From Paraflavisolibacter caeni (GTDB lineage Bacteria > Bacteroidota > Bacteroidia > Chitinophagales > Chitinophagaceae): DNA of 64,000 nt. A program made the translations under genes and the position numbers. The DNA lies in NCBI RefSeq assembly GCF_025628885.1, contig NZ_JAOTIF010000002.1:1-64000 (forward strand), in the 5' to 3' direction. Numbering within the stretch: the stretch's first letter is position 1; each line of letters begins with the position of its first letter. Below the pieces are notes generated by a model. The model did no database searches. It saw only the letters and a list, made by a program, of their open reading frames with translations, and was not told where the DNA came from. Of this stretch, positions 1 through 64,000 are shown one piece after another.

Positions 1-112
1 GGTGAAAAGGGGAAAACCCGCTCCAGGCCTGCATTTCAGCTTTTTATTTTCATCATATCCAACCCGTTTTTTCCACAATCCTGGAATCTGATTTGTGTAA
101 AAAAATATACCA

Positions 113-958
113 TCACTTCAGCCTTTCATAATATTCAATTCCCTTTGCGCCACTTGGCCAGGCAATTGTTTGCTGGTAATGGTCCTTGTCAGTGAATTGT
201 AGATCCAGGGTTACAGGATTGCCTACTAGTTCAGTGGCAAAACTGGAATTAGTATTCACTTCTATAGCCTGGTTGTTTCCATTCATCTTAAAGGTACCAT
301 AGCCAAAGAAGGATACAGGCTTTTGAGTGGCTGAATCCATAGAAGTATTGCCCCACATAAAGTGGCCGGACTGAAATACTTTATACTGTGTAGGATTATT
401 ATTGGTTTCCATTGCTCCATCTTTTGATATGGTTACAACCTTTGTTTGTTTCCAGGCTCCATCAAGTGGTGAGGTGACGTTTTCCCCAATGGTCTTGTAA
501 TCTTCAGTGAGTCTGAATCGTCTTCCTTGTTCTTCCGGAAAATTAATGACTTGAGTATAGCCTTCACCCGTCTTGTTGATAGCAAGTTCGAAGGTATCAT
601 TATGAGCACCACCTGAAGCTGTATAGAACATATGTTCTATCACCTTCCCATTTTGAATTTTATAAGTTCCAATACCAAAAGAAGCAAGTGAGTCATTTGC
701 ATTCTTATGTGCATACATCACATGCTTGTCGGTAAATAGCTTCAATTGTTCATGACCCATCACAGAGTCTTGAGTACCATCGTTTGCAACTTGATTGTAC
801 ATGGCATAAGCCCCGCGCATTTGTAAGCTTTCTTTACTCGTTCCTTTTACCTTCGTACTGCCCTCTTTTGTTTTTGCTTTAGCTACTTGTTGTGCATGGC
901 TGTGTTGATAACAAAACAGGAAAATGGCTAATAAGCCAACGGTGAGTAAGTGTTTCAT
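113..958 (-). CDS. Secreted protein with two tandem lipocalin-like repeats, function unknown
   Basis: 281 residues with a clear N-terminal signal peptide (about 1-22, ending HSHAQQ). The mature part looks like an internal duplication. Residues about 45-155 and 165-281 each start with a GAY/GAW motif and share the order query-variable, 'G-x-GTYK/GTFKMNGN', then a strand-rich tail. This layout is typical of lipocalin-like beta-barrel domains common in Bacteroidota secreted proteins. No catalytic motif is visible. The gene stands alone; the next minus-strand coding trace upstream is a broken YCII-like remnant. Function is not assigned. The gene call is firm; the lipocalin comparison is an inference from the repeat pattern. 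Confidence 0.8.
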   Translation of the reverse strand: MKHLLTVGLLAIFLFCYQHSHAQQVAKAKTKEGSTKVKGTSKESLQMRGAYAMYNQVANDGTQDSVMGHEQLKLFTDKHVMYAHKNANDSLASFGIGTYKIQNGKVIEHMFYTASGGAHNDTFELAINKTGEGYTQVINFPEEQGRRFRLTEDYKTIGENVTSPLDGAWKQTKVVTISKDGAMETNNNPTQYKVFQSGHFMWGNTSMDSATQKPVSFFGYGTFKMNGNNQAIEVNTNSSFATELVGNPVTLDLQFTDKDHYQQTIAWPSGAKGIEYYERLK

Positions 959-1169
959 ATATTATTGATTAATGTGAAAGAAGTAAGGTCCGAACACAAT
1001 GATTCACGAAGTACAGCCTATAGCTTTGAATAGGAAGGGAATGTTCTAATAAAGGTAAATTGATTTTTAATATAAAAGACTTTTATATACTTAAAGGTGC
1101 TTTGGGCCATGTATATGGAAGCATAAAAGCAATTGCCTGCCTGGAAAAGCATTCCTATGTAGCCAATTC

Positions 1170-1427
1170 TTAATGAACAGGAGTTATAGCCTTCATGGGA
1201 TAAAATTCATAAGTATTGATTTTTGATGCTGGGTCTTCCGCAATAAATTCATTCACCTGCCCTTCATCGTCAACTGCTAGTATCCCTAGCCCATAAACAC
1301 CCTTGGGGTCAAATAAATATAAGCTGTTCGCACTGGAGGATATATAAAAAAAGAGCCCTTCCGTAGAAACAGAAAGGCGATTAACGATTGCTTGCCATAT
1401 GAAACTCTTACAAGGCTGATAGAGCCT
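1170..1427 (-). pseudogene. Remnant of a YCII-related protein (3' part only)
   Basis: An 85-codon open stretch on the minus strand ends at a TAA (1170-1172). It has no ATG, GTG or TTG in a useful position and begins just after an in-frame TAA at 1428-1430. The translation reads like real protein: a segment with DPKGVYGLGILAVDDEG, then EFIAEDPASKINTYEFYPMKAI. This matches the C-terminal half of YCII-related (YciI-like) domains: a glycine-rich strand, an acidic turn, the D-P pair, and a final y-x-f-x-P strand. The N-terminal half is not present upstream, so I read it as a decayed gene. A functional short peptide cannot be excluded. Confidence 0.55.
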
Positions 1428-1851
1428 TTAATATGTTGAAGTAGAACTTTCTTAAATTGTAAATGCAGAAGAACTATAATCGTAAATCTTACATTTAATG
1501 CAAAGAAAATAAAAATGCACTATAAATTAAATGATCAGATGTTATAAAAATGCTAATGATTTTAGAGCTTGGATTTTTTAAGTAGAATGATTAAAGATTG
1601 AAAACGCTGCTGGTTCATTTAGGATAACATTGGGGAAACGTGAAACATCAAACGTAAAAAATGATTGCTTAAATAATGCCCTTCCTGTCCTTTATATGAA
1701 CATGTTTCTGTATCCAATATCTCAATATAGGGCCATTCAAGAATCCGCGCTTCATCATCTTTGTCCTCTCTCACCTCTTACGTCTGACATTTCACCCTTC
1801 TCTCCTGGAACTTAAAAACTTTTGAATATTCTTAAAACCGGATCTGTTCCT
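1428..1851. other. Intergenic region without a supported gene
   Basis: AT-rich spacer between the YCII-like remnant and the DUF2892-SRPBCC gene. The only open frame (1630-1815, plus) has a composition unlike its neighbours and no recognisable motif, so I do not call it. No hairpin with a T-run was seen. Confidence 0.6.
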
Positions 1852-2751
1852 TTAACTAAGTCCCATGTCGTCTTGACCTTCACCCTGCGACTGTGTTGGG
1901 TTTGACTGCTGCGAACTCATACCACCCATATTATTCCTCTGCGAACTGCGGCTTGTTCCACTGGTGCTGCCAGCTCCGCTCATGCTGGTAGTTCCGGTTG
2001 ATCCAGCTGTAGCTGTTGAAGCTTCCCTGGATCTGTTTTTAGTTTCAATATATTCCTTGAAGTTCATGATGTCCTGGCGGATCACCTTTTCAAATACAGG
2101 ATTGATCAACCTTGCCAACCCTGCCCCTAATTCACCTGCAGGTGCATGATAAATGATTACAGCTTCCACCTCAGTGCCCTGTCCGCCCAACGCATCATGA
2201 AAAACAACCTTTCCTGCATTGTTGATCATAGAATTTGGAATAGACTGCCAGCCAATCATATAACCCGGCTCTTCTTTTATGATCTCCGCATTCCATTTTA
2301 TTTTACCAATATTACCAGGAATTACAGCTTCCCAATGTGAATGCTTGGAGTCAATTTCTGTAACCGATGCCAGGTGCTTCATAAAGAGCGGCAGGTTCTC
2401 CAGTTTACGCCAGAAAGCATATACTTCTTCTTTAGGCTTATTGACAATAAGACTTGTTCTAATGTTGATCGCTGTAGTTTGAGATACACCTCTTGTTTTT
2501 CCTATGCTGCTATAAAACGGACAATTACCTGAAGCGCCCCTGTATAATAAAAAGCCTCCTAATGCAGTTTTCACCAATCCTCCAAGAGGGTGCTTGAAAA
2601 GATTATTGATGCCAGATGACAGTATAAAGGCTCCTAGAGTAGCACTGATCAAACGTTCATTCCAACCTACATTGATCAAATTCGTTCCGCCTTCTGTTGG
2701 TTGAAATTCATTATCTGCATGCCAGCTTCCGTATTGTTCATTAGTTGTCAT
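1852..2751 (-). CDS. DUF2892 (YgaP-like) / SRPBCC cyclase-type fusion protein
   Basis: 299 residues in three parts. Residues about 25-85 form the short DUF2892 (inner-membrane YgaP-like) module: two hydrophobic helices, 'NVGWNERLISATLGAF' and 'GGLVKTALGGFLLYRG', ending in GNCPFYSS. Residues about 95-240 are an SRPBCC/polyketide-cyclase fold with the typical 'VYAFWRKLENLPLFM' helix and 'NFKEYIET' terminal helix. The last 60 residues are a low-complexity Ser/Gly/Thr/Gln tail, probably disordered. Such fusions are common in soil Bacteroidota and often sit among stress genes; their ligand is unknown. No signal peptide is present, so it is probably membrane-anchored by the DUF2892 helices. Confidence 0.85.
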   Translation of the reverse strand: MTTNEQYGSWHADNEFQPTEGGTNLINVGWNERLISATLGAFILSSGINNLFKHPLGGLVKTALGGFLLYRGASGNCPFYSSIGKTRGVSQTTAINIRTSLIVNKPKEEVYAFWRKLENLPLFMKHLASVTEIDSKHSHWEAVIPGNIGKIKWNAEIIKEEPGYMIGWQSIPNSMINNAGKVVFHDALGGQGTEVEAVIIYHAPAGELGAGLARLINPVFEKVIRQDIMNFKEYIETKNRSREASTATAGSTGTTSMSGAGSTSGTSRSSQRNNMGGMSSQQSNPTQSQGEGQDDMGLS

Positions 2752-2851
2752 AAGAATCGTTTTCGTTCAATACAGCGAAAATCTTGCTTGCTATCTGCGA
2801 TCGATGCATTTTTCCTTCCTTGATCTTATAACTGTCTGATATTCAGTAAAT

Positions 2852-2884
2852 AAAAAAAGCCTGGCATTGCGGCCAGGCTTTTTT
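2852..2884 (-). terminator. Rho-independent terminator (works in either direction)
   Basis: Stem AAGCCTGGC / GCCAGGCTT with a 5-nt loop, flanked by an A-run on one side and a T-run on the other. It lies downstream of the aminotransferase (minus, ends 3076) and upstream of the DUF2892-SRPBCC gene, so it most likely ends aminotransferase transcription. Confidence 0.85.
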
Positions 2885-3021
2885 AGTCTGTACATTTCTC
2901 TATATTATTTTGTGTAAATGAGTAGGATTTTACACATCAGTAAGCAATCCGCTCGCTGGTTTAATTGTTTAATAACTTCCACCACTAACGTACTATTATC
3001 CTTTGTCTTTTTCATTCCCCA

Positions 3022-3072
3022 GCTCCCCAAATCCCCAAATCCCAAAATCCCGAAATCCGAAATCCGAAATTC
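3022..3072. repeat. Degenerate tandem repeat, unit CCCnAAAT
   Basis: About six consecutive 7-8 bp units (CCCCAAAT, CCCCAAAT, CCCAAAAT, CCCGAAAT, CCGAAAT, CCGAAAT) end four bases before the aminotransferase stop codon. The rest of the 2752-3075 gap holds only this and the terminator at 2852-2884. Confidence 0.8.
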
Positions 3073-3075
3073 CCC

Positions 3076-4317
3076 TCATCCTCTCAATCGCTCAAACTCC
3101 CTTACTGGTGCACTCGCAACCTCCATAGTTCTTCCGGGATATTGCAGCAGGGCTTGCTCCAGGCAGTCCATAGCTTCGTTGATGTCTTCCTTATTCAGAA
3201 CATAAGCAAAACGTACCTCCTGTTTGCCCAAGCCTATAGATGTGTAAAACCCGGTTCCCGGCGCCAGCATGATCGTTTTATTGTTGTAAGAAAACGATTC
3301 GAGTATCCATTGGCAGAATTTGTCCGTATCATCAATAGGCAGCTTTGCCATGGCATAAAATGCGCCCCCGGGGTTAGGGCAATAGACACCTGGCATCTTG
3401 TTAAGACGGCTGACCAGCAGGTTTCTCCGCGATAAATATTCCTCCCTGGTAGCGTCAAAATAGGATTGTGGTAAATCTACAGCAGCTTCGCCCATGATCT
3501 GGGCTAGTCCGGGAGGACTTAAGCGTGCCTGTGCAAATTTCATGGCTGTGTCATAAACCGATTTGTTTTTGGTAACCAATGCGCCAATACGTGCCCCTGT
3601 AGCACTGTATCGTTTACTGATCGTATCAATAAGCACAACATTGTTTTCCATACCTTCCAGGTGCATGGCACTGATGTACTCACCATCATAGCAAAACTCG
3701 CGGTAAGCTTCATCTGACAAAAGATAAAGATTATGTTTCAGGCAGATCGTCTTCAGCGCCTCCATTTCCTCACGACTGTACAGGTAGCCTGTAGGGTTGT
3801 TGGGATTGCAAATAATGATGGCTTTGGTCTTCCGCGTAATCAGTCTTTCAAAATCTGCAATAGGAGGTAGGGCAAAACCTGTTTCGATATGCGAAGTAAC
3901 AGGCACTACATTGATACCTGCAGCAACGGCAAAACTGTTGTAATTGGCATAGTATGGCTCAGGAATGATGACTTCATCTCCTGGGTTCATGCAAATGAAA
4001 AAGCTGAATAAAATCGCTTCTGAACCACCTGTCGTAACCAGGATCTCATCGTAGTGAACATTAATGTCTACTGATTGATAGTATTTCACCAGCTTTTTGC
4101 GATAGCTTTCATTTCCTGCGCTATGACTGTATTCTAATGTCTTTATGTTCGCATTGCGCACCGCGTTCAGCATGATCGCTGGTGTTTCTATATCCGGTTG
4201 TCCTATGTTCAAATGATAAACATGGATACCTTTTTTCTTGGCAGCTTCCGCATATGGTACCAATTTACGGATCGGTGATGATGGCATTTCCTGCCCACGA
4301 TGAGAAATTTCTAACAT
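3076..4317 (-). CDS. PLP-dependent class I/II aminotransferase (aspartate aminotransferase-like)
   Basis: 413 residues, full length for fold-type I aminotransferases. Visible landmarks are the substrate loop LNIGQPDIETP (36-46), NPNNPTG (171-177), the aspartate that contacts the pyridine nitrogen in SDEAYREF (D202), the Schiff-base lysine in SKRYSATGAR (K235), and R243 for the cofactor phosphate. It is cytosolic and probably transfers amino groups between an amino acid and a 2-oxoacid. The subgroup looks like the AspC/AspB type widespread in Bacteroidota; exact substrate cannot be read from sequence. It is monocistronic: a terminator lies downstream (2852-2884) and another transcript terminates just upstream. 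Confidence 0.92.
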   Translation of the reverse strand: MLEISHRGQEMPSSPIRKLVPYAEAAKKKGIHVYHLNIGQPDIETPAIMLNAVRNANIKTLEYSHSAGNESYRKKLVKYYQSVDINVHYDEILVTTGGSEAILFSFFICMNPGDEVIIPEPYYANYNSFAVAAGINVVPVTSHIETGFALPPIADFERLITRKTKAIIICNPNNPTGYLYSREEMEALKTICLKHNLYLLSDEAYREFCYDGEYISAMHLEGMENNVVLIDTISKRYSATGARIGALVTKNKSVYDTAMKFAQARLSPPGLAQIMGEAAVDLPQSYFDATREEYLSRRNLLVSRLNKMPGVYCPNPGGAFYAMAKLPIDDTDKFCQWILESFSYNNKTIMLAPGTGFYTSIGLGKQEVRFAYVLNKEDINEAMDCLEQALLQYPGRTMEVASAPVREFERLRG

Positions 4318-4388
4318 AATGCAAAATTAAATGAATTGAAGTTTAGAGAAGATTGAAGGTTTTGGGTTTAATGATGACGTCCCGGAAA

Positions 4389-4423
4389 CAAAAAACCCTG
4401 CACTGGATGTGCAGGGTTTTTTG
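4389..4423 (-). terminator. Rho-independent terminator after the first DUF1573 gene
   Basis: Stem ACCCTGCAC / GTGCAGGGT (loop TGGAT) bordered by A and T runs, 18 bp past the stop codon at 4441 in the minus-strand sense. Confidence 0.85.
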
Positions 4424-4440
4424 TTTCTAAGGAAATAAGT

Positions 4441-4896
4441 TTACCTGCCCGGTTTTGATTTCTTGGCTGCTGCTGGTTTCGCTTTCGCGCTTTCTTTGGC
4501 ATATGCGTCATATGCAGCAGTGTCTAATACTTCACCGGTGATCTTAATATTTTTAGGCTCTTGCACACCAGCCAGCTTAATAAATACATCTTTAGTAAAA
4601 GTGCCCATAGCAGCAGCATTGTACTGTACTTTCAATTTGGTTGTTGAATGAGGTGCGATAGGCTCTTTGGGAACTTCAGGAGTAGTACAACCGCACGATC
4701 CCCATGCATTTTCAACAACAACAGCCTTGTCGCTCGTGTTCGTGATTTCAAAAAAAGTAGTTACGGGCACACCTTGCTTGATTTTGCCGAAATCATACTT
4801 TTCAGTATTTACTTTGATCACTTCTTCTGCTTTTTGCTGTGCCATCACTGTAAGGCTGAAAACAAAGGCTGAGGCTGCTAATAAGAGTTTTTTCAT
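4441..4896 (-). CDS. DUF1573 domain protein, exported
   Basis: 151 residues. A signal peptide (1-19, MKKLLLAAS...VMAQ) is followed by one DUF1573 immunoglobulin-like domain (about 25-125) with the family landmarks YDFGKIKQG, an F-E-I-T-N strand, and the SCGCTTPE motif. The tail is Lys/Ala/Pro-rich. DUF1573 proteins are abundant in Bacteroidota as periplasmic or surface proteins, and their role is not established. The next gene upstream (5060-5500) is a close paralogue in the same orientation, so the pair probably arose by duplication. Each gene seems to have its own promoter space (163 bp between them). Confidence 0.9.
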   Translation of the reverse strand: MKKLLLAASAFVFSLTVMAQQKAEEVIKVNTEKYDFGKIKQGVPVTTFFEITNTSDKAVVVENAWGSCGCTTPEVPKEPIAPHSTTKLKVQYNAAAMGTFTKDVFIKLAGVQEPKNIKITGEVLDTAAYDAYAKESAKAKPAAAKKSKPGR

Positions 4897-5059
4897 TCGT
4901 TAATAATTTAAAGTTTATGGGTGACGAACTTGAATTTGATGAATAAGTATTGATGCAAAGAAAACTACAAATCTTCAAAAAACGCTATACAATTTCTATA
5001 AAAAATAATAAATAATGGATAATTATTATCTAAGGCCTTACAATGTAACAGGCATTGGT

Positions 5060-5500
5060 TTACATAAGCTGCTGCTTTAAAAATTGAACGGAAGCATTGG
5101 GCGGAGCAGCGCCCGCAGGTGCCTTCCATACCTCGCCTTTAATTCTGAGCACCTTGGTTTGATTGCCATTATAAAAAATGGTGATCGTCTTTTCAAACAC
5201 ACCTTCACTGGCTGCATTATAGCCTACTTTAATTTTAGCAGTGCTACCGGGCGCTATTTCATCCCGGCTCCATTCAGGCGTTGTACAGCCGCAACTGGCG
5301 CTTACATTGTCCAGTTTCAATGGCTTGCTGCCTTTGTTCACTATTTCAAAAGAATAATATACAGGCTTGCCTTGGGGGATCTTTCCAAAATTATGCTCTG
5401 GCGATTTTACCTCCAGCACATCTTCCGCTGTTGTAGCTGTTTGTGCCTTACCAATAAAAAAAAGCGGCAAAAGAAGCAGAAATAGGAAAAATTTTTTCAT
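5060..5500 (-). CDS. DUF1573 domain protein, exported (paralogue)
   Basis: 146 residues from the chosen ATG at 5500. The frame extends upstream to 5587, but the shorter start gives a standard signal peptide (MKKFFLFLLLLPLFFIGKAQ), so the 29-residue extension is rejected. The DUF1573 domain shows HNFGKIPQG, F-E-I-V-N and SCGCTTPEW. It resembles the neighbouring protein at 4441-4896 across the whole domain, with a different tail. Function unknown. No convincing terminator was found between its stop and the next gene. Confidence 0.88.
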   Translation of the reverse strand: MKKFFLFLLLLPLFFIGKAQTATTAEDVLEVKSPEHNFGKIPQGKPVYYSFEIVNKGSKPLKLDNVSASCGCTTPEWSRDEIAPGSTAKIKVGYNAASEGVFEKTITIFYNGNQTKVLRIKGEVWKAPAGAAPPNASVQFLKQQLM

Positions 5501-5759
5501 TGTGGCTGATTTTCCAGTGATAAACTCAGGTTTAAGGGCTCGCGCTTGAGCGCCGTTCAAACCAAAAATACACCAAACTGCTTGCAATCAAAAGGCCCCT
5601 TCCCATTTTAGCATAATTTAACGTTGGTCCCATAATTCACTTTTCGCAGCTGCTCACATTCTTTTCTTCCACTTCCCTTCATTTTCAATGATTAATTTAA
5701 CAAATGTCCAAATCCCCATCTCATCGTTATCGCATGTTCCAATAGCCTATTTTTGCGCC

Positions 5760-8153
5760 ATGGAAAATTCATTCGAGCTTGCCCAGCCTTCTTTAGAAAG
5801 GCTTTCTTTCGATAACTTTCGCGAAGAAGTGTTGCAGGATTATCGCTGGGTTTGCATGAGTCGCGAAACCAGCCTGATCAGCCGCAAAGAGGTGCTGACC
5901 GGAAAAGCCAAATTTGGCATTTTTGGCGATGGTAAGGAAGTGGCGCAGGTTGCTATGGCTAAATTTTTCCAGCCGGGCGATTTCCGCGCCGGCTACTACC
6001 GCGACCAGACCTTCATGTTTGCATCTGGCTTGGCTACGGTAGATCAGTTCTTTTCACAGCTCTATGCCGATCCAAACCCAAAACACGACCCCTTCAGCGG
6101 CGGCCGGCAAATGAATGCCCACTTCGCTACCCCTTTTGTGAATGAAAGAGGAGAGTGGCTCGACCTGGTCAATAGAAAAAATATTACCTCCGATATCTCT
6201 ACCACTGCCGGTCAAATGACCAGGGCACTGGGACTGGCATTGGCTTCTAAGTGTTTTCGTGAAGTAAAAGAGTTGCAAAGCTTTTCCCAGCTGTCTAGGA
6301 ATGGTAATGAGGTTTGCTTTTGCACAATAGGTGATGCTTCAACCTCTGAGGGACAGTTCTGGGAAACCGTCAATGCCGCCGGCGTGCAGCAGGTGCCCCT
6401 GGCCATCTTTGTATGGGACGATGGATATGGTATTTCTGTTCCTAAGAAATACCAGACTACGAAGGGATCCATCTCAGAAGCATTAAAAGGTTTCCAGAAA
6501 GAAGAAGGCACAAATGGTTTTCATATTTACCGGGTAAAAGGATGGGACTATGCCGGCTTATGCGAAGCTTTCGAAGAAGGGATCCGCCTGGCCCGCGAAA
6601 CCCATACACCCGTGCTCTTCCACGTAGACGAAGTGACCCAGCCCCAGGGACATTCCACTTCCGGAAGCCACGAACGCTATAAAGATCGGGAACGCCTGGA
6701 CTGGGAACGTGAGTGGGACTGTATGCTGAAAATGAGGGAATGGCTCCTGGCCAACTCGCTGGCGAATGAAGAGGAACTGTTCGAAATTGAAAAGAGTGCT
6801 AAAGAGTACGTTCGGGATAGTAAATCACTTGCCTGGGAGCGCTTTATCAAGCCGATAAAAATCCAGGTGAGCAAAGCTGCTGAACTGATCAACGACGTGG
6901 CTGAAAAACTGCCGGAACATAAAAACCACCTCCGTTCACTGGCTCAGGAACTTTCCTTCCGCAAAGAACCCATGCGCCGCGATGTGATGAAAACCCTGAA
7001 TGCCGCTATTGAGGTGGCTGGCTTTCACGACGCTTCCTGGTGGTTGAAAGACTTTTACAAAGACCTGCAAAAAGAAAATGTAGCCTATTATAATACCCAC
7101 CTGTACAACGAAGGTGAAAAAAGCGCCCTGCGTGTAAAGGGCGAAAAGGCAACTTACGACTCCGATGCCCTCACTTTAAATGGATATGAGGTACTGAATA
7201 ACTACTTCAACGAGCTTTTTGCTGCTAATCCAAAGGTGTTGGCTTTTGGTGAAGACTTGGGTTCTATTGGCGATGTGAACCAGGGCTTCGCCGGTTTGCA
7301 GGCTAAGTACGGTGTGGAAAGGATCTTCGATACCGGCATCCGGGAACAGTCTATTATGGGGCAAGGTACCGGGTTGGCCATACGTGGCCTGAGGCCCATT
7401 GCCGAAATTCAATATTTGGATTATTTGCTTTATGGCTTGCAGCAACTGTGCGATGATGTGGCTACACTCCACTATCGCTCCAATGGACAGCAAAGCTGTC
7501 CTTTGATTGTTCGTACCCGTGGCCACCGTCTGGAAGGCATCTGGCACAGCGGCTCGCCAATGGGTATGTTGATCAACTCATTGCGCGGCATGTATATCTG
7601 CGTGCCCCGCAATATGGTGCAGGCTGTTGGTATGTACAATACACTCCTGGAAAGCAATGACCCTGCCGTGGTCATCGAATGCCTGAACGGTTACCGCCTC
7701 AAAGAAAAATTGCCAAACAACCTGCTGCAATTCCGCGTTCCTTTAGGAATACCTGAAATAGTGAGCCAGGGCACTGATATAACCATTGTTACCTATGGTT
7801 CCACACTGCGCGTTGTGTTAAGTGCAGTGGAAACCCTGAAAAAGAAAGGGATCAGTTGTGAAGTAGTGGACGTACAAACGCTACTGCCTTTTGATATCAA
7901 TCATAGCATCCTGGAATCACTCAAGAAAACAAACCGCATTCTGTTTGTTGACGAAGACGTTCCTGGCGGCGCCGCTGCTTATATGTACAACAAAGTGATG
8001 GAAGAACAAGGTGGCTATCGTTGGTTGGATGTCGCTCCCCGCACACTGACAGCTAAGGCCCACCGTCCTGCATATGGCAGCGATGGCGACTATTTCAGCA
8101 AACCCAACGCTGAACAAATAGTGGAAGTAGTAAAAGAAATGATGTCCGAGTAA
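5760..8153 (+). CDS. Fused alpha-beta E1 component of a 2-oxoacid dehydrogenase (pyruvate / branched-chain type)
   Basis: 797 residues from ATG 5760. An upstream in-frame ATG at 5688 would add 24 atypical residues. The first part (about 10-370) is the E1-alpha domain with the thiamine diphosphate motif: GDASTSEG followed about 25 residues on by WDDGYGIS, a variant of GDG...NN. After a helical linker, the second part (about 450-797) is the E1-beta transketolase-type domain: LAFGEDLGSIGDVNQGF, EQSIMGQGTGLA and a C-terminal VVDVQTLLPFD. It decarboxylates a 2-oxoacid and passes the acyl group to a lipoyl E2. E2 and E3 are not in the window. This single-chain form is usual in Bacteroidota; the substrate cannot be decided here. 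Confidence 0.92.
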   Translation: MENSFELAQPSLERLSFDNFREEVLQDYRWVCMSRETSLISRKEVLTGKAKFGIFGDGKEVAQVAMAKFFQPGDFRAGYYRDQTFMFASGLATVDQFFSQLYADPNPKHDPFSGGRQMNAHFATPFVNERGEWLDLVNRKNITSDISTTAGQMTRALGLALASKCFREVKELQSFSQLSRNGNEVCFCTIGDASTSEGQFWETVNAAGVQQVPLAIFVWDDGYGISVPKKYQTTKGSISEALKGFQKEEGTNGFHIYRVKGWDYAGLCEAFEEGIRLARETHTPVLFHVDEVTQPQGHSTSGSHERYKDRERLDWEREWDCMLKMREWLLANSLANEEELFEIEKSAKEYVRDSKSLAWERFIKPIKIQVSKAAELINDVAEKLPEHKNHLRSLAQELSFRKEPMRRDVMKTLNAAIEVAGFHDASWWLKDFYKDLQKENVAYYNTHLYNEGEKSALRVKGEKATYDSDALTLNGYEVLNNYFNELFAANPKVLAFGEDLGSIGDVNQGFAGLQAKYGVERIFDTGIREQSIMGQGTGLAIRGLRPIAEIQYLDYLLYGLQQLCDDVATLHYRSNGQQSCPLIVRTRGHRLEGIWHSGSPMGMLINSLRGMYICVPRNMVQAVGMYNTLLESNDPAVVIECLNGYRLKEKLPNNLLQFRVPLGIPEIVSQGTDITIVTYGSTLRVVLSAVETLKKKGISCEVVDVQTLLPFDINHSILESLKKTNRILFVDEDVPGGAAAYMYNKVMEEQGGYRWLDVAPRTLTAKAHRPAYGSDGDYFSKPNAEQIVEVVKEMMSE

Positions 8154-8187
8154 ATAAAGAAGTTACATATACTATATTAAATAGGTG

Positions 8188-8241
8188 AGATGAGTGATCA
8201 GCAGCGAGCGAATAAGCTCCTGTTGATCACTCATCTTTTTT
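8188..8241 (+). terminator. Rho-independent terminator after the E1 gene
   Basis: A 16-bp stem, GATGAGTGATCAGCAG (8189-8204) with CTGTTGATCACTCATC (8220-8235) including one G-T pair, is followed by a run of T. Confidence 0.88.
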
Positions 8242-8432
8242 ATGCTGTAGCTGATAAGAGCAACCAAACGACGTTGATGCGCCTTGTAAGAAATTAGTTT
8301 AACCTGAATGTTAACGGTCCCGCCTCTGTAAAGGAATTAATAATTACTTAATATTGACTTCCCTGCCAGCTCTGCTATGCTTAATATCTTGCGGCCCAAT
8401 TTTAGATAAATCATTTTAGACAACTATTAGTC

Positions 8433-9740
8433 ATGAAATTTCTTTCAAAAGGAGTAATTGTGGTTTTAACCATTTTGATTACTTGTACCCAGTCTTCAGC
8501 ACAACGGTATCTCGCTGATTATGATTCCACGTTTTATATCAGGGATACGGTAAAACCATTCTTATCAAGAATGAAAAACCTTTACTTCAGCGGTTACATA
8601 CAGCCTCAGTACCAGGTAGCTCAAAAGGAAGGAGCTCCTTATTTTGGTGGTGCTGATTTCTCTGAATTTTCAGATAATCGCTTTATGCTCCGCCGTGCTC
8701 GTGTAAAAATTGATTACGTGCTGCCATCCAAAGAGAATGGTTTGCCAAACGCAATATTCACATACCAGGTGGATGCTACGGAAAGAGGTGTGGTTACACG
8801 CGATATGTTCCTGCGTGTATTTGAACCCAAAAAACATTACTTGTCTCTTTACATGGGTTTGTTTGCACGACCCTTTGGTTATGAAGTGAACCTTTCCTCT
8901 AGTTACCGCGAAACCCCGGAACGTGGTAGAATGTCTCAAATATTAATGCCAACTGAACGCGACCTTGGAGCTATGGTTAGCTATGAACCATCCTTTAAAG
9001 CAGGGAAGAAACCTGTTAAGTTCGACATCGGCTTATTCAATGGTCAGGGCCTTGCAAAGGGTGCTGTAGGTGATTTCGATTCCTATAAAGACCTGATCAC
9101 TCGCCTCACTATTAAACCTGCTAAGATCGCTGATAACCTTTTCCTTTCTGGCGGACTTTCCCTTTTGGATGGTGGATGGCGCCAGGCTACAAAATATAAA
9201 TTGGAAATGGATGAAAATGATTCCAAGGTATTCCTGGTCGACTCTTCTTCATCTAATATCGGAGACAAGGCGCCTCGCCAGTATTATGGTGCAGACGCGC
9301 AATTAGCGTATAAACATGGATGGGGTAAAACTGAGATCAGGGGTGAGTACTGGAGAGGTACGCAGCCTGGTACGGCTTCTACCACAACCACTCCCGGTAC
9401 AATGCCTACAGAGCCAACTTATATCCGCGATTTTGATGGTGCTTTCTTTTACTTCCTGCAAAACATTGTCAACAAGAAAAATGAGTTGATGGTAAAATAC
9501 GACTGGTATGATCCCAATCGTCATGTGGCAAAAGAAGATATTGGAAAAGCTGGTTCTAAACTCACAGCAGCAGACATCAAATATGTTACCTGGGGTGTTG
9601 GCTTCACACATTATTTTACAGATGAATTGAAGTTCCTCGTTTATTACGACATCGTTAAGAATGAAAAAACAAGCTTGTCAGGCTATACTTCAGATAATAA
9701 AGACAATGTGTTCACTGCTCGTTTACAGTTAAGATTTTAA
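8433..9740 (+). CDS. Porin of the OprO/OprP (phosphate-selective) family
   Basis: 435 residues. A signal peptide (1-24, ending SSAQ) precedes a beta-barrel of the Porin_O_P type. It begins with a strand FSGYIQPQYQ, followed by the family hallmark FMLRRARVKIDY, a periplasmic-turn region GLFARPFGYEVN, and ERDLGAMV. It ends in the C-terminal aromatic strand ARLQLRF expected for outer-membrane insertion. In Pseudomonas the family conducts phosphate and polyphosphate; Bacteroidota members are rarely tested. It is followed by its own terminator and then by a phased repeat promoter for a TonB receptor, so it sits in a phosphate-flavoured context. Its own upstream region lacks a regular 11-bp array. 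Confidence 0.88.
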   Translation: MKFLSKGVIVVLTILITCTQSSAQRYLADYDSTFYIRDTVKPFLSRMKNLYFSGYIQPQYQVAQKEGAPYFGGADFSEFSDNRFMLRRARVKIDYVLPSKENGLPNAIFTYQVDATERGVVTRDMFLRVFEPKKHYLSLYMGLFARPFGYEVNLSSSYRETPERGRMSQILMPTERDLGAMVSYEPSFKAGKKPVKFDIGLFNGQGLAKGAVGDFDSYKDLITRLTIKPAKIADNLFLSGGLSLLDGGWRQATKYKLEMDENDSKVFLVDSSSSNIGDKAPRQYYGADAQLAYKHGWGKTEIRGEYWRGTQPGTASTTTTPGTMPTEPTYIRDFDGAFFYFLQNIVNKKNELMVKYDWYDPNRHVAKEDIGKAGSKLTAADIKYVTWGVGFTHYFTDELKFLVYYDIVKNEKTSLSGYTSDNKDNVFTARLQLRF

Positions 9741-9767
9741 CCTGGCCTATAACGTTGACAAATAACC

Positions 9768-9808
9768 AATTGCCGGTTGCTGCTTGCTAGCAACCGGCAA
9801 TTTATTTT
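9768..9808 (+). terminator. Rho-independent terminator after the porin gene
   Basis: Perfect 13-bp stem ATTGCCGGTTGCT (9769-9781) / AGCAACCGGCAAT (9789-9801) with a T-rich tail. Confidence 0.92.
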
Positions 9809-9811
9809 AGT

Positions 9812-9891
9812 TCTTAACCTTGCGGTAACATTGAATTCATCTTACGGTAACATTGACATAACACAGCGGTAACATCGAATTTCGTCCTTTG
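9812..9891 (+). promoter_or_regulatory. Candidate Pho box: 11-bp phased TTAAC/GTAAC repeats with a -7 element
   Basis: TTAAC (9814), GTAAC (9825), GTAAC (9847), ATAAC (9858) and GTAAC (9869) start in one exact 11-bp register; only the slot at 9836 (TTCAT) is degenerate. Within it a 12-mer, CGGTAACATTGA, recurs at 9823, 9845 and 9867 (last copy C for T), exactly 22 bp apart. GTCCTTTG (9884-9891), a partial match to the Bacteroidota -7 consensus TAnnTTTG, starts 10 bp after the last repeat. PhoB and PhoP boxes have this design. The TonB receptor starts 38 bp after the last repeat. The array is directly visible; Pho control is inferred. Confidence 0.7.
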
Positions 9892-9910
9892 CGGGAAATA
9901 ATACTAGCTG

Positions 9911-12715
9911 ATGTTTTCCCGATTGTTACTATTAATTCTATTGACGATCTCTTCTTTTGTAACGCTCTTTGCTCAATCCCTGAAACTGACCGGTAAGGTG
10001 GTAAATGAAAAAAATGAACCATTGTCCGGTGTTACAATCAAAACCAATAAAGGTGGAGGAACCGCCTCCGATGTTGATGGTGCATTCTCGCTTACACTAG
10101 TTGTTGGTAATAAATACGAATTGGTTTTTACCGCTGTAGGTTATACGCCTAAATCAATAAATGATGTTGAGGTAATAGCAGGTCAGCCTAATGAATTAAA
10201 TATTGCAATGGCTGTTGCTGCCAAGAAACTGGAAGATGTTGTGGTGCGGACCACCTCCAGTGCTCGCAAGGAATCAACCAACGCATTGATCCAATACCAG
10301 AAAAACACAAACACGGTGGCTCAAGTGGTTTCTGCTGAAGCCATCCGCCGTTCACCCGACCGCAGTACTGGTGAAGTGTTGAAACGGGTGCCCGGTACCA
10401 GTATCCAGGACGGTAAATACCTGGTAGTGCGTGGCCTTTCCGACCGTTACAACCAGGCGATGCTGAATGGTATTTTATTGGTGAGCACCGAGCCTGACCG
10501 TAAAACCTTCTCTTTCGACCTGTTTCCTGCAGCCATGATCGACAACATTATTGTCAACAAGGCGTTTGTTCCCGAACTGCCCGGCGAATGGGCCGGCGGC
10601 TTGGTTCAGGTGAATACAAAAGATATTCCTTCTAAGCCTTTCTTTTCTGTTGAAGTAGGTACAGGTTTTAACTCACAAACAATAGGTCATGACTTTTACC
10701 GCTACAAGGGTGGTAAATATGATTGGCTGGGTTTTGATGATGGTACCCGTAGAATGCCGGACGCAGTGCCTGTTCGTTCCGTATTTGAAAGTAAAGACTA
10801 TACTTCCGAAGCACAGAAAGTGGAGTATGGCAAAATGTTCACCAACACATGGGGAACACAGGCTGGCTCAGTGCCTTTGAACGCAGCCTTCGAAGTAAAT
10901 GGTGGATTTAATACAAACCTGTGGGGTAAAAAAGCGGGTGGTGTTTTGACTTTGACTTATCGCCGGGCCAACAGGAGACTGCCTTTTACAAATACATTCC
11001 AGTCAGTAGCGGATGGTACTCCATCTGTGTTGCTGGATTATAGCAATGAAAGATATGCACAGGATGTTTTATGGGGCGCTTTAGGAAACTTCACCCTTCA
11101 GTTGAATCCCAGGAACAAGATCAGTATCAAGAACCTGTTCAACGTAAATGGTACTGACTATGCCACACGGCGTACAGGACTTGACCTGACAGCTGCTATG
11201 GACAGTATCCGTAGTACAGAGCTGGGTTTCCGTTCCAATATTTATAACAACACCCAATTAATTGGCGAACACAGCATCTCTGATTGGAACACCCGTTTGA
11301 AATGGTATGGTTCCTTCACCATCCTCGACCAATACACCCCCGATCAGAGAAGATTGCAATACAACAAAGACCTGACTGTTACCCATGATACTTACAAAGC
11401 CCTGTTGGGTGATGTGTTATCCCAAAAAAGTGGTAACAGGTTCTTCTCAAACCTGAATGATTATGTGTATTCTGGCGGCGCTGATGTGGCTAAATCTTTT
11501 AAATGGCTAGGCTTTAATCAGACAGCGAAAGGGGGCTACATGCTCCAGGTACGCGACCGTTTGTTCGATGCTCGTCCCTTCTCTGTTTATCTGCCAAAAA
11601 ACAACTCAAGTAATGATGCACTGAGAGAATTGGATGAGAACAGCATCTTCAGTCCTGAGAACTTTGATGCCAACGATGATTTCAAGTTTCACTTCGACCA
11701 GATGTCAAACATCAAGTTCCGCTACATGGCCAACAACATCCTGAATGCGGGATATATCCAGTTCGATAATCAGTTCTCTGATCTCGTTCGTTTGGTTTGG
11801 GGTGCAAGAGCCGAACATTTCGACCAGTTAGTAGGTAGCGTTTATACGAGCGATTCCCGCCATTTACATACGAAACAGTTTGATATCTTACCTGGTGCAA
11901 ACCTTACATTCCAGCTGAATAAAATAACGAACCTGCGCTTCTCAGCATCGCAAACAGTGATTCGCCCTGAACTGCGTGAGCTGGTGGAATATGAATATTA
12001 CGACTTCGACCTGAACGCGAGTGTAAAAGGTCTGCCAACGTTGAAACGCACAAAGGTGAGCAATGTTGATTTGCGCTATGAATTGTATCCACGGGCTGGT
12101 GAGATGTTTACAGCAGGTGTATTCTTCAAACACTTCAAATCTCCTATCGAGGCCATGTTCAATCAGGCTTCCGGCGGCGCCAGTTCATACAACTTTGTAA
12201 ATGCACCTGATGCCCAAGGCTTTGGCGTAGAAGTAGAAGGCAGAAAGAAATTGGATTTTTCATCTGCACTGAAAAACTTCACTGTGTTTGGAAACCTTTC
12301 TTACATCTACAACCGCGTAAACTTTGACAACAAAGAACAGGACCGTCCGATGCAAGGACAATCACCCTACATTATAAATCTCGGCTTACAGTACGACCTG
12401 GAGAAGCAAGGTATCAACACAACTTTGTTATTCAACCAGATTGGAAGAAGGATCGTTTATGTAGGTGGTTCAGATGCCCCTGCTATCTGGGAACGCCCAC
12501 GCCCATTGCTTGACTTCCAGGTGGCTAAAAAGCTGTTGAACAAAAGAGCTGAGATCAAGTTGAACATCTCCGACATCTTGAACAAAGAAAACTTCCTCTA
12601 TTATGATGTAGATGAAAACGAGCAGTTCAAAAAAGGCAAAGACGCCATCTTCATCAATAGGAAAATGGGTACCACGTTCGGACTTTCATTGAAATACAAC
12701 TTTATTCAACAATAA
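9911..12715 (+). CDS. TonB-dependent outer-membrane receptor with N-terminal carboxypeptidase-regulatory-like domain
   Basis: 934 residues. A signal peptide (1-22) is followed by a CarboxypepD_reg-like domain (about 23-110: LTGKVVNEKNEPLSGVTIKT). The plug domain (about 120-250) has STGEVLKRVPGTSI, YLVVRGLSDRYNQAMLNG and IIVNKAFVPELPGEWAGG, and a 22-strand-type barrel follows. It would import a ligand across the outer membrane using TonB energy. It is co-directional with a lipoprotein 44 bp downstream, probably its surface partner. It lacks the SusC-type C-terminal signature. The promoter carries a candidate Pho box, so a phosphorus compound is a plausible ligand. That ligand is inference; the receptor call is firm. 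Confidence 0.92.
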   Translation: MFSRLLLLILLTISSFVTLFAQSLKLTGKVVNEKNEPLSGVTIKTNKGGGTASDVDGAFSLTLVVGNKYELVFTAVGYTPKSINDVEVIAGQPNELNIAMAVAAKKLEDVVVRTTSSARKESTNALIQYQKNTNTVAQVVSAEAIRRSPDRSTGEVLKRVPGTSIQDGKYLVVRGLSDRYNQAMLNGILLVSTEPDRKTFSFDLFPAAMIDNIIVNKAFVPELPGEWAGGLVQVNTKDIPSKPFFSVEVGTGFNSQTIGHDFYRYKGGKYDWLGFDDGTRRMPDAVPVRSVFESKDYTSEAQKVEYGKMFTNTWGTQAGSVPLNAAFEVNGGFNTNLWGKKAGGVLTLTYRRANRRLPFTNTFQSVADGTPSVLLDYSNERYAQDVLWGALGNFTLQLNPRNKISIKNLFNVNGTDYATRRTGLDLTAAMDSIRSTELGFRSNIYNNTQLIGEHSISDWNTRLKWYGSFTILDQYTPDQRRLQYNKDLTVTHDTYKALLGDVLSQKSGNRFFSNLNDYVYSGGADVAKSFKWLGFNQTAKGGYMLQVRDRLFDARPFSVYLPKNNSSNDALRELDENSIFSPENFDANDDFKFHFDQMSNIKFRYMANNILNAGYIQFDNQFSDLVRLVWGARAEHFDQLVGSVYTSDSRHLHTKQFDILPGANLTFQLNKITNLRFSASQTVIRPELRELVEYEYYDFDLNASVKGLPTLKRTKVSNVDLRYELYPRAGEMFTAGVFFKHFKSPIEAMFNQASGGASSYNFVNAPDAQGFGVEVEGRKKLDFSSALKNFTVFGNLSYIYNRVNFDNKEQDRPMQGQSPYIINLGLQYDLEKQGINTTLLFNQIGRRIVYVGGSDAPAIWERPRPLLDFQVAKKLLNKRAEIKLNISDILNKENFLYYDVDENEQFKKGKDAIFINRKMGTTFGLSLKYNFIQQ

Positions 12716-12759
12716 CCATAGCAACACAAAGACAACACATAACACTTACAAAAAAGAAT

Positions 12760-14181
12760 ATGAAAAAATTACTTGTATTAGGATTGTTAACTGGAATTTT
12801 GGCAACAGGTTGCCGCAAGATCGTGGAAGATGCTCCTCCTTCAAATAATAACGGAAGTAATAATGGCGGTAACAATGGTGGAAACACTACAGGACAAACA
12901 ATTACATTAGCCGGTAAAATTGACAAAGACACTACGCTTAAGGCAAATAACAGTTATATACTCAATGGTCTTGTTTACATCACGAACAATGCAACCATTA
13001 CAATTGAACCAGGTACTACAATCAAAGGACAGTATACTGATCCTGTAGGCGGATTGGTGATTACTCGTGGTGCAAAGATCAATGCTAAGGGCACTGCAAC
13101 CAACCCAATTGTATTTACATCTGCTTCCGGTACGCCACGCGCTGGGGACTGGGCTGGTATCGTGCTTTTGGGTAAAGCAAAAACCAATTCATCTTTCAAT
13201 GGCCAGGCAGGTGTTGGCGAAATCGAGGGTGGCGTGAACGATGCTGCTGGTAACGGTTTGTATGGCGGTACAGATGACGCAGATAGCTCTGGTGCGTTGC
13301 AATATGTACGTATTGAATATGCAGGTTATGCCTTCTTGCCTGATAAAGAGATCAACAGTCTTACAATGGGCGGTGTTGGTAACAAAACAGTATTAGACCA
13401 CATTCAGGTAAGCTATGCAAAAGATGATGCTTTTGAATGGTTCGGTGGTTCTGTGAATGCAAAGTACTTGATTGCCTTTAGAACCCAGGATGATGATTTT
13501 GACACAGATAACGGTTATCGTGGAAATGTACAATTCGGTCTCGTGGTTCGTGATTCTTCTGTTGCTGATATCTCTAAATCAGAAGCCATGGAAAGTGACA
13601 ACGATGCCAACGGTTCTACTAATGCTCCGCAGACAGCCGCTGTTTTCAGCAACCTGACTTTGATCGGGCCTAGAGCTACTTTAGGCAATAAAGGCAGCAG
13701 CAACTACCTGGGCGCAGCTGTACAGATCAGGAGAAACTCTGCCCTCTCTTTGTATAATTCCGTGATCCTCGGCTGGCAGACAGGTATCCTGATTGATGCA
13801 TCCAAGGGCCGTCCAACTGATCTGAATATTGTTGACAGCACATTGCGTGTACGCAACAACATTATTGCGGGTGTAGAAACTGCAATAAAATATTCTGCAA
13901 GTACAACAACACCAACTGGCGAAACCGATGCAAGCATGTTGACTTGGTTCAGCACACCTTTCTATGGAAACACGGTATTAACTACAGTTGACGATGCTAA
14001 GTTTGTCAATCCATTTAATTATACAAGTCCAGACTTTGCTCCTTTTGGTACATCTTCTGCAGCTACCGGTGCTAAATTCACAGACACCAAACTCGCTGGT
14101 ATGAAGCAGGTAACCTTCCGTGGAGCAATTGCCGCTGCCGGCGAAGACGCCAACTGGTGGAAAGGTTGGACCAAATTCTAA
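12760..14181 (+). CDS. Large surface lipoprotein, beta-helix-like, partner of the TonB receptor
   Basis: 473 residues. A lipoprotein signal peptide has its lipobox at LATGC (Cys18). An Asn/Gly-rich spacer (about 28-48) follows, then a long repetitive domain rich in turns such as TIEPGTTIKGQ, GLVITRGAKINAKGTATNPIVFTS and GDWAGIVLLGKA. This pattern of short strands with stacked Asn/Thr/Gly is typical of right-handed beta-helix proteins; the same layout is found in lipoproteins beside TonB receptors of this class. The gene directly follows the receptor and is ended by a strong terminator. It probably sits on the outer membrane and helps capture the receptor's ligand. No enzyme motif was seen. 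Confidence 0.85.
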   Translation: MKKLLVLGLLTGILATGCRKIVEDAPPSNNNGSNNGGNNGGNTTGQTITLAGKIDKDTTLKANNSYILNGLVYITNNATITIEPGTTIKGQYTDPVGGLVITRGAKINAKGTATNPIVFTSASGTPRAGDWAGIVLLGKAKTNSSFNGQAGVGEIEGGVNDAAGNGLYGGTDDADSSGALQYVRIEYAGYAFLPDKEINSLTMGGVGNKTVLDHIQVSYAKDDAFEWFGGSVNAKYLIAFRTQDDDFDTDNGYRGNVQFGLVVRDSSVADISKSEAMESDNDANGSTNAPQTAAVFSNLTLIGPRATLGNKGSSNYLGAAVQIRRNSALSLYNSVILGWQTGILIDASKGRPTDLNIVDSTLRVRNNIIAGVETAIKYSASTTTPTGETDASMLTWFSTPFYGNTVLTTVDDAKFVNPFNYTSPDFAPFGTSSAATGAKFTDTKLAGMKQVTFRGAIAAAGEDANWWKGWTKF

Positions 14182-14215
14182 AGAATATACATACCCATAC
14201 GCAAACCAAGACCAT

Positions 14216-14250
14216 CGCCGGCATTCTTTTGGATGCCGGCATTTTTATTT
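14216..14250 (+). terminator. Rho-independent terminator of the receptor-lipoprotein operon
   Basis: Stem GCCGGCAT (14217-14224) / ATGCCGGC (14233-14240) followed by ATTTTTATTTT. Confidence 0.9.
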
Positions 14251-14351
14251 TGTGCCCTGCAAAAGCGCTAACTTTCCATCTTTCCTAAATGAAATAGCCG
14301 ACATTTATAAGCACCTGAATGATGCAAACAAAATACCTATTTGAAAACATA

Positions 14352-16601
14352 ATGAACAGATTATACAAGAAAATACTGGTTCTGCTTCTATTCCCATTTA
14401 CCATCGCATCGGCACAGTTAAAGCCACAACACAACCTGCAGTTCAATCAGCTTGCTGAACGTTGGGATGAAGCCATGCCACTGGGTAATGGTATGTTGGG
14501 TGCTTTGGTCTGGCAGAAAGATAATAAGCTGCGCCTCTCATTGGACAGGGCGGATCTTTGGGATGAAAGAAAAGCACTGGACCTTTCTAAATTTAATTTT
14601 AAATGGGTGGAAGAGCAGGTCTTGAAAAAAGATTATGGGCCGGTGCAAAAATTGGGCGATGCACCCTACGACAGAATTCCGTATCCTACTAAGCTCCCCG
14701 CGGCAGCCATTGAGTTTGATTTAGGTACTTTCGGAAAATGTGTTTCCAATGTGCTGGATATTGGGACGGCATTGAATACTGTGAAGTTTGAAAATGGTGT
14801 TGTTTTCAACTGTTATATTCATGCGCTGCAGCCACAGGGATATTTCAGCTTTGAGAACCTGCCTGCCATACCCCAGTTGATCATACACAATTACAACAGC
14901 GGGAAAAGCCAGGAAGAAAGCGATAACAGTCATGCCAGCCAGGGATTGGAAAAATTGGGCTATGAAAAAGGCACTGTTACAAAAACTGCCAACAGTATTC
15001 GCTACAGGCAACCTACCTATAATGGACATTATTACGAGGTGTTGGTACACTGGAAAACATTTCCGGGCAATAAAATGATCGGCGCCTGGACCATTTCCAA
15101 TAACCAGCCAGCCGTTTTACCAGCATTGAACACTGCTGCAAAAGAACCGACAGGTTGGAACACGCATATCAGGTGGTGGAAAAATTTCTGGGCCAGGTCT
15201 TCAGTGAGCCTGTCTGATACATTGATTGAAAAACAATATTATCGGGAGCTTTATAAATTGGGAAGCGTTGCACGTGCCGGCGCCCCGGCCATTACTCTGC
15301 AAGCTGTGTGGACAGCAGATAACGGCAGCCTGCCGCCCTGGAAAGGAGATTTTCATAACGACCTGAACACGCAATTGAGCTACTGGCCTGCTTATACCGG
15401 AAATCATTTGGCAGAGGCGGCAACATTTACAGATTGGTTATGGAAGATCAAAGCAAAGAATCAACAGTACACCAAACAATACTTTGGTGTGGAAGGCCTG
15501 AATGTACCGGGAGTGGTTACGCTAAGCGGCGATCCAATGGGCGGATGGATACAATACTCATTATCACCTACGGTAAGCGCCTGGTGCGCCCAGTATTTTT
15601 ATTGGCAATGGAAGTATTCAATGGACAGGCAATTTTTAAAGAACAGGGCGTATCCCTATATCCACGATGCTGCAACCTATCTCGAAAATATTACGAGGTA
15701 CAAAGATGGTGTCAGGAAATTGCCTCTAAGCTCAAGTCCGGAATACAACGATAACAGGATTGATGCGTGGTTTTTTGAATGGAGCAATTTCGATCTTTCA
15801 CTCGCGAAGTTTTTATTCACTGCAGCAACTGAAGTAAGCAAGGCTGCAGGCAAGGCTGAAGAAGCCAAACACTGGCAGCAAATTCTTGAACAATTACCCG
15901 GCTATGAAGTGAATGAAACCGGCTTTACCATTGCACCCGGTCAGAACCTGAATGAATCACACCGGCACATGTCACAATACATGGCTATTTATCCTTTGGC
16001 ATTATTGGATGAGAATAGGCTGGAAGATAAAACCATAATTGAAAATTCTTTGAAGCGGATAGAAGAGAAAGGCACAAGGGCTTGGTGCGGCTATTCGTTC
16101 AGTTTGATGGCATCATTATATGCAAGAGCGTATAAAGCCGACAGTGCCGCAAAGCAATTACAGATCTTCGCTTCCAATTTCTGTTCGCCTAATAGTTTCC
16201 ATTTAAACGGCGATCAAAAAGGTGGGCAGTACTCCGGTTTCACTTATCGCCCGTTCACCCTTGAAGGAAATTTTGCATTTGCCCAGGGCGTTCATGAATT
16301 ATTGCTGCAGAGTCGTATGGGATATATACAAGTATTTCCCGCTGTCCCTGCAAGCTGGCAAAATGTTTCTTTTCATACACTCAGAACAGAAGGAGGGTTT
16401 TTGGTCTCAGCAACAAAAGAAAACGGTACACCCACCAAAGTGGTGATTAAAGCTGAAAAAGGCGGGATGGTAAAAATAAAATTACCATTTACTGATTTCC
16501 ATTTTTCCGGGCCAGCAAAGAAATATGAAGTGAAAGATGGCATAGTTGCATTTGATATGAAGCCAAACGAAGAAGTGGTTATACGGAACGCAAATCATTA
16601 A
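14352..16601 (+). CDS. Secreted glycoside hydrolase, GH95-like (alpha-L-fucosidase / galactosidase type)
   Basis: 749 residues from ATG 14352, which gives a clean signal peptide (MNRLYKKILVLLLFPFTIASAQ); a start at 14319 adds 11 poorly fitting residues. GH95-type landmarks are visible in order: the N-terminal AMPLGNGMLGALVWQ with LSLDRADLWDERK, the (alpha/alpha)6 barrel segment FHNDLNTQLSYWPAYTGNHLAEAA, and the C-terminal LEGNFAFAQGVHELLLQS ... FPAVPASW ... LRTEGGF. GH95 enzymes remove alpha-L-fucose or related sugars. It is distant from classical members (PWKGDFHND instead of a fucosidase GD-NIN pattern), so the sugar is uncertain. Its stop is 16 bp from that of the convergent PNPOx gene. 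Confidence 0.8.
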   Translation: MNRLYKKILVLLLFPFTIASAQLKPQHNLQFNQLAERWDEAMPLGNGMLGALVWQKDNKLRLSLDRADLWDERKALDLSKFNFKWVEEQVLKKDYGPVQKLGDAPYDRIPYPTKLPAAAIEFDLGTFGKCVSNVLDIGTALNTVKFENGVVFNCYIHALQPQGYFSFENLPAIPQLIIHNYNSGKSQEESDNSHASQGLEKLGYEKGTVTKTANSIRYRQPTYNGHYYEVLVHWKTFPGNKMIGAWTISNNQPAVLPALNTAAKEPTGWNTHIRWWKNFWARSSVSLSDTLIEKQYYRELYKLGSVARAGAPAITLQAVWTADNGSLPPWKGDFHNDLNTQLSYWPAYTGNHLAEAATFTDWLWKIKAKNQQYTKQYFGVEGLNVPGVVTLSGDPMGGWIQYSLSPTVSAWCAQYFYWQWKYSMDRQFLKNRAYPYIHDAATYLENITRYKDGVRKLPLSSSPEYNDNRIDAWFFEWSNFDLSLAKFLFTAATEVSKAAGKAEEAKHWQQILEQLPGYEVNETGFTIAPGQNLNESHRHMSQYMAIYPLALLDENRLEDKTIIENSLKRIEEKGTRAWCGYSFSLMASLYARAYKADSAAKQLQIFASNFCSPNSFHLNGDQKGGQYSGFTYRPFTLEGNFAFAQGVHELLLQSRMGYIQVFPAVPASWQNVSFHTLRTEGGFLVSATKENGTPTKVVIKAEKGGMVKIKLPFTDFHFSGPAKKYEVKDGIVAFDMKPNEEVVIRNANH

Positions 16602-16617
16602 AAAAGGTTATCCGGAT

Positions 16618-17088
16618 TTATGGTGAAACATCTTTGTGAATTGCATGAATCGACCACCAATAATCTGTCCATCTATTGGTTATTTCAGTTTCAGATAAAT
16701 GATCATAGGCTGGCGAAAGTAAAGGTGTAACCCGGTCCACATGCACCAAAACGATATGATTGATGGTGTACTGACCCGCTGAACTTTGATAATAGGACAG
16801 AATAGAAGAAAATAAATTTCCTTCATGCAGCACTTCCGCCTTTCCCTTGAACCGGTAACCTTTTCTGGTAAATACATCTACAACATTAATCTCAATAGAA
16901 GGATTTGTCAGAAGGTTTTGGATGGTTCCGGGTGAATGTATATCTGCAAAAGCTAGATGATCCTCATCCCAGGCTATTGTGGTCCCTTTAGGCGATAGAT
17001 TAGGCGTTCCATCCGGGCAAACCGTGGCAATAAAGCCAAGCTTTACCCTATTGACAAACTCCTTAACTTCTTCTGTAATAAGGCCCAT
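16618..17088 (-). CDS. Pyridoxamine 5'-phosphate oxidase-like FMN-binding split-barrel protein
   Basis: 156 residues, the usual size of the small PNPOx-like family. The start MGLITEEVKEFV, the strand LGFIATVCPDGTPNLSPKGT and the following 'HLAFADI' with 'NPSIEINVVDVFTRKGYRFKGKAEV' are characteristic of the FMN-binding split barrel. These proteins are cytosolic flavin-binding oxidoreductases; most do not make PLP. A conserved tail (YDHLSETEITNRWTDYWW) suits the subgroup annotated as general stress or flavin-nucleotide-binding protein. No partner gene is adjacent: it converges with the GH95 gene and is separated from the next gene by an intergenic element of the cassette-like region. Confidence 0.85.
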   Translation of the reverse strand: MGLITEEVKEFVNRVKLGFIATVCPDGTPNLSPKGTTIAWDEDHLAFADIHSPGTIQNLLTNPSIEINVVDVFTRKGYRFKGKAEVLHEGNLFSSILSYYQSSAGQYTINHIVLVHVDRVTPLLSPAYDHLSETEITNRWTDYWWSIHAIHKDVSP

Positions 17089-17223
17089 ATTTGAAATAGC
17101 TTTTGTCTCCTTAAAGTTACGCCAAATAACAATTAATGTATTGAAACTTAAAACCTTGACTTATGGCGGCTCACGGTTCTCGCAGCTTTGTCTATACAGC
17201 GAGTTGTGCGTTCGTTTTGTCGA

Positions 17224-17694
17224 TCACTCCTCAAACTCTAAATCTATGTTCAACTCCTTTGTTTTATTTCGAAACTCTAAAAGTTTAAAGGGACCCATTA
17301 CATTAAATTGACTGTTGCCTTTTTTGCTGCTGAAATGTTTATCAATAATCCAGTAATTTTCACTTTTGTCTTTTACTTGTATAGACTTTGCAATTATCCA
17401 ATCATTGTTTGAAGTAGCTTTTTCTACGTATTCGGCATAATGACCTTCTGCATCCATATGCCTATCATACCCTGGAATTAGCTGTTCGCCAATATAACAA
17501 GCACCTCCACTATAACCAGTACAACGCACAATTATTCTATCCTCTTTTCTGTCACCTTCAAGTAAGGATAAGCTGTCACCTAACGGATTGTCACCCCACA
17601 TTTGACGACATGAGGAAGTAAGGAAAAGTATTGCGAACAAAAGGCACCAGTTTTTAATTTCAAGTGCTCTATGAGGTCTAAATATTGTAACCAT
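17224..17694 (-). CDS. DUF3997-like lipoprotein
   Basis: 156 residues from ATG 17694; an upstream in-frame ATG (17760) would put 22 charged residues before the signal peptide. The chosen start overlaps the end of the preceding gene by 17 bp. The lipobox is LTSSC. The mature part has the DUF3997 order: an early CTGYSGG segment, NDWIIAKSIQV, ENYWIIDK and the closing GPFKLLEFRNKTKELNI (compare GPF-x-x-x-EF-x-x-K-K-x-x-L in the family). Role unknown; such small lipoproteins often travel in variable islands. The family assignment rests on motif order read by eye. Confidence 0.7.
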   Translation of the reverse strand: MVTIFRPHRALEIKNWCLLFAILFLTSSCRQMWGDNPLGDSLSLLEGDRKEDRIIVRCTGYSGGACYIGEQLIPGYDRHMDAEGHYAEYVEKATSNNDWIIAKSIQVKDKSENYWIIDKHFSSKKGNSQFNVMGPFKLLEFRNKTKELNIDLEFEE

Positions 17695-18145
17695 ATATCT
17701 TTCGTTGCCTATTTTTCTGCTCCATTCTAAGTATATAAAGTACAAGTAATAAAAGGGCAAACATTGTTACCCATACGGATGCTAAAGCAAGGAGCAACAC
17801 AATAACGATTACAACGACAATACCCAAGCAAGAAAACCCAGGAATAAATACAAAGCCATACCTGTTATAAATGGGTGTAATCGGCCCAATATACTTGTTA
17901 AACAGTTCTATGGACAGGTATTTATCCATTACCTCAAAGTCCTTAATGTAGTGCAGATAATCTGATAATTGTTGATACACCAGTTCCCTTTTCCGTCTAT
18001 CTTTAATACATCCGAAATGGTGAATAAAGTTTTCTACTGTAATCAAATGAAAACGCTTTAGTTCCTTTTTAGGTACAGTTTCCTTTATTGTATATATTAT
18101 CTCCTGTAATTCAGAAAAATCATGCTTTATATTATCGGGTGGCAT
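17678..18145 (-). CDS. Unknown protein with soluble N-terminal domain and two C-terminal membrane helices
   Basis: 155 residues. Residues 1-90 are a charged helical region. Residues about 98-142 contain two close hydrophobic helices (FIPGFSCLGIVVVIVIVLLL and TMFALLLLVLYIL), followed by a basic tail (RMEQKNRQRKIYGYNI). I do not recognise the family. It overlaps the start of the DUF3997-like lipoprotein, so the two are probably co-translated and may work together. Confidence 0.65.
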   Translation of the reverse strand: MPPDNIKHDFSELQEIIYTIKETVPKKELKRFHLITVENFIHHFGCIKDRRKRELVYQQLSDYLHYIKDFEVMDKYLSIELFNKYIGPITPIYNRYGFVFIPGFSCLGIVVVIVIVLLLALASVWVTMFALLLLVLYILRMEQKNRQRKIYGYNI

Positions 18146-18374
18146 TTCAATTCAGAGTATCTTAATTAATGAAACTTGCATAAGGTTGTACACAACAGTT
18201 TCAGATGTTTCTGTCATTTTCGGTAGTCCATAATACTACTGCATGGATAAAGGTAAGGCCAATAATAGTGATGAGGAAGTTGATTGTGATCATAGAACCA
18301 CAAATGCAGAAAAAAAAGTTAGCTGCCGGTTCTTTAACTCAATAGATTTTCCATGAGATGCAAGGTGGCTGAAA

Positions 18375-18809
18375 CTATTGCCTTTTAATAATTTGGTTGG
18401 TTGCCAAATAATACAAATCTTGTCCACCGATTTCAGGCTTAATGTTTTCTTCCTGGTTGAATCTTTTTAGGACACCTGAGATAGTAACAGGTAAGCCAAC
18501 CTGCTGCAATTCCTGTGGCATGGAACAAACATATCCGGTAATCTGGGAATCAATATTGTTGGCAGTGGTCATAGTAAAACTAATGCCATACCTGTTGAAT
18601 TTAGAAGAATAAACTACCATGCCTTCTTCGTTACTCACAGATTGATACGTTGCACGCTGTACTTCACAGAACGAGTCAGAAGTATCTTTCTTGCATTGAA
18701 CCCTGAGAATAGATAAGAAGAATACGGCTACAGGTAATCGAAGCGGGAAGACATATCTTATAACATTTTTTGTGTAGACAAGACCTATCTCAACATCCTT
18801 GCATAGCCG
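18375..18809 (-). CDS. Small lipoprotein-like protein with an unclear start codon
   Basis: The C-terminal 87 residues can be read from a GTG at 18638, but the frame stays open upstream to a TGA at 18810-18812. The upstream codons give a hydrophobic stretch ending in a lipobox-like LSILRVQCKK, followed by sequence that runs smoothly into the rest. This looks like a lipoprotein of about 120 residues whose signal peptide has no in-frame ATG, GTG or TTG. The start may be mutated or unusual, or the gene may be inactive. The mature part (NRYGISFTMTTANNIDSQIT ... PEIGGQDLYYLATNQI) resembles small Chitinophagaceae lipoproteins of unknown role. The 5' boundary given is the limit of the open frame, not a proven start. 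Confidence 0.5.
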   Translation of the reverse strand, partial: RLCKDVEIGLVYTKNVIRYVFPLRLPVAVFFLSILRVQCKKDTSDSFCEVQRATYQSVSNEEGMVVYSSKFNRYGISFTMTTANNIDSQITGYVCSMPQELQQVGLPVTISGVLKRFNQEENIKPEIGGQDLYYLATNQIIKRQ

Positions 18810-18812
18810 TCA

Positions 18813-19094
18813 GCTTTTGTTTGGCTGTTGGTTCATGTTAGCTAATGACAGAGTATGCAAAAAGGTGAACATTAAACACTCCTGGGCTGTACAAATAACT
18901 AATACTCAACCCTTTCGCTGAACACATTATTTAGAAGGGTGACCTTATTACACACGCTGACGATTTAACATGTTTCTTTCAGTGACATCAGTCTGGGTTA
19001 CTCAACCTTGGATAAAGATATAAGGTTCTAAAGAAAATGCTGATTGTGACATTACAGCTCCCATTGAAGAAGCATAAAATCTGTATGCCGTTTT
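18813..19094. other. Non-coding spacer in the cassette-like region
   Basis: No credible open frame. The left end holds a GTTAGC (18838-18843) like those between the other small genes. The remainder has no T-run hairpin or recognisable site. Confidence 0.5.
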
Positions 19095-19634
19095 TTAACC
19101 GACATAGGACAGAACATAGTTGTTGTCAGCAGCCGCTCTGCTAAAAAAAACTTTCAGCTCAGCAAAATCTTCCAAAAGGTGTCTTTGATTGAATACTTCG
19201 TTATCTCCGTTGTCATCATGCCAACACCAAGGATAAATTCCATTATCATTAAGTTCCTTCGAATTGTAATTACTGGCAACTTTTGCTTGATTCTCAGAGT
19301 TCAACAATTCATTAATTTCTTTGACCCTTTCTGGTGTGATGTAAGAAACCGAATCTATCATGTTCCACAATGCCTGTTCGTCGACATTATCAAAATTGAC
19401 GCTGCTCATGCCCTCTGCACCTAGACTATTACCAGGATTAAAAATCTCGACAACCAATTTGCAAGCGTTTTCATCCTTGCCTTTCGAAAGGATAAATTCT
19501 AAAGCCATAAATGAACCTGCGTAGGTAGAATATTCTTCGGAAAGTTTTTCTGGATTTACCTTCTTGCCGTTTACTTTTTCAATTTCTTTAAACTTGTCTG
19601 ATGTGACTCTATAAAGTGTAGCTGATTGACTCAT
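19095..19634 (-). CDS. DUF1877 (YfbM-like) protein
   Basis: 179 residues, usual length for DUF1877. The start MSQSATLYRVTSDKFKEIE and the end 'F-x-x-L-K-V-F-F-x-x-AAADNNYVLSYVG' are typical, as is the central NGIYPWCWHDD. The E. coli member YfbM has a known structure but no established function. No signal peptide. It is one of a run of small minus-strand genes separated by similar spacers, so it may have been acquired as a unit. Confidence 0.8.
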   Translation of the reverse strand: MSQSATLYRVTSDKFKEIEKVNGKKVNPEKLSEEYSTYAGSFMALEFILSKGKDENACKLVVEIFNPGNSLGAEGMSSVNFDNVDEQALWNMIDSVSYITPERVKEINELLNSENQAKVASNYNSKELNDNGIYPWCWHDDNGDNEVFNQRHLLEDFAELKVFFSRAAADNNYVLSYVG

Positions 19635-19813
19635 AAGGAACTTCTAAATAGCATACAACGGTCATGATGTTTGCGAAGCAGTGGCAGTCTGTGAGTCAAA
19701 ACTTCACTTACAATCTATAGTTGTTTATTGGTTTACAGAATAAATGTAGTGATATAGACACTGATATGCAAACATTAAAGTTAGCGGCTGTTTAATTAAG
19801 TTGCTCTTCATTT

Positions 19814-20239
19814 TTATAATGAAGAAATGGTTTTGATTATAGCATAAATAATCAAGCTAATTGCAATTACTCCAAATGGCAATAAATAAACTTCACCCGG
19901 TACAGAACTAAGAATATAAAATTGATAGGGGGCGTGAGGTAAATAGTAAATCTCTAATTGCTTCCCAGTTTCATATTGATAATTTTTACCTATTTCAGTA
20001 TCAACAACAATCCTTTTTCCTGTTTTGTCTTTAAATTCCAAGACAGGATAATAATATTTAACGCCATCAAGATCTACTTCAATTTTATAATCTATGATTG
20101 TTGCTCTAGTTTTCACTCCCTGTTTCCGAATGTTATTTCTTCGCCTGAAAGGGTAAACAGTCAAAGAAATAAAGTAATAGCATGAAATGACAAGTAGAAT
20201 AAACCAAAAAAGCAACTTTATTGTGGGAGAAATTTCCAT
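19814..20239 (-). CDS. DUF3592-like membrane protein
   Basis: 141 residues with a membrane helix at each end (about 8-28 and 115-136) and between them a beta-rich domain with GVKTRATIIDYKIEV, YYPVLEFKDKTGKRIVVDT and TGKQLEIYYLPHAP. This is the DUF3592 layout, in which the domain between two helices faces the periplasm or cytosol. Function unknown. It belongs to the same series of small minus-strand genes. Confidence 0.78.
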   Translation of the reverse strand: MEISPTIKLLFWFILLVISCYYFISLTVYPFRRRNNIRKQGVKTRATIIDYKIEVDLDGVKYYYPVLEFKDKTGKRIVVDTEIGKNYQYETGKQLEIYYLPHAPYQFYILSSVPGEVYLLPFGVIAISLIIYAIIKTISSL

Positions 20240-20351
20240 AAATTATAGGTGGCACTATGATAGCCGCTGCCAGTAGATAAATTTACGAACCAAGCTCATC
20301 CAGAAAAATGATTTTAAAAAAGCTGCATAACTTACTAACTCACAGTGTCTC

Positions 20352-20382
20352 GCAGGTTCGCATTCTTTGTTGTCCAACCTGC
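20352..20382. repeat. Inverted repeat GCAGGTT ... AACCTGC
   Basis: A 7-bp stem with a 17-nt loop in the spacer between the DUF3592-like gene and the basic protein gene. No T-run follows on either strand, so it does not look like a terminator. It may mark the edge of the cassette-like region. Confidence 0.4.
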
Positions 20383-20438
20383 ATGAGCCCAACCGTAGTG
20401 CTAAACTGAAAACATAATAAACGAACTTCTTCTCCTCC

Positions 20439-21005
20439 CTAAATCCGCAATACCTCTAAACCTCCATCCTGTTTCCCATAAACTTCCACAACTTCAAGTC
20501 CAACCACTTCTTTTTTCCAACAAATTTGCCAAGGCCCCATCTGCTCTAACCCATTCATTCCTTTCACATCCACCAGCTCCTTTCTGCCTGTGCTCATCAT
20601 CCCCCTCACCGCCAGCTGGATCCTCAGCCACTGCTTGTCCCCCTGCCTGCTCATATACAACCGGATGGCCGCCTGGTAGACATGCTTCCTCTTCTTTCGG
20701 GGCAGTGTCTTCCGGAAGGCCTCCTTCCTTTCAGTATCTGCAAGAATCCACTGGGCATAGACCACCGCCTCCTTAAACAGATCCCTCCTTACCCGCTGCT
20801 TTTCAGAAGCCACCACTCCACTCATGTCTGGGTACTTGGTGATCACAATCCTTTTTTTCCACTTCTTTTTCTTGTTGCCCCGATAATGCTTCACCACAAA
20901 ACACTTCCCAATCGAGCCCCGGATCATGCCCAACAACAACCGGGGCATCTTCTTGCCATCCTTGATCACCACCCTTTCTTTACTATTGATATAGACCTGA
21001 TTCAT
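20439..21005 (-). CDS. Small basic protein of unknown function
   Basis: 188 residues, strongly basic in the first two thirds (NKKKKWKKRIVITKYPDMSG, QRVRRDLFKEAVVYAQWI, LPRKKRKHVYQAAIRLYM). No signal peptide or membrane helix. The arrangement RGSIGKCFVVKHYRG, then K-Y-P-D-M, then a helical segment, resembles short repeat-associated proteins seen in several Chitinophagaceae genomes; I cannot name a family. Codon use follows its neighbours. Upstream (21120-21210) lies a degenerate repeat region. The basic surface suggests nucleic-acid binding, which is speculation. Confidence 0.6.
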   Translation of the reverse strand: MNQVYINSKERVVIKDGKKMPRLLLGMIRGSIGKCFVVKHYRGNKKKKWKKRIVITKYPDMSGVVASEKQRVRRDLFKEAVVYAQWILADTERKEAFRKTLPRKKRKHVYQAAIRLYMSRQGDKQWLRIQLAVRGMMSTGRKELVDVKGMNGLEQMGPWQICWKKEVVGLEVVEVYGKQDGGLEVLRI

Positions 21006-21325
21006 CTTCTAAATCCATTTACCCCTAAAGCTACTCCGCCCCACCCACAACCAAAAACCTTCTGGCCGTTTTGGCAGAAAATGGCAGGAAATGGCCGCTT
21101 TTGTCCGCCCCAGCTCCAGCTTTCAAGTAGGGATCCTTCGTACCTCAAGTATACCTGAAGCAGACCATCAGTATACCTACAGTAGGGCAACAGTATCCCT
21201 CCTTCGTTCCCAAACCTCTAAAAAGCCATATTTCTTTCCCCTTCCTCTTCTCCCCATAAAACCCCGACCCCTCTATCCCTTTATTCGTCATTCAAATCAT
21301 TCATCATTCCCTCTACCTTTGCACC
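21006..21325. other. Intergenic region with degenerate GTATACC repeats and a shared CATTC element
   Basis: Around 21120-21210 the motif AGTATACC or AGTAGGG recurs at roughly 11-13 bp spacing. At 21283-21310 is an ATTCGTCATTCAAATCATTC element also found at 48173 and 50450. No gene was seen. Confidence 0.6.
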
Positions 21326-22888
21326 ATGAAATCCAATAAAACTGCTTTGTTCATTATCCTGGCCGTATCAATTATCCTTCTATTTTCCTTTCTGGGTAAG
21401 ATCAGTGTCTTCCAGGTGGCAGAAGCCCGCAACGCAGAATGTGCAAACGAAATGTTTGCCCGGCATGATTGGATTACTCCGGTTTTCAACGGACAGCTAC
21501 GTACCGATAAACCCGCCCTTGAGTATTTCGCCATGATCACGGCCTACCACCTGTTCGGTGTAAACGAATTCAGCGCTCGCTTCTTCTCGGCAGTTTGTGG
21601 ACTATTGGTGGTCCTATGCACTTTCTTGTTCACCAAACGCCACTTCGGCCAGAATGCAGCTGTCTGGACTTCTATAGTGCTGTTATCCTCCATCCATGCC
21701 ATTATTCAGTTCCGGTTGGCCACCCCCGACCCTTACCTTATTCTCGCTCACGTACTTTCTTTGTATTGTTTCTGGGAAGGTTGGCAGTCCGGGAAATGGC
21801 GCTGGTATGCAGCAATGTACCTCCTTTTGGGACTAGGCGTTTTAGCGAAAGGACCCGTTGGACTATTATTACCGGCACTCACCATAGCCTTGTTCCTGTT
21901 GTTAAAGAAAAAACTTTCATGGAATGTCATCAAAGAGGCAAAGCCATGGTACGGGATTATTCTGGCACTTGCTGTATGCCTTCCCTGGTACCTGCTTGTC
22001 CATTTCAAAACAGGTGGCGCCTGGACTACCGGATTTTTCATGGAACATAATGTTGGTCGATTTGACAAAGCCGTCGATGGACACAGTGGCTTTTTCCTCC
22101 TTCCACTGGTCTTTGTCTTTTTAGGCATGTTCCCCTTCTCCGTTTTTAGTGTACGGACTTTTTCCTGGGTCTGGAAAGAAAGAAAGCAAAACGACTTGCT
22201 TTTCTTTTTACTGGTAGCCGCTACCTCCATCGTTATTTTTTACTCCTTCTCAAGCACCAAGCTCTTGAACTATACAACACCTGCTTATCCATTTCTGGCG
22301 ATCTTGATCGGTTGCTGGTTAAACAAAGTTTCAGGTCAACCTATTAAGGCTTCTTTCGAATGGGCATTCATTACCTTGATCGCAATAGCCATACCTGTCG
22401 GTACCTACCTTTGGAGCGCAAATACCGATCCCGTTAAAGATATCGCCTGGATCGCATATCCACTGGCCATATTACCTGCTGGTGTGCTACTGGCTATCCT
22501 TTCAAAACAAAGTCTTTTGCGACGTTCACTCCTGGTAGCCGTAGCAAGCATGTGTACGACATTCCTGTTATTTTCCGTGTCTTTCCCTGCTTTGGATAAA
22601 CACACCGTTTTCCGTATGCACAAACAAGAATTGAAACAGGGAGAAGAAGTAGTTGCTTATAAAAAGTTCAATGATGGTTTTGTATTCTATAACGGCCACC
22701 CCATTCCTGTTGTAAACAGCCAGGAAGAGTTGGACTCTTTCCTGAACAAATACCACCACTTGGTAGTCTTAAGCACTACTAAAAATGACTTTGATGAACT
22801 AAATAAGAACCATCGGCTGCACTTACAGAGTAAGGTCAGGGATTTGTTCAGCTCTAAATACTCTGCTATTTACTTTCAACTCAACTAA
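21326..22888 (+). CDS. Membrane glycosyltransferase of the PMT / ArnT (GT83-like) family
   Basis: 520 residues with about ten to twelve hydrophobic helices. The first periplasmic loop carries the family's acidic signature in VAEARNAECANEMFARHDWITPVFNG with the following LRTDKPALEYFAM. These are the positions where ArnT-like enzymes bind the polyprenyl-phosphate sugar (compare E-x-R in bacterial PMT proteins). A second loop region GVLAKGPVGLLLPA is also typical. Such enzymes move a sugar from a lipid carrier onto lipid A, another lipid or a protein on the outer face of the inner membrane. Acceptor unknown. No partner gene is adjacent. Confidence 0.85.
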   Translation: MKSNKTALFIILAVSIILLFSFLGKISVFQVAEARNAECANEMFARHDWITPVFNGQLRTDKPALEYFAMITAYHLFGVNEFSARFFSAVCGLLVVLCTFLFTKRHFGQNAAVWTSIVLLSSIHAIIQFRLATPDPYLILAHVLSLYCFWEGWQSGKWRWYAAMYLLLGLGVLAKGPVGLLLPALTIALFLLLKKKLSWNVIKEAKPWYGIILALAVCLPWYLLVHFKTGGAWTTGFFMEHNVGRFDKAVDGHSGFFLLPLVFVFLGMFPFSVFSVRTFSWVWKERKQNDLLFFLLVAATSIVIFYSFSSTKLLNYTTPAYPFLAILIGCWLNKVSGQPIKASFEWAFITLIAIAIPVGTYLWSANTDPVKDIAWIAYPLAILPAGVLLAILSKQSLLRRSLLVAVASMCTTFLLFSVSFPALDKHTVFRMHKQELKQGEEVVAYKKFNDGFVFYNGHPIPVVNSQEELDSFLNKYHHLVVLSTTKNDFDELNKNHRLHLQSKVRDLFSSKYSAIYFQLN

Positions 22889-22971
22889 AAAATCATAACA
22901 AGTATAGAATTTGCTGCATTGTATATCCAATAACAGCAGTATTTACCGTTCACTCTATACGAACCGTCTTC

Positions 22972-23037
22972 TTTACAGTTATTTACATTAGCATAATACT
23001 CGCTTAACGTTACGTTAACTGTGCGCTTCTACTTTTA
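22972..23037 (+). promoter_or_regulatory. Candidate Pho box: 11-bp phased repeats with a -7 element before the SusC gene
   Basis: TTTAC (22982), ATAAT (22993), TTAAC (23004) and TTAAC (23015) start exactly 11 bp apart; another TTTAC lies at 22972 (10 bp off). TACTTTTA (23030-23037) matches five of six defined positions of the -7 element TAnnTTTG and begins 10 bp after the last repeat, the same geometry as at 9812-9891. The SusC start is 130 bp further on, leaving a 5' leader of about 110 nt. Regulation by PhoB is inferred. Confidence 0.65.
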
Positions 23038-23149
23038 CGCCCTCCAAAATAACTGAGTGATAAGCTCAATATAAGACTTTGAATAAATCATCATAATGAT
23101 CTGCTCAATCATTTATCGCGCCCTTATTAATATATAAACAACCTGTTGA

Positions 23150-26100
23150 ATGAAACATTATTACTTATTGAAAGACCAGCAGTCAAATGCTGGTAGCACT
23201 CCTTTTGCCAAGACTAAACGAACACACCCTGTTCAAACAATTGCTGTCTGTTCATCTTCAATTGTACGGATACTGGCATTACTGATTTTATTGTTGGTAA
23301 ACACCATACTGTTTGCCCAGCAAAAGAAAGTTTCAGGGATAATTAAAAATCCTGTAGACAATAGGCCCGTTGTCGGGGCCAGCGTGCAGATAAAAGGTGC
23401 TAACAGGGCAGTTGCAACAAATGAGAGCGGCATGTTCAGTATCAATACTGCCGAAAATGAATCGCTTATTATTTCTGCTGTTGGCTTCAAACCAAGGGAA
23501 ATAAGAATAGGAAAAATATCACAAATAGATATTCAGTTAATGCCTGATGCAAGGGAATTGGATAATGTGGTAGTAACAGCATTAGGTATCAAACGATCTG
23601 AAAAGGCGCTCGGTTACGCCACGACTACTGTCCAGGGAGAACAGTTGACAGATGCAATGTCAGGCAACTGGACAGATGCTTTATCGGGAAAAGTAGCTGG
23701 CTTAAACTTAGTGAGATCAAATAGTGGTCCTGCTAGTTCTAACAAAGTGATTCTTCGTGGTGAGAATAATCTTACCGGCGATAACGAAGCACTGATTGTT
23801 GTAGACGGTGTAGTCATCAACCAGGGGAGCGGCCGTCGCAATGCCATCGGTGGTGAATTAACATACGGTACTGGTAGCGATAATATGCCTGCCGATTATG
23901 GAAGTGGCTTAAACGACATCAACCCTGAAGATATAGAATCTGTTTCTGTACTAAAGGGACCTGGAGCCGCCGCCTTATATGGACAGCGTGCTGCAAATGG
24001 TGCGATCATCATCACAACAAAATCAGGAAGCAATAAAAGAAAAGGGTTGGGCATTACTTTTAACTCCAACGCTTCCATGGAGCAGATCAACCGTTGGCCG
24101 GACCTGCAATTTGAATATGGTCAGGGCCTGGATGGTGCAGCCTATTACTCTTATGGCACAACAGCAGATGGCGCCAGTACCAGTGGTACCAGTTCTGCTT
24201 ATGGTCCCAGGTTTGATGGACAAAAGTTTTACCAGTATAACACTGGATTACAAGCGGTAGATACAGTAAGAACACCATGGGTGCCTTATACCAATAAGAT
24301 CAATAAGTTTTTCAATACAGGACAAACCATTACAAACACAGTAACGGTCGATGGCGGTACAGAAAGGACCTCTGCTCGCTTTTCATTGACCAATGTTTCC
24401 AACAAATGGATCATTCCCAATACTGGTTATAAACGCAATACGGTATCCTTATCAGTGAATTCCAAAGTGAATGACCGGCTGCAGATATCTTCAAAAATAA
24501 ACTACACCAACAAGTGGAGCGATAACCTGCCGGGTGCTGGATATGGGAACCAATCCATCATGTATTGGTATATATTCTGGCAACCTAGTGCTGACTTGGA
24601 CTGGTTGAAGAATTACTGGGTAAACGGCCAGGAAGACAGGAAAATAAAATATCCATATAGTACATTTCCGGAGAATCCATACGCTGTAGTGAACGAGTTT
24701 ATCAACAGGTCTAACCGTCATGGAGTAACAGGAAATATCCAGGCAACTTATAACTTCACCAAAGAACTGAGCCTGCAGTTGAGAACTTCAATGGATTTCT
24801 CATACGAGCAGCGGGCACAGGAACGCCCTTATGATGCAGGTTCAAAATATCCTAAGGGAAGCTACCGGACACAAAATATCTTTTCTCAGGAAGCGAGCAC
24901 AGACTTCCTGCTGAAATATGCTAAAAAGCTGAATAGTGATTTCGATTTCTCAGTTACTGCTGGTGGTAGTGCATTGAGAAATACATACAATAGAGATGAA
25001 ACACGTGCAGACTCACTGACTTATCCGGGTGTATATTCTATGGCCAATGCCGCAGGGCCTTTGGTAACCCTGCCATGGAAAAGCAAATATGCGATCAATA
25101 GTTTTTACGGATTGGTCACTGCTGCATATAAAGACTTCTTATTCTTCGATGCAACTGGAAGACAGGATTGGAACAGTGTTCTGGCAACACCAACACGGAC
25201 TGAGAATGCTGGTTTCTTTTATCCATCAGCGAACTTGAGTTTCATTCTTTCAGAGGTTGCTTCATTGCCTCAGGCCATCAGCTTCGTGAAGTTCAGGTTT
25301 TCTGCTTCAGGCGTAGGTAGCGGTCAAACGATACCTTACCGTACGTCCTATAACTTTACTTCAGCAGGAAGTTTATACAATGGTGGCTTGGAAAATACGA
25401 CTGTACTGGCGAATCCAAATTTGAAACCTTTGAGGACGATCACTTATGAAGCAGGAGCAAACATAAGATTGTTCAATAATCGCTTAGGATTTGATGTGGC
25501 TGTATATACAGGTAATACCAAAGACCAGATACTGGAGCGTATCATCGACCGTTCTTCAGGTTACACCAAGTCCATTATCAACGCAGGAAGGGTGAACAAC
25601 AAAGGTGTCGAGTTAACTGTAAACGGAACTCCCATCTCATCTTCCAATGGTTTCAAATGGACAACGAATGTTGTGTTCTCTGCTAACACAAACCAGATCA
25701 AGGAGCTTGCCGATAGTTCCGTGGTACTCCAAACCGGTCCCGTTGGCGGTGGACAGATCGTAGCAAAGGTTGGCGGAAGCATGGGCGATCTGTATGGAAG
25801 AGGGTATGTACGTGCTCCTGATGGACAGGTAGTTTACGATGCCAATACAGGTGTTGCTTTGATCTCTCAGGATGTGAAGTACCTGGGCAATACCATTCCT
25901 AAATGGAAACTGGGCTTCAGCAATGATTTTAGTTATAAACAATTCCGTCTGAACTTATTATTCGATGCTCAATATGGTGCCGTTGCTCACTCCCTGATGC
26001 ACTATAAACTGGCAGAACAGGGGAAGACAACCAATACACTTCCTGGAAGATATAACGGTATTATCGGGAATGGCGTGATACAGGAAGCAGATGGCAAATA

Positions 26101-26434
26101 CAGGAAGAATGATGTGATTGCCATGGATATAGATGAATACTACCGTTCACATTACGGAGTTGACAATGCAGAGGGCAGCACATTCCGTACTGACTTTATC
26201 AAATTCCGGGAAGCCAGGTTCGATTACACACTCAGCCCAAGATTGACAAAAAAGATAGGCCTGCAACGCGCTACAATAGGTGTATATGGCCGCAACCTGT
26301 TTATCTGGTCTCCATGGCCCATGTTTGATCCAGAGTTTGGTACGTTGAGCGGAAGCGATATCGTACAGGGATTCGAGATTGGTCAGTTCCCATCTAGTCG
26401 CACACTTGGAATGAATCTGGTTATTGGACTTTAA
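23150..26434 (+). CDS. SusC/RagA-family TonB-linked outer-membrane protein
   Basis: 1094 residues. A long N-terminus precedes a signal-peptide hydrophobic core at about 40-57. A CarboxypepD_reg-like domain (about 60-140) has VSGIIKNPVDNRPVVGASVQIKG. The SusC plug (about 140-300) carries VVVTALGIKRSEKALGYA, GKVAGL and the SusC hallmark SVLKGPGAAALYGQRAANG. The barrel ends with GRNLFIW ... RTLGMNLVIGL. It is the transport half of a SusCD pair and forms an operon with the SusD gene 11 bp downstream. The operon also encodes a DUF5689 lipoprotein and a phosphoesterase, so the cargo is probably a phosphorus-containing compound rather than a glycan. Confidence 0.93.
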   Translation: MKHYYLLKDQQSNAGSTPFAKTKRTHPVQTIAVCSSSIVRILALLILLLVNTILFAQQKKVSGIIKNPVDNRPVVGASVQIKGANRAVATNESGMFSINTAENESLIISAVGFKPREIRIGKISQIDIQLMPDARELDNVVVTALGIKRSEKALGYATTTVQGEQLTDAMSGNWTDALSGKVAGLNLVRSNSGPASSNKVILRGENNLTGDNEALIVVDGVVINQGSGRRNAIGGELTYGTGSDNMPADYGSGLNDINPEDIESVSVLKGPGAAALYGQRAANGAIIITTKSGSNKRKGLGITFNSNASMEQINRWPDLQFEYGQGLDGAAYYSYGTTADGASTSGTSSAYGPRFDGQKFYQYNTGLQAVDTVRTPWVPYTNKINKFFNTGQTITNTVTVDGGTERTSARFSLTNVSNKWIIPNTGYKRNTVSLSVNSKVNDRLQISSKINYTNKWSDNLPGAGYGNQSIMYWYIFWQPSADLDWLKNYWVNGQEDRKIKYPYSTFPENPYAVVNEFINRSNRHGVTGNIQATYNFTKELSLQLRTSMDFSYEQRAQERPYDAGSKYPKGSYRTQNIFSQEASTDFLLKYAKKLNSDFDFSVTAGGSALRNTYNRDETRADSLTYPGVYSMANAAGPLVTLPWKSKYAINSFYGLVTAAYKDFLFFDATGRQDWNSVLATPTRTENAGFFYPSANLSFILSEVASLPQAISFVKFRFSASGVGSGQTIPYRTSYNFTSAGSLYNGGLENTTVLANPNLKPLRTITYEAGANIRLFNNRLGFDVAVYTGNTKDQILERIIDRSSGYTKSIINAGRVNNKGVELTVNGTPISSSNGFKWTTNVVFSANTNQIKELADSSVVLQTGPVGGGQIVAKVGGSMGDLYGRGYVRAPDGQVVYDANTGVALISQDVKYLGNTIPKWKLGFSNDFSYKQFRLNLLFDAQYGAVAHSLMHYKLAEQGKTTNTLPGRYNGIIGNGVIQEADGKYRKNDVIAMDIDEYYRSHYGVDNAEGSTFRTDFIKFREARFDYTLSPRLTKKIGLQRATIGVYGRNLFIWSPWPMFDPEFGTLSGSDIVQGFEIGQFPSSRTLGMNLVIGL

Positions 26435-26445
26435 TTATTGAAAAA

Positions 26446-27960
26446 ATGAAGAAGATTACATATAAAATCACAGGTGTCATATTGATGTTCAGTATGATGC
26501 TTTCATCTTGCACAAAAGATTTCGAAGAGATCAATACCGACCCGAATAATACACCAAATGCTTTGCCGCAGCAGCTTTTAGCGCCGGCTTTGGTGGGCAC
26601 TTTACAATACAATATGCTGCGAAACCGTAATTTCAATAACGAGTTGATGCAGGTATCCGTTGATATGGGTGATGGAGATGGTAAGGTGTTTAGGTATGAT
26701 TATCGCTCCACTTGGGCCGATTACCTTTATAACGGGTGGTATTCCGAACTGACGAACTTTAAGGATCTATACAAGATAGCCAGCGATGAGCTGAATTATA
26801 ATAAATCCTATATAGGGATCTCCCTGATCTGCCAGTCTTGGATTTACTCAATGCTGACAGATACCTATGGAGATATACCCTACTTTGAATCCAATCAGGC
26901 AAGAGATTTACTAAACTATGAACCTAAGTTTGATGCGCAGAAAGACATATACTTTGATATTTTCAAAAAGTTGGAGGAAGCAAATACTTTGCTCGCTGCA
27001 AATACAGCCATCGTCGCTTCCAGCGATCCGGTTTACCAGGGAAATATTGCAAAGTGGCGTAAGTTCGGCAACTCACTCTATCTAAGATTGTTGCTGAGAG
27101 TTTCCGGGAAAGCAGAAGTTGCAGATGCCGCTATTGCAAAAATCAAGGAGATTGTGGAAGTGAATCCTGGTAGTTACCCAATCATGCAGAGCAATGACGA
27201 ATCTGCTATCCTGAAATGGACCGGCGTGGCTCCATATACTTCGCCACTTCTTACAGTGAGAGAGCAGGACTTCAGGGCGCTAGGCATTGCTACCTTCTTT
27301 ATTAGTCATTTGGTTGACTGGAACGATCCCCGTATCGATATCCCTACTTATGGAAGCAATGGGATCAACAGGTGGGGCATTGCTCCTTACCAGGGTGCCT
27401 ACCTGGGTGTTCCCAGCGGTTACGCTCCTGGAGAAAATCCGGAGAAGAAATCTTACTTCTACTCAAATACTTCTACTTCTTCTATAATGACAGAGCCTTT
27501 GGCTGGTATGATCATGAATTATGCCGAGTTGAAGTTCATTTTGGCTGAAGCTGCTGCAAAAGGATGGGTCAGCAGTTCTGCCGAAACATATTACAATGAT
27601 GGCGCTTTAAATAGCATTACACTCTGGCTGCCTACATGGTCTGTTCCTATAACTACATTTTTGGCTGCGGCTGACATCCAATGGGACAATAATGCAACGT
27701 TGGATGAAAAGATGGAGAAGATCCATTTGCTGAAATATTATGCCCTGTTCCTTACCGACATGCAGCAATGGTTTGAATACCGCCGTACAGGTCATCCTGT
27801 ATTACCTAAAGGGGCTGGCCTGAGAAACAATGGAGAAATGCCTTCCAGGATGACTTATCCGGTCTACGTACAATCTACGAACCCTACAAGGTATAAGGAA
27901 GCTGTGACTGCACAGGGATCTGATGTGATCTCTACTAAAGTATGGTGGCAAAAACCATAA
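26446..27960 (+). CDS. SusD/RagB-family nutrient-binding lipoprotein
   Basis: 504 residues. The lipoprotein signal ends at MMLSSC (Cys22). The start of the mature part, FEEINTDPNNTPNA, and the helices SWIYSMLTDTYGDIPYFES and LYLRLLLRVSGKAE (TPR-like) identify the SusD-like_2 type. This group commonly pairs with SusC proteins of non-glycan systems. It caps the SusC barrel and binds the ligand at the cell surface. The 11-bp gap to susC shows co-transcription. Confidence 0.92.
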   Translation: MKKITYKITGVILMFSMMLSSCTKDFEEINTDPNNTPNALPQQLLAPALVGTLQYNMLRNRNFNNELMQVSVDMGDGDGKVFRYDYRSTWADYLYNGWYSELTNFKDLYKIASDELNYNKSYIGISLICQSWIYSMLTDTYGDIPYFESNQARDLLNYEPKFDAQKDIYFDIFKKLEEANTLLAANTAIVASSDPVYQGNIAKWRKFGNSLYLRLLLRVSGKAEVADAAIAKIKEIVEVNPGSYPIMQSNDESAILKWTGVAPYTSPLLTVREQDFRALGIATFFISHLVDWNDPRIDIPTYGSNGINRWGIAPYQGAYLGVPSGYAPGENPEKKSYFYSNTSTSSIMTEPLAGMIMNYAELKFILAEAAAKGWVSSSAETYYNDGALNSITLWLPTWSVPITTFLAAADIQWDNNATLDEKMEKIHLLKYYALFLTDMQQWFEYRRTGHPVLPKGAGLRNNGEMPSRMTYPVYVQSTNPTRYKEAVTAQGSDVISTKVWWQKP

Positions 27961-28010
27961 GATGCCAAACCGTCCGATTAATAAGTTGTAAGACAAAATA
28001 ATACTAACTG

Positions 28011-29537
28011 ATGAAACAAATAATATACTTTCCCTTCTTTTTGCTGTCTCTGTCCTTTCTGTGGAGCTGCGAAAAAGACAATACATATCCTGGCGGACAA
28101 ATTAGTCCCTACATTGCTATTTACGATTTAAGAAACATCTATAAAGGCAGTGATGTTACTTTGAAGAAGGAGAATATGTTTGGCTCCAATACGATTACTG
28201 GCCTTGTGGTTTCAGACCACTCAGCTGGCAACTTGCCTGCAGGCTTGCTTGTTATTCAGGATTACCGGCGCTTATCACAGCTACGGGGCATTTCAATCGC
28301 TATTGGTGCCAGGGCTGCTGATTATTTACCTGGCGATTCTGTAATTGTCAACGTGGAGGGTGGTGTTCTGAAAAAAGTTGACGGTATCCTTCAGGTGACT
28401 GGTGTTCCGGAAACTGCTGTTACAAAAATATCCTCTGGAAATAAGGTTCCTGTGAACCGTGTGCCTACAAATCTTATTCTTGCCAATCCTGATAAATACG
28501 AGAGTACTTTAAGTGTTATAGTAAAAGGTGGCTTTGATCCTTTACCAGCCCCTACAGATGTATTGGCGGGTGATAAGATCCTGAATGATGGCTTTGGTAA
28601 TCTTACATTGCATACGGAATCAAAAGCTTCATTTGCTAATAATCCCGTACCGGTAAGTGCTAACTTTTATGGGATCGTTTTCAATACAAATGGTGCCGCA
28701 GGTCAGCCTGTTCCTCAGTTCCATCTTCGTAAAAGTGATGATATAGTAGTATTGAGCTCCACTATTGAGATTGCTCCTGTCATCATCACCGGCTTCATGA
28801 GTGATGTCAAAGGTGGTGATGGCAATTATGAATATGTACAGTTGATGGCGACAAAGGATATTGATTTTTCAGTTACACCTTACTCTGTAGTGTTCACCAA
28901 TAATGCAAATGCATCTACACCTACAGGATATCCTTCCAATGGATGGGCTACTGGTGGAATGCGCACTTTTAAATTCAATCTTACATCGGGCTCTGCAACC
29001 AAAGGAACTTTTTTCTATATTGGTGGTGCAGGTAAAACCATAAACGGTTCCGGATCAACGAGCATGAGTAACTCCAACTGGATTAGAGCTTTCAACTATA
29101 CCACCGCTGATGGCGATGGCTTTGGTACCAAGACAACTGGTTTGTTAGCCAATAGCGGTAATGCCTCAGGCATGGCTGTTTTTGAAGGAACAAATGTTAC
29201 TGTCGACTCCAAACCAGTAGATGTAGTGTTTGTCGCAACAGGTGGTAGCCTATACACTGCAGGACCACCTGAAATGGGATACCGCATCACCAATACAGAC
29301 TTTTATGATGTAAAAAATCCTATTACCTTAGAGAACCAGGCATTTTACAGAAGCGGTTCCAATACGCTTTCATTTACCTACAACACAGCCGACTTGGGTT
29401 ACTTTAACATGCTGGGTGGTGCCTATAATCCGGCTTTAGGGAAATGGGTAAAAGCCCGGACCCAGGCAAACGTTTTGCTGACCAGGGAATCTTCTATCAG
29501 CGAAATTGAAGGTGCTGGAGCCACAATCCTCAAATAA
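28011..29537 (+). CDS. DUF5689 domain surface lipoprotein
   Basis: 508 residues. The lipobox is LSFLWSC (about Cys20). A DUF5689 domain (about 30-240) shows YIAIYDLRNIYKGSDVTLKKENM and GLVVSDHSAGNLPAGLLVIQD; an OB-like fold has been proposed for this family. The second half (about 255-480) is beta-rich and resembles lamin-tail-type domains (PVIITGFMSDVKGGDGNYEYVQLMAT). No catalytic motif. It is the third gene of the SusCD operon, 50 bp after susD, and probably an accessory surface binding protein. Confidence 0.85.
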   Translation: MKQIIYFPFFLLSLSFLWSCEKDNTYPGGQISPYIAIYDLRNIYKGSDVTLKKENMFGSNTITGLVVSDHSAGNLPAGLLVIQDYRRLSQLRGISIAIGARAADYLPGDSVIVNVEGGVLKKVDGILQVTGVPETAVTKISSGNKVPVNRVPTNLILANPDKYESTLSVIVKGGFDPLPAPTDVLAGDKILNDGFGNLTLHTESKASFANNPVPVSANFYGIVFNTNGAAGQPVPQFHLRKSDDIVVLSSTIEIAPVIITGFMSDVKGGDGNYEYVQLMATKDIDFSVTPYSVVFTNNANASTPTGYPSNGWATGGMRTFKFNLTSGSATKGTFFYIGGAGKTINGSGSTSMSNSNWIRAFNYTTADGDGFGTKTTGLLANSGNASGMAVFEGTNVTVDSKPVDVVFVATGGSLYTAGPPEMGYRITNTDFYDVKNPITLENQAFYRSGSNTLSFTYNTADLGYFNMLGGAYNPALGKWVKARTQANVLLTRESSISEIEGAGATILK

Positions 29538-29565
29538 ATAGCAAATAATAATATTAAAATAGATC

Positions 29566-31056
29566 ATGCAAAGGAGAAACTTTCTAAAGAATTTTGGTCT
29601 TGCAGGCGCAGTGTTTACTGTGCCTGCAGCCGTAGTGAATGCCGCTACGCCCCGTAAAAAGCAAAATGTAGACGTAACCAACCTTACCTTAAAAGGTCGC
29701 GTACATAGCAATGGCAAAGGCATTGCAGGCGTGGCCGTTACCGATGGACTGAATGTAACTACTACAGACAAAAATGGTAATTACGAATTATTAAGCAGCA
29801 ACACAGCCGAATTCGTGTACATCAGCATTCCATCAGGCTATGCTTTCCCTCATGAAAAAGGAATAGCCAAATTCTTTTACCCCATTAATCAAAAAGATGG
29901 TGTCTTTAAATCGGACTTCTCTCTTGAAAAACTTACAGTAGATGACCGTAAGCACAACTTCGTAGTTTGGGCCGATCCTCAGATTATTTCTGAAAAGGAT
30001 GCCACATTATTAAAAACACAATCAGCTCCCGACCTGGCCGAACTGGTGAAATCATACCCCAAGGGAACTCTGTTCCATGGTATTGGCTGCGGCGACTTGG
30101 TATGGGATCACTTTGAGTTGTTTGACGATTACAAACAGGCAATTGAAATATCCACCGTTCCTTTCTTCAATGTGATCGGCAATCACGATATGGATATTGA
30201 TGCCCGTTCTGATGAAGCCTCATCAAGGACCTTCAAACAGCAGTTCGGACCTACCTATTATTCTTTCAATCGTGGTGAAATTCACTATGTGGTGATGGAT
30301 GATGTGTTCTTCGTAGGCACTGCCAAAAAATATATAGGTTACTTAACAGAAAACCAGCTGCGCTGGTTGGAGCAGGACCTAGCCTTTATAAAGCCAGGTT
30401 CAACTGTTGTGGTAAATGTGCATATACCTACCAACACAGGAGCCGCCAGGAGAAATGGCAAAGAAGAAGAAATGGGCGGAACCGTTTCGAACCGTAAACA
30501 ATTGTATAAAATGCTGGCGCCATTTAAAGCACACATCATGTCAGGCCACACCCACGTAAGTGAGAAATGGCAGGAGGGGAGTATCATAGAACACGTGCAT
30601 GGTACGGTTTGTGGCGCCTGGTGGACCGGCCCTATTTGCAGCGACGGCACACCCAATGGTTATGGCGTTTATGAAGTAGATGGAAGTGAGCTAAAATGGT
30701 ATTACAAATCAACTGGCAAAGAAAGAGGCCATCAGCTGCGCGTATACCCCAAAGGCAAGCTGAATACAAATCCCGACGAAATAATAGCCAACGTATGGAA
30801 CTGGGATCCTCAATGGAAAGTAGAATGGTATGAAGACGGAATGCTGAAAGGTAAAATGGAACAACGTACCACATTAGACCCTTGGGCCGTTGAGCTGTAC
30901 GCAGGCGAAGACATGCCAAAGAAGCACAAGTTCGTAGAACCTACCATCACTGACCATCTGTTTTTTGCAAAGCCTTCAGCTGGTGCAAAAGAAATAAAAG
31001 TAGTAGCAACTGACAGGTTTGGAAATATTTTCTCAGATGTGATCCGAATGGCCTGA
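29566..31056 (+). CDS. Tat-exported calcineurin-like phosphoesterase
   Basis: 496 residues. The N-terminus MQRRNFLKNFGLAGAVF fits a twin-arginine signal. An N-terminal Ig-like module (about 40-125: LKGRVHSNGKGIAGVAVTDG) precedes the metallophosphoesterase core (about 128-340) with the metal ligands in order: VVWADPQI, GCGDLVWD, FNVIGNHDMD, VVNVHIP and MSGHTHV. A C-terminal family-specific domain follows. It would hydrolyse phosphate esters in the periplasm or at the surface. As last gene of the SusCD operon under a candidate Pho box, it could release phosphate from the imported compound. Substrate unknown. A terminator follows at 31098. Confidence 0.9.
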   Translation: MQRRNFLKNFGLAGAVFTVPAAVVNAATPRKKQNVDVTNLTLKGRVHSNGKGIAGVAVTDGLNVTTTDKNGNYELLSSNTAEFVYISIPSGYAFPHEKGIAKFFYPINQKDGVFKSDFSLEKLTVDDRKHNFVVWADPQIISEKDATLLKTQSAPDLAELVKSYPKGTLFHGIGCGDLVWDHFELFDDYKQAIEISTVPFFNVIGNHDMDIDARSDEASSRTFKQQFGPTYYSFNRGEIHYVVMDDVFFVGTAKKYIGYLTENQLRWLEQDLAFIKPGSTVVVNVHIPTNTGAARRNGKEEEMGGTVSNRKQLYKMLAPFKAHIMSGHTHVSEKWQEGSIIEHVHGTVCGAWWTGPICSDGTPNGYGVYEVDGSELKWYYKSTGKERGHQLRVYPKGKLNTNPDEIIANVWNWDPQWKVEWYEDGMLKGKMEQRTTLDPWAVELYAGEDMPKKHKFVEPTITDHLFFAKPSAGAKEIKVVATDRFGNIFSDVIRMA

Positions 31057-31097
31057 TTTTTCAGGATGCAATTTTTCTCAGTAACAATCTATCAGTC

Positions 31098-31126
31098 GCC
31101 TGTTGTTTCTACAACGGGCTTTTTTA
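31098..31126 (+). terminator. Rho-independent terminator of the SusCD-phosphoesterase operon
   Basis: Stem GCCTGTTGT / ACAACGGGC (one T-G pair, loop TTCT) followed by TTTTTT. Confidence 0.88.
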
Positions 31127-31212
31127 TATTAATTATTTGATAACCCCGGCTTAAATCTTGCTTAACAATACTGGCTTTCTTTTGACTGTGAATTATTATT
31201 CAATTGACTATT

Positions 31213-31410
31213 ATGATACAATACTTGGATTCATTCTCAAAGAGGCCGATTAAAGCTAAAATATATTCAGGGAAAGAATTTATAAAGGATGTGTTTCCTG
31301 GCTTTCAAGGCGATGAAATAGAGTTGGGAGTGGACGTTGAAGAAGATGAAGAAACTGGTGAAGAAGAGGAAAACTATGATCTGTACTTTCCTGGAGTTGA
31401 CTCGTTGTAG
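31213..31410 (+). CDS. Small acidic protein, unknown
   Basis: 65 residues from ATG 31213 (a TTG three codons earlier is less likely). The second half is very acidic (VDVEEDEETGEEEENYD). Coding-like composition and a clear stop support it, but I recognise no family. It starts a run of three small plus-strand genes. Confidence 0.5.
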   Translation: MIQYLDSFSKRPIKAKIYSGKEFIKDVFPGFQGDEIELGVDVEEDEETGEEEENYDLYFPGVDSL

Positions 31411-31461
31411 TTACTGAAACCTTCAATAGTTGTTATCATTCTCTGATTTAAAAAGAAGTTT

Positions 31462-31731
31462 ATGATTTCGTTTCTCCAATTCAATCGTAGAGATATGCAG
31501 TCTAAAAGCGATTATTTGAACAACCATGGAGTCTGTCTTAATATGAGTATTCATCGAGGAATGTTTATAGTGACTTTGTTTGACTTGCATGGTTTTTATG
31601 TAGAAGTATGCTATGAAAAGGAAACTAATATGATCAGCAGAATAAATTCTTTCGCATCATTAAAAAAGCTAGAACCTTTTTTTAAGCAAATAAATATTGA
31701 AGAAATTATTCTTTTATTAAAGGCTGTGTGA
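31462..31731 (+). CDS. Small unknown protein of a recurrent Bacteroidota family
   Basis: 89 residues without signal peptide. The order MISFLQFNRRDMQSKSDYL, then FDLHGFYVEVCYEKETNMIS, then LEPFFKQINIEEI resembles a short family found scattered in Chitinophagaceae, with F-x-x-x-x-x-x-K-x-x-Y-L at the start, FYVEV in the middle and a final acidic helix. Function unknown; I base this on pattern memory rather than alignment. Confidence 0.55.
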   Translation: MISFLQFNRRDMQSKSDYLNNHGVCLNMSIHRGMFIVTLFDLHGFYVEVCYEKETNMISRINSFASLKKLEPFFKQINIEEIILLLKAV

Positions 31732-31749
31732 TTCATAAAACCAATCTGG

Positions 31750-31878
31750 ATGAAAAAGATTTTCAATAAACTGGATAAGTATTCATTACCTCTTATTTGG
31801 ATGATTACCTTTTGCATTGTTTTCTACTGCTTCTATATCATAAGTCGAATGTTTGCCATTTTAATGCAGAATGGTTAG
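31750..31878 (+). CDS. Candidate 42-residue single-pass membrane protein
   Basis: ATG 31750 to TAG 31878, 18 bp after the previous stop. A basic N-terminus (MKKIFNKLDKY) is followed by one hydrophobic helix (LPLIWMITFCIVFYCFYII) and a short tail. The positive-inside arrangement and tight spacing favour a real small membrane protein co-transcribed with the gene before it. It is too short for strong coding statistics. Confidence 0.45.
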   Translation: MKKIFNKLDKYSLPLIWMITFCIVFYCFYIISRMFAILMQNG

Positions 31879-32097
31879 CGTATTTTATATTTTACATTTC
31901 TTAACTACAGTATTTCCAAATTTATGTTTTGAATTGTTCACAGTAATTCATAAAAAGTTTCTCCTACAGCTAGCAATATTTCCCTTAAAGTATTTGATAA
32001 CAATGAGTTAATCTGCCAAAAGGTTTATACAAATTAATTTGCGAGCTTTATTATTTATGTTTACTTATTAAAATAATAATAAAGGCTCATTTTCATT

Positions 32098-34281
32098 ATG
32101 AATATTGAAAATTCAGTTAAAGCTTTCTTCTGTATGATTGGCTTGAGCAATTGTAACCTGACTATTGCTCAGGTTGATACTTCCCGTTATGCTGAATTGA
32201 AGAAAGTGGTGGTGGTAGGTTATAAAGCCATGAATGGCATCGGGCATTTTAATGAGGTCAATTCTTCCTTCGTCTATACTGGAAAGAAAACTGAGATCAT
32301 TGAAGTGGATAGCATTGATGCCAATAAGGCCATTAATAATACCCGGCAAATCCTGGGAAGAATTCCTGGGTTGAACATTATTGAAAGTGAAACTGGTGGT
32401 TTTGTAGCTAATGGTATTGGCATCAGGGGATTGAATCCTGTACAGTCTATGGAATTAAATGTGCGGCAGAATGGTTATAACATTGCCGCCGATGTATATG
32501 GATATAATGAAACATATTATTTGCCACCTATGGAAGCTGTAGAAAGAGTAGAAATGATCAAGGGAGCTTCTTCACTTCAGTTTGGTTCACAGTTAGGCGG
32601 TATGGTAAACTATGTGATCAGGCAGGGTAGCAAGGATAAACCCTTTTCATTTTCTACAATGCAGACAGTGGGAAGTGCTGGCTTGTATAATGGCTATTTG
32701 TCTGCTGGTGGTTCCATAGGAAAACTGAACTACTTTTCTTTTATCAATTACCGTGGTTTACAGGGCTGGAGGGCTAATTCCAACCAGCAGCAGTTAACCG
32801 GGTTCGGAAAGGTGAAATACCAGCTAAAAGAGAACCTTTCTTTTAGCCTGGAATATTCTTTACTGCGCAACAAAATAAAGATGCCCGGGGGATTAACCGA
32901 TACTCAGTTTAATGAAAACAGCAGAACCTCCGTCCGTTCTCGAAACTGGGTGAAAAGCCCCTGGAATATAGTCTCCGCAAATATGGATTATATGATCAGC
33001 AAAAATACTAGGCTGAATGTTGTTACCTCCTTTCTTTCAGGTGAGCGAAGCCTTGTATGGGTAAATCAATTACCTGATAAAGCGGATGAAAAAGACCCGC
33101 TTACCGGTGTGTATACAAACAGGGAAGTGGATAGAGAAGTGATGAAGAGCACAACCACTGAACTGCGACTGCTGCACCATTATAAGCTAGGAAAAATTCA
33201 AAACACTTTGTCTGCAGGAATGCGTTTTGGTTTTGCCAAATTTGATCGCATGGAAGAGGCTCCGGGTACCAACAACAGCGACTTTGATTTATCAACACAA
33301 GGTGAATATGAAGAACAGTTTAAATTCACAACAATCAACAGTGCCGGTTTTTTGGAAAATAGGATCCAGTTAAATGATAAATTTTCGATCAACCCAGGCC
33401 TCCGGTTAGAATCTCTGATTACTGAAGCAGAAGGGGAGTTTGAAGCCGGAAGTGTTGAAAAGGAAATAGAAAAGGAAAAAGAACGCGTCTTTGTATTAGC
33501 TGGATTGGGATTGCAATATCAGGCCGGCAAAAATGCAACCGTTTATGCCAATATAACACAGGCCTACCGGCCAATAGATTATGCCCAATTGCTCCCCCTT
33601 AGTTCGGTTTCTGAAGTGGATCCTGATTTGAAAGATCCTAAAGGGTGGAATTCTGATTTAGGTATAAGAGGTAATGTGAAAAATCTATTTAATTATGATG
33701 TAAGTCTTTTTTACCTGCAATATAATAACCGGATTGGTTTAGTCTTAAAAGAGAACGAAGCAGGTGAATCTATTACGTATCGTACAAACATTGCGCAAAG
33801 CATCCATAAAGGAGTGGAAAGTTATTTGGAATGTAATGTAACAAGATGGCTAGGCCTGAGCAACAAAATTGGTAATCTGAGTATTTATAATTCTTTAGCC
33901 TATACAAATGCACAATATACTAGGGGCGAATACAAAGGGAATAAGGTTGAATATGCCCCGGAATTGATTAATCGGGTAGGCTTTAGTTATGCCCTTAAAT
34001 GGTTTTCCACCTCCCTTCAATACTCACATCAGTCAAAAGCATATGGCGATGCTGCAAATACGGAAATCAGTAGCAATCCCGTTGTTGGCAGGATTCCAGC
34101 ATACAGTGTAATAGATTGGTCAGTTAACGGCCATTGGAAAAATTTAAAGATCAAGTCTGGTGTGAATAACCTGGCTGATAAGCATTATTTTACACAAAGA
34201 ACCGACGAATATCCTGGCCCTGGTATTATTCCATCTATAGGCAGGAGTTATTATATAGGTATTGGATGGGATTTTCGCTAA
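32098..34281 (+). CDS. TonB-dependent receptor, FecA-like
   Basis: 727 residues; the weakly hydrophobic N-terminus (to about 25) is a probable signal peptide. There is no carboxypeptidase-like domain. The plug (about 50-190) has NNTRQILGRIPGLNIIESE, GIGIRGLNPVQSMELNVRQNG and VERVEMIKGASSLQFG. The barrel ends GVNNLADKHYFTQR ... SYYIGIGWDFR, a complete C-terminal strand. The plug resembles Fe(III)-dicitrate type receptors. It is 62 bp upstream of the YncE-phosphatase gene in the same direction, so the two may be an operon. Given that neighbour, iron, or a metal linked to phosphate use, is possible. Ligand not determined. Confidence 0.88.
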   Translation: MNIENSVKAFFCMIGLSNCNLTIAQVDTSRYAELKKVVVVGYKAMNGIGHFNEVNSSFVYTGKKTEIIEVDSIDANKAINNTRQILGRIPGLNIIESETGGFVANGIGIRGLNPVQSMELNVRQNGYNIAADVYGYNETYYLPPMEAVERVEMIKGASSLQFGSQLGGMVNYVIRQGSKDKPFSFSTMQTVGSAGLYNGYLSAGGSIGKLNYFSFINYRGLQGWRANSNQQQLTGFGKVKYQLKENLSFSLEYSLLRNKIKMPGGLTDTQFNENSRTSVRSRNWVKSPWNIVSANMDYMISKNTRLNVVTSFLSGERSLVWVNQLPDKADEKDPLTGVYTNREVDREVMKSTTTELRLLHHYKLGKIQNTLSAGMRFGFAKFDRMEEAPGTNNSDFDLSTQGEYEEQFKFTTINSAGFLENRIQLNDKFSINPGLRLESLITEAEGEFEAGSVEKEIEKEKERVFVLAGLGLQYQAGKNATVYANITQAYRPIDYAQLLPLSSVSEVDPDLKDPKGWNSDLGIRGNVKNLFNYDVSLFYLQYNNRIGLVLKENEAGESITYRTNIAQSIHKGVESYLECNVTRWLGLSNKIGNLSIYNSLAYTNAQYTRGEYKGNKVEYAPELINRVGFSYALKWFSTSLQYSHQSKAYGDAANTEISSNPVVGRIPAYSVIDWSVNGHWKNLKIKSGVNNLADKHYFTQRTDEYPGPGIIPSIGRSYYIGIGWDFR

Positions 34282-34343
34282 CAGCTTTTATTAAGTCTTA
34301 CTATTGATCTGATACAAGTTTTATTATTTTTCAAATCCTGCAT

Positions 34344-36800
34344 ATGAAGAAAATAATTGTTGCTATTATTCTTTGTTCAATATCTGTAATCTCTTTTGCC
34401 CAAACTTCTTCTCTCGAAAACGAATTGTCAAAGAACAGGGTAAGACTTCCCAATGGCTGGCACCTGTCGCCGGCAGGTCGTTCTTTGCAATTGGGTGACC
34501 TTCCATTGAACATTGCAGTATCCACATCAAAGAGGTATATGGCCGTTACGAACAATGGCCAAAGCATTCAGAGCATACAATTAATTGATCCAAGGACAGA
34601 AAAAGTGCTGCATAACGTGATCATACCTAAATCTTGGTATGGCTTAAAGTTTAGTCGTGATGAGAAATTTTTGTATGCATCTGGTGGCAATGATAACTGG
34701 ATACTGCAATATGCTATTGTCAATAATAAACTGCAATTGAAGGATAGTATTATTCTTGGAAAAAAATGGCCTGAAAAAATATCTCCGGCAGGCATTGAAA
34801 TAGATGATGCCTCAAAATTGCTTTATGTAGTTACAAAAGAGAATAACTCATTGTATATAGTTAGCCTTTCAGGCAAAAGCATTATTCAGCAAATCGAATT
34901 AGGCAAAGAAGCATATACCTGTTTACTCTCTCCTGATAAAAAGGAATTATATATCTCGTCATGGGGTGGTGACAAGGTAATTGTGTTTAATACAGAAAAA
35001 AGGAAAATAATTGGTGAAGTTCCTGTAGGTGATAATCCAAATGAGCTTTTGTTGAATAAGAAAGGAAATACTTTATTTGTTGCCAACGCTAATGATAACA
35101 GTGTTTCTGTTATTGATATAAAACAGCGTAAAGTACTTGAGGTTTTAAACGCGGCTTTATATCCCGATGCGCCAGCGGGTTCTACATCCAACGGGCTTGC
35201 ATTATCTGGCGATGAAAAGAAATTGTTTGTTGCGAATGCAGATAATAATTGTTTGGCAGTATTTGATGTATCTGTACCTGGTCATAGTAAATCAAAAGGA
35301 TATATTCCTGTTGGATGGTACCCAACCAATATTAAAGTAATTGGAAAAAAGATATTTGTTGCCAATGGAAAGGGCTTTTCATCCTTTGCAAATCCTGACG
35401 GCCCTAATCCTGTAAAAACGCAACGGCCAGTTGTTCGACATTTAGGAGATACTTCTGCAACAGTTCGGCCCGGGTACATTGGTGGGTTAATGAAAGGAAC
35501 CATGTCCATTATAGATGAACCATCTGATGTTACCTTGGCAGTTTATTCAAAGGCCGTATATAAAAACACACCATATTCGAAACAAAAGGAAATGAATGCA
35601 GATGGCGAAGCAGGGAATCCCATACCAATGAAAGTGGGAGATAAATCGCCCATAAAACATGTATTCTACATCATAAAAGAGAACAGGACTTATGACCAGG
35701 TACTGGGTGATATACCAGGTGGAAATGGTGATACTGGTTTGGTATTATTTGGTGAAAGAATTACACCGAATCAGCATAAACTTGCTAAAGAGTTTGTTTT
35801 GCTGGATAACTTTTATGCAGATGGTGAAGTAAGTGCAGACGGACATAACTGGAGTACAGCCGCACATACAACAGATTACCTTGAAAAGGACTGGGTAACA
35901 AGTTATGGCGGGCGCGGAGGCACTTATCCTGGCGAGGGTAAAAAAGAAATTGCAAATCCCAAAAAGGGATTTATCTGGGATTATGCCAAACGTGCAGGCG
36001 TCAGTTATCGTACTTATGGAGAATTTGTGGATGATGGGAAAGCAAATATTCCGGTATTGGAAAATCATTTTTGTCCATATTATCCCAGCTATGGCTTGGG
36101 TGATAGAGACACTGTGCGGTTTTATGCATGGAAGCGTGAATTCGATTCGCTCGTTGCTGTCAATGCTGTTCCCCGGCTCAATACGCTTCGTTTTAGTAAC
36201 GACCATACTGAAGGATTACGCTTTGGCGCTCCCACTCCCTTCGCTCATGTGGCAGATAACGATTTAGCAGTAGGGTTGTTCTTGGAACATCTTTCAAAAA
36301 GCCCGGTATGGAAAGAGAGTGCAGTGTTTATTATTGAAGACGATGCGCAAAATGGCCCGGACCATGTGGATGCACATCGCACTACCGCTTATGTGGCTGG
36401 CCCTTTTGTAAAACGTGGCATTGTTGATAAAACAATGTACTCTACCTCATCTATGCTGCGCACAATTGAGCTGATTTTGGGGCTTCCGCCAATGAGTCAA
36501 TACGATGCCGCTGCTACACCTATGTTTAAAAGTTTTACATCTAAGCCTAATTTTGCCCCCTTTGAATCGCTTCCGTCCAATATTGATTTCAATGAAAAAA
36601 ACAAGGCCAGGAATGCTACTGCAAAATTGAGCGGTGAAATTGATTTGAGCAAGGAAGATCGTGTTCCTGATATGTTGTTCAGTCAAATCATATGGAAAGC
36701 GGTTAAAGGTGAGCACAGCGAGATGCCTGCACCTCGCAGGAGTGCTTTTGTGAAAGTTAATGATGATGGCGATGATGAAAAAGAGAAAGGAGAAGATTAA
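34344..36800 (+). CDS. YncE-like beta-propeller fused to an alkaline-phosphatase-superfamily phosphoesterase
   Basis: 818 residues. Signal peptide 1-20. Residues about 40-370 are a seven-bladed YncE-type propeller (repeats such as NNKLQLKDSIILGKKWP and NTLFVANANDNSVSVID). From about 430 to 760 is a phosphoesterase domain of the phospholipase C / acid phosphatase type. It has HVFYIIKENRTYDQVLGD with the nucleophile threonine, DGEVSADGHNWSTAAHTTDYLEKDW, and EDDAQNGPDHVDAHRTTAYV for the metal site. Bifunctional proteins of this kind are known by family but poorly studied. It probably frees phosphate from phosphodiesters or monoesters in the periplasm, adding to the phosphorus theme. Confidence 0.88.
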   Translation: MKKIIVAIILCSISVISFAQTSSLENELSKNRVRLPNGWHLSPAGRSLQLGDLPLNIAVSTSKRYMAVTNNGQSIQSIQLIDPRTEKVLHNVIIPKSWYGLKFSRDEKFLYASGGNDNWILQYAIVNNKLQLKDSIILGKKWPEKISPAGIEIDDASKLLYVVTKENNSLYIVSLSGKSIIQQIELGKEAYTCLLSPDKKELYISSWGGDKVIVFNTEKRKIIGEVPVGDNPNELLLNKKGNTLFVANANDNSVSVIDIKQRKVLEVLNAALYPDAPAGSTSNGLALSGDEKKLFVANADNNCLAVFDVSVPGHSKSKGYIPVGWYPTNIKVIGKKIFVANGKGFSSFANPDGPNPVKTQRPVVRHLGDTSATVRPGYIGGLMKGTMSIIDEPSDVTLAVYSKAVYKNTPYSKQKEMNADGEAGNPIPMKVGDKSPIKHVFYIIKENRTYDQVLGDIPGGNGDTGLVLFGERITPNQHKLAKEFVLLDNFYADGEVSADGHNWSTAAHTTDYLEKDWVTSYGGRGGTYPGEGKKEIANPKKGFIWDYAKRAGVSYRTYGEFVDDGKANIPVLENHFCPYYPSYGLGDRDTVRFYAWKREFDSLVAVNAVPRLNTLRFSNDHTEGLRFGAPTPFAHVADNDLAVGLFLEHLSKSPVWKESAVFIIEDDAQNGPDHVDAHRTTAYVAGPFVKRGIVDKTMYSTSSMLRTIELILGLPPMSQYDAAATPMFKSFTSKPNFAPFESLPSNIDFNEKNKARNATAKLSGEIDLSKEDRVPDMLFSQIIWKAVKGEHSEMPAPRRSAFVKVNDDGDDEKEKGED

Positions 36801-36810
36801 AGCAGAGAAA

Positions 36811-36870
36811 ATAATGTTTACATTTAAGTAGGGATCATTCCGTAAGGTCCTGCTTAAATGTAAACATTAT
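36811..36870 (+). repeat. Perfect 18-bp inverted repeat that includes the next gene's start codon
   Basis: ATAATGTTTACATTTAAG (36811-36828) is the exact reverse complement of 36853-36870; a further four pairs (one G-T) extend it inward, leaving a loop of about 16 nt. The A and T of the HD-protein ATG (36869-36871) are inside the 3' arm, so the transcript could hide its own start. There is no T-run, so it is not a standard terminator. Confidence 0.85.
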
Positions 36871-37294
36871 GGCTACTTTGGAGAAAGCAATTGAAATCGC
36901 TGTAAATGCGCATAAGGGCCAATTGGATAGATATGGTGCGCCTTTCTTAATGCATGTATTTAGAGTGATGAATGCCGGTAAGAATAAGAATGAGAAGATA
37001 GCAGGAGTTTTACATGATATTGTCGAAAAGACGGACTATACTTTTGGCCAATTGCAAGCAGAAGGCTTTTCTACTGAAATTATTCTGGCAGTAAAATGTC
37101 TTACCAAAGAAAGCGAAGATGAAGATTACAACGATTATATAAAAAGAGTGAAGACGAATTTCCTGGCAGTGAAAGTGAAGCTGAATGATTTGACTGATAA
37201 TCTCGACCTCAAAAGAATAAGTGAATTAACCGAAAAAGATATTCCCCGCTTTAATAAGTATTTAAAAGCATACAAAGAACTCATTGAACTGTAA
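36869..37294 (+). CDS. RelA/SpoT-type HD-domain hydrolase-like protein (small alarmone hydrolase family)
   Basis: 141 residues, one HD domain. AHKGQLDRYGAPFLMHVFRV (14-33) and AGVLHDIVEKTDYTFGQL (45-62) match the ppGpp-hydrolase half of RelA/SpoT and the Mesh1-like small alarmone hydrolases. NDLTDNLDLKRISE corresponds to the downstream D-x-x-N region. Odd point: the family motif HDxxED reads HDIVEK (H49, D50, E53, K54), so the second catalytic acid is lysine. Activity may be lost or changed. Cytosolic. The start codon lies in a strong inverted repeat. Confidence 0.8.
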   Translation: MATLEKAIEIAVNAHKGQLDRYGAPFLMHVFRVMNAGKNKNEKIAGVLHDIVEKTDYTFGQLQAEGFSTEIILAVKCLTKESEDEDYNDYIKRVKTNFLAVKVKLNDLTDNLDLKRISELTEKDIPRFNKYLKAYKELIEL

Positions 37295-37482
37295 ATATCT
37301 GGTTAACGACAACGAATAATGCTAAAGATGGCGGTAAAGATAAATACAGGTTAATTGCAAAGGTCCCATTGCAAAAAGAAGCCTATTCACTTCCGGCGAA
37401 GTTTGATCCCTCTTCTTTTTATAAAGTGGTTCTTCAAACACCCTCCAATACCGTCAACCATTGGATATTGAAAAGCCGGTAA
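37288..37482 (+). pseudogene. 3' remnant of an unidentified gene
   Basis: A 64-codon open frame begins after a TGA (37285-37287), overlaps the end of the HD gene, and ends at TAA 37480-37482. It has no start codon in a useful place. The translation has a well-formed protein tail (KDKYRLIAKVPLQKEAY, then LPAKFDPSSFYKVVLQ, then TVNHWILKSR) with alternating strand character and normal codon use. I read it as the last third of a lost gene. Family not recognised. Confidence 0.5.
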
Positions 37483-37605
37483 AATCTCATGAATTCAGTT
37501 TATCATTCATTGACTATTTGCCATTGTCCAATAGCTGTTAACAATTTGTTCATATTAGAAATCCTTCAGGAGAGTGTAATTTTATTTGCCGATAAATTGA
37601 AACAT

Positions 37606-37875
37606 ATGCCACGCTTTAGAAAAAATATAAATATAGGTAATGAAGAGATGGATTTTCAGTTCACGCAATTACATTATCCGGATGGTGTAGGTTATTTTGT
37701 AACAGTAGCTGACAAAAACAAAAACCTCTACGCTCTTGATTTGAAGAGAACAACTGAGAATGAATGGAAAATAGTGAAAAAAGACAGTTTGCCTGAATGG
37801 ATTATCGATGTGGAATCAGCATTGGCCAACACTGTTAATGAGGCAAGGGCACATCATTTCATCCATACTGCCTGA
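37606..37875 (+). CDS. Small unknown protein
   Basis: 89 residues from ATG 37606. An earlier in-frame ATG (37489) would add a Cys/Leu-rich 39-residue stretch with poor coding character. The chosen product starts MPRFRKNINIGNEEMDFQFTQ, then has a beta-strand pattern (YPDGVGYFVTVADKNKNLYALDLKR) and a helical tail. No signal peptide or motif recognised. It converges with the peroxidase gene, sharing the terminator at 37937. Confidence 0.55.
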   Translation: MPRFRKNINIGNEEMDFQFTQLHYPDGVGYFVTVADKNKNLYALDLKRTTENEWKIVKKDSLPEWIIDVESALANTVNEARAHHFIHTA

Positions 37876-37936
37876 ATCTTTCGATAATTTTTGTTCCATT
37901 ACAATAAGAAAACTTCAACAACAAAACATTTTTACT

Positions 37937-37969
37937 CAAAAAGCCTTTGTATCATACAAAGGCTTTTTG
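37937..37969. terminator. Bidirectional terminator between convergent genes
   Basis: Near-perfect palindrome CAAAAAGCCTTTGTAT (37937-37952) / ATACAAAGGCTTTTTG (37954-37969): A-run on the left, T-run on the right, usable from both strands. Confidence 0.92.
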
Positions 37970-37973
37970 AATT

Positions 37974-39781
37974 TTACATTTTAACCTCATCAGTTAGCGT
38001 ATGTAAAAAAAGTATAAGTTTTCTCTTTTCTTCTGCTGTCAATGAAAGCGGCTCTGCTGGTAAGGTTTGGTTATTCAGTTCCATCTTTCTTCCAGCTGCA
38101 CCTCCTTGATCATAAAAGTCAATCACTTCTTCCAATGTTGAAAATACGCCATTATGCATATAGGGGGCCGTAAGTTGAACATTTCGGACGGTAGGGGTTT
38201 TGAATGCATGCAAGAACTTGGAAATTGGGAAAATTTGATGACGCCCTTGATCACTATCCACTTTTGTGAACTTCTTGTCATTAGGAACACCGATCACTTC
38301 GCTCTCCGTAGAGGTAAAGGCTGGCGGTACAGTTCCATTAAATAAGGGTGCAAAATGACAGGTGCCACACTTGGCCTTGCCCATAAATAAATTAAAGCCT
38401 TCAATCTCTTCCTGGTTCATTACTTGTTTTCCTTGCATGTGACGGTCAAACTTCGAACTGAAAGGCATTAGTGAACGGATGAAGGTCGCAAGTGCATTTT
38501 GTATATGAAAACTCTGGATCGAATCAAACGTAATAGGAAACGCTTGTTGAAACAGTCGAATATAACTGGTGTCCCTTGCTAATTTTTTTGCCGCTAGTGA
38601 TAAAGATCCATGCAATTCATTCTTGTTTTCCACTACATCTCTTGCCTGGTCTTCAAGAAAAGCCGTGCGCATATCATAAAACTGGCTTTGTTGCAAAGCC
38701 GCATACAGAAGGGTAGGGGCATTGCGCTGTAAAAAGCCTCCCTTAATAGCATGACTCTTCGGCAATCCGTCAGTAAAAGCCTTGGAAGGGTTGTGACAGG
38801 TGGCGCAACTTCTTTTCCCATCACCCGATAAAATGACTTCAAAAAATAGTCGCTTTCCTAGTGTTACCTTATCCTGGTTGCTATAGGCTTGTGTGCCTGG
38901 TGTAAAGAAATCTGGATTAAATATGTTTGGTGCAAACAATGTTTTGGCATCTGCACGTATGGCTCTGGGCTCAGTAAAAACAGGGATGCCTAGCTGTTGC
39001 TGTACTGATAATAACTGCTCGGAAAGTGGATTTAAACATTCTGTAATAAATGCCATACGGTCGAAAGAGTCAAAATCATGATGGCTAGATAAAAACTTTT
39101 GTGTATGTAGGAATAAGCTATTGATTTTTTGCTGCAGTAATGGATCCTTTGCAGCTGTTCTTCATAGATCTCGAAATAAGTTTGCATGCCTTCAAGGCTG
39201 CTCAGAGCTTCTGGTAGACTATGGTGGGCAATTGGAGAGTCAAAGCCTGAAATCCCTAAAGTCAGGATACGAAAAACTTCCAGTCTCAGGGCGTCAAAAA
39301 TATGAGCATCTGTAGTTTGCAGATTGCTGGCAACCTGTTGTAAGCGTCCTGTATTCGATTGTAATACCTTTGCCTGGTGCAATAACTCCTCTTTTTGCGC
39401 AACATTAGGAATAGGAAATAATAACTCTTCCAAAACCAGGAACCCTTCAGGTTGGATGACAACATTCTTTTCATCGGCCTCTACTTCTTCCAGGGCAGCC
39501 CCATTGATGTATTTTACAGTATATGGATTATAGTATTCTGCTAGCCACTCGATCTTCTTATAAGCCTTTCTGGCTTCCTTGAATTGCTTCTGTATTTGTT
39601 CTGGTGTTGCATTGGCATCAATGAGTTGGACTAGCAATGCCACTTCCCTATTCAGTGATGCAATATCCTGCTGGTAAAGCCTGATAGTTTGCTGCGCAGT
39701 CTCTTGTTTTCCTGTAAAAAAGCATCCAATAAATACTACACTTAAAAAAAGGGCACTGGCAATCAGCATTATCTTTTTCAT
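37974..39781 (-). pseudogene. Imelysin-like / di-haem cytochrome c peroxidase, interrupted by a frameshift
   Basis: Two overlapping minus-strand frames make one protein. 39032-39781 encodes a lipoprotein-type N-terminus (FIGC) and an imelysin-like helical domain (LVQLIDANATPEQIQKQFKE). 37974-39056 encodes the MauG/CCP-type domain with two haem sites, CATCHNP and CGTCHFAP. The downstream frame is open well before its first ATG: KDPLLQQKINSLFLHTQKFL, then DFDSFDRMAFI, normal for this fusion family. One missing base in the A-run (plus-strand TTT 39148-39150) explains the break, and adding it gives about 602 residues. Mutation or sequencing error cannot be told apart here. The gene follows the PhoX-like gene by 69 bp, so they are probably co-transcribed. 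Confidence 0.8.
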
Positions 39782-39850
39782 CTTAATATCATTAAATTAA
39801 ATCCCCTGGCCTTATGACCAGGGGATTTTCAAAAGGAATAAAATGGTTTT

Positions 39851-41305
39851 TTATCTTGGTAATCCTTTAATAATCACAATTTCACTACCCTGGTCTTCAC
39901 TCTTTCTCTTGCTGCCACCGTCAACACCTGCAAATTTTGCATCTCTCCAGGTATGAGGCTGAACGCTCAAGGCAAACGTATTGGCCAAACCTGTGGCATC
40001 TGATATGTCTATCAGTGCTCCATATTCCCAGCTTCCTTTTACAGACATGCCGCCTACATTATACTTGGAAGCATCGGCAGCATTTCTTCTGTGATCCAGC
40101 TCAAATACTTTTTTTAATGCTCCCGTTGCTATATCATATTGGTAAACATAGGCATCGTGATCTTCAGTACCATAAGTATTGGAGTCTTCCTGTATATATA
40201 CATAGTTGGTGGTTACACAAACGTTATCTGGGTTTTGAAAATCTTTAGCAGGGCCTTTGTCGTCATCGCCATCAAGGATGCAGGTAAGTTTACCTTTCAG
40301 TGGATTTGATGGATCTAAAACCAGTCTGTATACACGGCCATAAACCGTACGGGAGTGGTCAGCATTCACGCCAGATGCCTCTTGACCGGTAACATTGAAA
40401 TATATTTCACGATAATTAGCCGCGTTGCCTTTGCGGTAATCCAGGTCTTCTACACGGCCAAACTTAATGGCTTTCAAAGGATCAACCAACGCTTGTATTT
40501 GTGCACCGGTTAATGTTTTGTGATTTTCAATTTTTACGAATTCCACGTCATAAGCTGTGCCTGCAACTATGTCGGTTTCTTTCTGGTTGTTATCACTGCG
40601 TTTCAGCATATACTGGGAGCCGTTTTCCAAATCGCCAATAACATTGCTTAAGTACATCACTAACTGTCCGCCTGTGGCATCTGAAGCATCTTCGCCGGTA
40701 ATGATTATGGATTTACCTGTATAGGCATTTTTGTGAAGCGGTACAGAGTTTTCAGCGCTCCAGCGTCCAAGGCCTGTCAACCCCTTGGAGGTATTCGGTG
40801 TGGCTACGCTTTGATATGGATCAATGCCATGGGTCTGTGCTTCTACGCTGCTTTCCCCCGCACTGAAATAAAGAGGACCAAACCCGTTTACATCTGGAGT
40901 AGCTAATGTTCCGGAGCATAAACGCCACTGGCCACCATCTGAATTCAATGCGTATTCGCCTTTTATTGGTTTCAGATTTTTATCCAGGTACAGTTTGGAT
41001 ACTGAATAGTTATCTTCATTGTTTACCATCATAATATAACCTTCTCCATCCTTTGCTCTCAAAAATCCGGAGCCATCGGCAGAACCGCCAAAACGGTAGT
41101 TAGGCAGCGAATCCTCGCTACTGATAAGGGTATATAATTCTAGGTTCTCAAAGCCAGTCAGTTTCTTTAAAAGAGCTGGAGTCGCAGAATAACTTTTGAT
41201 TTCAGGCTTTGTTGAGGGAGAAGGATGGTCCTTCTTGTCACAGGCAGTAAGTGCTGCTGCTAATGAGGTAAGAAAAAATAAGTTCGTTGGTTTGATTAGG
41301 TTCAT
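39851..41305 (-). CDS. PhoX-like (DUF839) beta-propeller lipoprotein, probable phosphatase
   Basis: 484 residues. The lipobox is LAAALTAC (Cys22). The mature part is a beta-propeller with features of PhoX/DUF839 proteins: YRFGGSADGSGFLRAKDGEG, MVNNEDNYSVSKLYLD, a SGTLATP strand, SIIITGEDASDATGGQLVMYLSN, then KFGRVEDLDYRKG with IYFNVTGQ, and a late NPDNVCVTTNYVYIQEDSN. In PhoX the acidic residues of such segments bind calcium and iron at the active site. I infer a calcium-dependent phosphatase; a propeller without activity is the alternative. Its divergent promoter region holds a phased repeat array on its own strand (41343-41380), 38 bp from the start codon, the same distance as at 9911. Confidence 0.65.
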   Translation of the reverse strand: MNLIKPTNLFFLTSLAAALTACDKKDHPSPSTKPEIKSYSATPALLKKLTGFENLELYTLISSEDSLPNYRFGGSADGSGFLRAKDGEGYIMMVNNEDNYSVSKLYLDKNLKPIKGEYALNSDGGQWRLCSGTLATPDVNGFGPLYFSAGESSVEAQTHGIDPYQSVATPNTSKGLTGLGRWSAENSVPLHKNAYTGKSIIITGEDASDATGGQLVMYLSNVIGDLENGSQYMLKRSDNNQKETDIVAGTAYDVEFVKIENHKTLTGAQIQALVDPLKAIKFGRVEDLDYRKGNAANYREIYFNVTGQEASGVNADHSRTVYGRVYRLVLDPSNPLKGKLTCILDGDDDKGPAKDFQNPDNVCVTTNYVYIQEDSNTYGTEDHDAYVYQYDIATGALKKVFELDHRRNAADASKYNVGGMSVKGSWEYGALIDISDATGLANTFALSVQPHTWRDAKFAGVDGGSKRKSEDQGSEIVIIKGLPR

Positions 41306-41324
41306 AAATCATTTAAAATTTATG

Positions 41325-41380
41325 CGAAGTTCAATGAGCATTGTTGCGAAATTGTTACCTCATGATTAAGCATAATTTAA
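41325..41380 (-). promoter_or_regulatory. Candidate Pho box for the PhoX-like/peroxidase genes
   Basis: Reading the minus strand: TTAAA (41380-41376), TTAAT (41369-41365), GTAAC (41358-41354) and GCAAC (41347-41343) start exactly 11 bp apart. GAACTTCG (41332-41325), four of six defined positions of TAnnTTTG, starts 10 bp after the last one. It is weaker than the other arrays but in the same geometry, and 38 bp from the ATG at 41305. Confidence 0.55.
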
Positions 41381-41426
41381 TTGTCCGATAAAATCTTCTC
41401 TACTTTCTGTCCTCTGCCATTCCTTC

Positions 41427-41482
41427 TTAACCCAACCATAACCTTCTCTTAACCATATAGTAATATATAGTTGGTTGATTTG
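41427..41482 (+). promoter_or_regulatory. Candidate Pho box for the phosphoesterase-glycosyltransferase-GH1 operon
   Basis: TTAAC (41427), ATAAC (41438), TTAAC (41449) and GTAAT (41460) start exactly 11 bp apart. TTGATTTG (41475-41482) matches five of six defined positions of TAnnTTTG and starts 10 bp after the last repeat. The first gene starts at 41524. Together with the minus-strand array at 41343-41380 this makes a divergent, doubly boxed promoter region. Confidence 0.68.
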
Positions 41483-41523
41483 TAAATCCTTGAGCAAGGA
41501 TCCTTAAATTAATTATCTGATAA

Positions 41524-42378
41524 ATGACCAATAAATCTAAGAGGGAAGTTGAAATTGTAATTATCTCCGATGTGCACCTGGGCACATACGGTTGTCACGC
41601 AAAAGAGCTGCTTCACTACCTGAAAAGTATTAAACCTTCCACAATCATTCTGAACGGCGACATAATAGATATCTGGCAATTTAGTAAACGCTATTGGCCA
41701 AAAAGCCATATGAAGGTGGTAAAATACCTGATGAACCAGGTCTCCAAAGGCGTGGAGGTTCATTATATAACCGGTAACCACGATGAAATGATGCGCAAGT
41801 TCGTCGGCTTTACAATGGGATCATTTTCTATCAAAAACAAACTGCTGCTGTCTTTAAAAAATGGTGAACATGCTTGGATCTTTCATGGAGATGTGTTTGA
41901 TGTAACCATGAAGCATTCAAAATGGCTGGCCAAACTGGGGGCCATTGGTTATGATACACTGATCCTGATCAATCAGATGGTCAACTTCCTATCCGTCCAT
42001 CTTCTGAAAAAAGGTAAGATTTCTTTATCTAAAAGAATTAAGAATAGCGTGAAAAAAGCGTTGACATACATCAACGACTTTGAGCAAACAGCTGCAGGCA
42101 TCGGCATCGATAAACACTATCAATACGTCATCTGCGGGCATATTCATCATCCTCAGATGCGCAAAGTGCAAAACGAAAAGGGCACCATCATGTATCTCAA
42201 TTCGGGCGACTGGATTGAAAACCTGACAGCTCTTGAATACAGCAACGGGCAATGGAGTATTTATCATCATCAGGAGACAGTCATTTCAGAAGAAACAGAA
42301 AAGGAAGAAGAGGAATTGAATGTAGATATCCTCTTCAACAACCTGATACAGGAATTCAACGAACTGCGTAAACCATGA
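41524..42378 (+). CDS. Metallophosphoesterase of the LpxH/PlcP type, possible phospholipase C
   Basis: 284 residues, no signal peptide. All metal motifs are present: DVHLG (D16, H18), GDIID (D46), GNHDE (N85, H86), HGD (H121) and GHIHHP (H206, H208). Proteins of this shape are usually annotated UDP-2,3-diacylglucosamine hydrolase, but the same family includes PlcP. In Sinorhizobium and marine bacteria PlcP cuts membrane phospholipids to diacylglycerol during phosphate starvation and is often encoded beside a glycosyltransferase. Here the stop overlaps a glycosyltransferase start (ATGA) and the promoter bears a candidate Pho box. I therefore favour the PlcP role; the LpxH role remains possible. 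Confidence 0.85.
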   Translation: MTNKSKREVEIVIISDVHLGTYGCHAKELLHYLKSIKPSTIILNGDIIDIWQFSKRYWPKSHMKVVKYLMNQVSKGVEVHYITGNHDEMMRKFVGFTMGSFSIKNKLLLSLKNGEHAWIFHGDVFDVTMKHSKWLAKLGAIGYDTLILINQMVNFLSVHLLKKGKISLSKRIKNSVKKALTYINDFEQTAAGIGIDKHYQYVICGHIHHPQMRKVQNEKGTIMYLNSGDWIENLTALEYSNGQWSIYHHQETVISEETEKEEEELNVDILFNNLIQEFNELRKP

Positions 42379-43457
42379 AAATCTTATACGCCATACAGGG
42401 AACTGGAAATGGCCACGTAAGCCGGGCCGGTGATATCATTCCCATTTTGCAAAAACATGGTAAGGTCGACGTTTTGATTAGCGGAACGCAGTCCGACCTG
42501 AAACTGCCATATAATGTCAACTACACTTGCAATGGCCTTAGCTTCATCTTTGGGAAAAAGGGAGGCATAGATTATCTGGAGACCTATAAGAGAAGTAATA
42601 TAAAAAAGCTGTTTAAAGAGGTGAGCAGCTTGCCTGTAAAAGAATATGACCTTATTATCTCCGACTTTGAACCGGTTAGTGCTTGGGCCTGCTTCTTGAA
42701 AAATAAACCTTGTATAGGTCTGAGTCATCAAAATGGAGTAACCTGCAAACAGGCACCCAAACCCTCTAAAACGGATCTGATCGGTAAAGCTGTATTGAAT
42801 TGTTACGCTCCATCTACCTACCGCTATGGGTTTCACTTTCAACCATACGCCAAGAACATTTTTACCCCTGTCATCAGGCAGGAAGTAAGAAACCTGAGTA
42901 CTGAAAATAACGGGCACTATACAGTTTATCTGCCTGCTTATGGTGATAAGCAGATCATTAGGTTTTTATCCTGCTTCCCCGAAGTCCAGTGGCAGGTGTT
43001 TTCAAAGCATAACTCAAAAGAAGTTGAGTTTGATAATATCTGCATTTACCCTGTCAACAATAGAAAATTCCTGGAAAGTATTGCCAGTGCAGAAGGTGTC
43101 TTGTGCGGAGCTGGTTTCGAAACGCCGGCTGAAGTTTTATACCTGAGAAAAAAACTAATGGTGATTCCTATGAAAGGCCAGTACGAACAGCAATGTAATG
43201 CTGCTGCATTAAAAATGTTGGGTGTTCCGGTGCTGAAAAATCTGAAGCCTAAGCAATTTAAAAAGTTACATAAATGGCTGCAGGAAGAACAACAATATGA
43301 AATCGACTATCCAGACAATACATCAGAGATCCTGGCAGGGATTATAAAAAAACACGCACAAGAAAAATCCCAGGCAGACACTGTTAAAAATGTTGCTGAT
43401 AGTCCCTCTGAATTCCACAACCTCTTAATGAAAAATATATTCGTAAAAGCTGATTGA
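42375..43457 (+). CDS. GT-B glycosyltransferase (GT28 / MJ1255-like), possible diacylglycerol glycosyltransferase
   Basis: 360 residues, no signal peptide. It starts with the glycine-rich acceptor loop MKILYAIQGTGNGHVSRAGD, typical of the MurG/GT28-like group. The central segment DLIISDFEPVSAWAC and the C-terminal nucleotide-sugar pocket GVLCGAGFETPAEVLYLRKKLMVIP followed by EQQCNA are also as expected. It overlaps the phosphoesterase by 4 bp, so the two are translationally coupled. If the phosphoesterase makes diacylglycerol, this enzyme could glycosylate it to a glycolipid, as Agt does in other phyla. Donor and acceptor are inferred. Confidence 0.85.
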   Translation: MKILYAIQGTGNGHVSRAGDIIPILQKHGKVDVLISGTQSDLKLPYNVNYTCNGLSFIFGKKGGIDYLETYKRSNIKKLFKEVSSLPVKEYDLIISDFEPVSAWACFLKNKPCIGLSHQNGVTCKQAPKPSKTDLIGKAVLNCYAPSTYRYGFHFQPYAKNIFTPVIRQEVRNLSTENNGHYTVYLPAYGDKQIIRFLSCFPEVQWQVFSKHNSKEVEFDNICIYPVNNRKFLESIASAEGVLCGAGFETPAEVLYLRKKLMVIPMKGQYEQQCNAAALKMLGVPVLKNLKPKQFKKLHKWLQEEQQYEIDYPDNTSEILAGIIKKHAQEKSQADTVKNVADSPSEFHNLLMKNIFVKAD

Positions 43458-43461
43458 TGCC

Positions 43462-44835
43462 ATGGAAATACATTCCTCTCACTTTGGAAACAACTTTGAT
43501 TGGGGCGTTTCTTCTTCTGCTTGCCAGACGGAAGGAGCGGCCACTACTGATGGAAAAGGCCTATCTATATGGGATACCTTTTGCATGAAGCCTGGAAACA
43601 TTTTCAATAACCAGAATGGCAACACTGCTTGCAATTTTTATGACAGATACATCTACGACCTGATTCTGATGAATTTCCTCGGCATCAGGAACTTTCGCTT
43701 CTCCATTTCATGGCCTCGCATCATCCCCGATGGGATAGGCGCAAAAAATGAAAAAGGTATAGACTTCTATAATCGCTTGATCGATTTTTGCCTGGAAATG
43801 GATATTAAGCCTTGGATTACCCTGTACCATTGGGACCTCCCACAGGCTTTAGAATCAAAAGGAGGTTGGACCAACAGGGAGATATTGAACTGGTTTACAG
43901 ATTATGTGGAAACCTGCATACAGCATTTTGGCGATAGAGTGAACAATTGGATGGTGTTGAATGAACCTTTGGTATTTACTGGGGCAGGGTACTTCCTGGG
44001 CATACATGCACCAGGGAGAAAAGGAATGAACAACTTTTTGGCTGCAGCACACCATGCTGTTTTATGCCAGTCATTGGGGGGAAGGATCATCAAATCAATA
44101 AATAGTAGATTCAAGGTTGGTACTACATTTTCCGCTTCGCTGATTGAACCAGTCGAACATACGAAGTCGCATGTGGAAGCCGCTACCAGGGTAGATGCTA
44201 TAATAAATCGTATGTTCATCGAGCCTTTGATGGGATTGGGATATCCTGTTCATGACTTCAAATTGCTGCAACAAATGGAGAAGTTTATAGAACCTGGTGA
44301 TGAAAGCATCATGCCTTTTGCAATGGACTTTATTGGAACACAGAACTACACAAGAGAAATCGTAAAATACTCGCCAGTCTTCCCTCATCTGCATGCACGT
44401 TTAATCAAAGCAAGCCAACGGAATGTTCCCGCAACAACCATGAACTGGGAAATATATCCCGAAAGCATTTACCACATCCTCAAAAAAGTGGCTGCTTACG
44501 AAGGCGTTTCCAATATTATAGTAACTGAAAATGGAGCAGCTTTCAATGATGTACTGATCAACAATCAGGTGCAAGACTATCAACGGATTCAGTATATGCA
44601 AGACTATATCGCCCAGGTACTCCGGGCTAAAAATGAAGGAGTACCCGTCAATGGCTACTTCTATTGGACATTCACCGACAATTTCGAATGGGCAGAAGGC
44701 TATAGCAAAAGATTTGGTTTGGTATATACAGACTTCTCTTCTCAACGCAGGATTGTTAAATCTTCAGGTTACTGGTTCCAGCAATTTTTAGACTTGCAAA
44801 AGAGCGCAGTATACTTTCCCAAAAAAGCATCATAA
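43462..44835 (+). CDS. GH1-family beta-glycosidase, cytosolic
   Basis: 457 residues, complete GH1 barrel without signal peptide. Landmarks: FDWGVSSSACQTEGA (substrate-subsite Gln), FRFSISWPRIIPDG, the acid/base in LNEP (E168), the nucleophile in VTENG (E356), and NFEWAEGYSKRFGL for the glycone. A plain beta-glucosidase is the default reading. Its start is 4 bp after the glycosyltransferase stop, so it belongs to the candidate lipid-remodelling operon. A role on glycolipids, either trimming or transglycosylation as in the plant GH1 enzyme SFR2, is an inference from position. No stop or substitution disrupts the active site. Confidence 0.92.
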   Translation: MEIHSSHFGNNFDWGVSSSACQTEGAATTDGKGLSIWDTFCMKPGNIFNNQNGNTACNFYDRYIYDLILMNFLGIRNFRFSISWPRIIPDGIGAKNEKGIDFYNRLIDFCLEMDIKPWITLYHWDLPQALESKGGWTNREILNWFTDYVETCIQHFGDRVNNWMVLNEPLVFTGAGYFLGIHAPGRKGMNNFLAAAHHAVLCQSLGGRIIKSINSRFKVGTTFSASLIEPVEHTKSHVEAATRVDAIINRMFIEPLMGLGYPVHDFKLLQQMEKFIEPGDESIMPFAMDFIGTQNYTREIVKYSPVFPHLHARLIKASQRNVPATTMNWEIYPESIYHILKKVAAYEGVSNIIVTENGAAFNDVLINNQVQDYQRIQYMQDYIAQVLRAKNEGVPVNGYFYWTFTDNFEWAEGYSKRFGLVYTDFSSQRRIVKSSGYWFQQFLDLQKSAVYFPKKAS

Positions 44836-44842
44836 ATTGGTT

Positions 44843-45352
44843 TTACAATGGCCTGTACTTTATGATGGATAAATGGGGCTGCATTTTTAATGAAAACATA
44901 TCAATCGTTTCTCCTGCCAACGTTTTGTCTCCCTCAGCCAATAGCATATGATCGCCTATACTATCAAAGAGTGTTAGCGTATCGGATGTATAAGTCAATG
45001 CTACTACATGCGCCTGCTCGTTGGTAATATCAGATGCCACAATTTCAAACTCATGGTTTGCAAATGGAATATGATTCCTGCCCAATGAATCTTGCAAATG
45101 GGGCATCTTTCCGTTTAACCCTTTTACATAAAGCCCAATACTAAAGCCTACTTTATAAGGAATATTGAAAGCCGCTTTCCCGTTATCTGCTTTCAACTCC
45201 TCCCAGGTTTTGTATCGGTTGTCTTGGTTATATGTTTGAATCTGTATCTGGAACTCACTGTACGAGTCTTTCCATACATTCTGTTCGAAAGCTCCGTTAG
45301 AGGCAATATCTATGATCTGTCTGTAGGCAATTTGGATCAGGGCTTTAGGCAT
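44843..45352 (-). CDS. Unknown protein beside the intradiol dioxygenase
   Basis: 169 residues, no signal peptide or membrane helix. A start MPKALIQIAYRQIIDIA is followed by strand-rich sequence (KVGFSIGLYVKGLNG, FANHEFEIVASDIT, HVVALTYTSDTLTLFDS). I do not recognise the family. It ends 7 bp from the stop of the convergent GH1 gene and starts 12 bp after the dioxygenase stop, so it is probably co-transcribed with the dioxygenase gene. Confidence 0.7.
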   Translation of the reverse strand: MPKALIQIAYRQIIDIASNGAFEQNVWKDSYSEFQIQIQTYNQDNRYKTWEELKADNGKAAFNIPYKVGFSIGLYVKGLNGKMPHLQDSLGRNHIPFANHEFEIVASDITNEQAHVVALTYTSDTLTLFDSIGDHMLLAEGDKTLAGETIDMFSLKMQPHLSIIKYRPL

Positions 45353-45364
45353 AAGTGTTTGGTT

Positions 45365-46081
45365 TTATGCGGCTATGTAAATCGTATGCACAAGGTCATA
45401 GCCTCCTGTTGAATTAGCTGCTACTAGGGCCAGTTCATTATCCAACGAATCCCGGATGATAGAATCACTAGTATTCTTTGTGGAGTTCTGTCCATGTGCT
45501 GCATATAACGTCGTATTATATACTGCAGTATTGATGTCCTCCGGAAAAGCGATTTGCGTGGTCAGTTTAAGCACGTTATTCACAAAAACCTGTGCGTGTA
45601 TATGTGTAACACGGCCACTGTACCAGCCTGGATAAATGGAAGAAAACTTCACCACACCACTGGCATCTGTATACTGAAGCCCCCTGCAAAACACTTCAGA
45701 ACTATTGTTTTGTGTGCCCAGGTAACCTGAGTTGGTATAACCTGAATAGTAACCATCCTTATCACAATGCCAGATATCTACCCTTGCGTTCGATACTACA
45801 TTGCAGTTGTCGTTCACATTTCTGATGGTGATATTGATGTTGAGAGGAATGCCAGGTTTGCCATCTGCAATATTGGTGCGCTGAATGGAGGAACCTCTGC
45901 TGTTATAAAGAGGGTACGGACCATCTGTTTCTGAATCTGTAACAGCGCAGCCATCACTGGTGTCTGACCCGCTGGTTTCATCATCAACGGCATCTTCCTT
46001 GTTACAACTGTTAAAGGCCGGAATGATCGATGCAAGGCTGATCATGCCAACGCTGTTTTTTAAAAAATCTTTTCGTTGCAT
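45365..46081 (-). CDS. Exported intradiol ring-cleavage dioxygenase-like lipoprotein
   Basis: 238 residues from ATG 46081. The frame opens at 46174, but the chosen start gives MQRKDFLKNSVGMISLAS, a Tat-like signal, then a lipobox at FNSC. The catalytic fold shows DGPYPLYNSRG, ARVDIWHCDKDGYYSGY and YPGWYSGRVTHIHAQV. These contain the two tyrosines and two histidines that bind Fe(III) in protocatechuate/catechol dioxygenases. Extracytoplasmic lipoprotein versions are frequent in Bacteroidota and their substrates are mostly unknown. Possible roles are opening catechol-like rings from plant or siderophore material. Confidence 0.85.
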   Translation of the reverse strand: MQRKDFLKNSVGMISLASIIPAFNSCNKEDAVDDETSGSDTSDGCAVTDSETDGPYPLYNSRGSSIQRTNIADGKPGIPLNINITIRNVNDNCNVVSNARVDIWHCDKDGYYSGYTNSGYLGTQNNSSEVFCRGLQYTDASGVVKFSSIYPGWYSGRVTHIHAQVFVNNVLKLTTQIAFPEDINTAVYNTTLYAAHGQNSTKNTSDSIIRDSLDNELALVAANSTGGYDLVHTIYIAA

Positions 46082-46250
46082 ATCGTGGATTTTCGTTGAA
46101 ATAAAATTATTCTCAACGCTTCCAACAGCAAAGAGTCTCTCGGTAAGTGACCCGTTTTTACTGATCGTTAACAAAAAAAGCTCCTAAACATGGAATGCTC
46201 CATTTTCATATTTCCAAATTGGCTAATTTGCTCATCATCACAGTTTTTCT

Positions 46251-47348
46251 ATGTATTCATCAAAAGCAGGCGGAATCCTGGTTCATTTTATTGCATGGCT
46301 GTTGTTTATTAGCCTGATAGTCGGCTTTGTTTCCTTTTCAAGGCGGGGTATTTATGTGTCGCCTGACTTCTTAAGTGTGCCTTATATTTCTTTTTTTGCT
46401 GTTTATATAGCCTTGTTTTACCTCAATTACAGTTTGTTGATTCCTCAACTATATCTGAAGAAAAAATATGCCTATTATTTTGCTGTTGCAGCTGTGCTGC
46501 TTTTGGTAATTTATTTTCTAAGGCCCTTCGAACAGATTATGATGCACAACAGGCCAAGGTTTGAACAAATGCCAGGCCCCCCATCATTCAGGGAAGGTAT
46601 CCCCCCTTCACCAGGATTTCGTTTTCCCCAACAGCCTTTTCATGCCCAACGGCCATTTCGTATTGATATAGTGAGCATCATCTTGTTTGTGATGATATGG
46701 TCTCTGGGTATGGCTTTACAAATAGTAAAACAATGGCGCTACACAGAGCAGAGGGCAACCCTGGCCGAAGCAGAAAAGGCTACAGCAGAATTATCCTTTT
46801 TAAAAGCCCAGATCCACCCGCATTTTTTATTCAATACATTAAACAACATCTATTCAATGGCAGTCTTAAAAAGTGAACATACCCCTGCCGCCATCTTAAA
46901 ACTTTCCAATATAATGCGTTATGTCACTGATGAAGTAAAGAGAAACTTCGTTCCTTTGGAAAAGGAAGTAGCCTACATTAGTGATTATATCGACCTGCAA
47001 CGCCTGCGCTTAAGCAATAAGGTGCAGTTAGACTTCTCAGTAACTGGCAATATAGAAGGGAAACAAATCGCTCCCCTGATCTTGATGACGTTTGTTGAAA
47101 ATGTTTTCAAATATGGAATTAGTAATCATGAACCAGCAGTAATTAAGATACAAATTGCAGTAGAGAAAAATGCGATCGTCTTCTTCTGTCAGAATAGAAT
47201 TCCCCGGTCGCAGAATAAGACAGAAAGTACTGGTATCGGCATCAGCAATACAAGAAAACGCCTGGAGCATTTGTATCCCGGAAAGCATTCATTAACAATT
47301 TATAACGCAAACGAACAGTATACTGTGCAATTGACTTTGCAGGTCTAG
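46251..47348 (+). CDS. LytS/YehU-type sensor histidine kinase
   Basis: 365 residues. Four membrane helices fall within residues 1-165 with a Pro-rich loop between the third and fourth (GPPSFREGIPPSPG). The His_kinase domain follows with LKAQIHPHFLFNTLNN containing the phospho-accepting histidine, then an HATPase with LILMTFVENVFKYG and GIGISNTRKRLEHLYPG. The input signal is not evident. The response regulator gene follows 70 bp downstream and forms the pair. Confidence 0.92.
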   Translation: MYSSKAGGILVHFIAWLLFISLIVGFVSFSRRGIYVSPDFLSVPYISFFAVYIALFYLNYSLLIPQLYLKKKYAYYFAVAAVLLLVIYFLRPFEQIMMHNRPRFEQMPGPPSFREGIPPSPGFRFPQQPFHAQRPFRIDIVSIILFVMIWSLGMALQIVKQWRYTEQRATLAEAEKATAELSFLKAQIHPHFLFNTLNNIYSMAVLKSEHTPAAILKLSNIMRYVTDEVKRNFVPLEKEVAYISDYIDLQRLRLSNKVQLDFSVTGNIEGKQIAPLILMTFVENVFKYGISNHEPAVIKIQIAVEKNAIVFFCQNRIPRSQNKTESTGIGISNTRKRLEHLYPGKHSLTIYNANEQYTVQLTLQV

Positions 47349-47418
47349 ATCGCAAACTTTCACACATCTTTACAATAATAATAACAATAGAAAATATACC
47401 AAAAACATTTATGAATGT

Positions 47419-48114
47419 ATGCAGATCAAATGTGTAGCAATTGATGACGAGCCCTTGGCATTAGAACTCTTAAAAGAGTACATTGCCCGCTTTCCATTCT
47501 TGAAACTGGTTCATGCATTTGATGATCCGCTTGCTGGTTCTGAATTCTTAAGGGCTCATCCTGTAGAACTGCTCTTCGTTGATATCAATATGCCGGATAT
47601 CTCTGGTATCAACCTGGTGAAATCATTGTCAGATAAGCCCATTGTAATATTCACAACAGCTCATAAGGAGTTTGCTCATGAAGGCTATGAATTGGATGCT
47701 CTGGATTACCTGTTGAAGCCCATTCAGCCTGAACGCTTTGAGAAAGCTGTGAATAAAGTTTTAGCATACTTTCAATATATGCAGAAGGCAAAGGCTAACA
47801 CCGATGATGCTCTATTTGTCCGGTCAGAATATCAATTAATAAAGATCGGCCTCGATGAAATTGAATACATAGAAAGTGTAGATGATTACCTGAAAATTCA
47901 TCGCTCTGGTGCCCGCCCCGTAATGACATTGATGACACTGAAAGCCATCCTGGAAAAACTTCCTGATAGCCGTTTTAAACGCATCCATCGTAGCTATGTT
48001 GTCCCTCTGTCCAAAATAAAATCCCTAGCCAACAGGAAAGTTCAACTCGCATCAGCAGAACTCCCCATCAGCGACCGTTACGCCTCCTTCATTAAAGACT
48101 GGAAAACCCGCTAA
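47419..48114 (+). CDS. LytTR-family response regulator
   Basis: 231 residues. A receiver domain (1-120) has the acidic pocket AIDDEP, the phosphorylated aspartate in LLFVDINMPDISG (D55), and K in LLKPIQP. A LytTR DNA-binding domain (about 135-231) has IEYIESVDDYLKIH and FKRIHRSYVVPLSKI. Partner of the kinase just upstream. It resembles the regulator at 56092-56787 along its length, so the two pairs are paralogous. Target genes unknown. Confidence 0.93.
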   Translation: MQIKCVAIDDEPLALELLKEYIARFPFLKLVHAFDDPLAGSEFLRAHPVELLFVDINMPDISGINLVKSLSDKPIVIFTTAHKEFAHEGYELDALDYLLKPIQPERFEKAVNKVLAYFQYMQKAKANTDDALFVRSEYQLIKIGLDEIEYIESVDDYLKIHRSGARPVMTLMTLKAILEKLPDSRFKRIHRSYVVPLSKIKSLANRKVQLASAELPISDRYASFIKDWKTR

Positions 48115-48172
48115 CCCCCAACCTCCACCTTCCTTCTATCATCTATCATCATCCCCACTCTCCCCATTCTAC

Positions 48173-48194
48173 ATTCGTCATTCGAATCATTCCC
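48173..48194. repeat. Copy of the dispersed CATTC intergenic element
   Basis: ATTCGTCATTCGAATCATTC, nearly identical to 21283-21302 and 50451-50470. The surrounding spacer (48115-48387) is C/T-rich and holds no gene. Confidence 0.6.
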
Positions 48195-48387
48195 TCCATT
48201 CCCCGGTACATTCCGCCCATTCACCGGTACTTTAACTTTTTCATTAAACTTAACATGCGTTCCTCAGTCCATAGAACTCTGAATATTATTGGCAAGTGAT
48301 GATCAATTTTATGCTTATGGTCCAATTTTAAAGCCTGTTCATTTCAACTCTCAATTAATTACTTAAAACTTTTAATTTTTATATTGT

Positions 48388-49302
48388 ATGAAGATTCAAC
48401 AAAGATTGAAGGGATCATTCTATGCCCTCTCCGCCTTAGTTATTGCAATAACTTCCTGCTCAAAGGAAGTAGATAATGGCTCCGCAGAATTCAATACATC
48501 TGATGCGATTGCTGTGCTCGCTAGTGAGTCGGCTTCTGTTTCAAGTACGTTGCGTACTGCTGCTGATTCTGTTTATATCATGCAGTCATGTGCCCGTGGC
48601 GAAAAAAGAGAGATTGTGGCAGAAGCTGATTTACCTGCCGGTATAACAGATTACTTGACAGCCAACTATTCGGGATGCTCCTTCAATAAAGCTTTTGCCA
48701 TTAAGAGTAGCGACCTGGCAACTACAGGTTATGTAGTGGTCATTTATTACAATGATAAACCTGTAGGCCTTCAGTTCGACGTGAATGGAACATTTGTGAA
48801 GGTTTTGGAACAACGTGAGAAAGGAGATTTCCATGGACGTGGCTGGCATCTCGGTGGTCGTTTTGAGGAACGTGAAGGCAAACATAGAGACACTGTTGCT
48901 TTGTCTGCTTTGCCATCTGCTGTTACAAGCTACATTTCTACAAACTATGCAGGCGACACGTTGGTAAAAGCTTTCAAAAACAGGGACAGCAGCTTGGTAG
49001 TGATCACAAAGAACAATGGACTGTATGCTTCTGTTTTTAATTCAGGCAATATTTTCCAAAGTAGGATACAACTGCCCGCTAAAGGTGGTAAACATCAGGA
49101 TGTTGCTCAATCAGCATTGCCGGCAACAGCGCTAACTTACCTGGAAACAACTTATCCCAATTATGTTTTCAATAAAGCATTTTCAATTACTATAGGAGGA
49201 AGCTTGAAGGGGTACATTGTACTACTGGATGCCAATAGTACCAAATATGCTATCTCGTTTGATACTTCTGGCAACTTTCTGCAGGCTAAGACAATCTATT
49301 GA
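48388..49302 (+). CDS. PepSY-like (DUF2874-type) lipoprotein with three repeats
   Basis: 304 residues. The lipobox is AITSC (about Cys24). Three repeats of about 75 residues each contain a LPAGITDYL / LPSAVTSYI / LPATALTYL helix start, an aromatic N/S-Y turn, a K-A-F strand and a final strand pair. This matches PepSY-like putative beta-lactamase-inhibitor-type domains common in Bacteroidota. The role is probably binding rather than enzymatic. It follows the LytS/LytTR pair by 270 bp and may be its target, which is inference from position only. It ends in a clear terminator. Confidence 0.82.
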   Translation: MKIQQRLKGSFYALSALVIAITSCSKEVDNGSAEFNTSDAIAVLASESASVSSTLRTAADSVYIMQSCARGEKREIVAEADLPAGITDYLTANYSGCSFNKAFAIKSSDLATTGYVVVIYYNDKPVGLQFDVNGTFVKVLEQREKGDFHGRGWHLGGRFEEREGKHRDTVALSALPSAVTSYISTNYAGDTLVKAFKNRDSSLVVITKNNGLYASVFNSGNIFQSRIQLPAKGGKHQDVAQSALPATALTYLETTYPNYVFNKAFSITIGGSLKGYIVLLDANSTKYAISFDTSGNFLQAKTIY

Positions 49303-49325
49303 CAATTTTCTCATGTGGTCTTATA

Positions 49326-49354
49326 CGCCCCGTAGCCTCCCTGCGGGGCTTTTT
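49326..49354 (+). terminator. Rho-independent terminator after the PepSY-like gene
   Basis: Stem GCCCCGTAG (49327-49335) / CTGCGGGGC (49341-49349), then TTTTT. Confidence 0.88.
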
Positions 49355-49519
49355 AATTTTCCATTACTCCTTGACCGCACACTGCGTCCTTTGCTTTAGA
49401 TCCTCCATCTCCTAATAATTTGATAAAACGCTCTCTTGACTGAAGAAGTCCGCTCTACGTCTTTTTTTGAATTCCTTTTTGTATTATCTTTATAGCTCAC
49501 CAAAAAAAAGGAGGTATTC

Positions 49520-49567
49520 ATGACATCTACAGATTATTCATGGAAACCTTCGGTTAGTATCGCCTAA
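49520..49567 (+). CDS. Candidate 15-residue peptide (MTSTDYSWKPSVSIA)
   Basis: ATG 49520 is preceded at 5 nt by AAAGGAGG (49507-49514), a near-complete complement to the 16S tail. This is striking because most genes here lack a Shine-Dalgarno sequence. The stop codon is inside the first hairpin of the RNA. It could be a leader peptide, a small protein or an antisense-regulated frame. Too short to judge by coding statistics. Confidence 0.4.
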   Translation: MTSTDYSWKPSVSIA

Positions 49568-49610
49568 CCGGGTTGCTCCATCCAAATATCTGATTACGCC
49601 CATAAAGCGT

Positions 49611-49645
49611 AAAGCCAGTAAGTATACTTACTGGCTTTCTTTGTT
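49611..49645 (+). terminator. Terminator of the small RNA unit
   Basis: AAAGCCAGTAAG / CTTACTGGCTTT with loop TATA (12-bp perfect stem), followed by CTTTGTTTT. Confidence 0.85.
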
Positions 49646-49766
49646 TTGAGCCCTGAAGCTTTCAATATGATCCGTTCTTTCCCTTTATATTCATTTAATT
49701 TATGACCTACACACTTGTGCGTTGATGCTCCCTTTAGGGGCCGGGGGGGTGGTTGGGTAGGATGTG

Positions 49767-50180
49767 CTACGAGCTCTGAGGAACTCCCACTACTTCATAA
49801 TCACGCTCATGTTCGGCTCTTCTGTAAAATATTCCATTAGAATAATAGAAAACATCGCTACCCATATATATCGGGCGATATCCCCTCGGAAGTACCGATA
49901 CGCGTATCCCTAATGGTGGTGCAACAACTTGTATAGATGATCCGTAAGGTCTGTAATAATAGCCATAGTCGTAATAATATGGATACCCTCTGTATGGTGG
50001 AGTTACATAACGGGGATGATAGTCATACACGACCCTTTGTACCCGCACGGGATAGGGAGGACGGCAGTAATAATAATCCCTGTCATAATATTTGTAATTT
50101 CTTTGTGCCTCGGCTGTGGAAGTGTTGAAGATGCCAACACAAAGCAGAAAAGCAAACAAGGCAGGATCAGCAATTTTCAT
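49767..50180 (-). CDS. Exported tyrosine-rich DUF6515-like protein
   Basis: 137 residues. A signal peptide (1-25, ending AEA) is followed by a region extremely rich in Tyr, Pro and Arg (residues about 28-82, e.g. YDYGYYYRPYGSS). A short conserved module comes next: VVAPPLGIRVSVLPRGY, then MGSDVFYYSNGIFYRR and a final YEVVGVP. This C-terminal arrangement matches the DUF6515 type of small envelope proteins. Function unknown, probably envelope-associated. No operon partner. Confidence 0.75.
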   Translation of the reverse strand: MKIADPALFAFLLCVGIFNTSTAEAQRNYKYYDRDYYYCRPPYPVRVQRVVYDYHPRYVTPPYRGYPYYYDYGYYYRPYGSSIQVVAPPLGIRVSVLPRGYRPIYMGSDVFYYSNGIFYRRAEHERDYEVVGVPQSS

Positions 50181-50285
50181 AAGTGTAGTTTTATGATCCG
50201 TTGTATAAATTTATTCAATATTATTTTCAATTTATTCTTTGCATAAATGATAACATCACTTTTAAAATTTTACAAAAACATAAAT

Positions 50286-50330
50286 AAAAAGCACAAGGAC
50301 TCTGGCTCGATAACCTGTCCTTGTGCTTTA
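50286..50330 (-). terminator. Rho-independent terminator after the M43 protease gene
   Basis: Stem AAAGCACAAGGAC / GTCCTTGTGCTTT (13 bp); in the minus sense it is followed by TTTTTATTTA. Confidence 0.88.
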
Positions 50331-50449
50331 GTGAAACGGACTAAGCATAGTCCTAACCAACAATAAACAAAATGAAACCCATTTAATACTTGCAAATCGT
50401 CAATTCCCTCCCTTTCGCCTTTATTCGTCATTTATCTATCTCTCTTTCC

Positions 50450-50474
50450 ATTCGTCATTCAAATCATTCCATCA
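50450..50474. repeat. Copy of the dispersed CATTC element running into the protease gene
   Basis: CATTCGTCATTCAAATCATT, followed by CCATCATT, spans the stop codon of the M43 protease gene (50464). A partial copy (ATTCGTCATTTATC) lies at 50423. Same element as at 21283 and 48173. Confidence 0.6.
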
Positions 50475-52593
50475 TTACCTTCTTCACCAATGTCCTGTCT
50501 GTAAACACAACCTTTACTATATATATGCCCTTCGCTAGCCTGCTTAGATCAAACTGGTAATGATTGTTAGGATTTTGGGTAACTGTTTGTTGGACAACTA
50601 CTTGCCCCGCAGCATTGTAAATCGCAATACCTCTGAGATTGGTCGGCTGTGGGTAGAAGTCTACGTTAATGATCCCCGTAGTAGAAGGATTAGGACTAAC
50701 CAGAAATCCATCTTTCTTTAAATATGGATTTACAGTAACCTTATTCAAATTAATATCATCAATGTAAACATTGTTCTCCCATTCTGTTGTATTGGCAATA
50801 GCGAGCATTACATTTCCATAAGGAATGTAGTCTGTTAAGTTAACAGAGTCTTTTCGCCATTCATCACTGCTTGGGATAAATGAATTCTGAACTGGCGTTT
50901 TAGTGGTAGCCAGGCTGGATCCCCACTTTTTATATAGACTCTTATAACTATTACTACAGTCTGTACTGACCAGCACTTCCAATGTATCCCATACGTTACT
51001 TGTTGTTGTCAGTGTTGTCTGTACTGCAGCTGCTAACTGGAAACTCAGGAAAGCTGAATCAGCGCCAGACAGGTCGATAAGAGGTAACCGGATAAGGTCC
51101 TTCTGGCCATTTTGTTCATAATTGAAGTTTTGAACCACAACGGATGCCGTACCTGTTTTAGCCGCATCGGTGGTTTTTTGCCATGTGTAGGATTTATCCG
51201 GGTTAACAATATCCCAGCCGGCAGGAGGGAATATTTTACCTTCAAAGCTTTCAGTTACTTTAGTAACTGGATAGTAAAATTCAACGATCTGTGTCAGTGT
51301 ATCGTTTTCATGATTCTCATCTTCAGTACCATTGATACCAGAGATATAAATTTTCAGTGAATGACTGCCTTCCGGCACTATTATTTCTGGCAAACTGATC
51401 GTGTTGGCAACATTATATACTAAGTTTTGAGTGAAAGATGTAGTTTGCGGTGCTTCGTTATTTAGCTGTAAAGAAACGCTGAAAGAAGTAATGGCTTCTA
51501 TGCCTTTGTTCTTAATAATAACCTTAGGCGTAAAAGTATTGGCGCAAATACGTGTCGCCGGTTGTGTGATACTTACGAGCATGGCGTCCTTGTTTTTCTG
51601 AACGACAGGAACACATCCGTTTGAGGAAAGAAGCGATGATCGGTAATTGATTAACGATGTCTCAATACGCGCAACCTGGTTGGCTGTAAACATCACCATA
51701 CAATCATCATTGGTATAATCCATATAATTCTGGTACATAATGCCGGGTGAGGTTGTTGTGCATTGATCTGTTTTTATTCCTGATGGGCAGCCGGTTGTTT
51801 CACTTCTCTGGTTAGGTGTATCATCTACATCGTCCGATCCAGTACAGGCTCCATCATCATCTCCCCAAATGTGATATAAATCAAAATAATGGCCTGTTTC
51901 ATGCACCAGCGTTTTCCCTCTGTTATATCCTGATGCACTGCCGCCTGGAAGAGTAGTATAATCAATGACAACTCCTTGGGCAACTGCTGATGAAGTTTCT
52001 GGAAAAGTGGAATATCCAAGAACACCGTTCGACAACCGGCAGATCCAAATATTCAGGTACTTTGCCGTATTCCATGAATCTGCACCACCGCTCGAACTGT
52101 ACTTCACATCTTCACTCACAGTAAAGGATGTTTTACCAGCAGTATAACGTACGATACCGCTGGTGGGGTCGCCTTCTGGTGTTCGTTGTGCAAGGCAAAA
52201 ACGGATGGAACTGTGACCAAATAGACTTTTGAAGTAAGAAGGAATTTTAACTGAATCTGCATTACTACCACCGAAAGTCTTGTTCAATGTATCTAGTTGC
52301 GACTTTATTTGGGCGTCTGTAACTGTATTTTGATTTTGCAGTACAACATGGAAAACCACTGGAATGGTATATGTACCTTCCATTTCTGTTCGCAACTGGC
52401 TACGCAATTTCAGGTTCACTTTTGTCTGAAGCAAGGCCCTGCGATCAGCAAACTTCTTTTGGAGGGTAGGAGCTTTCTTTATGTTAGCTGTCAATACATC
52501 CATCGTTGCACAACTGCGCGTTTGTGCTGGGCTTTGCAGGTAAAGCAGGTGAAATAATAAAAGCAAAAAGCAGGATAGATGTAAAGCTCTCAT
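50464..52593 (-). CDS. M43-family zinc metalloprotease with T9SS type A sorting domain
   Basis: 709 residues. Signal peptide 1-24; propeptide-like region to about 70; M43 (pappalysin/cytophagalysin-like) catalytic domain with the zinc motif HETGHYFDLYH (H231, H235, H241) and the Met-turn segment MYQNYMDYTNDDC. A CARDB-like domain (about 345-440) and a jelly-roll-like domain (about 450-620) follow. The C-terminal 80 residues are a type A sorting signal (LVSPNPSTTGIINVDF ... GIYIVKVVF ... KKVMME). It would be exported by Sec, cross the outer membrane by the type IX system and be anchored or released as a secreted protease. Confidence 0.93.
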   Translation of the reverse strand: MRALHLSCFLLLLFHLLYLQSPAQTRSCATMDVLTANIKKAPTLQKKFADRRALLQTKVNLKLRSQLRTEMEGTYTIPVVFHVVLQNQNTVTDAQIKSQLDTLNKTFGGSNADSVKIPSYFKSLFGHSSIRFCLAQRTPEGDPTSGIVRYTAGKTSFTVSEDVKYSSSGGADSWNTAKYLNIWICRLSNGVLGYSTFPETSSAVAQGVVIDYTTLPGGSASGYNRGKTLVHETGHYFDLYHIWGDDDGACTGSDDVDDTPNQRSETTGCPSGIKTDQCTTTSPGIMYQNYMDYTNDDCMVMFTANQVARIETSLINYRSSLLSSNGCVPVVQKNKDAMLVSITQPATRICANTFTPKVIIKNKGIEAITSFSVSLQLNNEAPQTTSFTQNLVYNVANTISLPEIIVPEGSHSLKIYISGINGTEDENHENDTLTQIVEFYYPVTKVTESFEGKIFPPAGWDIVNPDKSYTWQKTTDAAKTGTASVVVQNFNYEQNGQKDLIRLPLIDLSGADSAFLSFQLAAAVQTTLTTTSNVWDTLEVLVSTDCSNSYKSLYKKWGSSLATTKTPVQNSFIPSSDEWRKDSVNLTDYIPYGNVMLAIANTTEWENNVYIDDINLNKVTVNPYLKKDGFLVSPNPSTTGIINVDFYPQPTNLRGIAIYNAAGQVVVQQTVTQNPNNHYQFDLSRLAKGIYIVKVVFTDRTLVKKVMME

Positions 52594-53002
52594 AAGTAAA
52601 GTTTGAGCAAGTCTATTGGTTTAGTTGTTTTGAACGTTTTAATGGTGTTTTAAAATCGGCTAAAAGCTTCCTGGTTCGTATGAGTGATCATTATAAATCG
52701 ACAGGTGAAAGTGGTAAGCTGCCGGTAAATAGGATTCTGAATGCTTACTTACCGGTGACTCAATTGAACTGTGATCAATCGCTTTCAATAAACTTTGTGA
52801 CAAAGCCAGGGCCCTTGGGTTTATTGCTATATGGGTTTTATAGACAGATTGCTCCCTTTTATAGACAAACGCTCTCTTCGCTCATGCTACATTCCCAAAA
52901 CTTCATCCCCAAATCCTATCATCTCACCTTCCCAATTTTCACCTTCCTGATTCTGCGAATAATTGAATAGTTTTAGCAGATTGAATTCATATTGCAAGCC
53001 TT
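52594..53002. other. Intergenic region with a TTTTATAGACA duplication, no supported gene
   Basis: Divergent promoter space of the M43 protease and the type B cargo gene. TTTTATAGACA occurs at 52836-52846 and 52857-52867 (21 bp apart), and CCGGTAA/TTACCGG form an inverted pair near 52720-52760. The 96-codon frame at 52680-52970 has no protein-like features and is not called. Confidence 0.55.
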
Positions 53003-54922
53003 ATGATGCGGATCTTATCTATAAAACTGCTTATGCTTTTTTCTTTCACTTTCATGATGATGCCATCAAAGGCACAACTATGCAATGGTAGCTTGGGAGA
53101 TCCTGTTGTGAATATCACATTTGGTTCAGGCCCAAATCCCGGCCAGCCGCTAAAAGCAGCTACCACCAGTTATTCTTTTCTTGCAGCAGATTGCCCAAAC
53201 GATGGATATTATACCATAGAGAATAGAACCACTAACTGTTATAATAATACTTGGTACAGTTTAACCGCCGATCATACAGGCGATCCAAATGGCTATTTTA
53301 TGCTGGTGAATGCTTCCTATCAGCCAGGCGCATTCTATTTGGATACGGTAAAAGGTTTATGTGGCGGCATTACTTATGAATTTGCAGCCTGGATCCTTAA
53401 TTTGGTGAAATCAGACGCAAGCATTCGGCCCAATATTACTTTTTCTATTGAAACGACCTCTGGCACTGTGCTGCAATCTTACAATACCGGTGAAATACTG
53501 GCAAGTTCATCTCCCCAATGGAAACAATACGGTTTCTATTTTACAACACCTGTCAATGCTCCGCAAATTGTGCTGCGCATGGTAAATAATGCTCAGGGCG
53601 GCATCGGTAATGACGTGGCTTTAGACGACATTACCTTCCGGCCTTGTGGTCCTAAACTGACAGTCCAAATGAACGGAGGCACTACCTCTAAAGAGGTCTG
53701 CCAGGGAGACAAAACTTCTTTTGCCTTCAGTAGCTCAATTACTGGCAGTTACAACAACCCTTCCTATCAATGGCAGGTCAGCAAGGATAAGGGCGTTTCC
53801 TGGACAGATATCGCCGGTGCTACTGGTACTTCTTACAACCGCTTGCCTACTGATACAGGCGCTTATTTGTATCGTCTGGCTGTAGCAGAAGGCGATAATA
53901 TCTCTTCTCTGAAATGCCGTGTAGCATCCAATGTACTATCCATCAATGTGCAGCCTAATCCTGACCCGAAGATTTCTAGCAATAATCCCGGCTGTACTGG
54001 TGATACATTGCGCCTTTTAGCCGCCAGTGGCGGTGCTACCTACCTGTGGACCGGTCCCAATGGATTTACTAGTAATCTGCAAAACCCGGTGATCAATAAA
54101 ATAACGCTTGCCAATAAGGGAAGTTACTTCGTCGCACTCACAGATGCGCTGGGATGCAGAAATCGGGACTCAATAGACATATCGTTTATTGTATCTCCGG
54201 TAGCAAATGCAGGGGCTGATGTGGCCATCTGCGAAGGCGCTTCTACTTCCCTGCAGGGCAGCGGTGGTGGTACATATGCCTGGAAACCTGTAAACGCTGT
54301 TGCAAATCCTAATAGTGTCACCACAATAGCTACACCTTCCGACACTACTTCTTACATTCTTACTGTAAGCAGTGGTGGTTGCAAAGGCTATGATACAGTA
54401 ACTGTTTTTGTTTGGAAAAAACCTGTTGCTAATGCTGGTCCTGACCAGGTGATTTATGAAGGCAATACCGTTCAACTGTCCGGCGCAGCAGGTGGAACAG
54501 CCGTGTCGTATTCATGGTCTCCTGCTAATAACATGAACAACAACAACATCCTCAATCCGGTGGTCTCTCCAACAAATGATTATACCTATTCACTCAATGT
54601 GTCTTCTACCCTTGGATGCGGCACGGCTAGTGACAATGTCTTCATACGCGTATATAAAAAGATCACCATCCCTAATGTGTTTTCTCCCAACGGAGATGGC
54701 ATCAATGATACATGGAACATCGCGCAACTGAATACATATCCTGAGGCAGATATAGCTGTCTTTAATCGCTATGGACAGAAAGTTTACGAAAGCACCGGCT
54801 ATGCAACAGAGTGGAACGGAAAGTACAATGGAAAACCTTTACCTGTGGGCACTTATTACTACGTCATCGACCTGAAAAATGGATTAAAACCTTTCTCCGG
54901 TTGGGTGATGATCGTAAAATAA
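53003..54922 (+). CDS. Secreted multidomain protein with T9SS type B (gliding-motility-type) C-terminal domain
   Basis: 639 residues. Signal peptide about 1-24. Residues about 30-215 form a jelly-roll, carbohydrate-binding-like domain (GYYTIENRTTNC, VLRMVNNAQGGIGNDVALDDITF). About 225-320 is an Ig/PKD-like domain (YQWQVSKDKGVSWTDIAG), followed by further PKD-type repeats with CTGDTLRLLAASGGATYLW and VANAGADVAICEG / VANAGPDQVIYEG. The last 85 residues are the type B sorting domain with IPNVFSPNGDGINDTWNI and YYYVIDLKNG. It is an adhesin-like surface protein and is followed 78 bp later by a PorP/SprF gene, the usual partner of type B cargo. Confidence 0.92.
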   Translation: MMRILSIKLLMLFSFTFMMMPSKAQLCNGSLGDPVVNITFGSGPNPGQPLKAATTSYSFLAADCPNDGYYTIENRTTNCYNNTWYSLTADHTGDPNGYFMLVNASYQPGAFYLDTVKGLCGGITYEFAAWILNLVKSDASIRPNITFSIETTSGTVLQSYNTGEILASSSPQWKQYGFYFTTPVNAPQIVLRMVNNAQGGIGNDVALDDITFRPCGPKLTVQMNGGTTSKEVCQGDKTSFAFSSSITGSYNNPSYQWQVSKDKGVSWTDIAGATGTSYNRLPTDTGAYLYRLAVAEGDNISSLKCRVASNVLSINVQPNPDPKISSNNPGCTGDTLRLLAASGGATYLWTGPNGFTSNLQNPVINKITLANKGSYFVALTDALGCRNRDSIDISFIVSPVANAGADVAICEGASTSLQGSGGGTYAWKPVNAVANPNSVTTIATPSDTTSYILTVSSGGCKGYDTVTVFVWKKPVANAGPDQVIYEGNTVQLSGAAGGTAVSYSWSPANNMNNNNILNPVVSPTNDYTYSLNVSSTLGCGTASDNVFIRVYKKITIPNVFSPNGDGINDTWNIAQLNTYPEADIAVFNRYGQKVYESTGYATEWNGKYNGKPLPVGTYYYVIDLKNGLKPFSGWVMIVK

Positions 54923-54932
54923 GTGGTACCTT

Positions 54933-54955
54933 TTCACCATTCACCATTGACCATT
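54933..54955. repeat. CACCATT intergenic repeat
   Basis: TTCACCATTCACCATTGACC, with a second copy at 56062-56088 at the other end of the PorP/SprF gene. Next to it is a short TCCGCC/GGCGGA hairpin (54963-54977). Confidence 0.65.
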
Positions 54956-55000
54956 AAAACTTGTCCGCCTCTGGCGGATTCACCACAAACAAGCCCCGGC

Positions 55001-56020
55001 ATGAACAAATTCTTTACACTATCCATTATACTTTGTTGCGCACTGAACTGCTTTGCACAACAGAAGCCTCATTATACCCAGTACGTCTTGAATCAATACA
55101 TCATCAATCCAGCTTTATCAGGTATTGAAAATTACGTGGATATCAAAATAAGCCACCGCCACCAATGGGCCGGCATCAATGGTTCACCGGTAACCACTTA
55201 TGCGTCCGTGCAGGGACCGATTGGTAAAAATGATTACCGTACTACAGCTACTTCCTTTGATGTTCCTGGTGAAAATCCTCGTGGTCAGCGATACTGGGAA
55301 ACTTATACAGCAGCAGAACCTCACCATGGTGTAGGAGTGCAGGTGTTGAACGACGTGACTGGGGCCTTGCGCAATACAGCTATTTACGGTACTTATGCTT
55401 ACCATCTTGGCTTAAGTCCTCGCACTTCATTGGCTGCTGGATTTGGTGTAGGCGCCAGTAGGTATAGTCTGGATGCCTCTAAGCTGGATTTCGGTTCTGT
55501 TTCCGTTGATCCTGCAGTTGCTTCCAGTGATGTGCTGAACAAAACAAACCTTGATCTGACTGCCGGTCTTTACTTGTATTCCGCGGACTATTTCGCAGGT
55601 CTTTCCGCCCAGCAGATCATCCCTTCTAAACTCGACTTTTCCAACAATACCGTTACTACTTCAACCGGTAGAACAGTACCTCACTTGTTTGCAACTGCAG
55701 GCAGGCGCTTTTTGATCGGTGAAGACTTCAACCTGGTTCCCTCATTGATGTTGAAATATGTACAGCCCTTGCCGGTCCAGGTAGAAACCAATCTTAAACT
55801 TCAATATCAGAATTCCTTATGGCTTGGTGCCAGTTACCGGCACAAGGATGGCTATGCTGGAATGTTTGGTTTCAACGTTTTCAATACGTTCAACATTAGC
55901 TATGCCTACGACCACACCACCTCCAATTTAAATACCTATAGCAAAGGCACGCACGAACTCCTCATTGGCTTCATCATTGGCAATAAATACAGCGATTCCT
56001 GTCCCCGCAACGTCTGGTAA
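55001..56020 (+). CDS. PorP/SprF-family type IX secretion outer-membrane protein
   Basis: 339 residues from ATG 55001; the open frame begins 26 codons earlier, but that part is the intergenic CACCATT repeat. Signal peptide MNKFFTLSIILCCALNCFAQ. The family start QKPHYTQYVLNQYIINPALSGIENYVDIKISHRHQWAG is unmistakable, followed by a beta-barrel and the closing TYSKGTHELLIGFI. PorP/SprF proteins help export or hold type B cargo at the outer membrane. It lies right after such a cargo gene. Confidence 0.93.
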   Translation: MNKFFTLSIILCCALNCFAQQKPHYTQYVLNQYIINPALSGIENYVDIKISHRHQWAGINGSPVTTYASVQGPIGKNDYRTTATSFDVPGENPRGQRYWETYTAAEPHHGVGVQVLNDVTGALRNTAIYGTYAYHLGLSPRTSLAAGFGVGASRYSLDASKLDFGSVSVDPAVASSDVLNKTNLDLTAGLYLYSADYFAGLSAQQIIPSKLDFSNNTVTTSTGRTVPHLFATAGRRFLIGEDFNLVPSLMLKYVQPLPVQVETNLKLQYQNSLWLGASYRHKDGYAGMFGFNVFNTFNISYAYDHTTSNLNTYSKGTHELLIGFIIGNKYSDSCPRNVW

Positions 56021-56061
56021 ATGTTAGCTTCACGTTCTAATTTATCCCAGTCCCTCTTCAC

Positions 56062-56088
56062 TCACCATTCACCATTGCCCATTCACCC
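56062..56088. repeat. CACCATT intergenic repeat, second copy
   Basis: TCACCATTCACCATTGCCCA followed by TTCACCC, ending four bases before the LytTR regulator's stop codon. It fills the gap between the convergent PorP/SprF and LytTR genes; no terminator hairpin was found there. Confidence 0.65.
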
Positions 56089-56091
56089 ATC

Positions 56092-56787
56092 CTACTGCTG
56101 TATCAACGCAAACAACCTGTCCCTGTAATGATCACTCACAGGCATTGTATGACCGCCAATGGTTACTACTTTTTTGGTAATGGTATTCAACTTGTCTATA
56201 GCTACCATATAAGAACGGTGAATACGTACAAATTCATTCTTGGGAAGGAAATCTTCGAAGTACTTCATGTTTTGAAGGATCAGGAAAGGGTTCTGTATAC
56301 CCGCTAAATAGATTTTGGTATAATCCTTCAACCCTTCCAGGTATAAAATATCCTTATAAAAGATCTTGTGGATCTTATGCGATGCGTTGATGAAGAAATA
56401 CTCCTTATTGCCTGTTGTTTTATTGTTTTTGAAGTCAATGTAATCTTTAGCCCTGTTAACGGCCGTAACAAAACGCTCAAAAGAGATGGGCTTTAGAAGA
56501 TAATCAACAGCATCTAGCTCAAAGCCTTCAATTGCATACTCACTAAAAGCCGTGGTAAAGATTACTTCAGGTTTTTTACTAAGTGTTTTAAAGAACTCTA
56601 TACCTGATATGTCAGGCATTTGAATATCCAGGAACAGGAGATCAATGTTGTTCTGGTTCATATAAGGCAGAGCCAGTAGGGGCTCGTTGCATTTGGCTAC
56701 GAGGTTTAAAAATGGAATCTTGCTGATGAAAGTCTCCATCAGGTCAAGTGCCAGGGGCTCATCATCAATAACGAGACAATTCATCAC
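56092..56787 (-). CDS. LytTR-family response regulator (second pair)
   Basis: 231 residues. Receiver with LVIDDEP, the phosphorylated aspartate in LLFLDIQMPDISG (D54) and LLKPISF; LytTR domain with ILYLEGLKDYTKIY and FVRIHRSYMVAIDKL. The start overlaps the kinase's end by 23 bp, a sign of translational coupling. Closely similar to the regulator at 47419-48114. Confidence 0.93.
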   Translation of the reverse strand: MMNCLVIDDEPLALDLMETFISKIPFLNLVAKCNEPLLALPYMNQNNIDLLFLDIQMPDISGIEFFKTLSKKPEVIFTTAFSEYAIEGFELDAVDYLLKPISFERFVTAVNRAKDYIDFKNNKTTGNKEYFFINASHKIHKIFYKDILYLEGLKDYTKIYLAGIQNPFLILQNMKYFEDFLPKNEFVRIHRSYMVAIDKLNTITKKVVTIGGHTMPVSDHYRDRLFALIQQ

Positions 56788-57979
56788 GGCTTAAATTAAT
56801 TTTGAGGTTCACGGCAAACAATTGTTTATCCTGCTCAATATCCAGCCAGTAGTTTCCGGCATACATAAGTTCCAGTCTTCTCTTCGCGTTTTGCAAACCT
56901 ACGCCTCCGGTTTCAGATTTTTGCCCTTGTAATACAGGATTGGACACAAAAAGCGTTAAGTTTTTATCAAAAACTTCTATAGTTATGTGGATTGACGATG
57001 CATTTGTGTAACTGATGCCATGCTTAAATACATTTTCTACAAAAGTACTTAGCAGCATGGGGGCAATGGTAAGGCCTTGTAAATCACCTTTTACTTCATA
57101 GTTGATCATTACTTTATCCGACAGACGTAATCGCTGCAACTGGATATAACTGTCCAGGTAATGTATGTCCTTTTTCAATGGGATCTTTTCAGCAGTAGCA
57201 TCATAGATCATGTAACGCATGATTTCAGATAACTTTAAAACTGCTTGCTGTGTTTTTTCAGAACTATGGTGCGCCAGCGAATAAATACTGTTCAAAGTAT
57301 TGAACAGGAAATGGGGGTTGATCTGCGATTTTAACTGGTTGATCTCTGCTTTCAATGTTGCATTTTCCAACGCCTTTTTTTCATCTGAAGTCTTGATAAA
57401 CGAAAAAAATAGGTGAATAAAGCCGCTGAAAAAAGTGAGCATGAATGTAAAAGAAAGCACATTCCGGAGCAGCATAAAGAAAATGCCCGCAGGCACACCC
57501 GCAATCATTACCTCTGGTTGCCATCGCATCTCCCCAATTTTTTCAAACAGCATTCGCCGGCGGTTGGATCCTCCTTCAAACATTCCATTCCTGAAGTAGT
57601 TGTCATAAATATAATGCTCTACAATCAGGTGTTGTGCCAGCAGAAAGAGAATACATGTAATCAGCAGGACAAAATAAGCTAAATGCTTCTTGCTGATAAA
57701 GAATCTGGGAATTAAATAGTAATGATTGAAATAAAAGAACCCGATAACGAATAGTTTATCAAGCACCTGTTTGTAAATAAACCAGGGACTGCTGAATCGG
57801 AGCGGGTAAAACAGTAAGGGAAGACAAAGAAAAGTCAGCCAGCCAATAATATGAATAAAAACTACCCATATAAATTGAAGCCGGCTGCTGATCTTTTTAA
57901 ATCCGAACACATGATAAAAAAGGTCTGAAGCCTTTCGCTTAATCGTCGGTGTCTTGCTCCTCATCAGGGTGAAGTTCAT
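56765..57979 (-). CDS. LytS/YehU-type sensor histidine kinase (second pair)
   Basis: 404 residues from ATG 57979 (an earlier in-frame ATG at 58036 lies deep within the kelch gene; ATG 57964 is an alternative). Four membrane helices fall between about 30 and 200, followed by the kinase core with LKSQINPHFLFNTLNSIYSLA and the phospho-accepting His. The HATPase has LLSTFVENVFKHG and GVGLQNAKRRLELMYAG. The start overlaps the 3' end of the kelch gene by 41 bp, so kelch, kinase and regulator form one unit. Confidence 0.9.
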   Translation of the reverse strand: MNFTLMRSKTPTIKRKASDLFYHVFGFKKISSRLQFIWVVFIHIIGWLTFLCLPLLFYPLRFSSPWFIYKQVLDKLFVIGFFYFNHYYLIPRFFISKKHLAYFVLLITCILFLLAQHLIVEHYIYDNYFRNGMFEGGSNRRRMLFEKIGEMRWQPEVMIAGVPAGIFFMLLRNVLSFTFMLTFFSGFIHLFFSFIKTSDEKKALENATLKAEINQLKSQINPHFLFNTLNSIYSLAHHSSEKTQQAVLKLSEIMRYMIYDATAEKIPLKKDIHYLDSYIQLQRLRLSDKVMINYEVKGDLQGLTIAPMLLSTFVENVFKHGISYTNASSIHITIEVFDKNLTLFVSNPVLQGQKSETGGVGLQNAKRRLELMYAGNYWLDIEQDKQLFAVNLKINLSRDELSRY

Positions 57980-58943
57980 ACATATTATCAAACGATAAAG
58001 TGCCACTTCTTCCGGTAAGCACAAAGCCCCTTTCATTCATACTGAATGCAACGGCCCCTGTTCTTGCTGTTCCTTCAAATGCTGTCTTTTGTTTCCACTG
58101 ATCAGTAGAATAATTATATTCCCAGGTAGTCGACAGCATAGAACCAATCTCCCCTGTAGTAACATATGCATGGTCATTCATGACGAATGCTACACCATTA
58201 TAACGTTGGATGGAATAATCATCATCATAATCGTCGTCGCTTACATTAGAGATCTTATTTTTCTGGGTCCATGTATCCGTTGTGGCATCATACATCCATA
58301 GGTCATTCAGGGAGCTTCCGTTATTGTTACCGGAGCATACATAGGCATTGTTGTTTAGCACGAAAGCCATAGCTGCAGACCTTTTAGTTCCTCCCAGGCT
58401 GGCCTTTTGCGTCCAGGCATCTTTAGTCGCATCATATTCCCACAAATCTTTTAAATAATTACCATCATAACCAGAGCAGATGTAGCCTTTATTATTGAGA
58501 CTGAAAGCTACTGCATCATATCGCGCTGTACCTGGAAAATTTGCTTTTTGTGTCCACACGTTAGTAGCAGGGTCATATTCCCAAATATCATTGAGCCTAT
58601 TGCTGCCATCATACCCGGTTCCTACATATCCTTTCCCATTGATGACAAAGGCAACTGCGGAACTTCTGGCATTACCTGGAAAGTCTGCCTTCTTGGTCCA
58701 GTATTTCTTGTCAAGATCGTATTCCCATAAATCGGCAAAACGCTCCCTGTCTGTTGTGCCCGTGGCTAAATAAGTCTTATTGCCAATTGTAAATGTAACA
58801 GCCTCACTACGGGCGTTACCATCAAAATCGGAACTTGTTACCCAGTTTCCTACCACTTCCTCACTCTCAGTAGTTTCTTTGGTACATCCAAATAATAAAA
58901 GACTGCTCATTAATGCAGCATAAACAAAAGGTGTTTTTGCCAT
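57939..58943 (-). CDS. Kelch-repeat beta-propeller lipoprotein
   Basis: 334 residues. The lipobox is LLLFGC (Cys20). Six kelch-like repeats of about 48 residues each have 'A-R-S-x-A-V-A-F', 'G-Y-V-G-T-G-Y-D-G', 'L-N-D-I-W-E-Y-D' and 'W-T-Q-K-A' (e.g. RLNDIWEYDPATNVWTQKA). It is probably a periplasmic or surface propeller. Its 3' end overlaps the histidine kinase gene, so it may be the ligand-sensing accessory of that kinase. That link is inferred from gene overlap, and no biochemical precedent is claimed. Confidence 0.9.
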   Translation of the reverse strand: MAKTPFVYAALMSSLLLFGCTKETTESEEVVGNWVTSSDFDGNARSEAVTFTIGNKTYLATGTTDRERFADLWEYDLDKKYWTKKADFPGNARSSAVAFVINGKGYVGTGYDGSNRLNDIWEYDPATNVWTQKANFPGTARYDAVAFSLNNKGYICSGYDGNYLKDLWEYDATKDAWTQKASLGGTKRSAAMAFVLNNNAYVCSGNNNGSSLNDLWMYDATTDTWTQKNKISNVSDDDYDDDYSIQRYNGVAFVMNDHAYVTTGEIGSMLSTTWEYNYSTDQWKQKTAFEGTARTGAVAFSMNERGFVLTGRSGTLSFDNMYELHPDEEQDTDD

Positions 58944-59098
58944 TCGTATAAAAATTTCCGGCTAAAGTATTAGGCAGTCTGTGAAACATGCTCTTAAAAT
59001 ATACAAAACACTATTTTGTCTAGACAAGTAGTCTATTGATATCTATTGGTTCCTTTCAGTCGCTTAAAAGCTATGTGAAATCAGCAATTGTCAACCCC

Positions 59099-59130
59099 AT
59101 TTTCAAGTTCCTAAATTTTCAAGTTCCTAA
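59099..59130. repeat. Two tandem 16-bp units ATTTTCAAGTTCCTAA
   Basis: Exact duplication (59099-59114 and 59115-59130), followed by a third partial start (ATTCC). It lies in the promoter region of the DUF4270 gene. Confidence 0.8.
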
Positions 59131-59252
59131 ATTCCCACATTGTCTGCAAATTCTTCTGCCTTGTATATTTTTTTTCAGCACTAATCTAGTATAACAACTT
59201 AGCTGCACTACGTGCTAATACTTTGCACCCTCAATTCATTAAACACTTGTTC

Positions 59253-60581
59253 ATGAACATGAAATATGGAAAACTCCTGCTGCTTGTTTGTATACTCTCT
59301 GTGATATTTTCTTCGTGCTATAAGAAAGACATTCAATTCGGTACAGACTTGGGCGAAACCTATACAAACCTTCTTCAAATCGATACGGTAGGTGTGGAAA
59401 TGTCAACCGTGCTGCTGGATTCATTTGAAACAACCGCACCTTCATCATTCCTGCTGGGTAGGTACAAAGACGAAGTTTTTGGTGTAGTGGCTGCCAGGCC
59501 TTTTTTTCAAATTGGACTTCCATCAGATGTAACCATGGAAACCGGCGCAGTATATGATTCACTAGTCTTCTTTTGCAAGACCAATCAATATTATTATGGC
59601 GACACGACCCAAAGCATGACCATATCTGTAAATGAATTGTCAGAAAACCTGGAGTATTCTTACTCGGATGAGTTTTACAATACAACCAGCATAGCTCAAA
59701 AGCCAGTGCCTTTAGGTACAAAAACACTGAACGTAAGGCCGGTGAAAGACACCATGATTACCATAAGGCTGAATGATGCTAAAGGCCTGGAACTATTCAA
59801 TAAACTGGTGCAAAAGAGTGATGAAATACAAAGTTCAGATGCTTTCATAGCCTATTTTAAAGGTATTGCACTTGGATTGGGCTCAAATGATAACGCTGTG
59901 ATCTACGGCCTGAAAACTGCAACAGATGCTATAGCCATCAGGCTATATTATCATACCACCACACCCTACCAGGAAGAACACTACAAGGATTTTACATTCC
60001 TGTCTAATAACAAGTTTTTCAATCAGGTGCTTACCGATCGCTCCAACACATTGTTGGGAGGTAATGACTTGAAATTCATCGAGATACCGGCTTCTAAAAC
60101 CAATAATTTGGCTTTTTCACAAACATCCACAGGTACTTTATTGAAGATGACTTTCCCAACGTTAAGAGAGTTACTGAAGATAAGTTCCAATGTTCAATTA
60201 TTAAATGCAAGTATTGTGCTTCGCGTAGCCGAAGGCTCTTATAATACAGGCACAAGAAATCTTCCCGATTCCTTTTACTTGGCTCAAACAGATGGAAGCA
60301 ATGCAATAGGTAGTTATGTGATCGATGCCAGTGGTACCAGTATTTTATATGCGGCACCGCAAATGGACCATATATACAACACCAATGCAACTTATACTTT
60401 CGACGTTACTGCTTACATCAAAAAAATCTTATCTACCCCTGGTAGTAGTGATAAAGGATTTTTCCTTTTGGAAAACAGTCCGAAAGAAGGTGCCCAGGTG
60501 AATAGGGCAATTATAAATGCAGCCAGAAATGGTAGTACAAGCTCACAGTTGATTCTTTCTGTTCTAACCGTAAAAAACTAA
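59253..60581 (+). CDS. DUF4270 lipoprotein
   Basis: 442 residues from ATG 59253 (ATG 59259 is also possible; a TTG at 59223 is unlikely). The lipobox is FSSC. The start of the mature part, KKDIQFGTDLGETYTNLLQIDTVGVEMSTVLLDS, followed by SSFLLGRYKDEVFGVVAAR, is the usual DUF4270 signature. A beta-rich body and a closing VTAYIKKILS with GFFLLENSPK follow. Function unknown but nearly universal in Bacteroidota. The outer-membrane protein gene starts 5 bp after the stop, so they form an operon. Confidence 0.9.
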   Translation: MNMKYGKLLLLVCILSVIFSSCYKKDIQFGTDLGETYTNLLQIDTVGVEMSTVLLDSFETTAPSSFLLGRYKDEVFGVVAARPFFQIGLPSDVTMETGAVYDSLVFFCKTNQYYYGDTTQSMTISVNELSENLEYSYSDEFYNTTSIAQKPVPLGTKTLNVRPVKDTMITIRLNDAKGLELFNKLVQKSDEIQSSDAFIAYFKGIALGLGSNDNAVIYGLKTATDAIAIRLYYHTTTPYQEEHYKDFTFLSNNKFFNQVLTDRSNTLLGGNDLKFIEIPASKTNNLAFSQTSTGTLLKMTFPTLRELLKISSNVQLLNASIVLRVAEGSYNTGTRNLPDSFYLAQTDGSNAIGSYVIDASGTSILYAAPQMDHIYNTNATYTFDVTAYIKKILSTPGSSDKGFFLLENSPKEGAQVNRAIINAARNGSTSSQLILSVLTVKN

Positions 60582-60585
60582 ATTG

Positions 60586-61848
60586 ATGAAATTTGTCCCT
60601 TATTTTACATATACCGCCATTGCTGCCATTTTACTATTGAATAGTTCCCAATCTCTGGCCCAGAGCATGAGCACACCTTATTCCGTATACGGTGTTGGAG
60701 ACATCGACCCTCGCACGTATAACCACAACATCGGTATGGGATCCACAGGATTGGCACTGAAAACTACCTTGTTCTCATCTGGAAACAACCCAGCTTCGGT
60801 CGCAGGCATGCAGCGTAGCTTCTTTATGTTGGAAACCAATGGAACTTTTAAATCTGTCGGCTACAGCGGTAAGGCGATCACAAATGATAATAAATCCAAC
60901 AGCGACTTTACCATCAAGAAACTTTCCCTTTCTACAAAGCTGAATTCAGTTTGGGCTAGTGGTATTGGATTTAAACAATACAGCAGCGTAAACTATCAGT
61001 TTCAGACTACAAAACCTATAGAGGGCTCTGAGCAGAACTATCTGATACAATACAGTGGCGACGGGGGACTGAATAGCTATTATTGGAACAATGCTTTTGC
61101 CTTAGGCAAAAATCTTTCATTGGGTGTTACTTCTTCCTTTCTGTCTGGCTCTGTTAACCAGACAGAAACCATTACAGAATCTTCCGGCAACGTGGTCCAA
61201 AGCCTTCGAAAAGATTACTACAAACAGTTTCACTTCGACTATGGTTTGATATATACAGCCGCTATTAGTAAAAAGTGGAACCTGGCATTGGGAGGTCGCT
61301 TTGCGCAACAAACAAAACTGAATAAAGAACGTTCTCTTACTGTGATTGCTAACAGCGATTCCCTGATCAGCCAGGATGTGATTCAAACCAGTAGCTTTTC
61401 ATTGCCGCAATCTTATGGCGCTGGGATCGCCTTCTATAACAAAACTGGCACCACCACCTTCGCAGCTGACTATAGTCATGACAATTGGACTTCACTGAAT
61501 TATAAAGGCTCCGGGTGGAAACTGGTAAACAGTGACAGGTTCTCTGTCGGTGCTGAATTTGCTTCATTTAAACAAACCTTGAACAAAACAGCTCAGAAAA
61601 GATCATTTCAACTGGGTGCATTCATCAACAATTCTTACCTCCAGGTTAAAAACTACCAGATCAACGATTACGGTATTACAGCTGGCCTTACTCGTTCATT
61701 GAACAATGGCCTGCTCTATACCATCGGCGCAGAAGCTGGGACAAGAGGTACAATAAACTCAAACCTTATTAAAGAAAATTATGTCCAACTCTCACTGACT
61801 CTTTCCTTTAGAGATTATTTATTCAGCAAAGGAAGAAAGTATGATTAA
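60586..61848 (+). CDS. Outer-membrane beta-barrel-like protein
   Basis: 420 residues from ATG 60586. Signal peptide about 1-25 (ending SLAQ). The conserved start STPYSVYGVGDIDPRTYNHNIGMGSTGLALKT resembles the hook of FadL/OmpP1-like proteins found beside DUF4270 genes. It continues with alternating strands and an aromatic terminal strand (YVQLSLTLSFRDYLF). It probably forms an outer-membrane barrel that works with the DUF4270 lipoprotein. Substrate unknown. Confidence 0.83.
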   Translation: MKFVPYFTYTAIAAILLLNSSQSLAQSMSTPYSVYGVGDIDPRTYNHNIGMGSTGLALKTTLFSSGNNPASVAGMQRSFFMLETNGTFKSVGYSGKAITNDNKSNSDFTIKKLSLSTKLNSVWASGIGFKQYSSVNYQFQTTKPIEGSEQNYLIQYSGDGGLNSYYWNNAFALGKNLSLGVTSSFLSGSVNQTETITESSGNVVQSLRKDYYKQFHFDYGLIYTAAISKKWNLALGGRFAQQTKLNKERSLTVIANSDSLISQDVIQTSSFSLPQSYGAGIAFYNKTGTTTFAADYSHDNWTSLNYKGSGWKLVNSDRFSVGAEFASFKQTLNKTAQKRSFQLGAFINNSYLQVKNYQINDYGITAGLTRSLNNGLLYTIGAEAGTRGTINSNLIKENYVQLSLTLSFRDYLFSKGRKYD

Positions 61849-62231
61849 ATCAGGACAACTACAGCGTATGGGCCAACATGGATCCTCAAATGAAAAAAGA
61901 ATACAAAGGTACCGACGGAACCGTAGGTTTCGTTTCTGCCTGGGATAGTGAAAAAAGTGATGTTGGTAAAGGCGAGCAGGAAATAAAGAAAATTACAGAA
62001 GGTGAAAGAATTGACTTTGAACTGCGATTTATCAAACCTTTCGAATCTACCGAACCTGCCTATATGATCACAGAGCCGGTTTCTGATAGCCAGACGAAAG
62101 TAAAATGGGGATTTAGCGGCGAAATGAAATACCCTATGAACCTCATGCTTCTTTGTATGAACATGGAAGAAATGGTGGGTAAAGACCTGGAAACTGGTTT
62201 GAATAACTTAAAAAATACATTAGAGAAATAA
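61845..62231 (+). pseudogene. SRPBCC-family protein lacking its N-terminal third
   Basis: The frame opens after a TGA (61842-61844) that overlaps the previous gene's stop; its first ATG is at 61878. Family-type sequence begins already upstream of that ATG (NYSVWANMDPQMKKEYKG) and continues to the normal end (GEQEIKKITEGERIDFEL, NLMLLCMNMEEMVGKDLE). Typical members are about 170-180 residues and have roughly 45 residues before this point, which are missing. Expression as a 117-residue protein by coupling is possible, but the fold would lack its first helix and strands. Confidence 0.6.
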
Positions 62232-62251
62232 TTCAAACAGCAAGCGAAACT

Positions 62252-62285
62252 AAAAAGAGACCGCGTTTTAAGACGGTCTCTTTTT
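62252..62285 (+). terminator. Rho-independent terminator
   Basis: AAAAAGAGACCG / CGGTCTCTTTTT with a 10-nt loop; ends the DUF4270-outer membrane-SRPBCC unit. Confidence 0.92.
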
Positions 62286-62424
62286 CATTTAATAGGCTCT
62301 GGGCGCACTTGTTTCATCGCTTCGGGTGGTAAAAATAGCATCAGTATTGGTCAATTTAATAGCAATATTCCTGCTATTTGAATAGGACCTTTATGCCATT
62401 ATTTATTAAACAAGATCGATCAGC

Positions 62425-64000
62425 ATGTTGTCTATTCTCAATGCTTCCCGAAGGCTTATCCTGATATTAGCGGTTGGTTGTAGCCTCCCAGCCATGGCGC
62501 AATTGAATTTACAAACTAAATTCATGAGTGTCAGCATCAACAACAAAGGATTTGTAACATCCATTAAAGACAAACGTACCAATAAGGAATATAGTCCTTC
62601 TGGGCGCGCTTCTGCTTTGTTGAGCATGCATGCCAATAAAAAAATCCTGTTGCCTCAATCGGCCCGGTTTAGCCAAACAAAACAGCAAATAGAATTATCT
62701 TATCTCAATGGTGCCAAAGCAGTGGTCAAAGTGCAGCTGAAAGACCAATACCTACGCCTGCAGTTGGAATCGCTGACCAACAGGGGTGATATTGACAATA
62801 TTGTATGGGGACCAATAAATACAACCATTTCACAGACAATTGGAGATATTATCGGTGTTGTGCGTGATGGAAAATTTGCTTTCGGTATGATGGCATTGAA
62901 CGATATTACAATTTCAGGTCCTCCTACTGAAAGTGATTTGGCAGAAATGTATTATTACATTCATAGTCCCGATCCTGTTAAATATCCCATCGATCCTAAA
63001 TACAAGGAGGGCCAGCGATTTGGGATTGGCGGAGATGGCCATAGTGATGTGGCCTTTTATTCGCATCCTGAAGAATATTTTAGAATGAATGGCGGCAACG
63101 GTGCAATATTAGAACCTGCATTCGGGTCTTCTGTATCCATGCATGCCCGTGATAGGCGAAAACCATATACTTATTTATATTCGCTCCTTCCCGATTTCCC
63201 AAATGACGGCCATCCTCGTCATCAGGTTTCCGACACCATGGATGTGGATGTAGTGGGTTCTGCCATTGCACTTTATGGCTGCCCTGATGAGAAAGGCTTG
63301 CAGGTTATAGAAGATATTGTGCTGACAGAAGGTCTGCCCCATCCAACCATTGACGGAAAATGGATAAAAGATCCTGCGGCCTATAAGCCAGATATGGCTT
63401 GGTCAGGTGTACATGATAGCACCATCAGTTATGCCAGTCAATTAGGATTGAAAGCTATACAGGATGAAGGGCTGGGTGAATATTATGCAAATCCTGCTGA
63501 TCGATGGGGCGGTAAAAGGATCAATTTTTCCAACAACAGGTTCCAGTCGATAAAGGAATTTACTGACCAAACCAATAATCATGGGATTCGTTATGGATTG
63601 CATACGCTTTGCGAGTTTATTCAGCCGCACAGCAGCGATGTGCATCCTGTTCCCAATGATGGGTTGCAAACTGTTTTGCGTACCAGGATCACCAATAATA
63701 TAGCTCCAACAGATACCATCATAACTGTTGCCGATACTTCCTTCCTGAATGAAAAAGGTACCTGGCACAAAAACGGGACCAATGTGTTGAAAATTGGTAA
63801 AGAGTTGCTTACCTACGATGGGGTAACCACTTCCAGGCCTTATACATTGTTGCATGTAAAGCGTGGGCAGTATAAAACACAGGCATTGTCTCATCAGGCA
63901 GGCGATGTGATGGGAAAATTGCAGATAAACTGCTATAATGGTTTTGTCCCCGATATGAAGCTGCAACTGGAATATGCCGACTTCTATGCAAAGTTGTTGG
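62425..64000 (+). CDS. Secreted protein, possibly a glycoside hydrolase; 3' end outside the window
   Basis: 525 codons are visible from ATG 62425 (an in-frame TAA lies 15 nt before it) and stay open to the window edge. Signal peptide MLSILNASRRLILILAVGCS ... AMAQ. The N-terminal part (about 28-130) is strand-rich (MSVSINNKGFVTSIKDKRTN, the start of many sugar-enzyme beta-sandwich domains). From about 305 it reads like an (alpha/beta) barrel: YASQLGLKAIQDEGLGEY, WGGKRINFSNNRFQSIKEFT, GIRYGLHTLCEFIQP. This is typical of alpha-galactosidase-like barrels, but I cannot name the family. A binding-type insert (TIITVADTSFLNEKGTWH) follows. The missing end prevents a firm call. Confidence 0.7.
   Translation, partial: MLSILNASRRLILILAVGCSLPAMAQLNLQTKFMSVSINNKGFVTSIKDKRTNKEYSPSGRASALLSMHANKKILLPQSARFSQTKQQIELSYLNGAKAVVKVQLKDQYLRLQLESLTNRGDIDNIVWGPINTTISQTIGDIIGVVRDGKFAFGMMALNDITISGPPTESDLAEMYYYIHSPDPVKYPIDPKYKEGQRFGIGGDGHSDVAFYSHPEEYFRMNGGNGAILEPAFGSSVSMHARDRRKPYTYLYSLLPDFPNDGHPRHQVSDTMDVDVVGSAIALYGCPDEKGLQVIEDIVLTEGLPHPTIDGKWIKDPAAYKPDMAWSGVHDSTISYASQLGLKAIQDEGLGEYYANPADRWGGKRINFSNNRFQSIKEFTDQTNNHGIRYGLHTLCEFIQPHSSDVHPVPNDGLQTVLRTRITNNIAPTDTIITVADTSFLNEKGTWHKNGTNVLKIGKELLTYDGVTTSRPYTLLHVKRGQYKTQALSHQAGDVMGKLQINCYNGFVPDMKLQLEYADFYAKLL

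Follow-up and report, generated by a model that had tools for sequence, protein, structure and literature searches.

The window analysed here, a stretch of 64,000 nucleotides from the Bacteroidota member Paraflavisolibacter caeni, contains a compact unit of three genes (41524-44835, + strand) that encode a PlcP-type phosphoesterase, a glycosyltransferase (GT) and an enzyme of the GH1 family. We consider it probable, at roughly 55%, that this unit is a Pho-regulated operon for membrane-lipid remodelling with a dedicated GH1 enzyme. The three ORFs are intact and lie on the same strand (Table 1), the first two overlapping by 4 bases (ATGA) and the last two being separated by 4 bases. ORFs, junctions and family matches thus confirm the tight operon of phosphoesterase, glycosyltransferase and GH1 that an earlier note on this DNA had described.

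Table 1. Positions of the three genes and of the Pho-box-like sites in the window.
Feature	Position	Strand	Details
PlcP-type calcineurin-like phosphoesterase ORF	41524..42378	+	284 aa; PF12850 E 1.5e-12, also PF00149
GT-B glycosyltransferase ORF, MJ1255/PF13528 family, GT1/GT28-like fold	42375..43457	+	360 aa; PF13528 E 4.7e-32
GH1 retaining beta-glycosidase ORF	43462..44835	+	457 aa; PF00232 E 5.4e-142
Pho-box-like direct repeat, three 7-base units, 11-base period	41426..41454	+	70-98 bases 5' of PlcP start
Weaker second Pho-box-like site	41353..41381	-	PWM 16.3; directed at divergent gene 41305-39851

The trio is found in 40 distinct loci of diverse Bacteroidota, window included and with Sphingobacterium pedocola (L035) and Pontibacter aydingkolensis (L012) among its carriers (41 rows, of which L016 and L135 represent one locus; the duplicates L001 and L116-L118 were left out before counting, and L016 from the final counts). 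Order and strand recur in the 39 further loci while the flanks vary, an arrangement that is more than chance and that bears out the expectation that other Bacteroidota share the trio. The 4-base PlcP-GT overlap of the window is shared by 17 of 40 measured junctions, a count that includes one duplicate locus. The absence of GH1 from syntenic operons, which according to the earlier note would speak against its proposal, was looked for and did not emerge, though the PlcP-GT pair is commoner than the trio: in a phylum-wide sample of 47 pairs, 5 have an adjacent GH1 gene and 42 do not, so GH1 is dispensable for the basic pathway. Two candidate features of these loci were rejected, namely a GT-GH1 fusion in L003 and L006, where the alignment had run past a stop codon, and a PhoBR system beside the pair in L097, where the neighbours tested were MurC-like, Obg, PaeA/GldE-like and one protein without a match.

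Published PHO boxes are direct repeats of 7+4 bases with an 11-base period (PMC4415409), and repeats of this architecture are present 5' of the trio, of the genome's own pstS and of many other PlcP operons. The genome contains three triplets without mismatch: the repeat upstream of the trio and two that belong to an unrelated tandem repeat. The PWM score of the trio's repeat, 21.4, is attained by one of 460 distinct control upstream regions, the window being part of the training set. The second site barely exceeds the 2% control threshold of 15.1. PhoX was considered and rejected as the identity of the divergent gene at which it is directed: neither Pfam (E 5) nor the PDB sequences (E 10) yielded a match, and the structural model was poor, with a mean pLDDT of 45.7. 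Across the window, the matrix sites form 5 clusters against 0.37 expected from shuffles. Of the distinct PlcP upstream regions, 30/88 contain TAAC units at a spacing of exactly 11 or 22 bases, compared with 7/460 of the remaining distinct upstream regions in these loci (Fisher p 6e-20); L002 was set aside here, as were PlcP rows below 45% identity, with a late start or with a short upstream region. The motif scores above threshold in 15/37 trio and 23/41 pair upstream regions (distinct rows). Moreover, when the PlcP-trained matrix was applied to 19 kb around the pstSCAB-phoU genes of the same genome, in which PstS, PstC, PstA and PhoU exceed their model cut-offs and PstB was also identified, the sole site lay directly 5' of pstS (score 22.6). 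When at most one mismatch was allowed, 11-base triplets matched at 16 places in the genome, but 14 of these belong to an unrelated tandem repeat of TATAACTCTAC type and one to a further tandem repeat; since most matches are tandem repeats, this genome-wide search alone reveals no regulon. No Pho-box consensus for Bacteroidota was found in the literature search, nor in the portions of PMC8115612 and PMC4415409 available to it. The new element is regulatory, a predicted signal of 11-base Pho-box-like repeats common to the trio, pstS and many PlcP operons, and the suspected link to phosphate starvation gains support in this form.

The same motif also precedes some GH1 genes located elsewhere. The GH1 proteins of 39 of the 40 trios, together with both rows in which GT and GH1 occur as a pair, fall into one branch of 54 rows (SH-aLRT 94) in a tree that leaves out the distant GH1 rows L047-L050; the trio GH1 of L065 is off-branch. 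For members of this branch encoded outside the operon, the motif lies 5' of 5/13 genes, versus 2/99 of the remaining upstream regions in these loci, a shuffle expectation of 0.075 and 1/51 GH1s outside the branch. Four of the five positive genes are from Sphingobacterium, so that not all are independent. Since some lone GH1 genes carry the motif, GH1 itself appears to be under Pho control rather than a passenger, and a role in phosphate-starvation lipid remodelling is its best reading.

The window GH1 is intact, as earlier proposed, with both catalytic motifs kept (LNEP, E168; TENG, E356); no signal peptide was seen on reading the sequence, and the N-terminus as read begins at the barrel. It shares family, catalytic residues and curated model with bacterial beta-glucosidases: TIGR03356 is matched at 529.5 bits (cut-off 478.5), the closest solved structures are beta-glucosidases, and the sugar-site motifs, in the roles that we presume for them, look canonical. 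These features make it conceivable, albeit considerably less probable than the remodelling role, that GH1 is an ordinary cytosolic beta-glucosidase under Pho control, which would release glucose from soluble beta-glucosides or leftover glycosyl-glycerol to feed UDP-glucose and carbon metabolism while PlcP and GT remodel the lipids. However, several observations tie GH1 to the product of GT. Besides their linkage within one branch, the two proteins co-vary: in Mantel tests on 37 trios (the copies or near-copies L004, L006, L016 and L025 being omitted), the correlation was r 0.54 for GT-GH1 (0/999 permutations) and r 0.36 for PlcP-GH1 (1/999), both significant, and r 0.12 for PlcP-GT (157/999, not significant). 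When two outliers were removed, L145 with its paralogous PlcP (38%) and the off-branch L065, all three pairings became significant (r 0.52, 0.53 and 0.33; 0/999 each). In addition, a genome of the same genus retains GT-GH1 while giving no PlcP match at E 1e-20. The operon context and eight branch-specific residues further set the trio GH1 apart from ordinary TIGR03356 enzymes; three of these residues (V171, A175 and F178) lie within ten positions after the acid/base E168, a stretch that we take to be the place of aglycone residues.

Regarding the glycosyltransferase, TIGR00661 scores 167.8 bits, below its cut-off of 195.9, and the AlphaFold2 model (mean pLDDT 94.1) finds YojK, MurG and sterol 3-beta-glucosyltransferase as its top structural matches, placing the protein in the GT-B fold near the inverting GT1/GT28 families. 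An inverting mechanism of GT1/GT28 type fits a beta-linked product, and the modelled fold is compatible with a beta configuration of the predicted product. MGDG synthase structures are not among the 50 structural matches listed for the model, which excludes nothing. The gene was found in 4/18 genomes of the window's own genus and directly follows PlcP in 46/52 strong GT loci retrieved, and none of the eight loci with weaker matches that were examined (L108-L115) qualifies as a PlcP-GT pair by the scripted rule. A rather doubtful alternative accepts low-phosphate remodelling and proposes that the acceptor of GT is not diacylglycerol and the lipid not glycosyl-diacylglycerol but, for instance, another Bacteroidota lipid, GH1 editing that glycoconjugate. 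It draws on the flavobacterium Dokdonia sp. MED134, in which plcP is raised in low phosphate and the membrane lipids were described as several aminolipids, not glycolipids (PMC4796936), and on the lack of BLAST similarity between this GT and the GT4-type glycosyltransferase next to Sphingomonas PlcP. Nevertheless, in those proteobacteria in which the system has been examined PlcP yields diacylglycerol (PMC8528852, PMC4796936), and GT mostly lies immediately 3' of PlcP.

The PlcP-like identity of the first gene, already suggested from the bare sequence, has been borne out by comparison: the protein shares 36% identity (149 bits) with a Sinorhizobium meliloti homologue adjoining acyl-homoserine-lactone synthase and LuxR-type genes, which we take to be the characterised plcP, SMc00171, beside sinI/sinR, versus 25% (56 bits) with the LpxH candidate of its own genome. 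The phosphoesterase motifs GDIID, GNHDE, HGD and GHIH are retained, and the metal-binding residues D16, H18, D46, N85, H86, H121, H206 and H208 are invariant across seven aligned rows; these eight are also found in the LpxH row, so they are diagnostic of the calcineurin-like superfamily only. The first gene is thus classed by similarity as a PlcP-type phosphoesterase, with a predicted activity that converts phospholipid into diacylglycerol. That it is instead LpxH, in an operon for lipopolysaccharide synthesis, is highly improbable and already disfavoured, as the weak LpxH-model matches (48.7 bits, cut-off 134; 37.7 bits, cut-off 190.35) and the name UDP-2,3-diacylglucosamine diphosphatase given to homologues in public annotation stand against the greater closeness to PlcP, the Pho-box-like motif 5' of the operon and a better candidate elsewhere in the genome (L227:4529-5308, 103.4 bits, itself below both cut-offs).

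In the proposed remodelling pathway, exhaustion of phosphate would lead a PhoB-type regulator to bind the 11-base repeats and switch on all three genes. Cleavage of a membrane phospholipid by PlcP, with phosphatidylethanolamine as the probable substrate, would give diacylglycerol and the phospho-headgroup, and the GT-B enzyme would use a UDP-sugar and diacylglycerol to form a putative beta-glycosyl-diacylglycerol. GH1, in the same compartment, may then work on this beta-glycoside. In a first option, it would transfer the sugar to a second glycolipid, turning mono- into di-glycosyl lipid and releasing diacylglycerol, like plant SFR2; we regard it as a tentative idea that GH1 is a bacterial glycolipid:glycolipid transglycosidase that makes diglycosyl- from monoglycosyl-diacylglycerol in low phosphate at no cost of a second nucleotide sugar. 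In a second, the sugar would be taken off again, as reported for Chlamydomonas CrGH. Either action could set the balance between non-bilayer and bilayer glycolipids, or recycle them. A hydrolase co-expressed with the maker of its substrate looks futile unless the sugar is transferred.

SFR2, a galactolipid:galactolipid galactosyltransferase of plant chloroplasts, acts on a lipid that an inverting synthase of GT28 type produces. It is a GH1 family member (PMC4011751), as is the trio enzyme with its two catalytic glutamates, although the latter is encoded in an operon and the likeness is one of analogy. CrGH, a GH1 galactosyl hydrolase with both catalytic motifs, is linked to galactolipid turnover and triacylglycerol synthesis, but is eukaryotic and associated with lipid bodies, and the portions of its description available mention no phosphate control (PMC8065580). 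PlcP-Agt remodelling in Sinorhizobium, Phaeobacter, SAR11 and Pseudomonas resembles the trio in having PlcP, often with a glycosyltransferase directly after it, and predicted Pho boxes (PMC4796936, PMC8528852); the trio differs in its PF13528/MJ1255 type of GT, in contrast to the GT4 type beside Sphingomonas PlcP, and in its additional GH1 gene. Within the same phylum, Flavobacterium johnsoniae induces proteins of like function on phosphate depletion, PlcP (Fjoh_4577) and a glycosyltransferase (Fjoh_0541), according to the tables of PMC8115612, where their genes are listed apart ('orphan' and 'PhoBR operon'), whereas those of the trio adjoin; the term 'glycoside hydrolase' has no occurrence in the main text of that study. 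No description of a PlcP-GT-GH1 trio was found in the titles and abstract openings of the open-licence papers that the literature searches listed. The earlier lipid-remodelling reading has been supported in part, by PlcP identity, Pho signal and trio conservation, while the editing of glycolipids by GH1 stays an analogy.

Bacteroidota abound in soil, sea and gut, yet to our knowledge their low-phosphate membrane remodelling has been little studied. The operon supplies a defined third enzyme for this process and a candidate Pho-box motif for phylum-wide scans, and it offers a direct test of whether GH1 enzymes edit bacterial membrane glycolipids in the way of their plant and algal counterparts. 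If the transglycosidase reading were true, Bacteroidota would have evolved the logic of plant MGDG synthase and SFR2 in one phosphate-controlled operon. The three-gene unit, present in many Bacteroidota, suggests that the exchange of phosphate lipids for sugar lipids includes an editing step not yet charted.

The trio consists of three adjoining open reading frames on one strand, of which the first two overlap by 4 bases and the last two are separated by 4 bases. This layout was described in the earlier note, whose family calls (a phosphoesterase, a glycosyltransferase or GT, and an intact GH1 enzyme) are borne out by family matches and by both catalytic motifs read in the GH1 sequence. The same reading of the GH1 revealed no signal peptide, its N-terminus being the barrel start. 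No tie was seen between the trio and the two genes downstream on the other strand.

Features in and around the trio and Pho-box-like sites of the window
Feature	Position	Strand	Remark
TonB-dependent receptor cluster	9813-9874		Pho-box-like, before the receptor (matrix)
SusC/SusD cluster	22981-23020		Pho-box-like, before SusC/SusD-DUF5689-metallophosphatase set (matrix)
Second receptor cluster	31139-31167		Pho-box-like, about 0.9 kb before another receptor (matrix)
Divergent gene	39851-41305	-	484 aa, no Pfam match, divergent from trio
Two intergenic clusters	41305/41524	both directions	Pho-box-like (matrix)
Repeat before trio	41426-41454		Pho-box-like, within the same intergenic region, CTTAACC-CAAC-CATAACC-TTCT-CTTAACC
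Phosphoesterase	41524-42378	+	calcineurin-like phosphoesterase match
Glycosyltransferase	42375-43457	+	PF13528/TIGR00661-type match
GH1	43462-44835	+	GH1 match
Downstream gene 1	44843-45352	-	no family match
Downstream gene 2	45365-46174	-	intradiol-dioxygenase-like

Judged by sequence, the first gene is a PlcP-type protein, as had been proposed, and the LpxH of this genome is most likely encoded at another locus, since the phosphoesterase scores 149 bits (36% identity) against its S. meliloti homologue versus 56 bits (25%) against the LpxH candidate of its own genome (L227:4529-5308), and 48.7 bits on the LpxH model NF003743 (cut-off 134). LpxH identity was rejected on these scores together; the own-genome candidate reaches 103.4 bits on the model, itself under the cut-off. 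The S. meliloti gene, which adjoins genes for an acyl-homoserine-lactone synthase and a LuxR-type regulator, is presumably plcP SMc00171.

The trio recurs in other Bacteroidota, where the earlier note had suggested looking for it, and pooling all sources gives 40 distinct loci, window counted. A GH1 scan of genome contigs returned 50 loci, with the full trio in 17 and GT-GH1 at a contig start in one; these 18 all fall within the 27 nearest loci, at 51-62% identity, and neither arrangement occurs in the 23 more distant ones, a set that includes short stretches. Of 295 genomes sampled class-wide, 80 carry a close GH1 (E no higher than 1e-120), and the neighbourhoods of all 80, some ending at contig ends, hold the trio in 22, spread over 13 family codes by hand count, and GT-GH1 in one. 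Across the phylum, the GT is matched in 123/198 genomes; PlcP lies directly upstream in 47 of the 53 GT loci that match most strongly, the window's among them, and GH1 directly downstream in 5 of these 47 pairs. The flanking genes vary from locus to locus. The genus of the window is represented by 18 genomes, 4 of which show the GT (the window's, G033, G475 and G484); the operon is thus an accessory trait. Genome G033 keeps GT-GH1 (locus L056) and has no PlcP match at E 1e-20; a type I phosphodiesterase-like gene precedes the GT there, with Pho-box-like sites before both genes. In another locus, the trio PlcP (L145:2297-3091) is only 38% identical, as if swapped for a different paralogue, and in a third PlcP is followed by a different MJ1255-type glycosyltransferase (L127:2338-3381) with best match PF04101, the Pfam family given for Fjoh_0541.

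TAAC units at 11- or 22-base spacing occur in 30 of 88 distinct PlcP upstream regions, compared with 7 of 460 distinct controls, drawn from the remaining upstream regions at those loci (p 6e-20). After training on PlcP upstream regions, the window's own included, a weight matrix exceeds its threshold in 15/37 trio, 23/41 pair and 1/10 other PlcP regions versus 8/460 controls. Out of sample, its sole site in 19 kb around the own-genome pst-phoU locus, whose gene identities were confirmed by models, lies upstream of pstS (score 22.6). In the window it finds five site clusters, against 0.37 in shuffles, and, because clusters precede receptor and SusC/SusD-metallophosphatase genes, the trio appears to sit in a phosphate-scavenging region covering much of the window. 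The genome also contains a dispersed 11-base tandem repeat of TATAACTCTAC-type units that mimics the Pho-box period and makes up 14 of the 16 genome matches in a search for 11-base triplets. The divergent gene is followed by a weakly EfeO-like and then a MauG-like gene, a position that resembles that of PhoX in the F. johnsoniae PhoX-MauG pair. Among 37 further related genomes, one has a homologue of the divergent gene, with two copies in tandem (L230, L231).

The main argument that the GH1 itself would be part of the phosphate response comes from its lone relatives. In a tree of 127 GH1s, a 54-row branch (SH-aLRT 94) unites 39 of the 40 trio GH1s (all except that of locus L065), both GT-GH1 rows and 13 GH1s outside the operon. 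The motif precedes 5 of these 13, whereas at the same loci it marks 2 of the 99 remaining upstream regions, among GH1s that do not belong to the branch it precedes 1 of 51, and shuffles give an expectation of 0.075; since four of the five are from Sphingobacterium and three share one offset, they represent about three independent lineages. Inside trio operons it is found in 0 of 44 GH1 upstream regions (duplicates counted), as expected because the GH1 is co-transcribed there. In the GT tree (98 rows), four state changes suffice for the GH1-linked rows. Distances co-vary for GT-GH1 (Mantel r 0.54, 0/999 permutations) and PlcP-GH1 (r 0.36, 1/999), and for PlcP-GT significantly only with two outliers removed, although shared host descent, which was uncontrolled, can also cause such co-variation.

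Eight positions are conserved in the trio-branch GH1s, whose related rows are not independent, and differ in other Bacteroidota GH1s; three of them (V171, A175 and F178) lie at most 10 residues past the acid/base E168. In plant GH1 enzymes, residues just past the acid/base line the aglycone site. The branch-specific residues would, therefore, fit an altered aglycone rather than an altered sugar. A beta-glucosidase for soluble sugars is a possible, though less likely, reading of this GH1. Passages of PMC4011751 and PMC8065580 report that two GH1 enzymes, plant SFR2 and Chlamydomonas CrGH, act on glycolipids. Proteobacteria are described as making low-phosphate glycolipids with PlcP and a glycosyltransferase (in parts of PMC4796936 and PMC8528852), and F. 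johnsoniae as inducing PlcP and a glycosyltransferase upon phosphate depletion (in part of PMC8115612). In Dokdonia sp. MED134, plcP is induced, yet aminolipids are what a section of PMC4796936 reports, which counts against a glycolipid product. Altogether, PlcP-GT-GH1 is well supported as a phosphate-regulated lipid operon (probability about 0.85), in which the GH1, on the best reading and with somewhat better than even odds, takes the glycolipid, or a direct derivative of it, as its substrate, sugar transfer and hydrolysis having roughly equal weight.
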